NCBI GenBank assembly: GCA_031213475.1
Contig: JARUPZ010000002.1
Coordinates: forward strand, 1,054,001 to 1,118,000
Source: Nereocystis luetkeana
Taxonomy: Eukaryota; Sar; Phaeophyceae; Laminariales; Laminariaceae
Direction: 5' to 3'
Length of the DNA: 64,000 nt
In this document: positions 1 to 64,000 of the stretch, piece after piece
How the letters are laid out: every line of letters begins with the position of its first letter
Numbering within the stretch: position 1 is the stretch's first letter
The notes under the pieces: generated by a model
Databases searched by the model: none
What the model saw: only the letters and a program-made list of their open reading frames with translations
What the model was told of the DNA's origin: nothing
Program-made: the position numbers and the translations under genes

Positions 1-1322
1 GCACGTATGAAAACAATGTTGGCTGCTGTAAATTGGTGCTCGCACGTAGAAGACTACGAGTACTGTTGCTGTAGAGATGGACTGCAGAGCGAGGCAAATG
101 TTGCACTATTTCGATTGGTACTGCTGTGCTTTTACGTCTGAAGTACTACTGCTGCTGTATATATAGGTTGCCTACGACGATACGACAGCAGCAGAAGTTT
201 ATAATGTAGTTACAAGTATTGTTTGGTCGGTAAGAACGAAAAAAATGGACAAGATGCACACCGTTACATGAAAGCCTTAATAAAACACATCAACTCCCTC
301 GCTTCCTTGCGCATTGAGGCTGTTTCCTATGCAGTTCGATTGGGAGCTTCAGGGTAGTACTTTTCGATCCCCAAAGTTGAACCATTTGCTTACGCAGTCC
401 GGATATGCAAAATCCGACCGATTTGAGAATCCGATGGCCCAAGTCGTCATATTTTGGCCCAAAACCCGACGACTTGGGCCGTCAGATTTCCTGGTTGAAA
501 AATGGCATGGTATCCTAATTCAAGTTATTTTCCACGACGGTAAGCAGCAGCAGAACGATCGATGAGTTGGATGGTAACATAGCTGTAACGACGTTGCTTT
601 GCACCCGTCGCGCAGTCGGCGGGCGGCGCGTCTCCTCGTGGCCAGGTTTCAGTCGGCTGGCGCGGGCTCGGGCCTAGAACCTAGTAGAGACCAAGAGAAG
701 CGCACTCGGCGCGCACCTCTCCTTGGATACGTACGCGTAGATTACAGCAGCAACAACAGCAACAGCAGTAGTCAAGTCACATTGTGGAATACAAAATGCC
801 AAGACAGATTGACTCTACGCAGCGCACTCTCCATTTTTCTTCGCCGCCAGACCAGATGCAGTCAGCGTGGGGTCGGACGCTTGGGTCCTACGCGCAGTGC
901 AGCGCCCTCGGCAGGTCTCTCCGCGGCGCCAGACCACAACAACGGCAGCTGGTATCGGCGTTTGCTCGAATCTCTGCAAGCACAATATATCCGATTTTTT
1001 CCGCACAGGAAGACTGTTTCGATTTTGCGAATTGCCCAGTTGGAAATGCGATCGCGTCAGAATATGAAGCTCGCAATCTGAACCACATAAGAAACAGCCC
1101 AAGGAAAGGAAAAAAACGACGTCTCTCGTCATTATTGCCTCGTACTTACAACGCTTGCAAGTTCTCCTGGATTATTATTTTTCGACCGGGGTCAAGAACC
1201 CCATCGACTCTGGCAGAGGCCCTTGGCGTAGCGCGCGTAGTAAAAGGCGTACCCGCCGGCGCCCTTTGCGCCAGTCGACCCCACCGTACAAAAAGTAGCC
1301 TAATTTGTTTCTAGGAGGTTGG

Positions 1323-1364
<42 letters not shown>

Positions 1365-1984
1365 CCCTTAGCATAAGAAGCACTCGGGCATTATTTTTTT
1401 TGTTTAAAAAAGTTATAATTTCGGACGAAAGATAGGACAGGTACAAGCCAACTCATTTCGAGCCACGTTTCGGCAACTGGCCTCCCTCGACGACCGTTGC
1501 ACGGCGAAACGCGACACCTGTCTGCCCCACCCTTCTCTGCCTCCCTCGTCCCGCCTGTGCCCAAAACCTCGTGGTGGCGACGCGCTCTCCCGTTCAGATG
1601 AGGCGAAGCTTGGTTTTTCTATGTCGGGCGGCGAATCAAAACACGTACATTTTTCGCTGCCATCGGATAAATATGAGGACATTTCCACATTTTTTTTCTA
1701 GCCGGTTTGGCGCACTTCTGCGCTTACGACGGGCGAAAGAGCCCTCGAGCAGGCCACCGGGCAGTCCCCGCCGCGGGTGAGCCCGAGGCAGGCGGGCTCT
1801 GTAGCGGAAAAAGCAAACAAAAAGGTCCACCTCGCGTCGAGGAACGGGCCTCGGAGCGCGGAGAGCGCTTGGAATCCCAGTCCTCCGACGGCACGGTTCT
1901 GGATGTGTACGTCTATACCAGTACTATTAATAGTCGCACAACAAACGTTTTTGTGCAGGTACTGGTGGTGTTATTGAATGCAGC
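1..1984. other. intergenic, no supported gene
   Basis: Open frames of 60 to 176 codons overlap on both strands around 600-1314, but none shows a recognisable domain, conserved motif or convincing splice context. The 590-1000 stretch is GC-rich. A TA dinucleotide run lies at 1324-1363. I see no RNA gene here. Confidence 0.5.
1324..1363. repeat. (TA)n microsatellite
   Basis: Uninterrupted TA dinucleotides for about 40 bases. Similar TA-rich runs occur near 2463-2495, 11897-11925 and 27498-27540. Confidence 0.95.
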
Positions 1985-2092
1985 AGTACGCACAGCTCTC
2001 TAGGATTGAAGAATCGGCACAAACAGGACACTGGTTGTGCTGGACGTCGAGGGGTAGGAAATATCGGTTCGATGTGAAGAACACACACACTG
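1985..2092 (+). mobile_element. LINE family A, solo 3' end
   Basis: About 105 bp matching the last part of the two large LINEs at 4856-7404 and 7466-10015, ending in the same ACACAC-rich tail. Only the 3' end is present, as expected for a strongly 5'-truncated insertion. A further solo 3' end lies at 4386-4510 on the opposite strand. Confidence 0.6.
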
Positions 2093-2244
2093 CTGTGAGT
2101 ACGGTCCGGTCTGCCATTCCAGTAAAATACAGCGCACAGCAGTTCAGCAGCCCGTCTATATATATAGAATATACATATAATATACATGTAAATATATTAT
2201 ATATATTCAACATGTGCTTGGAAGTATGATGTCGTCGTATATAT

Positions 2245-2470
2245 AAAAAGGATTCAATTGTTGAGAGCGCCTTGCAGCGTGGGTAGGCACAATTCGATGC
2301 GAGTAGACGAGGGAAGAAAATACTGAAATCTTCTCGCGATAAAAATGAAGGCACGTACCGTAGCGGGAAGAGGGCAGAAGAGCCTGCTATGTGACCCCGG
2401 ATCTGAGTTACGAGTTGGAAGGAGAGAGAGAAGAAGATATGCCGAGATAATAAATGGGATGAGCAATATA
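2245..2470 (-). repeat. dispersed repeat B, copy 1
   Basis: About 225 bp that is the reverse complement of 4535-4757, with shared blocks around GAGAGCGCCTTGCAGCG and GACCCCGGATCTGAGTTACG. A more diverged copy lies near 10955-11130. It has no coding potential I recognise, and a TA-rich run follows at 2463-2495. Confidence 0.65.
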
Positions 2471-3001
2471 TATATATATTATATATATATATGTATTGTG
2501 TAGAATGTGATACCACGATAACCACTCTGGGCTGCAATATAATCCTCTTCTGGAGTCGGATGTTGGTACCAAACGGGGATGATTTTCCGGACCGGGGTGG
2601 GGTGGACAACAGGACATCCAGAGGGGAAAAGTGACGAAAGTGAATGAAGATACGATATGAAGACTAAGATATGACGATTAGGATATGAAGATTAAGATTC
2701 GATTATCGGGCCACGGGAAGCACCACGGGCTGCTGAGCTGGCGGGTGACGGAATTTAGAATTTAGGTCCTGAATTTTCAAATCCCGAGGGGTTTTGCGAA
2801 GTAGAGCAGAAGCCAAAAATAGGTATACCTCGTAAGCCTTTGAGCCATTTACAGGTATACACAGAAAATATTGCACTCGGCAAAAGGCCACTTGCCCCCC
2901 CCCCCCCCCCCCTCTGATTAACCGGCTGCTGATCGTAACTGTTGTTGGTTGCAATATTCCAGGTGCATATTTCTTTGTCTACTGGAGTTGAGCTTCACCT
3001 A

Positions 3002-3106
3002 TTACGGGGGGCCATAGTTAATAGAACCTATGGTCTACATAAAAACCTCTATATTTAACCATTTTTACTAAGAATATTTGGTCCTATTAACTATGGTCCC
3101 CCGTAA
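3002..3106. mobile_element. palindromic MITE-1, copy 1
   Basis: A 105-bp element with long terminal inverted repeats beginning TTACGGGGG and ending CCCCCGTAA, flanked on both sides by TA. The inner part is AT-rich. Related copies lie at 10687-10790 and 17427-17531, with a single-ended remnant at 13883-13910. The TA duplication would suit a Tc1/mariner-related non-autonomous element, but I cannot name the autonomous source. Confidence 0.8.
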
Positions 3107-3489
3107 TATTCGTTGCACCTACAGTAGTTTCGAGACCCAGACAGGGGGCGGGGGCGGCGGCGGGGTACACTAAAGCCAATGAAAACACTTTTGAAAGCAA
3201 TCGCTTGTAATAAATTCGTCCAGAAATCCCACCCCACCCGTGTGCTTTTCGTTAGACTTATTATGGGAAAAAATCGAACCGTGATTTCTGGCGATTATTT
3301 TTTTAGTTTGGAGGCTCCAGAAATATGTGCATGAGAAATAAGGACCATCAGTATGACTTTTGGTTTTGGAAACTGGCTTTATATATAGCGTTGGTTGGTC
3401 TTCTTTTGTGTCAAAGGAAGCGAAGCCAGCGGCCGCCGCGAGCGTGGTCTCGGTACCCAAGTCCGGGCCGATTTTCGTCGACAACGTCG

Positions 3490-3572
3490 GATTGCTGTTG
3501 CTGCTGCGGCTGTTGCGACGTCGAATCGCCAGTGCTGCTGCCGCTGCTGCTGCCACTGCTGCTGCTACCATG
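3490..3572. repeat. CTG/GCC triplet-rich tract
   Basis: Interrupted CTG and GCC triplets give leucine-, cysteine- or alanine-rich open frames on both strands (a 190-codon frame covers 3170-3742 on the minus strand). The composition explains the open frames; I do not support a gene here. Confidence 0.6.
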
Positions 3573-4385
3573 TGAGGGAGAAGGCATATCTTACACGAGC
3601 GCCTGAGCCCGTAGGTAAACCTCGCCGTAGATGTGATGGTTTGGCGTTGGTGACGGGACATACTCGGCGGATGGGCAGCAGTAGTACAGCTGCTGAAGTG
3701 TTGGTACCCAAAATTCAAGTAACTCTGAGCTCCTGGAGGCACGAGAGACCACCACTGGGCTCAGTTCTGAGAGGATTCGCTGGTATTTGTCCCCTCTAGG
3801 AACTGAGACAAAAAATATGGATGATTTACTGTCTCATAATATAATAGATGGTTCTGAGTTTTGGGCTCCGGAGATGCGTGAAAAGTCCAAAAATATTGGC
3901 TAAAAAAAATGTTACAACAATTATGACCTTCTATTTTTTGGGGTGTGGTGTCATATCTCCTTGTCCTTTGTCGTGCGCCCCTGCTCTGGCCGGGCAAATA
4001 GTCCCCAATTTATATGCATATGAGGCTACAAACGGTGGTTATATTCTCGGTCATTTTTACACTGGGTAGACGATTGACAACACCCCGCGGTTGACAACAC
4101 CCCGCTTCTTCCGTACTTCTATGAGTACCTTCCTTCTAGCCTTCTACCTTGTATTGCTTGTTCTGTTGCAGTTCCAACTCGGTCTTCTACAAAACTTCAA
4201 ATTGGCCCTTCTATTATACCTTGGTACGTATATTTTGAGTCCCAAAATGGTTGTTGTCTTCTGGTTTAAGCCTTAAAATCGTAACCGTTTTGGAAGCCGG
4301 AGATGGCGACATGGAAAAAGGAGATTTTTTGGCTCATCAACCATGCTTTTCGTACAAGATGTATGACCCTGCGCCTGAGTAACAT

Positions 4386-4510
4386 ATGTGTTTGGCGTTC
4401 TTCACATTAAACCGTTCTTTCTACCCGTCGACATCCAACACAACCAGTGTCCGTGCCTATTCTTCAATCCTAGAAGAGATACAAGTTCTGTCGTCACAAA
4501 GCTACGCCAT
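4386..4510 (-). mobile_element. LINE family A, solo 3' end
   Basis: Reverse complement of the LINE family A 3' terminus (compare 7278-7404). It ends next to a run of 22 T. Only the 3' terminal part is present. Confidence 0.55.
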
Positions 4511-4534
4511 ATTTTTTTTTTTTTTTTTTTTCTA

Positions 4535-4757
4535 TCCCATTCATTATCTTCGCACATCTTCTTCTCTCTCTCCTTCCAACTCGTAACTCAGATCCGGGGT
4601 CACATAGCAGGCTCTTCTCCCCCCTTCCCGCTACGGTACGTGCCTTCATTTTTTATCACGAGAAGATTTCAGCCTTTTCTTCCCTCGTCGACTCGCATCG
4701 AATTGTGCCTACCCACGCTGCAAGGCGCTCTCAACAATTGAATCCCTTTTTATATTT
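4535..4757 (+). repeat. dispersed repeat B, copy 2
   Basis: Matches 2245-2470 in the opposite orientation over about 220 bp with few differences. It sits between a LINE A 3' end and a tRNA-like block, so this part of the window is a mosaic of retroposed pieces. Confidence 0.65.
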
Positions 4758-4774
4758 TTGCAAATAAAGTCAAA

Positions 4775-4853
4775 GTCCGACCCTCCTGGGGCTCGAACCC
4801 AGGACTCAAACAAGTAGAATTCGAGGTTAACCACTTGAACCACCGGGGCGACC
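4775..4853 (-). other. tRNA-like block, SINE head or tRNA pseudogene
   Basis: On the minus strand there is a good pol III B box (GGTTCGAGCCC) inside a perfect 5-bp T-arm (CTGGG/CCCAG), and an A-box-like TGGTTCAAGTGGTTAACC at the correct distance. The acceptor stem does not pair well and the anticodon loop is nine bases, so I do not call a working tRNA. It abuts the broken 5' end of the LINE at 4856, which suggests a retroposed tRNA-derived sequence. Confidence 0.4.
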
Positions 4854-4855
4854 GG

Positions 4856-7404
4856 CTGGTACTCACACGCTTTGGCGTACCAACCAAGATGCTGAGAATT
4901 ATCCGTCATTTCCACGATGGCATGCGGGCTCGCGTGCGTACTGATGACGGCGAGCTCTCGGAATGGTTTGATGTCACGCAGGGGCTGCGGCAAGGCTGTG
5001 TACTATCACCGTTACTGTTCAACGTGTTCTTCGCTGCTGCGTTACACATCGTACTAGTACGCTTCAGCCAAGACGAAGCCATAGCAAGGGATTTGATCCA
5101 ACTCAGTGAAGCTGGAGTAGTTCGAACAGGGAAGGAGGAGCCATTGGCGTGCGTGCGAAGGTCTGTATGGGGCATGTTGTACGCCGGTGGTGCAGGAATT
5201 GTCTCGAAGTCGGCTGAAGGGCTCGCAAAAATGATGACAGTCATCGTGACTGTCTTCGAAGCAGCAGGCCTCACGGTGTCGGAAAAGAAGACTGAGACAA
5301 TGGTTCTACAAACACCAGACCGGACAACCCTCGCACCACCGCTCGTCATCGAAGCGGCAGGTCAGAGGTATAAGCAGACGACCCAGTTCTTATACCTAGG
5401 CGGCGTTATCCACGAAAACGCCCCGCTCTCGCTCGAAATCGACCGACGGATCCGCCTCATGCGAGCATGCCTCAAACGGTTCGGCCCGGAGTTGTATGAT
5501 AGGACGACCGCCCCCCTTAGCCTGAAAGGCCGAATGCTGACGGCCGAGGTGATTGAGACCCTGCTGTACGGGTGTGTGGCGTGAACCCTCAGAGCGGAGC
5601 ACTTTGCCAAGCTTCAAACGGCTCACCACCAAGTCCTGTTGCGAGTCATTGGCTTCCAGCGCCGACTTCGTACTGACCATGCCACCCTCTCGTACGCGAA
5701 GGCTCTCAAGATGACACGTTGCGAGAGCATCGAAACGACCATTCGTAAACGGCGGCTCTTCTTTGCGGGGGGCGTGGCACGGCAAAGCAAGGAGCGATTA
5801 CCCAGTCGGGTAATGTTCGGGACGATAGCTGGTGGGGAGAACCCGAGACCAGGCGGACAGTGTAAGACTTGGCATAGATGCATAGTCGAAGACCTTAGGG
5901 AGTTCCGAGCCACCGAAGGGTCAACGGAAGTTGCCCCCTTGGTGTATGGAGTTGAGACCGCGTTGTGGTCCACTGCAGCCAAAAAGGCGGGGAAGTGGTA
6001 CCGGGGGATCCTTGAAGCAGCCGAACGGTTCATGGTGAGGTGGCACGAGGCTAAGGCTGAGATGAGCAGGCAGCGCCGCGCATCCGCCGTGGATGGTGCC
6101 CAAAAGAACGGGGGGGAAGGGGGCAACAGGAGAAGTGGCAGAAAGCCCGATAAGGGAATGCGGAGAGGGGGGGGAACAGGAGGGGTAGAAGGGAAACGGC
6201 GGTAGACGAAAGTAGGAAGGAGATGGCAGACAGGGTAGCAAGGCACCAAGTCGACTAGGAAGTACAACATGACCATACCACTAGTGCTACCAACTAGTGC
6301 AGCTGGTTCGAACGTGGTCTTCCCTTGTCTTCTCTTTTTGTTGTGTGTGTGTGTTTTTTTTTTCTTTCTTGCGCTGACTCTCCGTGATTTTCATTTTATT
6401 TCTTTCTCGTCCTTTTCTGATTGATAAGCCGTACTGAAGGAGCCGTGTGGCGTGGTTGGATGACGAACCTGCTCTGCTCGTTTCGTATTGTCTGGCGCCA
6501 AGGGGTTGGGCATAGTTGACGAACGCAGGGCGGAGACGGCAGTCTGGGTAGCAAGGTACCAGGCGGATTAGCAGGGAGAACCTGGCTATACTACTCGTAC
6601 CACAAACTGCTGCCGCCACCTGGAAGGTGCTTTGGACTTTGGTCTGCCTGTTATTTCCCCTTTGTTATTTTTCCTTGTTACTTTTTTCCTTGGTTCTTTG
6701 TCTTACTCTGTTTACAAGCAGTGGTGTTTTTTCTTATTATTTTTCTTCCTTTTTTTCCAGCTCGTTCTTTTTCAAGTGTTGGCCACCTCGCCTGCGGGGG
6801 GGGGGGCACGACAGATTGTTTCTCCTAGATTTTGCTTTCATTTTTTCTTTTTCTCTTTCGATTTGTCTACCTTGTTTTTGTTTTCTCTTTGATTGATTCT
6901 TTTCGTTTCACTATTTCATAGATTGCGTATGTCGTGCCTGTCGTATCTAGTATGATGACATGGCTTTGCATTGCCCACTGCAGTGCATACTGCACACGTG
7001 GCAACGTAGTTGTTGTTGTTGTTGTTCTCACATTAACTCACAATTCAATGCAGTCCGTGGTCGCAGGACAGGCTCCAATAACTCTGGAGTGGAAGAAATA
7101 CCTCAAGTAAAAACAGAGGCAAACAGGCATACGCACTCCACCACTGCGGACACCAGGGAAGCAAAAAGGAGACTATTAATAGAAGACAAAAACCTAAAAA
7201 AAGAAGATGAAGCTAAGCAAAACAAAAACAAAAACAAAACTAAAACAGACGCAGATAGCAAAACGCGAAAAAAGTATCTCTGTGGCGTAGCTTTGTGACC
7301 ACAGAACTTGTATCTCTTCTAGGATTGAAGAATCGGCACGGACACTGGTTGTGCTGGATGTCGACGGGTAGAAAGAACGGTTTAATGTGAAGAACACACA
7401 CACA
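4856..7404 (+). mobile_element. LINE family A, 5'-truncated copy L1
   Basis: Non-LTR retrotransposon with the C-terminal half of the reverse transcriptase and the downstream region. Readable blocks include [14 protein letters not shown], then [15 protein letters not shown] near 4978-5022, and a degenerate catalytic box (YAGG in place of YADD) near 5176. The frame is open from about 4835 to 5584, where an in-frame TGA interrupts it, and continues to about 6205. A T-rich 3' region follows to an ACACAC tail at 7404. A second LINE fragment is inserted at 7008-7277. The copy is inactive. The family looks RTE- or L1-like from the RT blocks, but the clade is uncertain. Confidence 0.85.
7008..7277 (-). 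mobile_element. LINE 3' fragment nested in L1
   Basis: About 270 bp in minus orientation, with its (AAC)n tail at the left edge (read as TTG repeats on the plus strand). It matches the 3' end of the LINE at 38340-39418, including the block around TCCAATAACTCTGGAGTGG. The mirror-image LINE at 7466-10015 lacks it, so it inserted after L1 was in place. Confidence 0.75.
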
Positions 7405-7465
7405 CCAGATATCCCTAGGTCACTACATGTGTGTGTGTGGTATGTGTGTGAGTGTGTGTGTGAGT

Positions 7466-10015
7466 GTGTGTGTTTGAGTGTTTGTCCACACTAAAGCGTT
7501 CTTTCTACCCGTCGACATCCAGCACAACCAGTGTCCGTGCCGATTCTTCAATCCTAGAAGAGATCACAAGTTCTGTGGTCGCAAAGCTACGCCACAGAGA
7601 TACTACATTGCCACGTACCAGGTACGCAGCAAGCACAGCAGTGGGCAAGGCAATGCCATGTCAGAATACTGGATACGACAGACACGACATACACATTCTA
7701 TGAAACAGAGAAACGAAAGGAAACGCAGAAAAAACAAGAACAAAAAGCCAAATCGGAAGAGAAGATGAAAAAATGAAAAAACAGAGAAAACAACCCCATC
7801 CCCGCATGGGATGTGGCAGACACTTGAAAAGAACGAGCTGGAAAAAAAAAGGAAAAAAAAAAGAAATCGTCACTACTTGTCAACAGAGTACGAACGAAGA
7901 GAAAATAACTGGCAAACCAAAGCACAAAGCACCCTCCAGGTAGGGGCAGCAGTTTGTGGTACGAGTAGCATAGCCAGGTTCTCCCTGCTAGTCCGCCTGG
8001 TACCTCGCTACCCTGACTGCCGTCTCCGTCCTGCGTCCGTCAACTATGCCCAGCCCCTTGGCGTCAGACAGTACGAAACAAGCAAAGCAGGCGCGTCATC
8101 CACCCACGCCACACGACTCCTTCAATAAGGCTTATCGATCCAAAAAAGGATGAGAAAGAAATAAAATGAAAATCACAGAGGATCAGCGCAAGAAAGAAAA
8201 AAAAAAAAGAAGAGAAGGCAAAGGCAGACCACGTCCGAACCAGCTGCACCAGTTGGTGGCACGAGTAGTATAGTCATGTTCTACCTCCTAGTCGGCCTGG
8301 TGCCTTGCTACCCTGTCTGCCATCTTCTGCCTACTTTCGTCCACCGCAGTTTCCCTTATATTCCTCTTGTTCCCCCCCCCTCTCCGCATTCCCTCGGTCG
8401 GGGTTTCCACTCCTCCTGTCCCCCCCCCCCCCCCCCCCCCCCCGCCATTCCCTTGGGCACCACCCACGGCGGATGTACGGTGCTGCCCACTCATATCAGC
8501 CTCAGCCTCGTGCCACCTCACCATGAACCGTTCGGCTGCTTCAAGAATCCCCCGGTACCACTTCCCCGTCTTTGTTGCTGCAGTGGACCACAGCGCGGTC
8601 TCAACTCCAAACACCAAGGGGGCAACTTCCGTTGACCCTTCGGTGGCTCGGAACTCCCCACGTAAGGTCTTCGACTATGCATCTATGCCAAGTCTTGAAC
8701 TGTCCGCCTGGTCTCGGGTTCTCCCCACCAGCCATCGTCCCGAACACTACCCGACTGGGTAATCGCTCCTTGCTTGGCCGTGCCACACCCCCCGCAAAGA
8801 AGAGCCACCGTTTACGAATGGTCGTTTCGATGCTCTCGCAACGTGTCATCTTGAGGGCCTTTGCGTACGAGAGGGTGGCATGGTCAGTACGAAGTCGGCG
8901 CTGGAAGCCAATGACTAGCAACAGGACTTGGTGTGCCGTTCGAAGCTTGGCAAAGTGTTCCGCTCTGAGGGTCCACGCCACACACCCGTACAGCAGGGTC
9001 TCAATCACCTCGGCCGTCAGCATTCGGCCTTTCAGACTAAGCGGGGCGGTCGTCTATCATACAACTCCGGGCCGAACCGTTTGAGGCATGCTTGCATGAG
9101 ACGGATCCGTCAATCGATTTCGCGCGAGAGGTCAGCGTTTTCGTGGATATTGCCGCCTAGGTGTAAGAACTGGGCCGTCTGCTTACACCTCTGGCCTGCT
9201 GCTTCGATGACGAGCGGTGGTGCGAGGGTTGTCTGGTCTGGTGTTTGTAGAAGCATCGTCTCTGTCTTCTTTTCCGACACCGTGAGGCCTGCTGCTTCGA
9301 AGACAGTCACGATGACTGTCATCATTTTCGCGAGCCCTTCAGCTGACTTCGAAACAATTGCTGCGTCATCGGCGTACAGCATGCTCCATACAGCCCTTCG
9401 CACGCACGCCAACGGCCCCTGCTCCTCCGGTCGAACTACTCCAGCATCATTGAGTTGGACCAAATCCCTTGCTATGGCTTCGTCTTGGCTGAAGCGCACT
9501 ATGTAGTACGACGTGTAACACAGCAGCGAAGAATACGTTACAGTAACGGTGATAGCACGCAGCCTTGCCGCAGCCCCTGCGTGACATCAAATCATTCCGA
9601 GAGCTCGCTGTCATCAATACGCCCGCAAGCCCGCATGCCATCGTGGAAAGTACGGATAAGTCTCAGCATCTTGGTTGGTACGCCAACGCGTGTGAGTACC
9701 TCCCATAACAGCTCTCGGTCGACAGAGTCACGCTTTCTGCACATCGATGAAGCACACGTACAGGGGGATTTTCCTCTGTCGTTCGAGCTCTTGCAGCCGG
9801 CGCACGACGAACAACATATCAATCGTTGATCGTGCGGGGCGGAAGCCGCACTGTTCCTCCGGGAGTAATTCCTCGGTCTCGCAGTAGTTGCTGAGGCGGG
9901 ACGCGACGATTTTCAACGAAATTTTGCCTGCGTGGGCAACAAGGGAAACCCCTCTGTAGTTGTTGCAGTCACGCCGATCCTTCTCTTTGTGCATGTAGGG
10001 ATATTTTATGTTGGA
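7466..10015 (-). mobile_element. LINE family A, copy L2
   Basis: Second, longer copy of the same LINE, on the opposite strand. It begins further upstream than L1: blocks include [55 protein letters not shown] and an intact YADD box (MLYADDAAIVSKS, about 9370-9400). The coding region is split over several frames, so the copy is dead. A C-rich tract at 8423-8443 lies in its distal coding or 3' region. Its 3' tail (GT-rich on +) faces the tail of L1 across about 60 bp. Confidence 0.85.
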
Positions 10016-10567
10016 CGTATAATAATCCGAATGATGCTATTTTTTGCGACAGATTGATAGGGTACAACTCTCCTGCATTCGGCTGTTGTTCTTTTTGTTT
10101 TTGTCGTTGATCTCACATTGCAGCAGTACATACACATAGAGCTTTTTGCCAAGACCTAGCCCGTGGTCGAGCAAAGGGGCGAAAAGGAGTTCACAGGCAC
10201 ACAGGATCGCAAAACAATGAACCACAGTCTGGGGAAAAAGGCTGACACTAGTCTCCAGACCTTTTTACGTACGAACACAATCAAAGAGGGTCAGGATTAG
10301 GGTAAAGGTGCCGCGTCGTGCACCTCATGCACCGCTCTATTAATAGCTGATATTATTAGCCCCGTTTGATATTCGCATCAGCCTCATCAACAGGCATCAT
10401 ACATTTGAGTAAGTACGTTGTTATTAGTATTATACAGGCCGAACAGATCATGATCTACTGTGTATTATAGATTTCTACAGATATATCATCTACTGTAGAT
10501 CCCAACCTTCGGTTGAGAGATGTTGGGCAGGATCTATTCGGTACAGATCCAAGACAAGAAATATGTG

Positions 10568-10660
10568 CTACATCATGCAGATGATGCGGCTCCCACCTGT
10601 TAACATGAAGTAGATTAAACAGATCAGGAACGTATATATCTGTCCTTGAAGATGTAGGTG
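10568..10660. repeat. dispersed repeat C, copy 1
   Basis: About 95 bp sharing the blocks ATCATGCAGAT and CGGCTCCCAC, TAACATGA and AGATCA with 16950-17050. Moderately diverged. No coding or RNA signature seen. Confidence 0.5.
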
Positions 10661-10686
10661 TGAACTATTAATACCATGCTGCTGTA

Positions 10687-10790
10687 TTACGCGGGACCAT
10701 AGTGAATAGGACCTACGGTACACACCAAAAATGATAAATTTACCTATTTTTACGAACAATATTTGGTCCATTTACTATGGTCCCCCGTAA
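10687..10790. mobile_element. palindromic MITE-1, copy 2
   Basis: 104 bp with inverted ends (TTACGCGGGACC and GGTCCCCCGTAA) and the same AT-rich middle as 3002-3106. TA flanks the left side; the right flank has changed. Confidence 0.75.
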
Positions 10791-10954
10791 ATAGTAATAA
10801 CCCCTGCTGCAAGCGTGGTCTTCCTAAGACAGGCTCATTATTTTTTCTGGGGGAATTGAGTCGCCTTTGCCAAACGACTGAAATGTTGTGTTGTCTACCG
10901 GGGTATAGGGTATATGGTGGAAATCGGAGAATTTGGTTCGGCCCGGGTGTGGTT

Positions 10955-11130
10955 GTGTGCACGATTCGACGCGAGTCCACGAGGAAAAAGTAGCTGAGCT
11001 CTTTTGGCGATAGGTGTGGAGGCACGCGCCGTAGTCGGGGGGGGGGGCGGGGGGGGCTGTGTGACCCTCCCTACCCTGGGTTACAAAAGGGAGAGGAACC
11101 GAAGAAGCAGCGCGAAGATGATGGATGGGA
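10955..11130 (-). repeat. dispersed repeat B, diverged copy 3
   Basis: Keeps the order of blocks seen at 2270-2430 (ACGATTCGACGCGAGT, GGAGGCACGCGCCGTAG, TGTGTGACCCTCC, GGGTTACAAAAGGGAGAG), with a G run inserted in the middle. Clearly older than copies 1 and 2. Confidence 0.45.
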
Positions 11131-11674
11131 AAAGAAAAAGTACCTGATACCAGGGAGAAATTTAAATAAATACACAGAAAATCATAGCAGTCCTATGAAC
11201 CACCTTCGCGGAAGAACGAGCGTTTCAGAGGTACTTTTAAAGTTTCCGATCGGCTATTGCTTTCACTTTTAAAGTTTCCGATCGGCCATCACTTTCAGGC
11301 GGGAGAAATAATTACCTTGGTACCTCGGTGCTGGGAAAAATCGGGAAAAAAAGAAGAAAAAAGACGCCCAGTATATGCAAACGGACATGGGGCTGAAATG
11401 ACTGATAATTGCTGGTACTGGTTCTCTGACGATGTTTGCACAATTGTTCAAGTTGTAGGTCGGGGTTGCGGACGGGTACTCGTAGTTTATTGTTCAATGG
11501 GGGGGGGGAAGTCGCGTTTATGCGATTTCGAAAATCGAGACTCCAGATTCCAGGTTCAGTACCCTGAAAAGGTCATCACACAAGTGAGTGCGAGGAAACA
11601 AAATAGAGGTACATAGAGGTGGATGGAACGGGTTAATTTATGGCTTGAGCTAATATTAATAATAGTGTGGATTG

Positions 11675-11766
11675 ACCCTCGAGGGCAAACTGCAGTCCCG
11701 TTTTGGGGACAAGCCGCACTAATTACAAGTAGTTATCCCCTAAACGGTACTGCGGCGCTAAAAAGG
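11675..11766. mobile_element. TTAA-type MITE-2, diverged copy
   Basis: Contains the family signature CTGCAGTCCCGTTTTGGGGA and its inverted counterpart near 11740-11755. The flanking TTAA is decayed (TTGA on the left). Compare 19242-19335. Confidence 0.55.
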
Positions 11767-13882
11767 TGTGATCGATTTCGCGAAAGTGGGATGCAATGTG
11801 ATACCAGGTACTTGTACAAGGTCCGCCCTTGGGATGTGGCTGAGGGGAGTTCCCGGAGATATGGCAAGTTGAAAAGGGAGGGACATCATCAGGCATTATA
11901 TATATATACGATATATATATATATTACCAGGTGTATGTATACGACGAGATGTGCAGTAGGTTCAACGATGTGTGGGCGACTTGAAAAAATGGACGTAAAA
12001 ACGTAACCTTGCTGTAGTCACGAGTCTGCATCTTCTCCTGGTGGTGGAGCGCTGCACCCACCGTCGCTGTCACAAAAGCTGCTGCTGCTGCTGCTGCTGC
12101 TGTCGTTGTGGGAGTAGTGCGTCCCGTAGCTTGAGCGTTGCTTCGTAATTCCGAGGAAGTGTGGTTAAATGTCGTCCTGCCCCCCCCGCAGTTACACCGA
12201 TTATCGAGACTACCGTCGTGTGTTCGCTTCGATTTAATAGGGAGACAGGAAAGATGGCATACGCACACTCACACGCGCAGTGGCGTTGCCCGTCGCCTTG
12301 GCAAAGGGAAAATCTTGATTTGGGACTGCTGTTGTATTTGAGAGCTGGAACTGGAAGGACTGTGTGGCACAGCAGCAGAGCAGCAAATGCGAAATATTGT
12401 GGTAGTTGTGTTGTCGTGGCGGGCTCTGGCTCGGCGGATACAGATCCCGTAGTTGCTTGGCTGGTTTTCGCGAATTTGAACTCCCAGAGCACGCGTCAGG
12501 GACCTCGGCCGGGGTCCGCACTCGAGCCTTCTGTACACGCGGGCCTCCTGGGTGTCCCGCGGCCGAAAGCACGAGAAAAAGACCCCCGGCCGGAAGAGAA
12601 AACTAAAAACATTCCGGAAAAAAGAGTCAATTTTGGTACCTTACTTCGAAGTATATACATGTGTGAGAAGGGACGTTTCTAAAACTGCCCAAAACACCCA
12701 CGCCAGTAGTTTCGACTCTAGCCCCGCCCCCGCCCCCGCCCATAACCTACACGGACTCCGCCTGCGCCCCCCTACCCGTACGAAATCTGTCCCGCGAATA
12801 ATCCAACGTTTTTTTTTTTTTTTTTTTTTTCAAAAAATGATGAATCATTATCGTCGGGGTTAAGGACACAGATGGCTACCCTTCTCTGCACATAATACCG
12901 GTCGATGCGATGCACGGTGCCCACGCTTCCGCGCTCGCTCGCTGCCTGTGCCACGCATGAAGCGCTCCACCTCCGCTCGCTCCACATCCGGTGTTGAATC
13001 AGAATTCACGAAATACCTGATCAAGAAATCACGAACACCTGGGCCAGCGAGCGACCGCTGTCCAGGTGCAAGCCACCGGCCCTGTCTGTTCGCGTGTTCT
13101 ACCAGTCTCTGCCAGCACCGTTCCGTGCGGTATCCACTTGATAGTCCCACAAGCGCGATCAACCAAACAGTGCCCGCTGCTGCTGTCGAAGTAAGCTACG
13201 TACTACTTCTACGTACCCCGCCCAAAGAATATGAACCATAACGCCTAATTCTCTCTACAACAAACTGCAGATTATTATGCTGTCGGTTCCCGATTTCTAA
13301 AACTATTTTGCCGTATTCAGCTTGAAAAGTCAGATAGTAAAATGCCTCCCGATATCTAATACTTTATTTATTCTGAATACGAGAGCTACTGGAAGAATAA
13401 CGACTAAATAATTCGTTGAACCGGCAAAGGCCACGCCGTACTGTCACAGTCACAACAGAATACAGGTAGTTGTGGATAAGGCAGTGTTTTGATGGCTCGC
13501 TTCGGCAACAAGGCGCTGTGCGGGGGTCGAGTGTTGGTGGGTGTGAACTCGCTGCCGTGTTCTTGCGGTAACCGGTCAACCCTCAATCGGGGTTGGTGTG
13601 TTGCTGAGTGTGCGTGTGTGCCTCTGAAAAAACGTTGCAACGCAGCCGCCGCAGCAGCTGCTCTCGGTTGGTTGCTCACCGAGGCACAAATCAAGACAGC
13701 ACCTGTTTGAAGATACCAACCAGCCTGTCGGATAATTTCACAGGCTCGACACTTTTTCCCACCCTGCTTCCACTTGGGCGCCTTGATCCCATCCAGACGT
13801 GATCCCAACCGGACCCGAAGCCTCCAAACTAATCCCAAGGGTATTTAACTATCATAGCCGCTGGCAGGGCTCGTGTACCGCA

Positions 13883-13910
13883 GGTCCTATTTACTATGGT
13901 CCCCCGCAAT
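13883..13910. repeat. MITE-1 single-ended remnant
   Basis: 28 bases equal to one terminal repeat of MITE-1 (GGTCCTATTTACTATGGTCC and following C run). The other end is absent. Confidence 0.6.
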
Positions 13911-14378
13911 GGCCGCCGGCAGGGCCCGCTTACGTCCCTGTGAAGCTCCACGCAGCTTTAGCCACTACACACGGGTTTCCACCAGAATGGCCACAGCAAA
14001 AACGGAAACAACACTATTAATAGAAGCTATTTCTTATGCGTCTGATCTGTGGCGAGTTCGTGCCTACAAGAGCTACGCTCCCACAGATGAGGGGTTTCTA
14101 TGTGTGAAAATGGCGTAGCGGGGGACACTTTGCGCCATGCAAAATGAAGGCATGTACCGGAGGCACAAACTACTGTACGAGCGCTTGTATCTTGGGTTGG
14201 GAGTGCTTTATGCAGCTACTATACAGCAGTTGTACCAAGTGGTTGTAACGGGCCTTGTTTGTATCTTACCCCCCTCCCCTTCCCGTCCCACTGCACGCCT
14301 CCCCCTTCTTTTTCTTTCTAAGGTGCGCCTCCCTCGTCCCCCACCCGGCTGAAGTCCCCGGTGGACCAGAACGCCATC

Positions 14379-17300
14379 ATGACGGGGGCTAGCAAGCTAG
14401 ACCCCCCGTTCCTGATGCCGGACTCGGGGTTTGTATCTCCGGCTAATGGCGTTAGTGCATCCGGGGATGCGGCGGATGATGAGGACTTGGCGGCGCGGAA
14501 GCGGTCCACTCGAAAGGGAGTGGGGCACCGCGACGAGCTGTTCAAGAGGCGACTAAAGAAGCACAGGCAGAAGGACATGGTGTTCGAGCTCAAGGAAGAC
14601 GGGTCCTACGAGATGAAGGAGATGTCCGTGCGAGAGGTCTTCAGCTACGTGCAAGGTCAGGGGAGTGTTGCTGTTGTTGTTGCTGTTGCGCTTCTGATGG
14701 TGCTGATGCTTTTTTTTTCTCGTCGAGGAGGGATGGGAGGGGAGAGGGTGTGTGTGCTGAATAATATGCATGGCCGTAGACCCTCGCATCCCTACAATGC
14801 CGGGACGGGACACGTCGGGCTGTCACCGACCAGGCAGGCATTGCTTGCACCACGACGCGCCGTGAGGTGTTCGGCGAGTCGCATGAAGGGTGAGCTGCAT
14901 CCTACTATGAACGCTTGTGAGGCGGACTTGCATGTGGATGGCAGCTTCTATGGGTTACTTAAGTTTCCGGTGTGGCCACTTCCCGAGACAGCAATGTGGG
15001 TACTATGTAACTGCCTCATGGGTGCCTTACCATAAACACTACCAGGTACGAGATACGATCAATTCCCTTGTGCAGAGTAACGGTTCTCCACCCCGTACAA
15101 AAGATCTGACTCGATCGCCAGCTGTAACCGACCTCCAAAGAACAAGACGGTACCCTGGTTGTCTAGCTCACGTAGCGAGCGGCATGGTTCACAGTGTCGT
15201 TGCCAACCGACGCCAACCCAACCTATGTAAAAGATATAAGGGGGGAGGATTGATCGCGGTGGCAGCCGAAGGCAGGAAGAGAGAGCTCGCTCGGTTTGTG
15301 TGGACATTCGCTGTCGTTTTATCTTGGAATGAAGAATCGGCGGGGCCTTAAAAAACGATGAAGGCGCGCCGCGTGGTCTGCCTGCCGTCACAGCCTGAGG
15401 CTAGGACCGCGCCGCCGTTTTGTTTTTTTCCCTCGCCAGCAAGGATCACGCCTTACACCTTGCGCTTCGGCCCCCGCTTGCGGTGTGGGTATGATCGGCG
15501 TGTCGTGCTGCTGGGTTACTTGCGTCTTAGTGCTTATTACGACGGTGACAACAGCAGCATAAAAAACTCCCAACAGTGACAACAGCAACAACCACGACCA
15601 CCACCACTACTACCGCCACCACTGCCACTACCACCACCGCCAACAAGAACATAACAACTTGCCCCGTTTTTTTGTCCGCAGAGATTGTAGCTCCCTACGC
15701 GCTGGGGGTAGGTGTGTCCGCCGACGGAGTCATCGGAGATTGCGCACAGCAGCAGCAGCAGCAGCAGCTACCGCCCCCGCCCTCTCGCTCACCCTCCCGC
15801 CTTTCGTCGCCCAAGAGCGACAGAGGAGGGCATGTGAGGAGGGGGGACCGTTACCCGGGGTCTAACAGCGACGGGGTTCGGCTGCGACGGAGCTGGTCTA
15901 ATGCGGGTGAGTCGGGGTAGGGTGGGGTCGAGTGGGGTGGAAATAAGACGGGATGGGGTGGGGTAGGATGAGGGCTGGGCTGGGCTGGGCTGAGTTTTGC
16001 TGAGATGTGTTGTACTGCGGTGTTTTTTCGCGGCGTGCCTTTGTTTTTGGCGTTGTTGGTGGTGGTGGTGATGGTGCCGTTGATTTTGTTTCGTACTAGG
16101 CTATTGCTTGTGGTGTGTGTTTTGCTTCCTGGGGGCTATTTAGTCATTGTTTTTCGCCGTCTTGGTTGTGGGATCTGATCAGTCGTCTTCACCCGGACAA
16201 GTGAACCCCCCGTCACTAGAGACCGCATCGAGGCAGAAACGCCGCAGGAACGGCGGCGGTTCCTCTGAGTATACCACCCTACGTTGCTGTTTGTTAATTC
16301 CTTCCGTTTTGTTGCCGCGTGTACCCGCTCCCTCCCCCCCACCACCCCCGCCCGCCTCCCGCCTCCGCCTCCCGCCTCCGCACAGCAGGGGGATTGACGA
16401 TGTCTAGCCTTAAGCTCCACTTGCGCGATATGCGGCAACTGTTCAGCTCTCAGTCGAAGAGCGAGCCAGCCATCAGCGTGCGGCGAAACTGCATCCTGAT
16501 CAACTTCGAGACGATCAGGGGGATCGTCCTTGTAGACAGGTGACTTTTTTCAGGCCAGCACGTCGTGCTTACGACGACTTCTCCCAGCTTGGACGAAATG
16601 GTCGATAGTCGGACAGACAGACCACCTAGGTAGATCCTAAGGCCCGGTCTTGTCGGGGGGCTTCGTTTTCCAGAATTTTCCAAGTTTGGAAATAATGGAA
16701 TTATGTATCAAGATACGGAGACGTTCTGTCACAATCTGTGAAATTCTTTACAAGCATAAAAAATCAGGAAAGTTAGATTTCACATGTTTGGAAAGAAAAA
16801 AATCAGAAAAATATGGAAGATTAAGAATTGCGCGAAAAAAAATATGGGAATTTTGGGGGGGGGAAAGCTTTCCGATAAGAATGGTCCTAACACGCCATTA
16901 ATATCGGTTGTTCAGGATTTGTAGAGTACAACTTCAACCCAGGAAATGTATACCCCAGATCATGCAGATTGTACGGCTCCCACTTGATAACATGAGCTAG
17001 ACCATATAGATCATACAGACCATACAGACCTATCTGCCATGAAAGACTACAGGATATCATGAAGTGGGCGTGGATGATCTGTCCGTTTTTGTTAAATGGT
17101 TGGTACAGTATTCCACACCACCAGCAGCAACTCCGCACGACAAGTTATTTTTGGGAAATTTCCCAGGTGGTGTCGGGGAGTTCAGAGTCAAGCCTGGTTT
17201 GACGTTTTGAATCAAGATGACGCAGGCTATGGTAGGGAGGACAACCTCTGGGGTACTTAGCACCTCCTGTAGTTATTGTGAGGCTCCTCATCTACACACG

Positions 17301-20300
17301 ACTCTGACTCTAAAACTGACTTTAGAGAAAAAAATGAAAGTGCAACCCGGTGAGTAATTCTCTGACCTACGCGTACAGTAGTACCTGGTAGTAGGTACCC
17401 TTCGTATGAGGACCGTTTTTGTAATATTTCGGGGGACCATAGTAAATAGGACCAAATATTGTTGGTAAAAATGGGTAGATATATAGGTGATTGTGTATAC
17501 AATAGGTCCTATTTAATATGGTCCCCCGTAATAGTAGTTGAGCCGGACGACCCTTAACTCTCGTAGGACTGCTGTCCCGTTTTGGAGACTTCACTGCAGT
17601 AGTTGAAAGTTGAGTAGTCTGTGCCGAAAGCGAGAAGTTTATTTTAGATGCCAGATCGAGCTATAGCCGGTACTAAACGTTACCAGGTATATACGTTTTC
17701 AGTATGTACAACAGAACCGCTGCTGTGCTGCTACTCGATCGTACTATTATTAATAGTACTCCGTATTGCTATTGTGTCTGTGCCACTCCTCCAACTCGAT
17801 TTCAATCGGAGTACAATCCTGTTGGGTCGGATCGAATCGTATTTCCCTCGACCAAAAGGAAAATGCCTGCTTGGTGATTCATTTTTTTACCAATCGGAAC
17901 CAACTATAGTTCAATCAGATTGAACGAGATAAATCGGAGCAAAGAAAGTTCTTCGTTTACTCCGATCATTTCGAGCTTCAAATTAGTGTGCCACCATTTC
18001 CTCCTACTCCCCCAGTGCTCCACCTCGAAAGGGATGCGTGGTCGATGAGTCAAATGACTGAGGCAAGCAACAAATGATCCCCCCCCCCCAGTCTCTGTTT
18101 TGGTAATTGCGGATTTGTCTGTCTGTCTGTCCGTCCGTCTGTCCGCATCCCTTGTACTCCGGGACAGAGTGGTATTAATACTGGTTTTTCGTTCGTTCGC
18201 AGTAGCCCTCGCCGCTTCTAAAATATCGAGGATGTTCATTAGTTCAGAGTCGATACACAAATCGCGCTTAGGACAGAGTGGTCGTGTTTCCCCGCGAGCA
18301 TCCTCTGTCGAACATTTTCCGTGCTTCCATACAGATGTATTGGTGGGCACCATACTTGTGCTGCTGTAATTTTCCGCCGCCGTCTCTTAACGCACAACCG
18401 CCGCAGTATAAACAAGAAATATGCAGGGCTTTTCGCGGGTCATGACCCGACCCGCGGGTCGGGTCAGCAAGTGTTCAAAATCTCACGGGTCGGGTCGGGT
18501 CGGGTCAGGTCGGGTCAGGTCGGGTCAAGAGTTTTTCAAATCTCACGGGTCGGGTCGGGTCGGGTCAAGAGGTGATGAAAATCTCACGGGTCGGGTCAGG
18601 TCACGACCCGCGAGAAGCGGGTCACTCGCGGGTCGGGCCAGCATGACCCGCGAGTTGTTTTCTACCCACCCGCGGGTCGGACCCGCGCATTCGGCTCGCG
18701 GATCCGACGCTTGAATCATTTCCCGCTCTCCTACCCAACGGCTTTTCTCGTACCAATACTCCATAATACTCCTTTGGTATCACATTAAAACATTAAAACA
18801 CCGTCCAATTCGTATACGCATGCCCGCATCCATCTATACCCACTACAGCCAGGTTATATATCGCTGCGAGGCACTAAAATGAACACTAAATGGTTTTTGA
18901 AGTCCCGACCCATGGGCCACATCCGCGGGTCGAACCTGCGGGTCAAGATATATGGTCTCGCGGGTCAGGGTGACCCGACCCGCATGAAACCCGTTCCTCA
19001 CGGGTCAATCGGAAGGTGGCGGGTCGGGTCGGGTCGGGTCAGGAAGTTTTGAAATCTCGCGGGTCGGGTCGGGTCGCGTCGGGTCAGGAGATTTTCAAAT
19101 CTCACGGGTCGGGTCGGGTCGAGTCAATATGCCTCAAAAAATTCGCGGGTCGGGTCGGGTCAGCTGACCCGACCCGACCCGACCCGTGAGGTTTGACCTG
19201 ACCCGCGAAAAGCCCTGGAAATATGTACCGGTATGTTTTAACCCTTTCAGAGTAGCACTGCAGTCCCGTTTCTGGGCAGAAATTACTCAAATTGCAAGTA
19301 GTTTGCCCCCAGGACGGGACTGCGGTCCTAAAAGGTTAAGGATGGTGCTGACAATTTCATGTTTGTATAAGGATGGCTCGATTATTTTTGTTTTTTTCCT
19401 GCTATTGGCTCTGATTTTGTGTATTTCCCGCTTGACTATGTGCTGCTGTGACAGCCCCGTCGAGCATCCTTCTGTTGTTTCGACAAATCCTTGTGCCCAC
19501 ACCCTCTCATGGGTGCCTTGGTATGAGCCCTGCCGTTCCTCGCTTCCAACGCTTCGATCATTTCAATCTTCAAACTAGTGTGAGAATGTACAGGAATATC
19601 CCATATCCCCGCCCTCTACGGTCACGAGCACCGGTAGCCGACACTCCCGGTCTGAGCCAAACCCCACCTTGTGGGGTGCCGTCTGCGTGTCGTCGTTCTC
19701 ACCAAACCCCCCGAATGCGACCTCACGGAAAAAAAAAGACACAGCCAAACTGAGAACAGCGCTTGAATGCTTTCCATCGAGGACAAAAACAATATCGGGA
19801 CGAGAGTGGCCTTCCAACGACATTGGGTGATACACACGACCCTGGGTGGGAAGATAAGACTTGCTTGGTATTCATATTAGTGTGTAAACGGTCCTTATAT
19901 TTCCGTCCACAGTACCATGTACACAGTTCCCCAGTCAAGGACGCCGTCAGTCAGATTTGTTTGTTTTGGACAAAAAGTGGTGTCAAGATATTCACGCTCG
20001 TAAGTAGTCGTATACTGGTACCTGGTATATATGAAAAAAATAACAAAACAAGCAAACGCAGCTGTGAGATCGAAAAATTGGTCAAAACTCATCCCTGCAA
20101 GCTTGGTGTGATGTTTCGATCGCCCGCTCTTCTACGGGCTGTGTAGGTTTTCAGAGTCATTAGCTGTCTACAGGTTATTACGGAATTGCAAGCGACGGAA
20201 TCGCCACCTACCGAGTATACCATAAAGGCGACTGCTGTAGTTACATACCAGTATATTCTACGATACCCTGTAGTACGAGGCACCGCTCCGAATTCAAGTA

Positions 20301-21128
20301 TATTCCAACCATTTTGTTCCCAAGCACAGCAGTTCAACCATTTTTTTGGAAGCTGGCCGAGGTGTACACAGCCCTCGCTCCGGCTCTGCCGTTCACGGTA
20401 CACGGGGTGACGCTTTAACCCTTTTCGGACTGTTAGTACTGCAGTCTCATTTTCGGGACAATCCAGTCAACTTACAACTAGTTTCTCGTCAAAACGGGAC
20501 TGCAGTCCTAGAGGGTCAACCCTACGGCACTCCCATTTTCGGGACAATCCAGTCAAATTAATCAGTAGTTTGTCGTCAAAACGGGACTGCGGTCCTTGAA
20601 GGGTTAAAACACTCGACGACTACCTCCCAGCTACCGCCGCGCGTTCACACGCCTTGCCTTGAGCGTCGGCCACGGAAGGGTTGAGCTGTGTTTTGTTTTG
20701 TTTTGCGGGCAAGGGGAGTACATAGCCTCTGCACGGATTGCTCTCAGATCTTTGGGGACTTTTGGGGACAAACTCACTCGGTTTTAATGTGAGGTGGTTG
20801 AATTGCGGGTATCTTTTTCGGCCTGAGGCTTCGATTGTTAATGTGAGGCAGGGTATGTCTTGAGCTGTTTTCGGCGCTATTGTGTGTGTTTTCTTCTTGT
20901 TTTGTGCAAAGTCGAGCCGAGCCACCACCTGAACTCGCTCGTTCTTTCGAGTGCTGTTGCTCACTGAAAAACTTGGCGCGGTGGGCCTTGGCGCGTCTCA
21001 TGTTACGCTGTGTTTTGTCGTGTTTTGGTGTCCCCTGTGTTTTCATGGCATGTTGTGTGTGTTGTCTTGTGTCCTGTATATTTTTACTGTTCTTCTCGCA
21101 CGCTTTCGTGTTTGCTTTTGAGCGCGAT

Positions 21129-21195
<67 letters not shown>

Positions 21196-24100
21196 CTAAA
21201 GAGGCACCTGTACGTAGGTAAATTTTTTCCTGCCTTGCTTCGCTTGGGTTCACTCCGCTTCGCGTCTCAACTTGTTTCGGTCACGGCAGGATTCTGCTCG
21301 TTGTTGATCCCGGCGCGGACAGCATTTTGATGGAGGTACGAAAGGCGGTATCGGAAAACACGGACGACGTCTACGAGTTCGAGCTGAAAGCCGTCGAAGC
21401 GTTACTGTCCGTTTCGTCGAAGCGCCTGGTGAGTGCTCGATCTCATACATGGGCGTAGTCGTATGACCATCGACCCTCGCATCCCTACAATGCCGGGACG
21501 GAACATGTCGGGTTTTTTACCGACCAGGCAGACATTGCTTGCACCAAGCGCGAAGCGCCGTTAGGTGTTCGGCGAGTCGCATGAAGGGTGAGCTGCATCC
21601 TACTAAGAATCGCTTGTGAGGCGGATTTTCTTGCATATGGATAACAGCTTGTATGAGTTAATTCATTTTCCGGTGTGGCCACTTCCAGAGACAGCAATGG
21701 GAGTGCTATGCAACTGCCTCTTGGGTGCCATACCATGAACATTACGTGATACGATCAAATCCCTTGTGCGGAATACAGGTTCTTCAACTCGCACAAATGA
21801 TCTAGCTCGACCACCAGCTGTGGGCGACCGCCAAAAAAAAAACGAAAAAAAACGGTACCCTGGTTGTCTAGCTCGCGTAGTGAGCGGTATGTTTCACGGT
21901 GTCGTTGCCAACCGACGCCAACCCAACCTATACGTGTTGCGGCGGGGGGGGATAGGGGACACCACTGGCGAAACGATCGGTTTCGATTATTTTTTTTTAC
22001 ATGTTTTTGTTCACTTAAACTATACCAGGTACGAAGTACGTGGTATTTACACTACTGCTGTAGGTACCAGTTTTTTTTCAACCAGGCACGATATCATACC
22101 AGGTACCTGATACCAGGTATTGTTTCTACTTGGCGCGGCCTTTTTCCCTTCGTGGGTTTTTATTGTGCCCGACCCTTTGAGATCGGATTTCACCGCGAAA
22201 AGTTGGGTAGAGACTTGGCAGCAAGAGAAGCTCGTCGGTTTGCGGTGGGATGCCACGCCTGGCCCATAGGTTGCTCTTGTTCTTGATCTTGTTATCAATC
22301 CTTTTAGGACTGCAGTTTTGGGGACAAACCACTCAAGTTCTAAGTAATTTGTCGCCGAAACGGGACTACAGCTCTAAAAGGGTTAACCGTGTTCTTGCTC
22401 CTGTTGGCGTGTTCGCTGTCGCAGCCATTGTGAATGTCGGTGTTATCGTTGTTTTCGTCATTGTTTAACGGTCATCGTTGTCGTTGTTGTTGCTGTTGAC
22501 GTTCGTTGCTTGGTGCAGGAGAGAGAGGTACGAGAGGTGGAGCGTCCGATCGCCGACATCGTACAGATCTTGGAGGGGCCAGGAAGGGCCGCGACTTCCA
22601 CCAAGAGTAACGATAGGTTCCGCGTCCTGCTGAACAACATCAACGTGCTCGAGAACAGGGCCAAGGCCAGACGACGAGCGCTGCTAATGGTCAGTTACTC
22701 TTGAGTTAACGCCGCCGCGGCCGCGACTGTCTCGTGTTAGTTTGTACCCGCTGCTCTCGCGCGCAGTGTCGTACCAGGGATTAGTTTACCACTTGTCTTC
22801 GTATATTTATTGAATACTGCTGTTATATTACCAGGTAGGGTAACAGATGGAAAACGGGCATATATACCAATATTTTTGTTCATGTATTTTACGTGTCAAA
22901 TTTGTTTTGTGGCAAACGTTTGCCCCTTTAATTTTGTGTTGATTTTATTATGGAATAATTTCCGACGACAGCAGTATGTCAGTGACTCCAATTCCTTGCG
23001 TGGGGCCGCGCGAAGAAGTTGTGTTCACACAGAGGGAGAGTTGGCGTAGCGGCGTAGACTTCAAGTGCATGGGCGGGGGCGGCTCGTCTCTATCGTAACG
23101 CTTTCACGACGACGCCAAAGCCAAGAGGGTTGGCAGGGAGGGTCAGTGGGTGCATCAGGAGGAAAATTAGCCGTTTTTCCCCCGCGGGAAGAAGCGATGT
23201 GCAACGATAAAACGCTGTTGCACGTGAGCTGCTTCCGACAACCTGAACACTGCTGACGTGCGGCTGGTGCGCGGGTGGCGCCATACATATAAAAATTCCA
23301 CGAGCAAGGCAACGACACGACCTTGTGGCTTCGATTTGTGTTTGAAAAGATGTTTCTCTTTTTTTGAAACTAACCGATGACAACGCCGCCGTTCGTTGTC
23401 TGTTGCAAGCCCAAAAGACTGCGAGGCAGGCGCGTGTTTGTTTGGCTCAAACGTAGACCCTGGGAGTCATTTTTTTTTGCTGTTGAATGTGAAGGTCGTT
23501 TGCGGGTGCTCCATCTCGAAACAGATGCGTGGTCGATGGTCAATTGATTAAGGCAAGCAACTAATGAGTACGCCCCCCCCACCCACCCAAGCCCGCCGGG
23601 CGAAACTCGCAAACCCTGTTAGTTTTTGTTTGTTTTTACTTTTTTTGTGATTGTTTTTGGAGAGAAAATTGAACTGTTTTTTTTTTACGTTTTGTTCTGC
23701 TTTTTTTGTAAGGTGCTCGAAGATGACACCGACTTGGCGATGATGAACCTCACGAGAATGTACCAGAACCCGGAGGATTACGTGCAGCCCCTGTGTGTGG
23801 AGGTACTGGAAGACCACGAAGAGATGGAGTTGCTGCTGGAGGCGTACCTGCAGGTGGGGGGCATGCACTCATCGACCTCTTGTTTCGGTTGTTTGGGTTG
23901 CGTGCTCAGCATGGCGGAATCCCGATTTTCGTTTTCTCAACGTTTCGTACAAGGCTTGATCGGCGAGTTCCTGTCTTGTGGCTCGTGGTGGCCAAAAAGT
24001 ACGAAATATACACGTTTGGTGAACATGGTTTATTGTTTCTCCGGCTACGCTTCATCGTCATTCGGATTTTTTTATTTTTTTTTGGCCGTCCGCACCCACC

Positions 24101-25926
24101 ACACTGGCCTCTTTGCCTCTCCAATGACGTCATAGCGGCACTACCCTTCTCGTGGCTCACCAATTTTCGCATCGAAGCAGCTGAAGTCGGGATGAATGGG
24201 CACTTGAAAACAATGCGTACCTCTTGTGTCCTGGCATCCACGCGACGCTCTCCTCGGCGCCCCGTGCCCCCCTCCCCCCCGCATCCTCTGATTGTGTTCG
24301 AAACTCGCTGACTTTTGAATGCAACAGGATATCAACTCAATTTATAACGTGTTGGAGCTGCTTCAGGGGCGAGCGCGCAGTACGGAGGCCCTCGTGATGG
24401 TGAAGCTCGACATCGCCCGTAATAGAATCCTTACGGCCGGGCTGGTGTTCAGCATGGCTTCCACGTGCTTCACCCTCGGCACCCTCGTTTCAGGCGTCTT
24501 CGGTGAGACAGTATTCGACAGCAGCAGCAGCAGCAGCAGCAGTGCCTGTTGTACACGCTGTTCGATCGATGTCCACCTATGAAACCCGGGGATGTCACCA
24601 CGATGTGTCCGGACAATCACAGACCGCTGCGCTTGCTTTAGTATTGGTGTTCTTGGTAGTGGTGGTGTTGTTGTTGGGTAATGATGCTGTTGTAGCCGCG
24701 ACTCCTCTTGCCGTTGTCCTAAAAATAGGAACGAGAGTTACAAGCAAATGACGTAGACCCTTGCATAACGTTGTGGGATATGCAGACCATCGCGTAGCAC
24801 GAGGCTCATAACCTGTTAGTATATTTGTGGGTTCTGTAGAACCTCGTGTGCCACGAGACTCATAGCCTTTTAGGATTTTTTAATTACATTGTTACAAATA
24901 CATGAGCTGTGAGTGCGACCGATTAAGTGGTTGATCCTCAACTTCGCAAGCTGCGTTTGTGAATTATGTAGACCCTTGCGTTCGACGAGGCATATTTCGT
25001 GGAATCCGTACACCCTTGCGTAGCCCGAGTCTCATAACCTGTTGGGATATTCGTGGATTTGGTAAGCCTCGCGCAGGACAAGCCCGATCACACGTTGAAA
25101 TGCTTGTGGAATCTGTAGACATTCGCGTAACACGAGATTATTATTGACCTGTACGAACATTTGCAGCACCTGTAGACAGTCGTGTAACACGAGGCTCATA
25201 ACCTGTTATAATACATGGAGATTGGAGATATAGACCTCATCACGAGGTTCACAACATGTTATAATATTTGTGGAAATCGTAGACTCTTGCATAGCACGAA
25301 CCTCATAACTTTTTGGGATATTTGTGGATAGTGTAAACCTCGCGTAGGGCGAGGACCATAGCATTATGAAATGTTAGTGGAAATTATAGTAAGAAGATGC
25401 TCGCGGAACAATGTTGGCCCTGAAAACATAAAGTTTACAAGAACAGGTACAATAGTGGCGAGAATACAAATATGCTGGTACCAATACGCGGGTCTACGCC
25501 GTGGTCCTTGACAGCCCCTCCGCCTTTCACCGCTACGTATCCTACATACTCGCCACAAGATCCATATCCACATGGGGAACCCGGGAATGTACCTCGGATG
25601 TCCCCATCTTTACTGGCCCTGAGTTGAGCTTAGACATCCGGCTCGCCATATGCTGCTGTATCTCACCTTACGATATTCACCGAACTTGAGTGACCCGTGT
25701 TGATTTTACCGTTGACGTGTAACCTTCCGCTTGTCCCTCCTCTCCTCCTCATCCCGCGCGTTACCTCCGTGCTCTGAAACCGACGACAGGGATGAACCTG
25801 CCGAGTGGGTTGGAGGATGATCACTTCTTCTTCAAGGTCGTGTCCATCGGAACTGCATGCGTTTGCACCGTCTCCTTCTGTGGTGTGTTTTCGTTCTTCT
25901 ACCGTCATGGCATCCTTGTATCTTGA
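14379..25926 (+). CDS. MRS2: MRS2/CorA-type Mg2+ channel, 8 exons
   Basis: Membrane Mg2+ channel of the MRS2/Alr1/CorA family. Exons by splice signals and phase: 14379-14655, 15682-15906, 16389-16539, 21290-21428, 22519-22689, 23713-23853, 24328-24502, 25790-25926, giving 471 residues. The start is the first ATG in frame (14379); the frame stays open upstream to 14322, so a leader exon is possible. Exons 1-2 encode a basic, low-complexity N-terminus with a 7-Gln tract (residues about 115-121). The family core starts in exon 3 with LHLRDMRQLF and VRRNCILINFETIRGIVLVD, then FELKAVEALLSV and EDDTDLAMMNLTR. The first membrane segment (about 401-426) ends in the signature G-M-N at 427-429, followed by the second membrane segment (about 438-465). 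The G codon of GMN is interrupted by intron 7. Intron 3 is 4,750 bp and full of transposons. Mitochondrial, plastid or other membrane location cannot be decided from sequence. Confidence 0.93.
14770..15225. mobile_element. dispersed repeat D, copy in MRS2 intron 1
   Basis: About 455 bp almost repeated at 21462-21931 in the same orientation. Shared blocks include CTCGCATCCCTACAATGCCG, GTGTTCGGCGAGTCGCATGA, TCCGGTGTGGCCACTTCC and TGTCGTTGCCAACCGACGCC. There is no long open frame, terminal inverted repeat or A tail. Size and lack of coding suggest a SINE or a non-autonomous element of unknown class. Confidence 0.65.
16950..17050. repeat. dispersed repeat C, copy 2
   Basis: Lies in MRS2 intron 3 and matches 10568-10660 over about 95 bp with many substitutions. 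Confidence 0.5.
17427..17531. mobile_element. palindromic MITE-1, copy 3 (inverted)
   Basis: 105 bp in MRS2 intron 3, inverted relative to copies 1 and 2: the AATATTGTTGGTAAAAATGG block sits on the left. TA flanks both ends. Confidence 0.8.
18011..18092 (+). mobile_element. LINE family C, solo 3' end
   Basis: Matches the 3' ends at 54480-54550 and 54827-54905 (there on the minus strand): CTCGAAAGGGATGCGTGGTC and AGGCAAGCAACAAATGA, ending in a C run. A third solo copy lies at 23505-23590. Either a 5'-truncated LINE or a SINE that borrows its 3' tail. Confidence 0.55.
18424..19217. mobile_element. hAT-like non-autonomous element filled with GGGTC repeats
   Basis: A 794-bp element with inverted ends CAGGGCTTTTCGCGGGTC and its complement ending AAAAGCCCTG. 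It is flanked by a perfect 8-bp direct duplication, GAAATATG, at 18416-18423 and 19218-19225. An 8-bp duplication with CAGGG ends is typical of the hAT superfamily. The interior has no transposase; it is largely GGGTC/GACCC pentamer arrays in both senses near each end (18432-18690 and about 18910-19200), so the two ends can pair over long stretches. It lies in MRS2 intron 3. Confidence 0.88.
19242..19335. mobile_element. TTAA-type MITE-2, intact copy
   Basis: 94 bp bounded by TTAA on both sides (19238-19241 and 19336-19339). Ends are CCCTTTCAGAG and CCTAAAAGG, and the inner inverted parts carry CTGCAGTCCCGT and ACGGGACTGCGG. TTAA targets with CCC-starting ends resemble piggyBac-type elements. 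It sits 20 bp to the right of the hAT-like element. Confidence 0.8.
20419..20603. mobile_element. MITE-2 tandem dimer
   Basis: 185 bp bounded by TTAA (20415-20418 and 20604-20607), holding two MITE-2 units joined head to tail: TCGGGACAATCCAGTCAA and AACGGGACTGC each occur twice. Only the outer TTAA sites are kept; the internal joint reads GGGTCAACCC. Confidence 0.7.
21135..21190. repeat. (GA)n microsatellite in MRS2 intron 3
   Basis: About 28 uninterrupted GA units, 100 bp upstream of exon 4. Confidence 0.95.
21462..21931. mobile_element. dispersed repeat D, copy in MRS2 intron 4
   Basis: Second copy of the repeat at 14770-15225, same orientation, starting 33 bp after the exon 4 donor. It has small insertions and deletions relative to the first copy. 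Confidence 0.65.
22299..22382. mobile_element. TTAA-type MITE-2 copy in MRS2 intron 4
   Basis: 84 bp with CTTTTAGGACTGCAG at the left and CTCTAAAAGG at the right. TTAA is intact on the right and decayed to TCAA on the left. Confidence 0.7.
23505..23590 (+). mobile_element. LINE family C, solo 3' end in MRS2 intron 5
   Basis: Matches 18011-18092 (GATGCGTGGTCGATGG, AAGGCAAGCAACTAATGAG) and ends in a C tract. Confidence 0.5.
24740..25400. repeat. about 56-bp degenerate minisatellite, MRS2 intron 7
   Basis: Recurring blocks GTAGACCCTTGCGTA, CACGAGGCTCATAACCTGTT and GGGATATTTGTGG recur at spacings close to 50-60 bp (for example near 24806, 24862, 25197, 25248, 25304 and 25360). Units are diverged, so the array is old. 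Confidence 0.7.
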
Positions 25927-26246
25927 AATAATGGAGACCGTGTTTATTTATTATATTTAATTATTTTTGACGAAATTTTTTCGCTCTAGAAAGGCGACCC
26001 AGCGCGAGTCCGAACTGATTCGGGGGGAGGCATTCCCAGGGGGAGAGGGGGGGGATAGTCGCCCGCCTTACCCCCTCCCCCCCCCCTCCCATCCCTCCAT
26101 TCGCAGTAGACTGGGAGTGATAAATACCGGCCGTGCGTGTGCTATTTCTGCAACACGTCGGAAATACATGACAGCTTCCTTGGACGGTCTACCGGCCGTG
26201 TTGTTCTTGCTTTCTTTTTTGCGTGCTCTTCGGTACGCCGAGGTTT

Positions 26247-26296
26247 TGTGGTGGTGGTGGTGGTGGTGGTGGTGGTGGTGGTGGTGGTGGTGGTGA
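26247..26296. repeat. (GGT)n microsatellite
   Basis: About 16 uninterrupted GGT units; open frames of poly-Val, poly-Trp or poly-His crossing it are artefacts. Confidence 0.9.
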
Positions 26297-27234
26297 TGGC
26301 GGTGTTCGTGTTGATGCCGGTGGGTGATCGTGGTGGTGATGCTGGTATTGTTGCGTGTTGCGCTCCGAAATGGCGGCTCTGTTAGCACCGAGTGACACGC
26401 ATGGATACTATGGTACGTACAACAGCGACACCATTTTTTGTTTTCATGTGGGCGGAGGGTCAGTCACCCCACCACCACCCGTGCCTTGTGCGCCGCGGCT
26501 TGCGCGCGACAGAAGCCGCAGCAGCTATAGCAGCAGTAGTAACCGCTGGGCTGGAGACGCGCGGGAGCGGGTGTACCTTGGTGCTTTGTGTTTTTGATAG
26601 TATGCCATTTTAGCGTTAATAAAATGCGATCGGGTAGTGCCTGCTCCGGTCGTCTCTTCCGCCTTGTGCGCGTCGAGGCCACTTTTCAGTCGGATCTCAG
26701 ACTGTCTTGAAAATTTTTAGTGAACCGTAATTGTTTGTCAAAACAACCCTTGCATATCGGGTGTCACATCACCTTACACATGGGGTTTCGCTTGTTGCTG
26801 TTTTTTGTGGTAATGTATGATAGCCTGGGGGACTTTTCCCCACGTTGCGGCGGGTTTCCTCAACAGGGTGGATGTTCGGACGCGTCATGTTGTGGTCAGG
26901 TGGCCAAAGACGCTGACCGAGTTTACGGTCGACGTTGCATGCCCTTCGTTGTCATGCCTAACAGTTTTTGTCTTGTTTTGGGCGAGAGGTGGTTGGTTAC
27001 GTGCGTGAAGCATCCCGCGAATGGAAGCATTCGCGCGCGGGTAGACTGTGTGGTGCGGTCCTGAAGCGCTGGTTCATCGGAAAAAAAACGTGTCTTATGT
27101 CTGTGTTCTGGGACCCTCACGGCTGGTTAATCGAAACAAATCGCGCCGGCCTGCGTGATGACGATTAACCAAGCATTCGGTTAATCTATAGCCCAGACGA
27201 GCTGTGTGCAAGTCACTATCCCTGCGGACCAACG

Positions 27235-27445
27235 CCCAGACGGATAGGGTGACTCGTGTACTGAGCCAAGCTGGGGAGACTATGAGGGGTTTTAGTGGGT
27301 TCAAATCCCACACTACCTGAGTCGGGAGAGATAATATCTAGACTCAGGTGCCTGCATCCTCGGAGTAAACCACACTTTAATGACGGTCACAGACAGGCCC
27401 GACCAAGGTGGAAGAAACGAACCGGGTTCGAACCGGTACACGAAA
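27235..27445 (+). other. two tRNA-like B boxes, possible SINE
   Basis: Near 27290-27315 there is a T-arm-like GTGGGTTCAAATCCCAC (perfect 5-bp stem around a B box). Near 27420-27440 there is a second B-box palindrome, ACCGGGTTCGAACCGGT. No complete cloverleaf forms by eye at either. A composite pol III-derived repeat is the best guess. Confidence 0.3.
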
Positions 27446-27508
27446 ACTTGATGAATAAGTGTGGACAGGGGTTTCCTCTCGCTCTCCGGGGCAGAAATAT
27501 ATATATAT

Positions 27509-27542
<34 letters not shown>

Positions 27543-29715
27543 TGTCCTTACACAACAAGGTGCGTGATTGACTAGAAATCTATTATTTTTTTAGGTTTCT
27601 AGCATGAGGAGCTCAACGTCTCTTCCCAAAAACTGCATTTGGTAAAAAACGGACGCTTAACATCGGCCTATCGTAGGTATTGTTGGATAAATCGGAAACA
27701 AGAATGAGATCAACGATTTTGAGTAGTTGCGTAGGTGAGAAACCCCGTCAGTGAAAAATATTTGCCTCATAAGGCAAAAAATGCTGCCTGGTATACCCTT
27801 ACGTAGCACGCGTCAAAGAGCACGTGGTTCATCGGTCACCTTTTGCAGAAGTTGTCGACTTGACATTGTGGCCGACGTGACTATTAATAACAATAGAAGG
27901 GTCACGGAAACCACAGTAGGTAGAACGCCGCACAGCACAACCGGGGATTCGTTCCGGTCGCCCGATAGGCATGTATGTATGGGAGTGTGTATGGTGAGGG
28001 TGTTGTGTGTTTTCAGTCAACTACAAGTACAAGGAGTTTCACGAAGTCTGCAGCTGTGAGAACAGTGTTTTTTCTCGAATCTGATTGCCAAGCATGTCAA
28101 GATGGACCTTTCCCCCAACCAAAAACATGCGTTGGAGAAGAGGACGTATTACGGCAGCATATGGACTATTCGTAGGTTCTGGTTCGCAGATGTTGCAGGC
28201 TACTTAGTGGGTAAGGAATCGCGCGATTGTTTTCCACAGCGTACCAGCAGCCGTGGCGTCGAAGAGACCAGAAGAGCTTGTTGCGAGCCGAAGGTAGCTT
28301 TCTCTCGTTTATCAAAATATGTTTTTGTTTTCTCCCCGCCAGGACGGGCGCAGTTCCTTGGAGCAACCCCTTGGGCGCGTAAGGTTATATGCGGTTGTCG
28401 GATACAAACGACAAGCAGGCCCCCGGGCCAGATGGCCGCCATATTTTTGTCCACGAGCCCTCTTTCTCTGTGTCCCCCAGTCCAATCAACACCACGGCGT
28501 TTATCGAAGCAAGGGTCGGGTTGTCAAAAACATCACTATCGCGATGTGGAAAAAATCGGGTATTAAATTGGTACTGGACTATGTTGCGTTGCCGACCACA
28601 GCAGTGGTTGCGATTATTATTATAGTTCCATGGCATAACATTGCTACGGAAGAGATTTCGGGTTCAATGTCTTCTGACTGATTAGGCTCTTCAACTGACG
28701 AACTGCCGGTCATCATGTACTTGCAATCCCGTTGGACTGTCGTAGTGTATTTGCAATCCCATTCGACTCATCATAATGTATCTGCATTCCCATTTGACCG
28801 TCATAACGTATTTGCAATCCTGTGTGAATTGTCACAACCTATTTAATTTTAATATTAGTAGTTGTGCAATCCCATGAGATTTAAAAGACAATTCCGTGGC
28901 GAATTTACGAACAGCGGAGTGCCATGTAGCCCGAAGACCTGCATACTGGTATGAGACATCGTCAAAGAGACCCACCGATAGTTTGTCTGCCGTCACCAAT
29001 AGACGAGTGAACATATGCCCGGGGCCGAACGGTTCCGCACCCGCCGCACTCAGCAGTACGTATTGCCACCGCCTTCGACACGTGATACAACTCCTTTTTT
29101 TCGAATCCTCGCTCAAGTTGTATTATCCGCGCAAACTTCCGAGCACCCACCCGATACCTACTGTACACACGCCCAATCTCTAGCATCTAATTCAAGGAAG
29201 ACCTCAACCGGCTGTTCCACCGCCGCCGTACCGCATGCATGCAGGCGTGGGCGCGGTCTGTGCCCCCCCCCCCTACCCACCGTTTCCTTGACCACCCTGA
29301 CCGACGCCCGAGGAAACAAAATACATTTGATTGATGCAACAGGCACCGAGCCACCAGATTAATCCGATAACTCAAAACACAATTGAGGGGAAGCGCGCGA
29401 GAGTGTCCACGCTGACTCGAATCGTTGAAGCATTCGACAGGCTTCGAAGGGAAGCGGGAGACACACAACCCTCGCTACCGGTGGCCACTACCAGCATACA
29501 AAAAATGTTTCGCAAATGGTTGACGACGGTGGTAGCGTAGTGGAGAACGGGAGACCAGGGGAACCTCTCGGTCCTCTCTCTCTCCCCCACCCCCCCCCCC
29601 CCAATATAAATTAAAAAGATCATGTGTGATAACCTTTTGCGAGCAACGGACTGTACAGCTCCACAACCAGCCCCTCTTGGAAGACAGCTTGAGAGCACCG
29701 GGCTGCACAGCTCTA

Positions 29716-32700
29716 CTACCACCAGCCTTTCTTCTTGGGCTCGACTTCAGCCGCCTTTGCTCCCTTCTTAGGGACAGGCTTTTTGGCCGACATTTTCTTG
29801 GATTTTGTCGCCACAGGCTCGGGCTCCTCTGCCTTCTTCTTATTCCACCCGAAAATGCTGCTGATTTTCTTCATGGGGGCCTCGTCCGGGTCCACGTAGC
29901 CCTGGAGTTCCAAATGGCATCAGGCGTTGCATACCGGCGCGTAGAGGCACATGGGGGGGAAGGGGTCAAGGGGCTGACGAAATCGAATATTTGGTTTGCG
30001 ACGCCCCGGTCGGCAAAAGGTGTACACTATCAGGTAATTTCAAAAGTCCCGTTTAATATGTTGGATGTTAGTGTGTTCCCTAACTCTAAGCCATCAAGCC
30101 ATTCTGGAAAACCCAAAAGGGGTAACAGGTTGACATCGAAATTCAGCAGACGGAAATGGGGCGCATTATCAATAACGCCGAGAGAGAGGAAGAGGGTAGC
30201 ATGCCATCGCCACCATGAACACCATAATCGATAGCGAGTGAAGGAAGCAAGGCGACGACTCGCAACAAAACTTGATGCCGGCAGTACGACGCGCCCATCG
30301 AATTTTCGTTCGCCACTGCTAAATATAGACGATGGAGGGCCGTGCTATAGAAGCCTTTAGAGCCAAGAGAGGCGACAAGTCTTCTCGCCGAATTCGTCGC
30401 TAATAGCCCAGTTCGCACGCTTGCACTGCATGCGTCAGCGCTCCCGCCCCATCGCCTAAAACGCGCTATCGTTGTCGTTGGCATTACCGCGAATATTACT
30501 GCTACCGTTACCGCTATTACTACGGTGAATTACCGCTATCGTTCCCGTTGGCGCTACCGCAAATATTACCGATACCGATACCGCTGGCAATACATTTGCC
30601 ATTGCCCTTACCGTTTTCGTTGCCGCTAATGTTACCACCAGTTGCCGTTACCGCTCACATTACCATTAGATACCGCTACGTACCGATAACATTACTGCCA
30701 GCTACCGATACCGCTACCGCAGCTCGCCTCCGGCGGGCCAATGGGGCCCGCAACGACCCTCTAATACATCGAACCGGACCGCAACCAGCCCGAACAACCA
30801 ACCGCTACAGCAGTAGAACGCCTCCAGAATCCCGGACACCATCAATTAGCTTGCTCCTCACGCCCATCCACCACCGCGGTGTGCAAAATCAACAAAAAAA
30901 CAAACGAACAATAAATAAACGAAAAACGCCAAGGCATGGTATGGTGCTTACTCAGCACGCACCTGGTCGGCGTACGGGAGGCGGAGGTCGAATCGGCCAC
31001 CCTCGTCCCACTTGCCACCGACGCCGAAGCTTCCGCCCACGCCGAAGCTCGCCATGGGGATGGGGATGCCTCCCTCCGGCTCATCATCCTGCGACACGAA
31101 ACAGGCACGGACGAAGGTGCGACGTGTGAAGACGGTGAGGCGAGCGGGTGGGCGGAACAATACATCGCTTTCAACTAGGGGCGCGCGCGGAGGCGGGGGG
31201 GGGGGGGGGGCGGTGGACGAAAAACATCCCGTGTGGGGCGGGACGGGTGAAAACAAAGTACGACATCGCCATCGTATACGTTTTCCCCCTAGAACGTTTT
31301 TCGTTTCACTTTTCTCCCTTGCTGAAAGTGGTGTATGAGCTCGAAAAGAGGCGGCGGCGGTAGCGGTCGTGGCGGTAGTGGTGGCGGCGGCAACGATGCC
31401 GGCGCGGCGGGTACCCGGGGGGGGCAGGAGGGGGATAGTTAGACGGACGCCTACTACTCCCGCGGTGGAAAAAAAGGGGTAGAAACAGGTGTCGTTCGTT
31501 TTGGGTCCACGCTATCAATACGGCGAGCCATATCTATCACGGTGGCCCCCAGAAGGAAACAAAAAACACGAAAGCATCGCCAAGAGAATTGGATTTTAGA
31601 TGGCACATGTCTGCAGCTTCGAGGTGTACTGCTGGTGCCGTTCGAGTTAAACACCGGCCGACCCGCGGTTCCTCCCCTGGTCTACTCTTCCTGCAAAAGC
31701 GCCTTCCCCACCCCCTCCCTTCCCCCTCCGCTGCCGCCACCGAGATCAAGGGCCGGCCCGGTCTTTTATATTTTAGTCTCACATCATAAATGTCGTCGAT
31801 CTTTCCGGCCTCCTTCATCTTCTTCCACGCCACCAGAGGGTCCTCAGAGCCCCTCTTGTTCTGCCACGCCCACTTGTTCGCCTGGACGGTGGGTGGGAGG
31901 GTGGGCAGGAGGGCGAATGAATGAGTGGGTGTGTTGAGTACGACCGTGGGTGGGTGGGTGGGTGGGCGGGCGCAGAAGCCGCGCTTAGTTGCAGTTAGTT
32001 GCACCGCAGAGCACAAGACCGCTGGCGCCAGAGAAGAACGTTGACGCAAAACAAATACACGACGAAAAATGACCCCCCAACTCTGATTCCGAGTACTTTT
32101 GCTCCAAGCTTTTGAGCAGATTTTAGAATTAGAGGGGTTAACGACTCGGAAGACAAAAAAAAAAAAGTGACGAAAAAGGGTTCGACATTTTTTGCGTTTG
32201 CACGACACAGCCGCTGCTGTGGTGCGTGCATGTACGGTAAGGAGGCCGATTAACACGTGCAAACCGTGACGCAAGGGGTTTCTACAGCGAAAGGATTCGG
32301 TTGGCTTACTGTCGTCGGGGTCGTTGAAGTTGTCTGGCGGGCGGAGAGGTGATGCGACGGATTGCATAGACTATTAATAGACGTTTGCAGAGCTCTTCGG
32401 GGTGGTGTGGGTTTTGTTGGTCGTTGGCGGCATTATCCCTTTCGGGAGTTTAGAGGGAAAAGTGACGACAAAAAATAACGACTACAGCATATCGTCCATT
32501 GCTGGGTTGGGGTATAAAAACAAATACGGTGCCCGACAATACAATGTCAATAGTCGGGCGGCACGGGCACGGGCGCAGCATGCTGCTACACGTATTGCTG
32601 CGCGCTCGCTGCCCTCACACCACACCAAGCTTATCCTCTTTTCGGTCGCGACATCGGGTTTCCAGAAGGGTCGACAAATCGGTCAGGGCCAGATGCTCGC

Positions 32701-35700
32701 GTTACTCGGCGGTGCGTGGAACGCCTTGGCAAAAATGCGGGGGCGGCGGCGACGACGGAGAAAATCAAAACAGACCAGGAGACACTCCACCACAACAATA
32801 TTTTTTTTAACATGTCCCAATCGTCTCCAAATCGTGTCTCACCTTGGCATCGGCCTGCTGCCTTTTTTCGTTCACCCCTGACTTGTACTTGTTCATGGTG
32901 TCCTTGTTGCTGGAAGCAAAAAAGAAACACAGCGTACCCCGACATAATTGGCGGAGGGGGAGAGAGGAAGAAGCACGGGCAGGAGGGGGGAGAGGGGTAC
33001 TCATTGTCATTAACCGTTGTCCCCGACTTCATTTACGAACCACGGCAATAAATAATAGTCTGGGCTACTGCTTTCACACCCGACGAAGCTCATGAACGGT
33101 ACTTACACTATCGTATCCTGGTACTCGTTGTATCATACCAGGTATATGTTTTTCCAACCCCACCTCACTCAACGTAAGTACTGATGTAACATTTGTCGCC
33201 CACAATCGCGAGAAGGATGGCACCAAGCCGAAACAAAATCGTTGCGAGCGGACGCGACGCAACCGGCCATGACACGTTTCCAGTCTCCAGCAGAGGCACG
33301 GGGTCCGGCAGAATATCTTGCCACACCCTGCCACACCAATCGCTTGCGCGTCAGTCACCGTGTCGTTTCGCCTACAGTACCCAATGGTTGACGAGGGAGT
33401 TCAACCTTGAAAGAGGCCATACCGACGCCCTCTCTGCACAAAGCTGCTGCAGAGTCCAGGCTTAACGACTCAGCCGAGGCGCCACAAGTGCGTTCAAATA
33501 CTTCAAGGTTTCTAGAATGAAGGAAGAAACAGGCAAAAAAAAAAGTAGGGCCACCCTGGGAAAAAAAAAGTACCAGGTACATAGCTCTGTGCTCGTAGGA
33601 CCTGCGTTGTTGGTTCACTGCAGCCGGCACAAAAAAACAAAAATCCAGCGCGAACAAATACAGAAGCACGACAAATGCCGCGTCAGAACAAAAAGCGTCT
33701 TATTGTGCTACGGGTGCGCTGACTCACTTTCTACGCTTGAGCATTTCTTGCTGGGCTTTCCAGTTAGCGTCCACCTGAGACGGTCCCGTGATGGCCTGCC
33801 AGAGAGAGAGAAAGAGAGAGAGAGAGAAAATGGCAGAGAGAGAGCACATCCAATGAAACAATGTGTTTCAGATTGGGTGGTCTGATTTTGGAGCGTTCAC
33901 CAACCCCTAGGAAGTCGGGGGTTGCGTTAGGCGCTGGCGGGGGGCAGCGTGAGCATAAAAAAACACACCTGGTACATACCTGGGCGCACGTTAACCTGAG
34001 AACATGTATATGCACGGGTTGTGTTGTAGCGTGTTGTAGCGCAGAGAGCATAGAACACAACAATTTTTGCCCCCGAAATAGCACAAGAACAAAATAGTAA
34101 CCCTCGCTTGCCGCCGGACTCGCGCAAAAACAAAACTGGAGACTTCCCCCGGGCCAACTTCTGGGCTGCCGGGACGGGGACGCCCGGACCCTCCAGGTTT
34201 TAACCCTCCTCTAAGAGCGAGGACCCTGAAGGCAGTTCCAGCGCTGATGCCGTATGTGCACCGAGCTGCGGCGGTTTGAAAACGATATAGTCGTGGGTAA
34301 TATTTTTGTCTTGGCATGCTCCTCCGCGTGCTAACTCAGCGTTCTACCTTAGCAATTTTACCGTGGCAGCAGCTGTAACCCCCCCCGTCTCTTTGCGAGC
34401 TTTGGCGACATAATCTGCTGCTATTGTAAACAGACGGTGTACGTAGCTTGATGGTTTAGCTCGCGCTATCAGTCGACTACGTTCGCACCAAGTTTTGGTG
34501 CGATGCACGCAAGAACCATGTTCGCGTCGACTGCCGTGTGATGAACGGCGGGCTGTTTGGTGTGTATGGTGGGCGGTGATACGTGTGATGGGTTGTTTGG
34601 TGTTTGATAGAAGGTATGAGGTGTGATGGGCTGCCATCAGTAGATGAACGGGGTTAACTTTGATTGATGATGGCAAGGTCCGCGTGCGGAACCTACACTT
34701 TCAGGGAACCTGGTATTCGCTCACGCCGGGTCTCAATTTCCGAAAAAAAAAACTACAATCGCGCAAAAGCGATCTCGGCACCCTTGCCTCGTCCTTGATC
34801 CATCAGCCGCACCATGCGAACCCGTGCGTCTTTTTGTACCGATTCACACTGCACTACATTTTGTAACCGCTCTCGTCCGCGTCCTTCGCTGGCTCGCCAA
34901 AACTGCACTACTTTATGAACCGGCTCTTGTTCTCCTCGTCCACTGCCTCGCAGCCAAGAGAAAAAGCTAAAATGCCGACGTATCAGCTGCATGCTACGGG
35001 CACTCGAGAGTCTGGTCGGACAAGACATGCGCGAAATAACGCGGAGGTTGCTTGAAACGTGCGCTTGTCGTCGAGTACCTGCATTGACACAGTGCGCAAG
35101 CTTGGCTGTGGCCGTCCCGCTTAAGACGCATGCTATGAAGCCCGTCACAGTCGCCACGGTCGCAGAACCCCCCGAAGGCGTGATCACTCTTAGGTTGGGT
35201 TTCCAATGTGAGGGGGAGGGGAGTTCCCGCAGAACCCAGGCACACTGTGACAGGGCTGCTCAGCATCAGGCTCCAGAAAGACGGCCGCAACAAGCTGCTG
35301 CACTGCACAAGGCACAAAGCAATGCTCGGTAACACATAAGCCTGCCAGCAATCTACTGGAGCTACACGTATTTGCTGGTACGGGTCTATCCGACTAGAAT
35401 AGACACCCTGTCATGGGTCATGGGCACCCCTCGGGTGCAAAGGGGGGGTCGGTAGTGCTCCCTCTTGTCGGCGAGGCAACGAAGGAGAAGATGGCAGCGG
35501 TTACAAAAGTGGTGCAGTGTTCACTCAATACATATGACGCATGCCATGGCTGTGATGGGACACCGCATACGTAACCATAGCACTGCACAGATAGTGCTGT
35601 ACTTTGCTGTATGTATGTACCTGGTACGTCGTAGTGTTGCACTCTGAGGCAATGGCATGGGATAGGGTACCACATATCAGATACCAGGTATTGAGCAAAC

Positions 35701-36931
35701 CTGTGCTGCTCTGGCCAACACCGAAGCCAAGTTCTAGGCAGGCTCATGTACTGCTGTACACCAGTACTCGCCGTAATTGAAACGAAAAAAAGTACGACAC
35801 TCGTACCTGTTTGTTGTCAACAGAGCATTCATTAATGGTACATATAAACTTGGTATAAATAGCAGTAGGATTGAACGTTGCTGCCACGAATCTTCACTCT
35901 CTTGAACATTGAACATCTGGGACGCATGTTACCTATTTATGCAACTGCTGTATAGTGCCCGTACCGAGTACTCGTACCGGGATGTAGTATTAATAGTATT
36001 ATTAATAGTATTAATAGAAGCGTCCTACAGACAACATCATGCATTCTTGCTCACTGTCGAAAGTACTTGCTATTACGATAGCATACTTGGGTATAAAGGT
36101 CATTTGCATGGGAAACCCAGCCTTGCCTCAAGAATAAAGGAATTAAATTACGAGTATCGCTCGCCTCAGATCCCAAGTTCAAGGTTACCTGCGTGCACTG
36201 CACCGGGGGGCGATTGATAACGCCACCATAATGGTAGACCTAGAATGTACGTGCTATTGATAAAGCCAGGCAGAAGACCCGCACGAGTACACGAGGTATA
36301 CGAGTACGTGGTGATAATTTTCGTCACAAGACGTCAGAGAAGAGAAAGGCGGCCAATTTACTCCTGGTACCGCTGTAGTTCCCCCCCCACCGACCAGTAC
36401 CACGAATTCAGGCCCATGCTCTGGTACGCTGCGCTGATGTGTCACCAAAAAAGCCACCAGCTCGCCGTTCCAAAGGTACTGGGGCTGCTAGCACCCGCTG
36501 CGTTGTGTGTTTCGTGTGCATTGGTGCCGAGATGCGGAGCATAGCATTGTCAGGGTACACCAAGGAAGAACAGATACTGCTGTCTCCCGTGTCGCACATG
36601 GGATAGACTCTGTACGTATTGGTCCCAAGGTCCACAGTCCAAAGCTCCCCGTACTCTACGGTTCCGCTACATCATGTCACGAAAATAACATGTCGAACTC
36701 GGGGCGAGAAAACGCCAGCAAGCAGACGGATAACACACACACCTCACGGTTGAGCCCGAAGTCCCACAGCTTCATCTGCAAGCCGCTTGTTCTCCTCGTC
36801 GCTGCAGAAGAAGTCGGCGCAGATTGCCTGAGGTGGCATCGAGCTCCAACTGGCGCAACGAAGCAAGCCTTCTGGGATGTCGAAGTGGCTGTCGCAGTTG
36901 TCGCGACAAGCGCAAGAGCTGCTACCTTCAT
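29716..36931 (-). CDS. plastid-targeted lysine-rich protein of unknown function, 6 exons
   Basis: Exons on the minus strand: 36931-36743, 33795-33728, 32909-32843, 31881-31783, 31088-30963, 29901-29716; every junction is GT-AG and keeps frame, giving 244 residues. The N-terminus (MKVAALALVATTATATSTSQ) is a signal peptide followed by KACFVAP, the motif that marks import into plastids of red secondary origin; a basic, Ser/Thr-rich transit region follows. The mature part runs KLWDFGLNRE, VDANWKAQQEMLKRR, a charged helix, NKWAWQNKRGSEDPLVAWKK, then two FGVGG repeats in a Gly-rich segment, RFDLRLPYADQGYVDPDE, and a Lys/Pro/Ala tail ending KKKGWW. No membrane segment. I recognise no named family. 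A 24-base candidate exon at about 32310-32333 would also keep frame but reads poorly, so it is left out. Confidence 0.82.
30470..30720. repeat. TACCGC-rich simple repeat
   Basis: Degenerate hexamer-like array (TACCGC, TACCGT, TACCGA, TATTAC) in the last intron of the plastid protein 1 gene. Confidence 0.75.
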
Positions 36932-37247
36932 ATTGCACGAAGTCTAGGGCTAGCCTGTATATGGGGCTGGCTATTTCAAGTTGTGGTGAGGACTACAAGC
37001 GTAGCTGGGTACAACTGCTGCCCGCGTAGTTGTATGTGGAAGGTGTGCTATCGTGGTGCAATCGCTTACGTAAGACAACAAAAGGGGTTCAAGGTACATC
37101 TGAGGCTTTTTCTTGTCGGGGACAGCTGAGCACGAAAAATGAAAAAAAGTGAAAACTCGCCGCATCTTTCAGCAAGCAGCTGTAGCCACCCCTGTTCCCC
37201 TGTTGTTGCACAGCTCTGCGCTGCTGCAGCTCAAGGCAGGCAGAGCC
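36932..37247. promoter_or_regulatory. shared divergent promoter region
   Basis: 316 bp separate the ATG of the minus-strand plastid protein gene from the chosen ATG of tRNase Z on the plus strand, so both promoters and leaders lie here or overlap. A weak TATA-like TGTATATGG lies near 36955; no other element is clear. Confidence 0.6.
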
Positions 37248-39355
37248 ATGAACACTGGTCGTATCCATAGCTATTGCCAGGTGAGTCAATTGTTGCAACA
37301 ACAGCTGCCTATGTATACCGTAGCTTCCCTCTCTGCACGACAACCGGGACTCTTTGGTGTGCCAAAGAAACAGACAGCAGTATGTTGGTTGCGCTTTTCC
37401 CACCGAACGTGAACCCAGGTTTTGGGGACAGGAGACGATGGCAGCAGCCCGTGCCTTCTGGTCTCCGTCGAGCGAGCTCCAAGGTATGGTGGAGCCGATC
37501 CGACGGAGAACAAGATCCTGAGACGATATCTATTCAACGTGGGAGAAGGAACCCAGGTGTGAAGCGATAACTCCGACGACTGACTATTGTATTCCCAAGC
37601 GCTGTCTGAGTGGCCAACAAGTCAAAAAGCCTGTACGACGGTCACATGATGACCAAACCCCTTGCCGATCTCTCGCCCCGCACTCCAGCAGCTACACCGC
37701 GTTCCATGGTTGAGTTGCGCCTGACGATCACGATGTATCTTTGAGCTAACAGCTACCCTGGTTTCGACTCTATCTCGTGAACGTGTTCAGCGGTTTTGCG
37801 GAGAAGCGAGCGTGAAGCTGGCGAAAGTGGACAAGCTATTCTTGACGGGGACGGGGGCGGAGGAGCACGCGGGACTGTCAGGTTTAATCCTCACTCTGTC
37901 TGCTCTGGGATCGCCCGTGCTGGAGGTATTTGGCCCAACAGGAGTCGACAAACTCGTGGTAAGAGAATTAGGACTTCGCAACGTGTGTAGCAGCAGTGTC
38001 TCCAGCTGCCAGAGATAGTAGGACCTATATTATATTGAGGCCTTGAACTTCAACACGTTGTTTCCTGTAAGTAGGCGTCCAAGGCCGGCCCGACTATTAA
38101 AAAAATATACCAGGTACCTGGTACATACCTGGGGTCTGGGGTAGTATATATTTTCGTTTATGATACTCGTACATACCTGATCCTATCAATAGTGCAATTG
38201 AACGTACTCGTCGTAAAAGGTAAGAACATCCCAAAGGTCGTCAGTGTACCGTGTACCAGTACCAGTGATACCAGCCATTTCAGCCCCTGGCACTCTTGGC
38301 ACTTACGAGTTCTCAGTCATTTCAGCTCCCCGTACCTCCGATGCATCGGCTGGCGAAAACGAAAGCGCGAAGACCACATTCTATCCTATGCTAGCGCGCT
38401 TCTCACGACAAACTCTGAGAGCGTTGAGACGACGGTACTCAGACGTAAGCTCTTGTTTGCGGGCTTTGTGACACGCATGGGAGAGGAGCGTCTGCCGAAG
38501 AGGGCGATGTTTGGGGAGATGGTTGGGGGCAAGGGTTACTCCGGAGGACAGGAGTGGGACTGGATGAGGTACCTTGAAGAGGACTTCAAGGAGTTCGGCA
38601 TCAAGCTCGAAGGGTGGCGCGAGGCAGCACAGAAAGACGGCAGATGGTTCCGACGGGTCGAGGAAGGGGCGGAGGCCTTCATGCGGAAATGGCATAAATA
38701 TGAGAAGGAGGCATCGGCAGAACGGCATAGGATAGCTGCAACTGCAACCACGACCACAACCGTTGACGCCAACGCGCGTGCGCAAAATGGCAGGGAAGAG
38801 GGGGGGGGCGAAAGGGGGACGAGGGGGAATGGGGGGGGAAAGGGGGGGAGGCGGTCTGCCCAACAGACTGAAGCCTGGTTATGGCCATCATCGTCATGAT
38901 GCACTCCCTTCTTTGGGACCCAAGTAACTAGCATGGTGCCACCTGGGCAACTTTTGCGTGTCTGTATGCTCCAGTGCCTGCCTTTCGTATTTTATTTCCC
39001 CCCCGCCCGTGTTTGCCCCTTTTTGTCCCTTCTTTTTTATTTTTATATTTCTTGCTTTCCCGTTTGTACCTCTTTGTGTCTCTGTTTGTATGTTCCGTTT
39101 TGCTTTTTTGCGTTTAGCTACGAGTATCTGCTTTTGTTTTTGTTTTTTTGCTTCGCTTCATTTTTTTTTAGTGGTTTGTCTGCCAGTCTCCTTTTTGCTC
39201 CCCTGGTGTCCTTAGTGGTGGAATGCGTATGCTTGTTTTTTCGTTTTTGCCTCTGTTTTATTACCGAGGTATTTCTTCCACTCCAGAGTTATTGGAGCCT
39301 GTCCTGCGACCACGGACTGCACTGTATTGTGGCGATGAGTTAATGTGAGAACAGC

Positions 39356-39417
<62 letters not shown>

Positions 39418-42400
39418 CCCTGAGAACTCGCGAGGACCCAGTCATTTCAGCTCATGATACACTGGAGACTCGCGAGGACTCAGTCATTTCAGCTTCCGGT
39501 ACCCTGGGGACTCGCGTGGACTCAGTCATTTCGGCTTCTGGTACCCTGGGGACTCGCGAGGATTCAGTTATTTCAGCTTCTGGTACCCTATAGGGGCTCA
39601 GTACTTAAAAATGGCTCGGACTCGCGAGTCAATGACTGAGTCCCGATGACTGGTACCGGCACTCTGACGATATTTTGCATTTTTTTTCAAGGGCGTCAAG
39701 GAAAGACCTGGTACACAAAATTTTGTATTTGCTTTTTGTTTAACCCTCTGGCTCGGTACTCGCGAGGACTCAGTCTTTCCAGCTTTTGTTACCCTCGCCA
39801 CTCACGAGGACTCAGTCATTTCAGCTTCTGGTGCCCTAGGAACTCGCGAGGACTCAGTCAATATCAGCGTCTGGTACCCTGGAAACTCGCGAGGACTCAG
39901 TTGTTTCAACCTCTGGTACACTGGGGACTCGCGAGGGCTCAGTCAATTCAGCTTCTATTGGTAGTACCCTGGGGATTCGCGAGGACTCAGTCATTTTCAG
40001 TTTCTGGCACCCTGAGGATTCAGCGCTTCCACATGGCTCGGACTCGCGACTCATTGACTGAGCCCCAATGACTGGTACTAGAACTCTGACGAGCTTTGGA
40101 TCGTTCGTACTCGTGAATATCGTACCTGGTACCTGATATACACTGGTACATATCTGGTACGTGATTTACATTGCCTCGATTTCCTGTGCAACTCGTAAAT
40201 TCGTAGTGGTTTTTAATGGTTTTACCTCATGCCTGACATCTCTCCCTCTACCGTTCGCAGTGATCGTATCTATCATTTTTTTGTCTCTGTCCATCCCTCT
40301 TCATCTCTGTATATCTCCCTCTCATTCTCCACCATACTGTTGTGCTCGCCTTGCCCCTGTGATTTCTGCATCCAACTGTACACCTACATCCCACCCCCTC
40401 CCTCTCTCTGCACGGTCTTCCGATGTGACCCTCCCCCCCCCCTGCAGGAAGGTCTCCAAGCGTTTGGCCCCAGAGCCGGCAGATGCCCCGCAGTTTCAGC
40501 CATGCCCCTCCCGCTAGGACACGGTGAGCGCGTAAATCCTCTCAGAGGAGGGGATTAACCTCTTTGGGACTACCCAGGGGAAAAACATATCAAAACAACA
40601 TCGGCCACATGAAGCGCCCCGGGCTGCTAGACTAGGGGACGTCCCCGAAACGTAACGTCAGGGGCTTCCTGGTATACGAGACGCGTGTAGCGTGTTGATA
40701 CCCGTACTGCTGCGCGCTGTTCCTGCTCTAGACGAGAGGTCAGGTCAAACTCCTCGTTTTTTGGTCGATGTACTCGGGTTCCAATAAGGTTTTAGGAATG
40801 GATGTGACGTCCACACCCTATCTTGCACTATTTAGGCTGGATTTTATTTTGCCTTCTTGGTTGCTGATCCATTTGTTGTTGGCGCTGTGTACCTCGCTGC
40901 CGTCGGCTGCCCAGGGGAGTCACAGTGCAGCTACGTGCTTGGCGATGAACATTTGGAGGTCAGATGCGGCGTGGTGGACCCGTCCAGGCGGGGCGCGTCG
41001 ATTGCATTGGAAGTCGATTCTTCTTCAGACGATTCAGACGGCTCAGACGACTCCAGTTCCAGCAGCGAGGATAGTAGTGATGTCAGCAGTGATGATAGTA
41101 CCGGCAGCAGCTCTAGCGAAGAAGATGATGAAAGTAGCAGCAGCAAAAGCAGCAGCAGTGGCGGCGGCAGAAAAAGGAGTGCCCAAGATGGTACCCACAA
41201 GGAAACCGGCGAAGAGAACGCCCCAGCAGCTCGCGAAGGCCCCGGCCCGATCATCCTGGAGCCTATTCCCGCAGGAACAGATTACCGGCTTGATGTAGAC
41301 AGAGGGGCCGGCTGCGTCACCCCTAAGAGGGACACCAAAAGCGCGCCGAATCGAATTGACGTAGACCTCACGGACACTACGCCGAAAAAAAGTCAAACAC
41401 AAACGTCGCCTGTGAATCTGGCCGGCACATCATGCAGCGAGAAGCGGCAGAATGCAACAACGGCTACGCCGAGCGGAACCAAGCCAATGCAGACACCGGT
41501 TAAGCGACAAGGCAATACCAGCATAGGTTCGGAAGCGGACCGTTCGGAGGACGTGACGGCTCGTCAACCGGCTGTCCCTGCAGGGATTCCTGCTCGAGGG
41601 CCTGTCGTGATTTACCGTTGCAGGGTGCTGCATGACGAGGGCTCGATATTCCTCGTCATCTCGTGCCCAAATACTGGGTATGTCTCGGCCGTCAGGAATC
41701 ACGCGATTGTCAAAGGTGCCCGGCGGGACAATAGGTGAGTTTTTCATTGCCCCTAAGTTTAGCTGTGTTCAAAGCCGCTTGAGGCGCTCGGCTTTGCCCT
41801 ACTCGTCATTTTTGTGACGCATTTTTAACCCAGTTTTGATTTGCCTCAACGTTTGTGAGATGTATGTGCACCAAGTGACCGCCGATTGCCAGCGGGCCGC
41901 TGGCTGAGCTCTTTAGCCTTCTACAGTTAATAATATCGTTAAGGGCACCGTTCATGTTGCCGGAATCAGCCGTGTCACAGCCCCACCTTGTACATTACAA
42001 AGAAGACAAACGTTTATGAACACTGCGCAGTCTCTGAGCGTTACCTGCACTCGCCCTTCCCTCTCCGCCCTCTCTCCTTCCTTTCACAGCGTCCTTTTCG
42101 TCATTCACTTTGCTCCGGAGGACGTTGTGGAGCACCCGGCGTATGCCCCGCTGCTAGCGCTGAGGGGCACCCACGTTGCTCTTGGGTACGGACGTCGAGG
42201 CCGGGAGCGAGGGGCGGGGGGGCTGCAATACCGCAAGCTGGCGGAGCGGTCCGTCCAGCTCAACTTCGTCGCCCCACAGGCCTTCCCACTGCACTCCGCC
42301 CTGCTGAATGTGGGGGAAGTCAAGGACGCGTCAGACGAGAAACCGGCGGAGGTGGACGAGGGTGGCCGCGAAATGGGCCCGGTTATCGGGAAGACGCTGT

Positions 42401-43992
42401 TGAAGACAGTGCTTCTCCCAGCGTCGGCGCGCGGGATCGATTCCTCTGCGGTACGCCCTCCTGTGGCGATTGGCGAGATACTCGAGGACATCGAGAGCAG
42501 GGTGGAGGAGGCGGGACTGACAGCCGAAAGGGATCGTATCGTGGCGAAACTTCGAGCTGCGCACGGACTGCCGCCGATCGTCATCACACCAAAGGAACGG
42601 CCAGTTGCACAGTTATCAGAACCGGGAGCAACCGATGCCGGAGAGCTCAACGATGACACAGCCGCACCCTCGGAGGAAGCGGCGTCAACGACGCGCACCT
42701 GCCCCGAAGAGTGTGCTCCGTCGGGAGCCAATGCGTTCCCAGGTAGCCCACCTGTGTCTGCGTTGCCGCGACCGCCACCGCCGCCGCCACCGCCGCCACC
42801 ACCGCCACCGCATCTGGTGTACGGCGACCCGCCCTTTAAGCGAGCAAGGACAAACGCCGATGCTTTTTCAGGACCACACGGCATACCAAACTTCCATCCA
42901 CCACCGCCGCTGCCGCCACCACCACCTGGAATAAACGGCAACAACATAAGGCCACGAATGCCCCGCGGCTCCTTGTTCAGCGGTGGGGGGTTGGCCGGCG
43001 CGGAAGTGTTTTTCCTCGGGACGGGAAGCGCAGCGCCGACTAAAAACAGAGGTTGCAGCGGGATCCTTCTGCGAATCCCTCAAGCGGGAGTTGTTAGAGA
43101 CGGCGTTGCGGAGGGGAAGCCGCTACGCCTGTTGATCGACGCCGGGGAAGGGACTCTCGGACACCTGGAGAGGCAATTCGGGCGTGAGGGAGCGCTCGAA
43201 GAAATTCGGGGGCTCGACTGCGTATGGATATCGCACAAGCACGCGGACCACCACACGGGGTTGTTCCGCCTCATCGCAGAGCACCACCGGGCGCGCATGG
43301 CATCGGGCTCGATGGGAGGGCCGCGCCAATCAGAGGCGGGAAGCCCGCTGATGGTTGTTGCACCAAGCGCCGTGCTTACTTTCGTGGCAAAGTGCAGAGA
43401 ATTCTCGGGCGAGCGAATAACGTACCGAGCGGTTCACTGCAGGGACATCGAACGGAACAACTTCTGGCGTGGCGGTAGCGGTGGTGGCAGCAGCAGACAG
43501 GGGGGCAGGCAGGGGGCGTCGATGCTGCTGGACGGAATGAGGTCGGTACCCGTCATCCACTGCAGGGAGGCATACGGCCTCGTCGTGCAATTGTGGCCGG
43601 ACGGCGCCAAGGTGGTGTACAGCGGGGACACAAGGCCTTGCCAACGCCTGGTGAGCGCTGGAGCCCAGGCTGCGCTCCTCATCCACGAGGCCACATTCGA
43701 CGACTCGATGAAGCAGGACGCAGTGTCGAAGTTCCACTGCACCACCTCGGAGGCACTAGAGATAGGGGGGCGTATGCAAGCTCAGGAAGTTGTGCTCACC
43801 CACTTTTCGCAGAGGTACCCGCGCGTGCCCGTGCTAGACCCCGACCGAGCGCAGCACTTCTGCGTTGCTTTTGACGGCATGGTTCTCAACAGCGCCACGG
43901 TGGGAGTCCTTCCCGCCGCGGCGAGTCTTCTGAGCCAGGTTTTGCAGCCGAAAGCGGAAGAGGAGGATGCCCAAGAAATAGCACTTGCTTAG
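37248..43992 (+). CDS. ELAC2: long-form tRNase Z (ELAC2 type), 6 exons
   Basis: Endonuclease that removes 3' trailers from precursor tRNAs. Exons: 37248-37280, 37419-37556, 37791-37958, 40448-40523, 40915-41734, 42090-43992; phases agree, giving 1,045 residues. The amino half is the inactive metallo-beta-lactamase copy (VLGTGDDGSSPCLL, RRYLFNVGEGTQRF, LFLTGTGAEEHAGLSGLILT). A Ser/Asp/Glu-rich insert lies in exon 5. The catalytic half opens with FLGTGSAAPTKNRGCSGILL, has the zinc motif HKHADH at about 794-799, then VVYSGDTRPC, LIHEATFDD and VVLTHFSQRYP. A polyproline linker (42770-42830 and 42895-42930) separates the halves. Human ELAC2 is 826 residues, so this one is long. The ATG at 37248 is the first in frame, but the frame is open back to 37143 without ATG; an upstream exon encoding a targeting signal is possible. 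Exon 4 is the least certain. Confidence 0.92.
38340..39418 (+). mobile_element. 5'-truncated LINE (family B) in tRNase Z intron 3
   Basis: Carries the C-terminal part of a LINE ORF related to family A (compare LSYASALLTTNSESVETTVL here with LSYAKALKMTRCESIETTI in L1), a G-rich then T-rich 3' region, and a perfect (CAA)n tail at 39353-39418. Its 3' end matches the nested fragment at 7008-7277. It lies inside a minisatellite, with the CAGTCATTTCAGC unit present just upstream (38312) and again downstream (39440). Confidence 0.8.
39425..40090. repeat. about 42-bp minisatellite in tRNase Z intron 3
   Basis: Units of the type ACTCGCGAGGACTCAG, TCATTTCAGCTTCTGG, TACCCTGGGG are repeated about four times at 39425-39595 and about six times at 39755-40020. 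Each block ends with the same 60-bp unique-looking segment (ATGGCTCGGACTCGCGA to CTCTGACGA), so there is a higher-order duplication. Not CRISPR: there are no unique spacers and the setting is eukaryotic. Confidence 0.85.
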
Positions 43993-44820
43993 CCACGTAT
44001 TTGTATGCACGCCTGCCGCTTTTAAGAAGGGCCACACGAAGGAAATAATCGGAGTTCGGAGTATTTCATAAACTGGCTCCTTGGTGTGACGATAATGCAT
44101 TTTCCATGCGGTTGCGGCGCGTTCTGTCTGCTATATAGCAATAGCTGCGTGCGCCCGCCAGTGCCCCGGCCGGAGTGGGGTCTTCACAATGAGAGGGACA
44201 TCAACGTACAAACTCAAACTTTTATCATCGACACACTTAAATCTGGTGCGTAGTAGATCGTGTCCTGCGGCCCAATCTCTGGAGTGATAGCGCGTAGGAC
44301 GACTGACGGCGAATTCATTCACCAAAGTACTGCTGTACACCAATCGACTATGGACACTCGGAATTTGGACAATATGAAAAATTGACCTCGCTGTTGAACA
44401 CGACAAACACTTCAGGGCATTTGCCCAGATCGCAGTTTTTTGCGCTTCCGTCGATTGATGGTCTCTTCGTAGTTATTTAATTCACTGCTGTAGAGCATCG
44501 GCGGCAGGACTGCTTGACGTCGCATCTACATGATACCTGGTACGTGCCTGTCCATGTGAGTCAGAACCCCATACGGCGTGAAGTCTGAATTAGACAAGTT
44601 AAGGTTCTCTTAACTCCAATTCCCCACATCAAATGCAAAAACGAGACAGCTGCTGGAGGCGGCGTAAAACTTGGCCAATAAGAGAGATCTTCCATGTTGC
44701 TTTCGCGACATTCACACGAAGGTACTTCAAACAACCAAAAGTGTTATGTGACTCTTTTAGTACGGCCTGGTGGTACCAAAAAAATCTCCGCTGTACGCAG
44801 AAGTGTTCAGCAGCAGCGGA
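43993..44820. other. intergenic between convergent genes
   Basis: 828 bp between the stop codons of tRNase Z (+) and plastid protein 2 (-), expected to hold both 3' ends. I see no gene, RNA or repeat that I can name. Confidence 0.6.
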
Positions 44821-47800
44821 TCATTGCAAGTACAACCTCCGAATAGCTGCTGCCTCCGCGTAGACGGCCTTCATTTTGTCGAAGTGATCCTGTGGCATGT
44901 TCGTTCGCAACGCGAACCCGAAGTCGTTTCCGAGATACTCTATGCCCTCTTCCACGAACTTGACGAACTCATCTAGCTCCTCCAATTTGGTAAACGTGTG
45001 CTGCAGAAAATTCTTGCGTTCTCCCGCGTCTTCAATCTGTAGCGCCCGTGCTAGCGTGCGAACCTCCGGTCGTGACCTGTCGAGTTTGAGGATGCACACA
45101 CAAGGGGGCGGGGAAGATACATGATGCGGCAATACAAACAACAACAAAAATCACTGAAATGTTGTCAACCTTTTCATCTTCCTATGAATACGAGACATTA
45201 CCTGGAAAATATCGTAATTTTTTCTCTACATACAATATGTCTTTCTCTTCGTTATTTACTAGGAGAAACATGATATTACCGTTCTATTTATGGGCAAAGC
45301 GCTGAATTATCTGGCAGACGCAAGCAACAAGGGAAATATTGATAGTGTAGAGATCGAATTTCCCCTCGCCCTATACATCCGTTGGCGGAGCACTCGATTG
45401 AGCAGCAACATCACATATTGACGCCATGTGCCATGTGCCACTCAATACCTCTGGCACTCACTCAGTTTTCAACTCCGCCTGGATCCGATCTCGCACCATC
45501 TTGAGGACCTTCAGCAAACTCGATTGAGTGCCTCTGTTTGCCTGCGGAACCGCAACAACAAGTGGTCAGGTCAGCTCGAAGTTGGTCACGCCCAGACAAC
45601 GGTAGTGCCGTTTTTATTGTCGTGTTCTGGGCGTCAGCCGTCACGCGGAATGATTGGACCCTTCCATTGTACTATAATAGACCAGGCACACTGCCTTAGA
45701 GTTTTCCTTCATTGCCAGGCGCGGTGGCTGCTGTGCTAAAAAAAAAAAAACGACCGGCAGTCTATCGCCGGCACAGCAGTGAAATACCGCAAGCGATAAT
45801 TTGTATCAGGGAAAACGCGAGAAACGAGCCGTCCGGTAAATGTCAGCACGGTAAGTATGGGTTCTCTGTAGCTCTCGCTACGTGCGTTTGAACTCGCGCG
45901 GGTGGACACTTGTAACTGTCGTCAACTTTGTGCGCTGGTGGAAGCCATATCAAAACAAGTTTGTTCAGGATATTTTCGGAAGGACGGCGCGGATCTCCGG
46001 CTTCAGATTTTCCACCTCGAAAGCAAGGCAATAAGGAGTGTCCTATATATTAAGCGGTTGGATAAAGTAGCAACTCATACCAGGGTAACTTCTGTTGCTG
46101 TTACAGCTGCCGTTGACAAATCCCGTGCAGATTTGTACGGCAAGAGGCAATCCTTCGACTCGGTTGCGCGCAAGCCGCGACGCAAACCTACGACAGCAGT
46201 GTGTACGATTCCCCATATAGCGGTTCACCTCTGCAGTCACCAGGCTGGCGACGTACTCCGTCAGGTCGCTGTCCAACAGGTCCTCTTTCTGCAGGGTTTG
46301 AACGCAATCGTCCAGCTCCTCCGGGCCTTCCATCGCTGCGCTCAAGATGATCGACACCTGAGAAGCGGAGCAAACGAGCAGACCCACGAACCGCTGGTGG
46401 TGTCATCCCGTGCGCCGTCAAACATTTATCATGGGGCTAATGGGGCAGCACGGGCTACGAGCGTAGCAGAGTTATGGTTCTCAGGAACATTCCCCGAACT
46501 TGCCTCAGCGAAACCGTTACATTCCGACCCTATCGCCTGGGCACCTCTCGTGTTTCACCGACGGGTTCAGAGAGGAAGCACGTTACGACGAGAACAGAGG
46601 TGAATGAACGAACCAACGAACTCTGCCTTCGTTTTCAGGGTGTGTCCCCGTGCTCACCCTCTAATGTGCGGGTGTCATCGAGCGCGATCGAACCCGGCAC
46701 GTTTACGCATCATACGTACAGCCGGTGCAGCAGTCGAAACGTTGGGGTTTTCTTGCTGTCGCGTCGCGGTTTTAGTGTTTCAGGTTGCAGTACGCGACGA
46801 AGTGACGGTTCACTGACCCCTGCAAGTCCGCCCAGACGTCATATCGGGCGGATAACAGTTGAGCTACTGATAACTGATAGGCCTGTGTACCCTGCACAGC
46901 AGCAATAGTCCGGAGCCCCAAAGCTCTCGTGTCGTTGTCTCGTGACGTATGACTATTAATAGGACACGGGACAAAATACGACAGGTTTGTCCCAGGCAGG
47001 GTATTAATAAATAGTGGAAATGAGGCGCGACCCCAGTACCTGCAGCAGTCACAATCTGCGATGCATCATGCTGGGCGAATGCGGATTGTTGTGCTGAATC
47101 AACACGAAAGAAGATCTACGTACGCGGTTGTATGCATCCGTGACGTTTGGGTGAATTCCTATTGAAAACAAAAATCGTTAGCAGCAGCAGCAGACGTGGC
47201 GGTGGCAGCAACAGCAGCAGCAGCAGTAGGGCACACGAGGTCAGGGTCAGCGTCGCCGTACGCTCGGCTCGTCAGTCTAATCCCTGAATCCTTAGTAGAC
47301 GTACTCGACTATGTTGTGTTTCCTGGTTCCCCAACTCGAAACTCGGCAAAAATTGAAGACGAAAAATCTGCACCAGACATAAATGTGTCCAACAGAGAGA
47401 GCTTCTCGAGGCAGATGTCACAACTACTACTACTGTACGACATCTACAGCAGAGCTTCTCCGTCCCCTCGTCAGTAGGAGGGTGAGCCTGACAGTACCAC
47501 CTGCAGCATGTGCTAGGGACACAGCTCGAGCGTTGCTGTGGACAAGACACATTCTGCCTACTGTACAAGTAGTCGGAGAGTTGGGTTTCGTTCGGTAGAA
47601 CTAAAAAAAACAAAAAAAACGTCGTACGATATTTTACAGTTCTGTTCTTTTTTTAACCATGGTCCAGCCATGTACCTACACACGTTGTCGCACCTACGAG
47701 TAGCTCGACCAACTCTGAACGACTTATAATATTTCATTACTGCGTGTGCGTGCAGAGAGCCCGCCGGGACTGGCATTGGTGCCGTGTGCGCTGAGCGCGG

Positions 47801-49512
47801 TGGACACAAATTGAGGACCATAGATTGGGGGGCCGGAACGACCCGCTTCCAGCCCACATGCACAAATGTATTGTGGGCAGTCCTCAGGGAGAGCCAAACC
47901 GCCGAAAGCGTAGGGCAGGGGTATACGCGTGCTATGGTATGCACGATCCCCAAGCCTTTGGAGAGCTGAGATTGTGAGGTGAGACGATGCCTGAACGCGA
48001 ACCTGGTAGGGAAAAGGGGTTTATTTATGAGTGCGCCTTGTTTCTGACGGTACATGGAGACCCACCGCCGCTACTCTTTTGGCCGGGCGCTACTCTTTTG
48101 GCCGGGTCCCTGGAATGAGAGCTTAAGAGAGTAAATGCAGAAATAAAAAATGACCAGGCGCAGGCAAATCTCGCACTACCCAGGTAAAAGACAGAGCAAA
48201 ATGACCTGTCGACTCCTGGGTGGCTATCCCAACCTCTTGGTCGAACCTTAAAGGGGTCGAGAAACAAAGAGGGGTCGAGTAAGAAAGAGGGCCGGCAAGT
48301 CCATGTCATGTTGTACACTGGCAGAGTGTCAAGTTAAAATCTGTGTGCTACAGATGGAGTATTAATAGGAGTATTAATATAACCGGTACACAACTAAGAA
48401 AGAGTAATGGGTGTAAGCTCTTTCAACCCAGATCTCCAGGGATTAAGAAAAAAAGAAAAAAAACACACGTGGCCGAGAAAAATGTTGATTCACACACATA
48501 TTTTAAAGAGCAACAAAATAAGGCACCCTAAAATACAGGTATATACTCAGGTACGATCCGATATGACTAGCCTATTTTTATTTTTTCCATGAAAAAACCG
48601 AGAAGAAAAAGGTTCGCGCTTCGCGCTCGCGCGCCTCATCATGACTCGTTCGTATGCAACTGAGCACGCGTATTTTTTCTCCCACAACAAACCGCCTTTT
48701 AGAAGCCGCCGCTGTATCTGGTATTGGCTTCACATGCCTGCGTAACGTGTATGATACAGCGTACACACCATTGGGTACATCCACCAGACCAGCCCAGACC
48801 TACTACTGCCGTAGTCGCCCCCCTCACCCCTCACCTTTTTGCGAGAAGCCCGCCGACTCTCCTGGCCGAGGTAACCTGTCAAGTAGGCATCCACCCTCGT
48901 GAGCGCCTCCTGGTCCTCCCCGCTGCGTACCTTTGCCATCCTCTCAGTCATGGCCTGCCGGTAGAGGCCCCGTTTAAGCAGACTCGACATGTACTCGTCC
49001 AGGATAGCAGGCTTCCACTGGTGCATTGGCGTCTCAGCAAATATGGTGATGAGGTTGTTCACCCTTGCGCGCTCAGGGTCGCCTCGGGCCAGGGGGTTCA
49101 AAACGTCTTCCGACCCTCCATCAGTGGGCATACTCGAGTAAATTGCTGTGGTTGAGCGAGGTCTTCGTTGGCTAGATCTGCGAGAGGCCCCGGACGCACG
49201 TAGGCCGGCAGCCATGGCTGTCGATGAAGAACCCAAAGGACATTCACTGGTTGTGTTCATAGCTCGCCTTCCGCGTACAGATCGCCATCGGCCTGTTGCT
49301 TGTAGAGGTGAGGTGGAGGCGGAGGCTAGGGCGGTGGGTTGCCGGCTGTTACTGGCGAACCTCAATTTGTCGTTGTGGCTGTGGCGGCGGTGGTGTACTG
49401 CTGCGTGAAGCGAGGGTGCTGTTACGAATGCTTCCGTGACGACGGAGCATGATACCGCTGCCAACGTACCTACGGCAGCAGCAGCTCGTGCAGTGTAGCC
49501 AGTGTAGCGCAT
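44821..49512 (-). CDS. plastid-targeted alpha-helical protein of unknown function, 4 exons
   Basis: Exons on the minus strand: 49512-48835, 46357-46229, 45541-45462, 45076-44821; all GT-AG and in frame, giving 380 residues. The N-terminus is a bipartite plastid presequence: signal peptide MRYTGYTARAAAAVGTLAAV with cleavage predicted at A28, then FVTAP, then a long Ser/Arg-rich transit region to about residue 130. The mature part is predicted mostly helical: LNPLARGDPERARVNNLI, FAETPMHQWKPAILDEYMSS, LLKRGLYRQAMTERMAKV, then EGPEELDDCVQTLQKEDLL, EYVASLVTAE and FVKFVEEGIEYLGNDFGFAL. No membrane segment or catalytic motif. The order of short acidic helices and an internal repeat-like EYVASLV/EFVKFVEE recall conserved plastid proteins of unknown function, but I cannot name the family. 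The first intron is 2,477 bp. Confidence 0.82.
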
Positions 49513-49832
49513 GGTCAGCAAGGTAAAAGTGCAACGTACCCTGTGGGCCTGTGGGAGCAAAGACGGCCGACAGGGAGTTGCAGAGATCTTGAAAGAATGT
49601 TTTCCATGGGAGCACGGGGTGCGAAAGACAGGCTGTTCTGTACCATGCTCTGTTCTCTCACTTCACACTTCATCCTGCGCACTGCTGGCATCGCTGAAGT
49701 GTGGCAACTTCGTTGCTCAAGGAACTACACCTATCGTTGTAGGCCTTCCAGCCTTGAAGTATTCATCCCGTCGTTCGTTGAGGCAACGTAAGGCGGGTGC
49801 TGCAACACGTACGAGTACGAATACAGGGCAAA
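49513..49832. promoter_or_regulatory. shared divergent promoter region
   Basis: 320 bp between the ATG of plastid protein 2 (-) and the ATG of NDUFB10 (+), almost the same spacing as the other divergent pair at 36932-37247. No clear TATA box. Confidence 0.6.
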
Positions 49833-50159
49833 ATGGCGGCGGACGAGCCCAAGCTGGAGCCCCGGCGGTCTGATGTCAACCTCCAGGCGTACCCCCACGT
49901 GGGTAAGGACGACCGCAGCGACCCGGTGGCATGGACCAACTCCAGAGAACAGTTCATGCGCGAGCACATGATCGCCAAGGAGCGCGTGAAACTGCTGCGG
50001 CAGCAGGTGATCGCCTGCTACCGCGCGGAAGGGGTGAATCACTACGTGAACTGCAAGCACCTGACGACGAAGTACCTCGACATTATCCAGGACACCACCT
50101 TCGGCAGACTCAAGCCCCCCGGAGCTGGAGCCTCTGGGGAGGAGGGCGATGAGGAGTAG
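49833..50159 (+). CDS. NDUFB10: mitochondrial complex I subunit NDUFB10/PDSW
   Basis: Accessory subunit of the membrane arm of NADH:ubiquinone oxidoreductase. Single exon, 108 residues, close to the length of the plant PDSW-like subunit. The core VKLLRQQVIACYRAEGVNHY plus VNCKHLTTKYLDII (about residues 52-86) matches the plant signature in which CYRVEGVNHYQKC is followed by RHLVQQYLD, and the C-X11-C pair is kept. The start is the ATG giving MAADEPKLEP; an in-frame upstream extension at 49797 has no comparable context. As in other lineages there is no cleavable presequence. The tail is Gly/Glu-rich. It lies head to head with a nuclear plastid-protein gene. Confidence 0.92.
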   Translation: MAADEPKLEPRRSDVNLQAYPHVGKDDRSDPVAWTNSREQFMREHMIAKERVKLLRQQVIACYRAEGVNHYVNCKHLTTKYLDIIQDTTFGRLKPPGAGASGEEGDEE

Positions 50160-53100
50160 CTCACGGACGAGCAATTTCTTGGTATTTTTTGTTTGAAATG
50201 GGGGGAACGGAGGAAGGGCTAGGGACGGCCGGGAACAGAACAAACGAGGGTGGCCGTATATGCCGGTCGGACCGTGCCCGTAGAAGGTGTCCAACTTTCC
50301 TACTACCGCTGCCGTAGATAGTTGTAAGTAGGCATGCTTCGTAGAGATAACTATCCATCTTTGTAGAGGGTGGTTGTTCTCCAAGGACACCCGCGTGCCT
50401 TTTTCACTCGTTCTCTGCGCCGTATACGTTGCAGGTTGAGTTTTTTCGGGGGGGGGGTATGTGGAAGTGAGTGCTGGCTCGTGTGCGCTGTCTGGGCTGG
50501 GTTGTGATATGCAACGTGGAATTTTTTTATTGAACGTTGGCGCGTCGTGCGTAGTGTGCGTGTCATTGAATCGTCCGGCTTCGAGCTCGATTTTCGACCG
50601 AGTCTTCGACGGCAGGAGGCAGAAACTGCTCCCCTGCTTGTTTCGACCTGCTGCTACTCTAGACACATTTTAGCAGTTAGTGCGGTTATCATTGATCGAT
50701 TCGCCGACTGCTTTGTTTGTCTCTTGTACATGTACCACAGCAGTCGTAGGTTGTGACACAACCTTCGAAACTTTAGTTCCCCGCGTGGGGTCTTCACTTC
50801 TGCGTGTGCACTTCAATGCTGCTCGTGCACTTATTTTTGTTGAAAGAAAGAGCGAACGGCCCTTTGCCGTGCCCTCTGCAGCTCCTGCCTGTCGCTCACC
50901 GGTGTTTCACCTCACTGCTGTCCTTCACTGTGGACGCGCCGCTTGATTTTTTCAGTCGATGCATCTGCTGTTTTGATTAGCACAATTTTTGTTCATCTCA
51001 CTTTGTCTAGTCCAGTGCCAAACTCTAACCCGAGTTCACCCGATAGACCTCCTCTGCCCCCGGCCTACCCCGGTTTCTTTTGCCTTGATTTTTGTCGTTC
51101 GTCCAGCCCTCCCAATGCGACGTTGTGGCCTTGCGCCGAACTGTTCTCACTCGCCCTACTGTTGGGCGCTTTGTTTCCATTACGGCCGAGTGACTTATGT
51201 TGCCATTACGGCAGGGTGACTATTGCTGGGATGGATCCAAAACTTCCTGCGGCATATCCTCGGACCGAGTGACAGTTTCCCTTTTACGAAGAAAGTACAA
51301 CCTCGTCGTAGCTCTCTCGTGTTGGATGCCGTACTGCAGCAGTAAACTTGTGTCTCTGTACTCGTATAGTGAGCTCGTGTCTGTCTTTCATGATTTATTC
51401 GGGTTCGGGGGCGGTTGGACGCCGCGTAGGATGGAATCCGCCAGCCTTTCTTCGACGTTCACTGGGGTTTGGCGTGTAGGGATGGGGTTTCCCAGTTGCC
51501 TTTTCAAGAGCTAGGCCATGCCTCTGCACCCTGCCCCCATGCCTTCTACGCCCTGTTCGCAATAGGTCTCTTGAACGTGCTACGGTATGCGAGCACGGTA
51601 TTTCACTATTAATAATGTACTTGAGCAATTCACTAACATACCTTGGTACTAGTGGGAGGTGCTATTCATGCGCACATTGACCTATAGTCGAAGCCGCGTA
51701 GAACAATATCGCACGTTGAATTCCCTTTCGATGTCGGGGGCAATCCTCAGCTGAAAAATCCGATGGAATATGTTTCGGTGACGCTTATTTGTCAATGCGC
51801 CGTCACTGTTACACAAGCTCGGTACTGCTGCTCGTTGCACATGTACGTGCAGATTGACACGATATACAAAATGGAGTGGCGAAGCTCTGCAACAATGGTT
51901 TGGAATTGGGTATATGATTGAAATATGATCCCTCCCGGCTTTCCTCTTCGCGAACCCGACACCAACAGACACAACCGGCGTTGGTGTCAGGGGGCGCGGA
52001 TCCGCCGGTTGTGCACCGACCACTGTGTGCCCCGTTTTCGCCAGTGAATGCTCTGTGCCTCATCCTTGCCGGTCCCCGTGTTCCCTGCAGCGGTTGCGCT
52101 TTCGCACCTGTGTGCTGGCCTTGCCTTTGGCGTAGTTTGTCTGATCGCCCGAGTTGACATGAGTACCGTACGGAAATACTGCAGCATGGTAAATCTTGGC
52201 TGTGCCGTGTAGATATATTTTATTTGAGGGTGTTGAAGCGTAGAGCGTGCCAGGAATCGTCGACAGGGGGTGATAACCGTCGCCAAGAATTCTAGGGCAA
52301 AAGAACCTCTGCCGGTGATACATTCAGCCGCTGTCCGCTGAGTCTTCTTGCGATATACGGTTGAGCGTTTGTATACCCCGCACAGTTTATGACGTGCTAT
52401 CCCATGACCTACTCGTACGGTATACACCACGAGCTTGCCCGAGAATGAACATCCTGTCGCCAAGAAAAACGTGTATTTGGCGTGTTAGAGTTCTCGCATC
52501 CCAGCGTGAATGGATCCGAAACGACTGACGCTACTCGAGCACACGGATAGTCTTGCGATAGGAGCAGCAAAGCACGCTGCCAGTAAGGAACTTGGCACAT
52601 AAATGCTCGAAGTGAACGACGTTTGTTCTTGCTGAACAAGGAGCTTGGAACATGTATGGCCTCGATTAATGAAGACCACCTCACATAAATCTGAAAACCG
52701 TGAGAAGTTGGGGGCGCCATTGGGTGGAAAACACGCCTTCCAAGCGTGCCCCCTTAAAATTGCAACATGTTGGATGGGGAGGTTGGGCCGCGCCTGAAAT
52801 TAACGGTCTGTGAAGATTTCGCTCCGGGCATGCCTTCGAAATGACTCCGTGATGTCCCCTTGACGGCGTTGGTGCTACACTGTTGCTCCTAGAAATTGCA
52901 TTAGTGGCAGCTTGTGCTCGCGATGAACCACCTTGTAGAAGGGGGGCTCGTTTAGCTTCGCCATGCCCAGACACTCTGATGCAATAAAGCCTTCTATTAT
53001 TATAGTAACTGGCTGTATTCTGTTCTCCATGTATACTGCAGCAAAAACCCGTACTACTTCCGGGTACTACCAGCCCTCTGATCGGTCGTACAGTACATGT

Positions 53101-54479
53101 AAATATGTAATTACACAGAAGTTTCGGGGGCAAGCCTGTGTAGGTGCGCATGATAAACTTTCGCAAAAAACAGGGATGGGCCGAAGCTGCGGCGCTTTAA
53201 AATCCACCCCTGCCAATCTAAGCTTTGGGACCCAGAAGCTGCTTGGAACAACATCGAACAAATAATAATCGGGACAACGAGCCCGCTCAGGACTGGAAAG
53301 CATCCATTTACAGTCAAAGCGACTGATCTTGCCGCTGTAAAGGGGCCGGGCGGGGGTGTAGAAGGACGCCACTGCGCCCGGAGGACTTCAACGGAGATGT
53401 CATTTAAGTGAGAAGCACCGTGTTGGTATTTTGTTCAGTCGATCCTACCAGGTATTCGGTAGGGCGGGGGGGGGGGTACAAAAATGCAACTTAGTATATA
53501 GAGAAAGATGGTAAACTCGCTCCTTTGGCGAAAAGCGTGTCGAAAAGCGTGTGAAAGCGAGCGAGGGGTGGGGGCATCGATCATGAGAGCCAGAACGCCC
53601 AATCGCGAGGCTCATTACTTGTGCAAAGAAGTCAGCGCAAGTGAAAAATGTACAGATGACAGCTTCGAGCTGTACGTATACACAGCGAAGCCATTATCAA
53701 TCGTTACATGTTTAGCACTATGCTTAGAACAAACAGAAAACCTCCGACCTTTTGCTGCAGACGAGCTGTCCATAGGCAGTTACTTTGATGCAGCAAGACT
53801 CGTTGCCGTTGTGCTGTATACCCCGCACAAATATATTCCGACACGTATCTGTACGCACGAAAAAACACACACAGCGTTCATCGGACCGGGGTCGCCGAGA
53901 AAGGCACGAATTAAAAAATGCCGCGTCCGATTTGCGGGAGATTCTTGTACCGGTTCACTCCCATTCAAGTTGAATCTTGCATCGTAAGTAGGAGTCGTTA
54001 TGATGCACGGTTGTACTAAAGCGACGAAGTGAATCTCCTTGAGCTACGCCGGTACCTGATCAATGTGACAGAGAACGCCCCCCTTCTCCCGAGAGAACTC
54101 CCTCTGTGCACCCAGTAGCGGCGAGCGTGTTTTTGCAAACGCCGGGAACGAATTATCTATTTCCAAGACGGACGCAAGAATAATTGGCAATAGATTCAGT
54201 TACACGACCGAACCACAATTGCTCCACCTTGGCCTTGCATTGATTGTTAGTTCGATAGAATGTGACAGTTTCCGCCTCGAGAACTTGTATAGGCAGGAAT
54301 CGTGAAGGGAGGAAGTGTTTAAGTGGCACACCTACACGTCGTAAACGCATCTATCTATTGATGTTTACGATCAATCCCGCAGATTAATCAGTAGTGGCAC
54401 GTGAAGGCGAACAGGCTAGTATTATAGATTACACACCAGGTGTCTACCACGTCGCTGGCGCGGGGGGGGGGGGGGGGGC
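50160..54479. other. intergenic, no supported gene
   Basis: The first few hundred bases should be the NDUFB10 3' region. Open frames up to 161 codons (52681-53166 on -, 53508-53987 on +) have no recognisable domain and no codon-use or splice support. Short copies of the TACCAGGTA and TATTAATA palindromes recur. Confidence 0.45.
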
Positions 54480-54826
54480 GTACTCATTTGTCCACCGTCT
54501 CAGCCCTCTGACCATCGGCCACGCATCCCTTTCGAGAAGGAGAACCGTTCCTACTCCTAATCGAGACACCTTCAACATTTATTTGGGCGCTCATTACGTT
54601 GTTTCCATATATTACATGGACTTTTTTGGCTTGTTCTATCCCTTACCTGCTTCGGCGCCTGTGGCCACCATCTATCTCCTAGGGTAGATGTCGTTTTTTC
54701 GCTGCTATCTAGTGTATCAAACTCCCCCATGTCACATTCGTCTATATCCCTCATCTCCTTCTAAAACATACCGTTCCTCCTTGTACATTTCACATTCTCC
54801 TACTATGTGAGTTCCACTCGCTGGGG
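54480..54826 (-). mobile_element. LINE family C, 3' fragment a
   Basis: About 350 bp encoding the last part of a LINE ORF (DRWWPQAPKQ, SPCNIWKQRNERP) and its 3' end, finishing in a long C tract (G run at 54461-54478 on +). It is truncated where fragment b ends, giving a tandem arrangement. Confidence 0.65.
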
Positions 54827-55440
54827 CGGGGGGCGGGGCGGACTCATTTGTTGCTTGCCGTAGTAATTTGACCATTGACAAGGCTTCCCTTTTGAGACGG
54901 AGCACCGTTCCTACTCCTAATAGAGACACCTCCAACAATTGGGCGCTCATTGCGCTGTTTCCATATATTAGATGGTCGTTTTTTGCTAATATTTTCCCCT
55001 TCCTGTTTGGCCGCCTGTGGCCACCATCTATCTCCTATAGCGATCGTTTTCTCGCCTCTTTTCAGTGTATCAAACCCCTCCATGTCACATTCGCCTATTT
55101 CCCTCATCTCTTCTTCTAACACATCCCGTTCCTCCTTGTATATATCACATTCTCCTACTATGTGAGTTATAATCTCTACTGTTTTGCCACACGGGCACAT
55201 CTGTGCATCTGTTTCTTCCTCCTCCCGGCTACTGGAATACCTCTTTCTTCTTTCTGGCAGGTCCAGGTCACCTACAACACCACAATCGAAGACTGCGCGA
55301 TCAGGCGGCATCTGTATCGACGGTCGTTCGGTAATCGATTCGAATTCACAAGAGAGTAGAAGAAGGAGGCGGAACCGGAGGTACCTAAACTGAGGGGCGA
55401 GACGAGCAGGAGAAACGAACGTGGGCACAACACAGGTGGT
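54827..55440 (-). mobile_element. LINE family C, 3' fragment b
   Basis: Longer copy of the same 3' region. It carries a Cys/His-rich C-terminal block typical of LINE ORF2 tails (CPCGKTVEIITHIVGECDIY), then DRWWPQAAKQ and NIWKQRNERP, and a C-rich end beside fragment a. The 5' limit is approximate. Confidence 0.65.
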
Positions 55441-55464
55441 CGGGACTCTCTTAGTGCACATTGT

Positions 55465-55578
55465 GGGCGTAAAAACATCCTGGTGGAGACATTGACCATT
55501 TGAGCACCGAATTAAGAGGTTGTCGACCCCTCGTGTTTTTTTTTCGTTCAATGTCTCCACAAGGATATGTTTGCGCCA
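55465..55578. mobile_element. possible MITE-3 (inverted-end element)
   Basis: About 114 bp with imperfect 30-bp inverted ends: GGGCGTAAAAACATCCTGG plus TGGAGACATTGA at the left, and TCAATGTCTCCACAAGGATA plus TGTTTGCGCC at the right. No clear target duplication. Only one copy is in the window. Confidence 0.5.
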
Positions 55579-55579
55579 T

Positions 55580-57439
55580 CATTACGCAAGGGGGGTGGTC
55601 CCGACCACCTGTCAAGGCAATGGAGTCAGCGGTCATGGTTGCAAACTTACGAATTATCCGTCGGCGGCCGCAGGGGTATCGGTGATGCCAGAGGGGCGAA
55701 CCATGGGTGTGGCGAAGTCGAAGATGTTGCGATGTCGGCGGCGGTCGCATTAGCAACGGTGATTTGACGTCAAGCGAGTGTGCGTGTATAAGTGGATGCA
55801 TGATATGCGAACCATCTGCAGGAAGGAGATGAGAGCAAGGAGATCATCAATCCCCATTGATTGGCGGCTCCGTCCGTCCAAAGCGACGGGTGCAAGAAGG
55901 AATCAACCTACCATATAGTGTAACACGGTACAGCTGACTGGTGGGAGGCAAACCCACCTGAACCAATGCCTAGCGTCGACGACGTGAGTGAGTGCGGAAC
56001 CTCTCTGTAGGAGCGGATATGGCAGAATTCGACACCGTCGTACGAAGACAGATGCCTGGTGGAATTACGCTGCAATCTTACACGTTGGTCTGTTGCCTAC
56101 CGCGTAGTAGGCGTGAAACACTGACTGTCGTCGTTGCTTGTCGGCGGCTCCGCCCTTTGCGAAACGTGACGTCGTATGAATTGCCGTGGCCATCTTTTCC
56201 TGTGGGCAGGAACCGGTATACCACCACACACAAACGAGGAGCTGGCGTTATTACTCGTGAAGGGAGGGGTCACGTCACGGCTTTGATCCCATGTACAGGT
56301 ACTGCTGTACAGTTCGTAGTGATATTACATTGCGCACGAAGATGCCTGCGGGGAACGTGGACGGGGGGAATGGCGCAAGGGAGAGCGTGAACACGCGCGG
56401 GGCGCGATCCCCGCGGAGCAGGTAGTAATATAGGTAGGTGGTGTTAATGGCAGGTGTCCAGCACTCATTTATTATATATGAATCCAGCCCAACACATATT
56501 TTTGTCATTGCCAAAGCGTTGGGATATACCATCTATCGTATAGGAACGTACATTTACCGTTTGCGAATCTTATACGGATCAAGCGTAGCGTTTTGGGAGC
56601 ATACCCGTTTGCGAATCTTATACGGCTTCGCGTAGCGTTTTGGGAACATACCCGTATGCGATTCTTGTATGACTACACGTACCTAGCGCTTTGGGAATCT
56701 TCTGTATGGGAATACTCGTATCTGCGTACCAGGCTAGTTTTGGTTGACATCTGGGCTGAGCCGTGTTCCTGGCGAAGTTCCCCTACCACTCACTCGAGTT
56801 CCCCCCCTAGCTGCCTTTCAACTCACTTGAGGAGCAATAATAAGAAGTTCGTGAACCACAAGCAGCGTGCTCTACCCAGCACCGACATCCCTGTGCCCCT
56901 TACCAGTATATATATATATATCCGGCACCATCTTCACATTTGGCGACGTCAGCAATACTGGTCACCGCTGAGCTAGACGCACCTGCTTCAAACAGGCTTC
57001 TTCTACCTTGTTATCCTGTCTGTGAGCATCATCATGAGAGGCTTTCGATTTTTGAGTTCCGAGTCATTTTTTTTTTACATGTACATTGTACCATTTTTTG
57101 GGCTGCACCCGCAGCAGCTTCCTAGCCTCGTCACAGCAGTAGCCTCCACGAACCGCAGTTTTCCGCTCGTAACCCCGCTCTCTTTCCGTTTGCGCCGGTG
57201 CGATCGCCCCCCTGACAAAGTCGATTTCTGACGATGATCCAAGAAAGGCCTACTTTACATAGTAGTAGCAAGATGAGAGCCTTATTATGTATCTCCTAGT
57301 GTTAGTAGTATAATAGGAGGAGTCAGAGTCAGTAGTAAAATAAGTTGCCTATCATCATATCTCCGGACGGACGACCAGCATGCGGACATTCTCACGAAGG
57401 CTATTGGGTAAGAGAGTTTTGAGAAACACCGCGATTTTC
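55580..57439. other. intergenic, no supported gene
   Basis: Contains a short minisatellite (56558-56700) and a TA run near 56907-56922. Open frames below 135 codons show no recognisable features. Confidence 0.45.
56558..56700. repeat. about 48-bp tandem repeat, 3 units
   Basis: Three units of CGTTTGCGAATCTTATACGG followed by GCGTAGCGTTTTGGGA-type sequence, at spacings of 48 and 47 bp; the third is the most diverged. Confidence 0.8.
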
Positions 57440-57875
57440 TGTTAGGGATACAGTAATTTGTTGTTTGTGGATGGTGTTTGTTTGTGCTATCGAGGCTTGT
57501 TAGTTGATCCAGCGCCAGGGAGGGTGTTCGGTATAGCTTGTCTCAACGAACAGCCTAGCAATAAGTTACGGTTACATACGTTGTGTCACGGAGGTAAAGT
57601 TACTGGGATCGTCTCGTGGTATCACTCACGAGCAGTCCCACGTGTATGTACGAGTAGGCACTATGCGAGGAGGTTTAGGTATTCGACTACGAGCGGTTGT
57701 TACTGGGCTGTGGAGAGTTGACCCACATGACCCACTCCACCTTTCCCCCTGTATTCGTCTACTCCTTTCCGGGCCGACATAATAAAGACATCTTAAACTA
57801 TCTTCTACACACTGCGTGTTACAGTGCCTCGCTCACAGCCTAGTGTGGCTGTTGGGAACTTATCCATCCATCGCA
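57440..57875 (+). repeat. candidate 5' LTR
   Basis: Starts TGTTAGGGATACAG, holds an AATAAA at 57781-57786, and could end in CA at 57823 or 57875; the latter is followed by TATCAGCGCTAATTGG, which may be a tRNA primer-binding site. Without the 3' LTR the ends stay tentative. Confidence 0.35.
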
Positions 57876-59204
57876 TATCAGCGCTAATTGGAACACCGTA
57901 AGTTGTTTTTTTTATTGCTTTGTTTGTTTTATTTTGTTTTATTTTTGTAGAGGGATTTCTCGGTGATTTTAATCGCCTCCCGAGCACCCAAGCTCATTCC
58001 GGGTCTATCAACAATCTGCCCGTTCTGGTCCTGTTGGTGACGTTCGTATACTACTTGTACTGCATTCTCTGCTCCAGTGCGTGCGTTGCCTCTACACCTC
58101 AACCTGATTCCGGACCCCCATGTATCCCTTCAACGGTGGACACTCCACCCCCGGGCTTCCAAGCCCCGACATATGCGGCCACGACTGCGCCTGTACCTTC
58201 CAAGGTTCAGACGCTCCCGCCCGCGACCACCGCGTTCATCCCCTTGCACCCAATCCCCTCATTTTTCGAGCCCATAGCTCTCACCATTCCGGCTGCTGTG
58301 CATACGGTGTGCCCACGGCCTCGATTGGCCAGCGCCCAACCACAGTTGGCCTGCGGCGACACCCCTCTTGAGGTTATTTCTGTGAAATTCCGACCTCAGC
58401 AGGTGAAAACCGCGACGGCTACCACAGAGTATGGCGCCGCGACGACAGCCGCGCCCAACCACCACACCCACCATCCTGCACCATTTCTGGGGCTCGCTGT
58501 GCTCCTATCCTGGTGAATACCCCCACCCCCGGCTTCCACAGGGCCATCCATCGCCACAACCAATGCCCTTCTACCCGACGCCGGTTCCACGCCCCTATGG
58601 AGCCCGCGTCCACCACCTACCACGCCAAACAACGCCGCACGCAAACACCGCAACACCACCCACTGCTACCGCCGTGCTTCCACGTCTACCGGCTGCATCT
58701 CCGACCAGCACCAGCGACAGCGACGTCGACTCACCAAGCAGACGATGCCGCAACTGTGGTGGCCGCGACGACGGTCGCGCTCGCCCCAAATCTGCGACTG
58801 CCCCTGAAGCCCGCACATCATCCGTGTTGACGCTTCTCCGGGCCTACTACGGGACTACACAACCGATACCATCCCTGCTGGACTGCCAAAAAACCACCTG
58901 GACATGAGCAACGCCGACTATATCTTTATCGAGTACCCTCGGTGGTTTTTTTTTCGACGTGTATGGCGTGCTAACGACATATTTGCACAGCAGCGCCACT
59001 TCTACTTCCGCCTCTACTCGTCAGTTCCGAGCGCGCAGAAACTTGACGTGCTCAAGGCGAACTCTGCCTCAGCTGTAGGAGCCTAGACTGCAGCGTGAAG
59101 GCCTGTAGGCAACATTGCTTTGCGCAACGTGGGACAAGCCTGACCATGGACAGCAGCTACCGCAACAACAGACGTAATACCAGCGGCAGCGTGGGCGGCC
59201 GATC

Positions 59205-59455
59205 ACGACCTCGGCTGCACTACTTTCGACGCTTCACGCTTGTTACTAACACCGTGCCTTCAGCGAAACGGTATTTCTTCAGGGCCAAGGATCAGCTTCG
59301 CCTTTTATCAGGATGAGTTTTCTCCTGCTTCCCCTCCAGTGGCGCCACTACGTTCGACGCCGCACGTTTGTTACCGATACCGCACCTAAGGTGAAACGGT
59401 AATTCTTCGGCCCAGGACCAGCTTCGTCCTTATCAGGATGAGCTTTTTCCACCTT
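59205..59455 (+). repeat. two-unit direct repeat inside the LTR element
   Basis: Two units of about 110-130 bp, each with the order TTCGACGC, ACGTTTGTTACC-like, GTGAAACGGTA-like, GGACCAGCTTCG-like and TATCAGGATGAG. It lies between the gag-like region and the NADAR region and does not look coding. Confidence 0.7.
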
Positions 59456-60084
59456 CCCCGCCAATAACACCACCACCCCTTTTCACTCACTCCAACAGTA
59501 ATCGCTTGACCAAGTATTGATCCCCTTGTTTAAGTGATCATCTTGAGGTGTGGGTGGGAGGAGGTTCAAACGTCGAGCCTTACAAGGACGCTCGCCTCGA
59601 TGTCTCTTCTCGATGGGCAACGCTGGGACTTGCCAAACATTGCCGCGTGTCCCGCAGGAGCAATTAACCTGCCGGACGCCTTAACTACCACGGCTACCAG
59701 CGGTTTCGGCACTGTACACGGCTTAGCCGCCTCTTCAACCGGGCCATCGGCCGAGCTGGCTTTCAACCGCTTGGGCCGCTCTGCTCGCGCTACGTTCGCG
59801 AGCCCCGCAGCAGCTTCTGCTGGATCTCAGGATGCAATTGACACCGGGACCTCCGCTGACCACCAGGTGCTGACCACACCACTATCCCTAGGCCGACGGG
59901 GTAGCCCCGCCCAAAGGGCGGAAGACTCGCGACCACCGTTGACCGGGAGATCCGTAGAGCCACCTGCCCCGCCATCCTTCTCAGTGCCGTGCAATATGAT
60001 ACGACACCGCAGGACCCGGATACCAGGAATCGCGTCTCCTAGCGAGTAGGCCCCAGCTTCCCAGTTGAAGACCGACCCAAGCAG

Positions 60085-60320
60085 GGACCCTCAGGGTATC
60101 TCCGGCTACGCCCGAGACCCTCCGGGAAACTCGGCGATGCCGACCATTTCCCACGTGGACGCCGAGAGTGCAGTCGGGCCTCTTCTCCCGGCTTCTCTCT
60201 CGAGGATGCCAATCAGCAGTGGCTCCCAGGGTATCTCCGGCTTCGCCCGAAACCCTCCAAGAGATTCGGCATGGCCGACCATTTCCTCCGCGGACACTGG
60301 GAGCGTAGCTGGATCTACTG
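60085..60320 (+). repeat. internal coding repeat ahead of the NADAR domain
   Basis: Two units of about 40-45 codons, GISGYARDPPGNSAMPTIS and GISGFARNPPRDSAWPTIS, each followed by a D/A-E/T-S-x-x-G block. The repeat makes a low-complexity linker between the gag-like part and the NADAR domain. Confidence 0.75.
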
Positions 60321-60389
60321 ACCCGGCTCCCCTCCCCACGACCCCATGCGACGGTTTACATGACCACCGCCCATCACCACTACCGGACA

Positions 60390-60890
60390 AGCCTGCACAC
60401 ACCCGGATCCTCACGCCCAACCAACTCCACCTGTTCTGGCAACGCGACTCCGTCCTTTCACAGTGGCACATGTCGGACTTCGTACATGAAGGCATCGACT
60501 ACAACTGCGCCGAGCAGTTCGTCATGGCGCGTAAGGCCGCACTCTTCGGCGACATCACACGCCACCACCAAATCATGGTTTCGTCCGACCCGGCTGAGCA
60601 GAAAGCTCTCGGAGGCGCCGTGCCTGGTTTCGACGACAACGTATGGGTCTGGCACCGCCTCTCCATCGTTCGTCAAGCGAACTTGAGCAAATTCGGCCAA
60701 AACCCGGACTTGCTCAGATCTCTCTTGGAAACGGGCACCAAAGTCCTTGCGGAAGCCAGCCCTTTTGACATCATCTGGGGCATAGGTTTCAGGGCAGAAG
60801 ACCCACAGGCCTACCAACCTTCGCTCTGGCAGGGCTCCAACCTTCTGGGGAGGGTGCTGATGTCCGTCCGACAGGATCTTGCCCCACCCC
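60390..60890 (+). mobile_element. NADAR (YbiA/DUF1768-like) domain within the LTR element
   Basis: A region of about 160 residues matching the NADAR family, whose cellular members include E. coli YbiA and act on riboflavin-pathway intermediates or ADP-ribosylated substrates. Landmarks in order: YNCAEQFVMARKAALFGD, then the AEQKALG and GFDDNVW blocks, a helix with KFGQNPDLLRSLLETG, ASPFDIIWGIG, and NLLGRVLMSVRQDL at the end. It lies upstream of and on the same strand as the aspartic protease, inside the element. Its role there is unknown. Confidence 0.85.
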
Positions 60891-61199
60891 CTCCCCCCCC
60901 TCCTTTTCCTTCCGGGCCCCACGAGCCGAGGGGCACCGCCCCACCCTCCACCCGAGTGGCCCCCACCAACAACGGTATCTACGAGACAGTTGATACTCCC
61001 CTGCAGCTTCCACCGAGTTGCCTGCTAACCCATCTGCTGCCCCCGTCCACCCCGGACGCATTCCCAGCGGGCCACTCCATCTGACCGCCTGCCCCTGCAG
61101 CCAAAACCTACCCCATCGCTCCCGCGCCAACGATACCGGAACATGAACCCTGCCTCTCCAGTGGCATCCTAACAGTCGACGACTCGTCCTTCACAACCA

Positions 61200-61700
61200 G
61201 GGTGCGAGTTCACAGCGGCCCCAATACCGTCAAACGCTACATCACCGTCGCTCTAATGGATACGGGTTCGCCGCAGACTTTCATTTCCGCCGAAGCAGTG
61301 GAAACACTGAAGGCCTGCGATGCTGCTACCGATGCGTGCGAACGACACGGAGCCCCCCGCTCATGGGGCGGCTTCGGCACCTCCGCCCCCCTCACCACCT
61401 CCGACTCCATCCGCCTTGGCGTACAGTTCCTGAGAGGAACCTCTGCAACGGCCGCCCTAGCCGTGTGGGCATGTATTGTCCCTCCAGGTACTTTTGGACG
61501 GGACAGCTGGATGCGCTTCGAGCAACGCTCGTATACCACGCTTCCCCACCAGCCACCCGGACCACTCCTTGGCGAGATTTCCCTTCTCCACCACGACCCC
61601 AACCGAGCCGCCGCGTTCATTCCCGACGACCGTTCCACAGACGACGTTTACCACCTTCACTACGCCGGCACCCGACCAATCTCCCTTTCGACCACTCCGA
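61200..61700 (+). mobile_element. aspartic protease part of the LTR element
   Basis: Contains the DTG active-site motif with its usual hydrophobic lead (VALMDTGSPQTFIS, near 61245-61290), directly downstream of the NADAR region. Confidence 0.75.
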
Positions 61701-62279
61701 CTCTTGTCGAGGTCAACCAGGTGCGCCAGTCCGGCACTCCAGCGTTCACCGGGCACTACTTGGTCGACATGCTTCCCCGCGATGACCCCCTTGCGGACAC
61801 AGCGATTTTTGTCTCCGATGGGCACCAGACGATACCGCTCTCCGGCTCCACCGAGCTTGAACCGGGGGACCTCCTTGGGACCTCCTCTGCTCCATTGGTG
61901 CAAGTACCAATTTCCACCCTGTCCAACCCTTCCCTGGAGCCCCCTCCGCCCCTCCCCGCCCCCGACGTACATGCCCTCCACGACAACATTCCAGTGGCTA
62001 ACGAGGGTCCAACCTCAGCAGACCCCCCCCCCCCGCCGAAGACCCCGTGCCCTGACCTCCTTGCATGCCTCCACGCCGATCAACACGCGAGCTTCCTACG
62101 CCTTTGGGACCGTTTGCCACAACACCTTCGAGACATCTCCTTCGACCTCCACGGCCCCGGCTGGTCACCATCGGCCATCGACGATTTAGGCGACGTTCTG
62201 CGCGAATACCAGGACGTCTTCTCCACATCCAAGACCGACTTCGGCTCGTGCTCCCTGAATCCGTTCAAGCTCACCGTGC

Positions 62280-63600
62280 CGCCTGACAGCGCCCCCGTCA
62301 CCTCCCGCCCATACCGGATGAACCCGATCATTGCCAAGAAGGCCGATGCCATCATCGACCAATACCTTGCGGCCGGGCTCATCCAGCACTCCACTTCGCC
62401 GTACTCCAGCCCCATGGTAGCTATTCCTGAAAAAGACGGAGGCGTTCGCATCACGATCAACTACAAGAAGCTCAACGCCATCAGTTCCCTCGGACAACTC
62501 CCCATTCCCCGCGTCGACGAGATCCTGGACTCTTTGGGCAAAGGACGCATCTTCTCCCTGTTCGACCTCGTCTCCTCCTTCCACCAGATCACCATCGATA
62601 AGGACACGATTCCCCTCACGGCTTTCTGCCCGCCCGATAGGCTATTCGAGTGGCTCGTCATGCCGCAGGGCAGCAGCGCCGCGCCCGGTTGGTTCGTCAA
62701 GGTAATCAACGAGGTAATCAAAGGCCTGGAACGCGTCGCCGCCTACCTTGACGACATCATCGTCCACGACAGGATCCCACCGCCCACACCGCCGATATCC
62801 GAGCCCTCTTCCAACGCCTTCGCCTCCACAACCTCAAGCTCTCCGCCGCCAAGGCCAGAATCGGCACCACCAAGGCTGACTTCCTGGGACATACGATCTC
62901 CCCCGCCGGCGTTAGCCCGAACGCCGACAAGGTCGCTGCCTTGACCAAGATGCCGATGCCGTCGAATGTAAAGAAAACCCGCGCGCTCATTGGCGGAATT
63001 GGCTACTACCGCAAATTCCTCGGGAACCTCTCCACACGCCTACGCCCCATCACGGCCCTGCTCAAGCAAGGGGCCAAATTCCTTTTCACCCCGGCCATGG
63101 AAGCGACCGTCCGCGAGATTCTCCGCGAGCTTGCCGCCCCTCCGATCCTGGTTTTCCCGGACTACGACGCTGTCGCCGACAACTCCCGCCCCTTCCGCTT
63201 GTACTGTGACGCTAGCCGCGACGGCTTCGGCGCCACCCTCGAGCAGGAACTACCAGACGGCTCGGTCCGACCTATCCTCTTCATCAGCCGCGCCACCTTG
63301 GACTCGGAACGTTCTTGGACCCCCCTCGACCTTGAAGCCGGCAGCATCGTTTGGGCCACCAAGCGGCTACGCGGTCACCGTTGGCCCACCAATTTCGTCA
63401 TCTACTCCGACCATAAGGCGCTCGAGAACATCGCAAAGGTCGGTGAGCACAACGCCCGCGTGCAGCGTTGGTTGGAGTTCCTCTCCGCGTACACGTACAC
63501 GCTGGAGTACCGGAAAGGTACGGCCAATGGTAACGCCGACTTCCTCTCCCGCCTCCCCCAGCCAGTCACCGACGCCGACCGCACTGGACCCAACCGCCTG
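62280..63600 (+). mobile_element. reverse transcriptase and RNase H parts of the LTR element
   Basis: RT blocks PYRMNP, GLIQHSTSPYSSPMV, VRITINYKKLN, FSLFDLVSSFHQI and the catalytic YLDD (near 62743) are typical of Ty3/gypsy. RNase H shows YCDASRDGFGA, LDLEAGSIVWATKRLRGH and YSDHKALENI, then GNADFLSRLP. Confidence 0.9.
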
Positions 63601-64000
63601 ACCTGCCCCGACACCGTGGGCATCTACCTCATCCGTCCCTGCGGCTTCACGCCTTGCGAACCCTACATGCCGGGCATCGGCTTGGGTGGGCTCGTACCAA
63701 CTCCCTCCCTTCCCATCCCGATGATCCGACCAATCCCCTTCACTGACGACGACTATGGCGACTTCCGCCGCCTTGGACCCTCCATGGGTTCCTCCGGACC
63801 TTCCTCGGCCCCCAAAACCTTCGTCGGGCCTATTTCGACCCACGACAACGCCGCCGGGTCTCTCTCCAGATCCGCGAACTGCGCCGTGGACGCTGGCGCT
63901 CCTCCTGGCTTGGCTTTCAGGCCGCCCTTCGTCTCTCCACCGACCTCCATTGGCGCCACAACGCCAGCTCCTACGGACCTGATCTATTCGCGGACCCGCC

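Follow-up and report, generated by a model that had tools for sequence, protein, structure and literature searches.

A NADAR domain lying immediately upstream of a retrotransposon protease and reverse transcriptase (RT) raises the question of whether the domain belongs to the element and, if so, where it came from and what it does there. We addressed this in a 64,000-nt window of the Nereocystis luetkeana genome (465 Mb in 1987 contigs). The element in the window is a decayed subfamily A copy of a lineage with Ty3/Gypsy domain order, in which NADAR sits between Gag and protease within Pol, and a second subfamily, B, has open-Pol copies, one of them with identical long terminal repeats (LTRs).

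The window copy

An initial annotation of the locus had proposed a NADAR profile search, and Pfam assigned residues 129-277 of the 344-aa frame 60050-61081 to a YbiA-type NADAR domain (60434..60880, plus strand; PF08719, E=1.4e-45). The match scores 156 bits against a cut-off of 35.1, covers profile positions 2-162 of 163, and is far above chance level. The domain had been given as 60065..61084 and does lie inside that interval, but it starts about 370 nt further in. With the same frame as query (threshold E<=0.01), the sole solved chain found by sequence was 8bau_A (E=2e-17), which we infer from its residue numbering to be a Phytophthora chain. The linker directly 5′ of the domain (60080..60346, plus strand) is repeat-built, as had been noted; repeat comparison resolved two tandem 132-nt copies (60080-60211 and 60215-60346) that are 73% identical. 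A tandem pair of 165-168 nt with 95-98% identity is found slightly 5′ of NADAR in six of nine subfamily B loci.

Both the protease and the RT that had been placed downstream on the same strand were recovered. A DTG motif at 61259..61267 (plus strand) was recognized by eye within LMDTGS of frame 61085-62944, for which the Pfam scan returned no protease match, and an RT with a YLDD motif was assigned at 62423..62767 (plus strand; PF00078, E=1e-15). The RT frame is broken at its end, near 62752-62767, and RNase H (63085..63492, plus strand; PF17917, E=4e-27; PF17919, E=1.5e-17) comes after a frameshift behind RT. An integrase H2C2 match (E=5.1e-10) lies past the window end, in locus L011. The NADAR and protease-RT frames share one register but are separated by a TGA (61082-61084). 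A TAG (60047-60049) immediately precedes the NADAR frame, and three stops were seen in the copy (59531, 60047, and 61082). Because of the TAG, the TGA, and the broken RT frame, the window copy is unable to make a single intact Pol. A scripted knuckle-pattern search of the copy found no zinc knuckle; by eye, a degenerate Gag relic (CX2CX4CX4C, with the His lost) is seen at 59065..59106 (plus strand, frame 59047-59316).

Alignment to the downstream LTR placed the 5′ LTR of the element at 56531..56938 (plus strand), with about 16 nt missing at its start. The two LTRs are 93% identical over 413 columns, with 13 mismatches (13 of 398 aligned bases) and 15 gap positions, and the 5′ LTR ends in ..CTTCACA, as in the subfamily B element. 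The 3′ LTR, interrupted by a nested Copia element, is found some 4 to 10 kb past the window end (about C2:1122035-1122349 and 1128177-1128280). The upstream part of L013 has a 91% relative, and similarity between L013 and the window ends at 57895; a 170-nt, 82% repeat around L013 was considered as its LTR and ruled out by later LTR comparison. Directly after the LTRs of the window copy and of L016 (described below), no TGG-type tRNA primer-binding site was seen by eye. Inside the leader of the element lies a Copia 3′ fragment (57358..57895, plus strand), delimited by LTR ends read by eye and by matches in L012. Its 370-nt LTR (57526-57895, TGTT..AACA) matches two LTR copies in L012 at 97-98%. 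This Copia family has thus inserted at least twice into the NADAR element, the second insertion being an inverse element with two LTRs (L012 1850-7676) inside the 3′ LTR.

With its stops, its frameshift, its Copia insertions, and the loss of one of eight ADP-ribose contacts (the equivalent of R79 in 8bau numbering is Gly), the window element is a decayed relic of subfamily A. Its closest kin, on contigs C1, C23, and C8, are 92-96% identical across several kilobases and have stops at other positions. Elsewhere in the window, a separate RT frame at 4742-5581 (PF00078, E=3.5e-12) is probably of LINE type, and a 691-aa frame at 41917-43989 with a Lactamase_B_2 domain is possibly an RNase Z-like host gene. 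In the rest of the genome, a Rubisco large chain occurs on many small contigs (131 matches), and the solved chains closest to it include 7yk5, 5mz2, 5n9z, 6ftl, and 1bwv, which are form ID enzymes of diatoms and red algae; this agrees with a plastid of the red lineage, as in a brown alga.

A multi-copy family with a complete member

The 344-aa frame has at least 122 matches in the genome, and in a genome search with PF08719 the best 150 of 778 candidates were scored, all of them above the cut-off. Among the matches listed for the 344-aa frame, 35 of 122 fall within frames longer than 2,000 aa and are themselves free of stops. The best 150 of 1386 candidates were likewise scored in an RT search, and NADAR was found 5′ of RT in 114 of these 150 (103 by list pairing, six from a third list, and five from loci inspected by hand), so that the same domain order recurs in other elements of this genome. 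In the 103 paired cases the gap between NADAR and RT is 1221-1580 nt (median 1453) on the same strand, and the list comparison behind these pairings returned no opposite-strand NADAR within 4 kb of RT among the best 150 RT matches. In the five hand-inspected loci (L173, L176, L182, L183, and L184) the domain is present with a frameshift inside it.

For 36 of the 150 RT matches NADAR was not found; of the four of these that were inspected individually, one has an internal deletion and three have no element similarity at the expected place of NADAR. Ten RT loci, chosen by hand and not a random sample, were inspected altogether. Ten of the first 97 RT rows (identity >=94%) are without a listed NADAR, and four of these were among the inspected loci: L182, L183, and L184 have a frameshifted NADAR, and L185 has lost about 1.4 kb internally. 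Of the six inspected loci with more distant RT, L172, L173, and L176 carry an E-type NADAR, and in L174, L175, and L177 similarity to the element is absent ahead of the protease or of the post-NADAR part.

Copy counts are probably inflated. Small, possibly redundant contigs (C1688, C884, C1239, C400, and C643) account for at least five RT rows, and identical-score NADAR matches were seen on many small contigs (C10:1635042, C987, C1041, C1184, and C1795) and in a group at C11:4268876 plus nine small contigs; these may be redundant pieces of the assembly or copies duplicated recently. Contig C1, with 4.7% of the bases, has about 60 of the best 150 RT matches, an excess that would fit a region with sex linkage or low recombination, or a contig assembled from unplaced pieces. 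L182 (C7:10743170) and L183 (C26:3015114) have the NADAR frame broken at the same residue, which hints at duplication or at trans mobilization of a NADAR-broken copy.

NADAR is therefore a shared trait of a multi-copy LTR element family with Ty3/Gypsy order. The annotation had named two findings that would speak against a captured domain: its absence from all other copies of the family, and a host gene whose own exons interrupt the element. Neither was observed, as many copies carry NADAR in long Pol frames. A host gene with exons was rejected on the >2,000-aa frames and the near-constant distance between NADAR and RT, and among the best 150 matches, which are mostly elements, no host NADAR gene outside elements was recognized.

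The complete copy, L016, belongs to subfamily B and was analyzed with its flanks on contig C21. Its LTRs are 494 nt long and identical, with TG..CA ends and a 4-bp target-site duplication (ATAT); the single mismatch of the 497-nt LTR alignment falls within the three bases before TG and so outside the LTR. The open Pol reads, in order, NADAR, DTG (aa 653, motif only), RT (RVT_1), RNase H, H2C2, and rve, the last being a sub-threshold integrase-core match (25.8 bits against a Pfam cut-off of 32.6). L016 thus has the protease-RT-RNase H-integrase order of Ty3/Gypsy elements (Metaviridae) as well as the paired LTRs, TG..CA ends, and target-site duplication of an LTR retrotransposon, which bears out the Ty3/gypsy-like carrier first proposed. 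Since its LTRs are identical and its Pol is open, this NADAR-bearing copy was mobile recently. In the three C-terminal pieces scanned, a chromodomain was matched weakly and in L026 only (PF00385, E=0.0076, 16.6 bits, cut-off 25.1); the L016 piece, which stops short of the last residues, and L011:8877-9995 gave no match.

A zinc knuckle (CX2CX4HX4C) or its remnant is found 5′ of Pol in 12 of the 19 loci examined, with the intact pattern in copies of B, D, and E. In nine of the 12 (seven B, one D, and one E), the knuckle is followed 131-165 aa later by a UGA-C as the next in-frame stop; in L021, L023, and L025 that stop lies elsewhere. Only in five B copies (L016, L017, L020, L022, and L028) does an open Pol follow the UGA directly, with at least 2306 aa in the same frame. 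L028 has an additional 898-aa open frame ahead of Pol, and no LTR pair was found for it within the flanks examined. A further stop follows the UGA within 26 aa in L019 and within 88 aa in L029; the D copy L024 keeps its register past the UGA but has more stops before NADAR, and Pol of the E copy L026 is one base out of register. The position of the UGA at the Gag end, the one observation behind this reading, suggests programmed readthrough as the simplest interpretation, with decay in the broken copies. Termination-reinitiation or splicing would also fit this position.

The ADP-ribose pocket, selection, and function

We aligned 63 distinct NADAR copies (A 7, B 29, D 20, E 5, and F 2, with six duplicate loci dropped); as these come mainly from the top-scoring matches, the conservation given here is inflated. 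The eight ADP-ribose contacts of 8bau were taken from Mol Cell 2023 (PMC11543638), and their residue numbers were matched to the chain in this analysis. E43, K50, R79, W89, R93, E125, D130, and W133 are retained in 61, 63, 61, 62, 62, 59, 62, and 63 of the 63 copies, respectively, and the 11 deviations fall in A (4), D (6), and B (1). The E125 position is occupied by Glu in 59 copies, Lys in four, and Asp in none, which predicts a domain of the YbiA type and not of the BC4488/DarT1-associated type with Asp.

The contact set bears on two of the possible roles. A metabolic role as in E. coli YbiA, that is, hydrolysis of reactive riboflavin-pathway intermediates or other nucleotide clean-up, would agree with the YbiA-type Glu and with the annotation of several related phage genes as GTP cyclohydrolase II or YbiA-like. 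However, the phage annotation bears the note 'uncharacterized domain COG3236', the activity being putative, and flavin clean-up is of no evident use to a retroelement, so that we regard this role as very unlikely. Retention of all the ADP-ribose contacts is also what a reader or targeting module would display, with NADAR recognizing ADP-ribosylated chromatin or host factors and thereby guiding the integration complex, much in the manner of chromodomains, and published Ectocarpus lineages also carry chromatin readers (PMC12477816). Such a module is quite unlikely here, as the catalytic Glu and Lys, which a pure reader does not need, are retained too and NADAR lies on the N-terminal side of Pol, distant from integrase.

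The comparison of synonymous and non-synonymous change that had been recommended was carried out on five subfamily representatives, with L002 and not the window copy standing for A. Their NADAR domains are 40-52% identical, and 37 of 120 shared columns are invariant, including all eight contacts (hypergeometric p=4.6e-5). Within subfamilies, the contacts deviate less than the remaining columns (2.2% vs 5.0%, p=0.008). A GY codon model gave an omega of 0.155, a rough value since synonymous sites are saturated in most pairs, and omega = 1 was worse by 98 log-likelihood units. The kept contacts and an omega below 1 indicate a maintained function of NADAR, without saying which; the countering of an ADP-ribosylation or NAD-based defence and the aid to the particle, both suggested in the initial annotation, are putative roles. 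A captured passenger domain devoid of function would account for the high amino-acid change in NADAR and for the many broken copies. This is barely tenable and already disfavoured, given the rejection of omega = 1 and the invariant pocket across the five representatives, and given an alignment in which NADAR is free of gaps between A, B, D, and E whereas the preceding linker aligns only partially (250 of 286 B positions in A, 32 in D). Within subfamilies, dN/dS was 0.45-0.52 among copies of equal length (A 3 of 7, B 29 of 29, D 16 of 20, E 4 of 5, and F 2 of 2), but these ratios mix decay with selection, and as neutral simulations gave medians of 0.7-0.9 with wide ranges, they were not relied on.

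Subfamilies A (L014 or L013) and B (L016) form a less saturated pair. Between them, dS is 0.84-0.91 in NADAR, 0.80 in RT, 0.98-1.05 in the RNase H region, and 0.91-0.95 in integrase. Because dS of NADAR resembles that of these other domains, NADAR has travelled with the element since A and B diverged, and a domain swap or separate capture between the two was rejected. The corresponding dN is 0.36-0.38 in NADAR, 0.07-0.08 in RT, and 0.11 in integrase; amino-acid change in NADAR is thus about five times that of RT at similar synonymous divergence. In a codon bootstrap (L013 vs L016, 400 draws), the dN difference between NADAR and RT was 0.19-0.39, and omega was 0.26-0.68 for NADAR and 0.05-0.16 for RT. 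With an omega of 0.42 against 0.09 for RT, NADAR is the least constrained annotated Pol domain in this pair, and the flanking linkers have 0.41-0.62. Neutral simulations gave an NG86 ratio near 0.84 (95% range 0.56-1.17) at the largest divergence tried, and the A-B pair alone sets NADAR apart from neutrality only moderately. It is thus the codon model and the pocket that carry the case for constraint on NADAR.

The element NADAR is most likely an ADP-ribose hydrolase delivered in the particle with Pol, a reading suggested by the full contact set with its catalytic Glu and Lys. NADARs take ADP-ribose off guanosine in DNA and RNA (PMC11543638, PMC11125620, PMC11833690). In the available text of Toxins 2024 (PMC11125620), the tested NADAR and YbiA proteins removed guanosine-linked ADP-ribose in DNA, and in that of NAR 2025 (PMC11833690) every tested NADAR removed it in RNA. 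We propose that a YbiA-type NADAR gene of bacterial origin was acquired by an ancestral element and that readthrough of the conserved UGA would yield a Gag-UGA-NADAR-PR-RT-RH-IN product at low level, by which NADAR would enter the particle together with RT and integrase. There it may strip ADP-ribose from the nucleic acids of the element (guanine adducts on RNA or cDNA) or, alternatively, from ADP-ribosylated particle or host proteins, and this removal would keep reverse transcription or integration running. As a whole, this chain from capture and UGA readthrough to particle delivery and ADP-ribose removal in aid of replication appears to us slightly on the probable side.

A sharper form of this explanation is counter-defence, in which the alga tags retroelement RNA, cDNA, or particle proteins with ADP-ribose and NADAR erases the tag. 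The fast amino-acid change of NADAR relative to RT at equal dS, with the pocket kept, points in this direction, as does the service of related NADARs as antitoxins (PMC11543638, PMC11125620). Omega of NADAR nevertheless stays below 1 (0.26-0.68), and since the flanking linkers change as fast, weak constraint outside the pocket would account for the rate of NADAR equally well as an arms race. We regard counter-defence as rather unlikely, and we give a marginally slimmer chance to its most specific version, an arms-race eraser directed against an undescribed ADP-ribosylation defence against transposons, shipped via a leaky UGA, with a surface changing about five times faster than RT around a frozen pocket.

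Origin of the domain and known systems

The initial annotation had suggested that the element may have captured a host or viral enzyme. Capture is supported, and the source is probably bacterial, since the closest non-element NADARs among the matches listed are bacterial and phage sequences. For the window NADAR the highest identity is 53%, to a bacterial protein (best 80 of 571 relatives); for that of B it is 51%, to a phage protein, and for the D type it reaches 58%, to a planctomycete protein among the matches listed. Over the domain, D is 56% identical to E, 51% to B, and 49% to A, by an identity measure slightly different from that behind the 58%. Searches of IMG/VR with the window NADAR, B NADAR, and B RT returned no relative; alignment A1 as query gave 13 loci, the best 49% identical. 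In L079 (450-5445), a planctomycete NADAR gene lies between a frame with CTP_transf_like and NAD_kinase and one with AAA_28 and CTP_transf_like, a neighbourhood of NAD metabolism; we take the latter frame to be NadR-like.

The element rows need three changes in a quick tree of 106 rows, where a phage row falls with A+B and planctomycete rows fall with D+E. A more careful tree, computed from 100 of these rows (five long rows and 8bau having been removed in view of the quick tree) and with its bootstrap unsettled, grouped A+B (95/87), D+E (100/93), and two planctomycete rows with D+E (97/88). Here the element rows need two changes and form one clade in 0% of 200 bootstrap trees; enforcing a single clade lowers the log-likelihood by 15 units, a loss that does not lead to rejection in the AU test (p-AU 0.171). 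D and E resemble each other more than they resemble B in integrase and in the RNase H region, which does not hold for RT (75% vs 79%). A single ancient acquisition from a bacterial donor would be simple and would match the constant position of the domain, but the tree taken at face value speaks against it. It is also possible that the domain was captured twice, or was transferred later with planctomycetes involved, which is the picture given by the unconstrained tree.

That an ADP-ribose hydrolase domain has been kept with Pol across deeply diverged subfamilies would bring ADP-ribose chemistry into the life cycle of a retroelement. In eukaryotes at large, the physiological roles of NADARs are described as unclear (Toxins 2024, PMC11125620), and the present family offers multi-copy material for testing them, with concrete predictions following from the conserved pocket, from the UGA where Gag ends, and from the difference in rate between NADAR and RT.

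The fusion of NADAR with a Gypsy element, on whose novelty the annotation had not ventured an opinion, is already known. A NADAR-bearing Gypsy lineage, including Gypsy-12_Ec32, was reported from Ectocarpus sp. 7 (Genome Biol 2025 26:320, PMC12477816), and the window adds a member; among the papers listed, the literature searched, mostly without subscription journals and bioRxiv, yielded no further report of NADAR in LTR retrotransposons. According to the available text, blastp matches of the Ectocarpus NADAR outside Ectocarpus were almost all bacterial and its role was left as unclear. The Ectocarpus lineage resides in a genome of 200.2 Mb, compared with 465 Mb and at least five NADAR subfamilies here, and has a C-terminal chromodomain on its integrase, which is weakly seen here. 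The UGA junction and the NADAR-RT rate contrast are absent from the parts of that paper examined, and 'readthrough' and 'stop codon' have no occurrence in its main text. Tx1 LINEs of Crassostrea gigas are likewise retrotransposons with NADAR, but are non-LTR elements with a divergent NADAR-like domain in ORF1 (PMC12477816). The DarT1-NADAR toxin-antitoxin systems and the Phytophthora NADAR 8bau (PMC11543638) share the domain family and the ADP-ribose contacts with the element NADAR. The latter differs from BC4488 by its Glu in place of Asp and, unlike NADAR in the DarT1-NADAR systems, is part of Pol, with no ADP-ribosyltransferase in the element frames scanned with Pfam.
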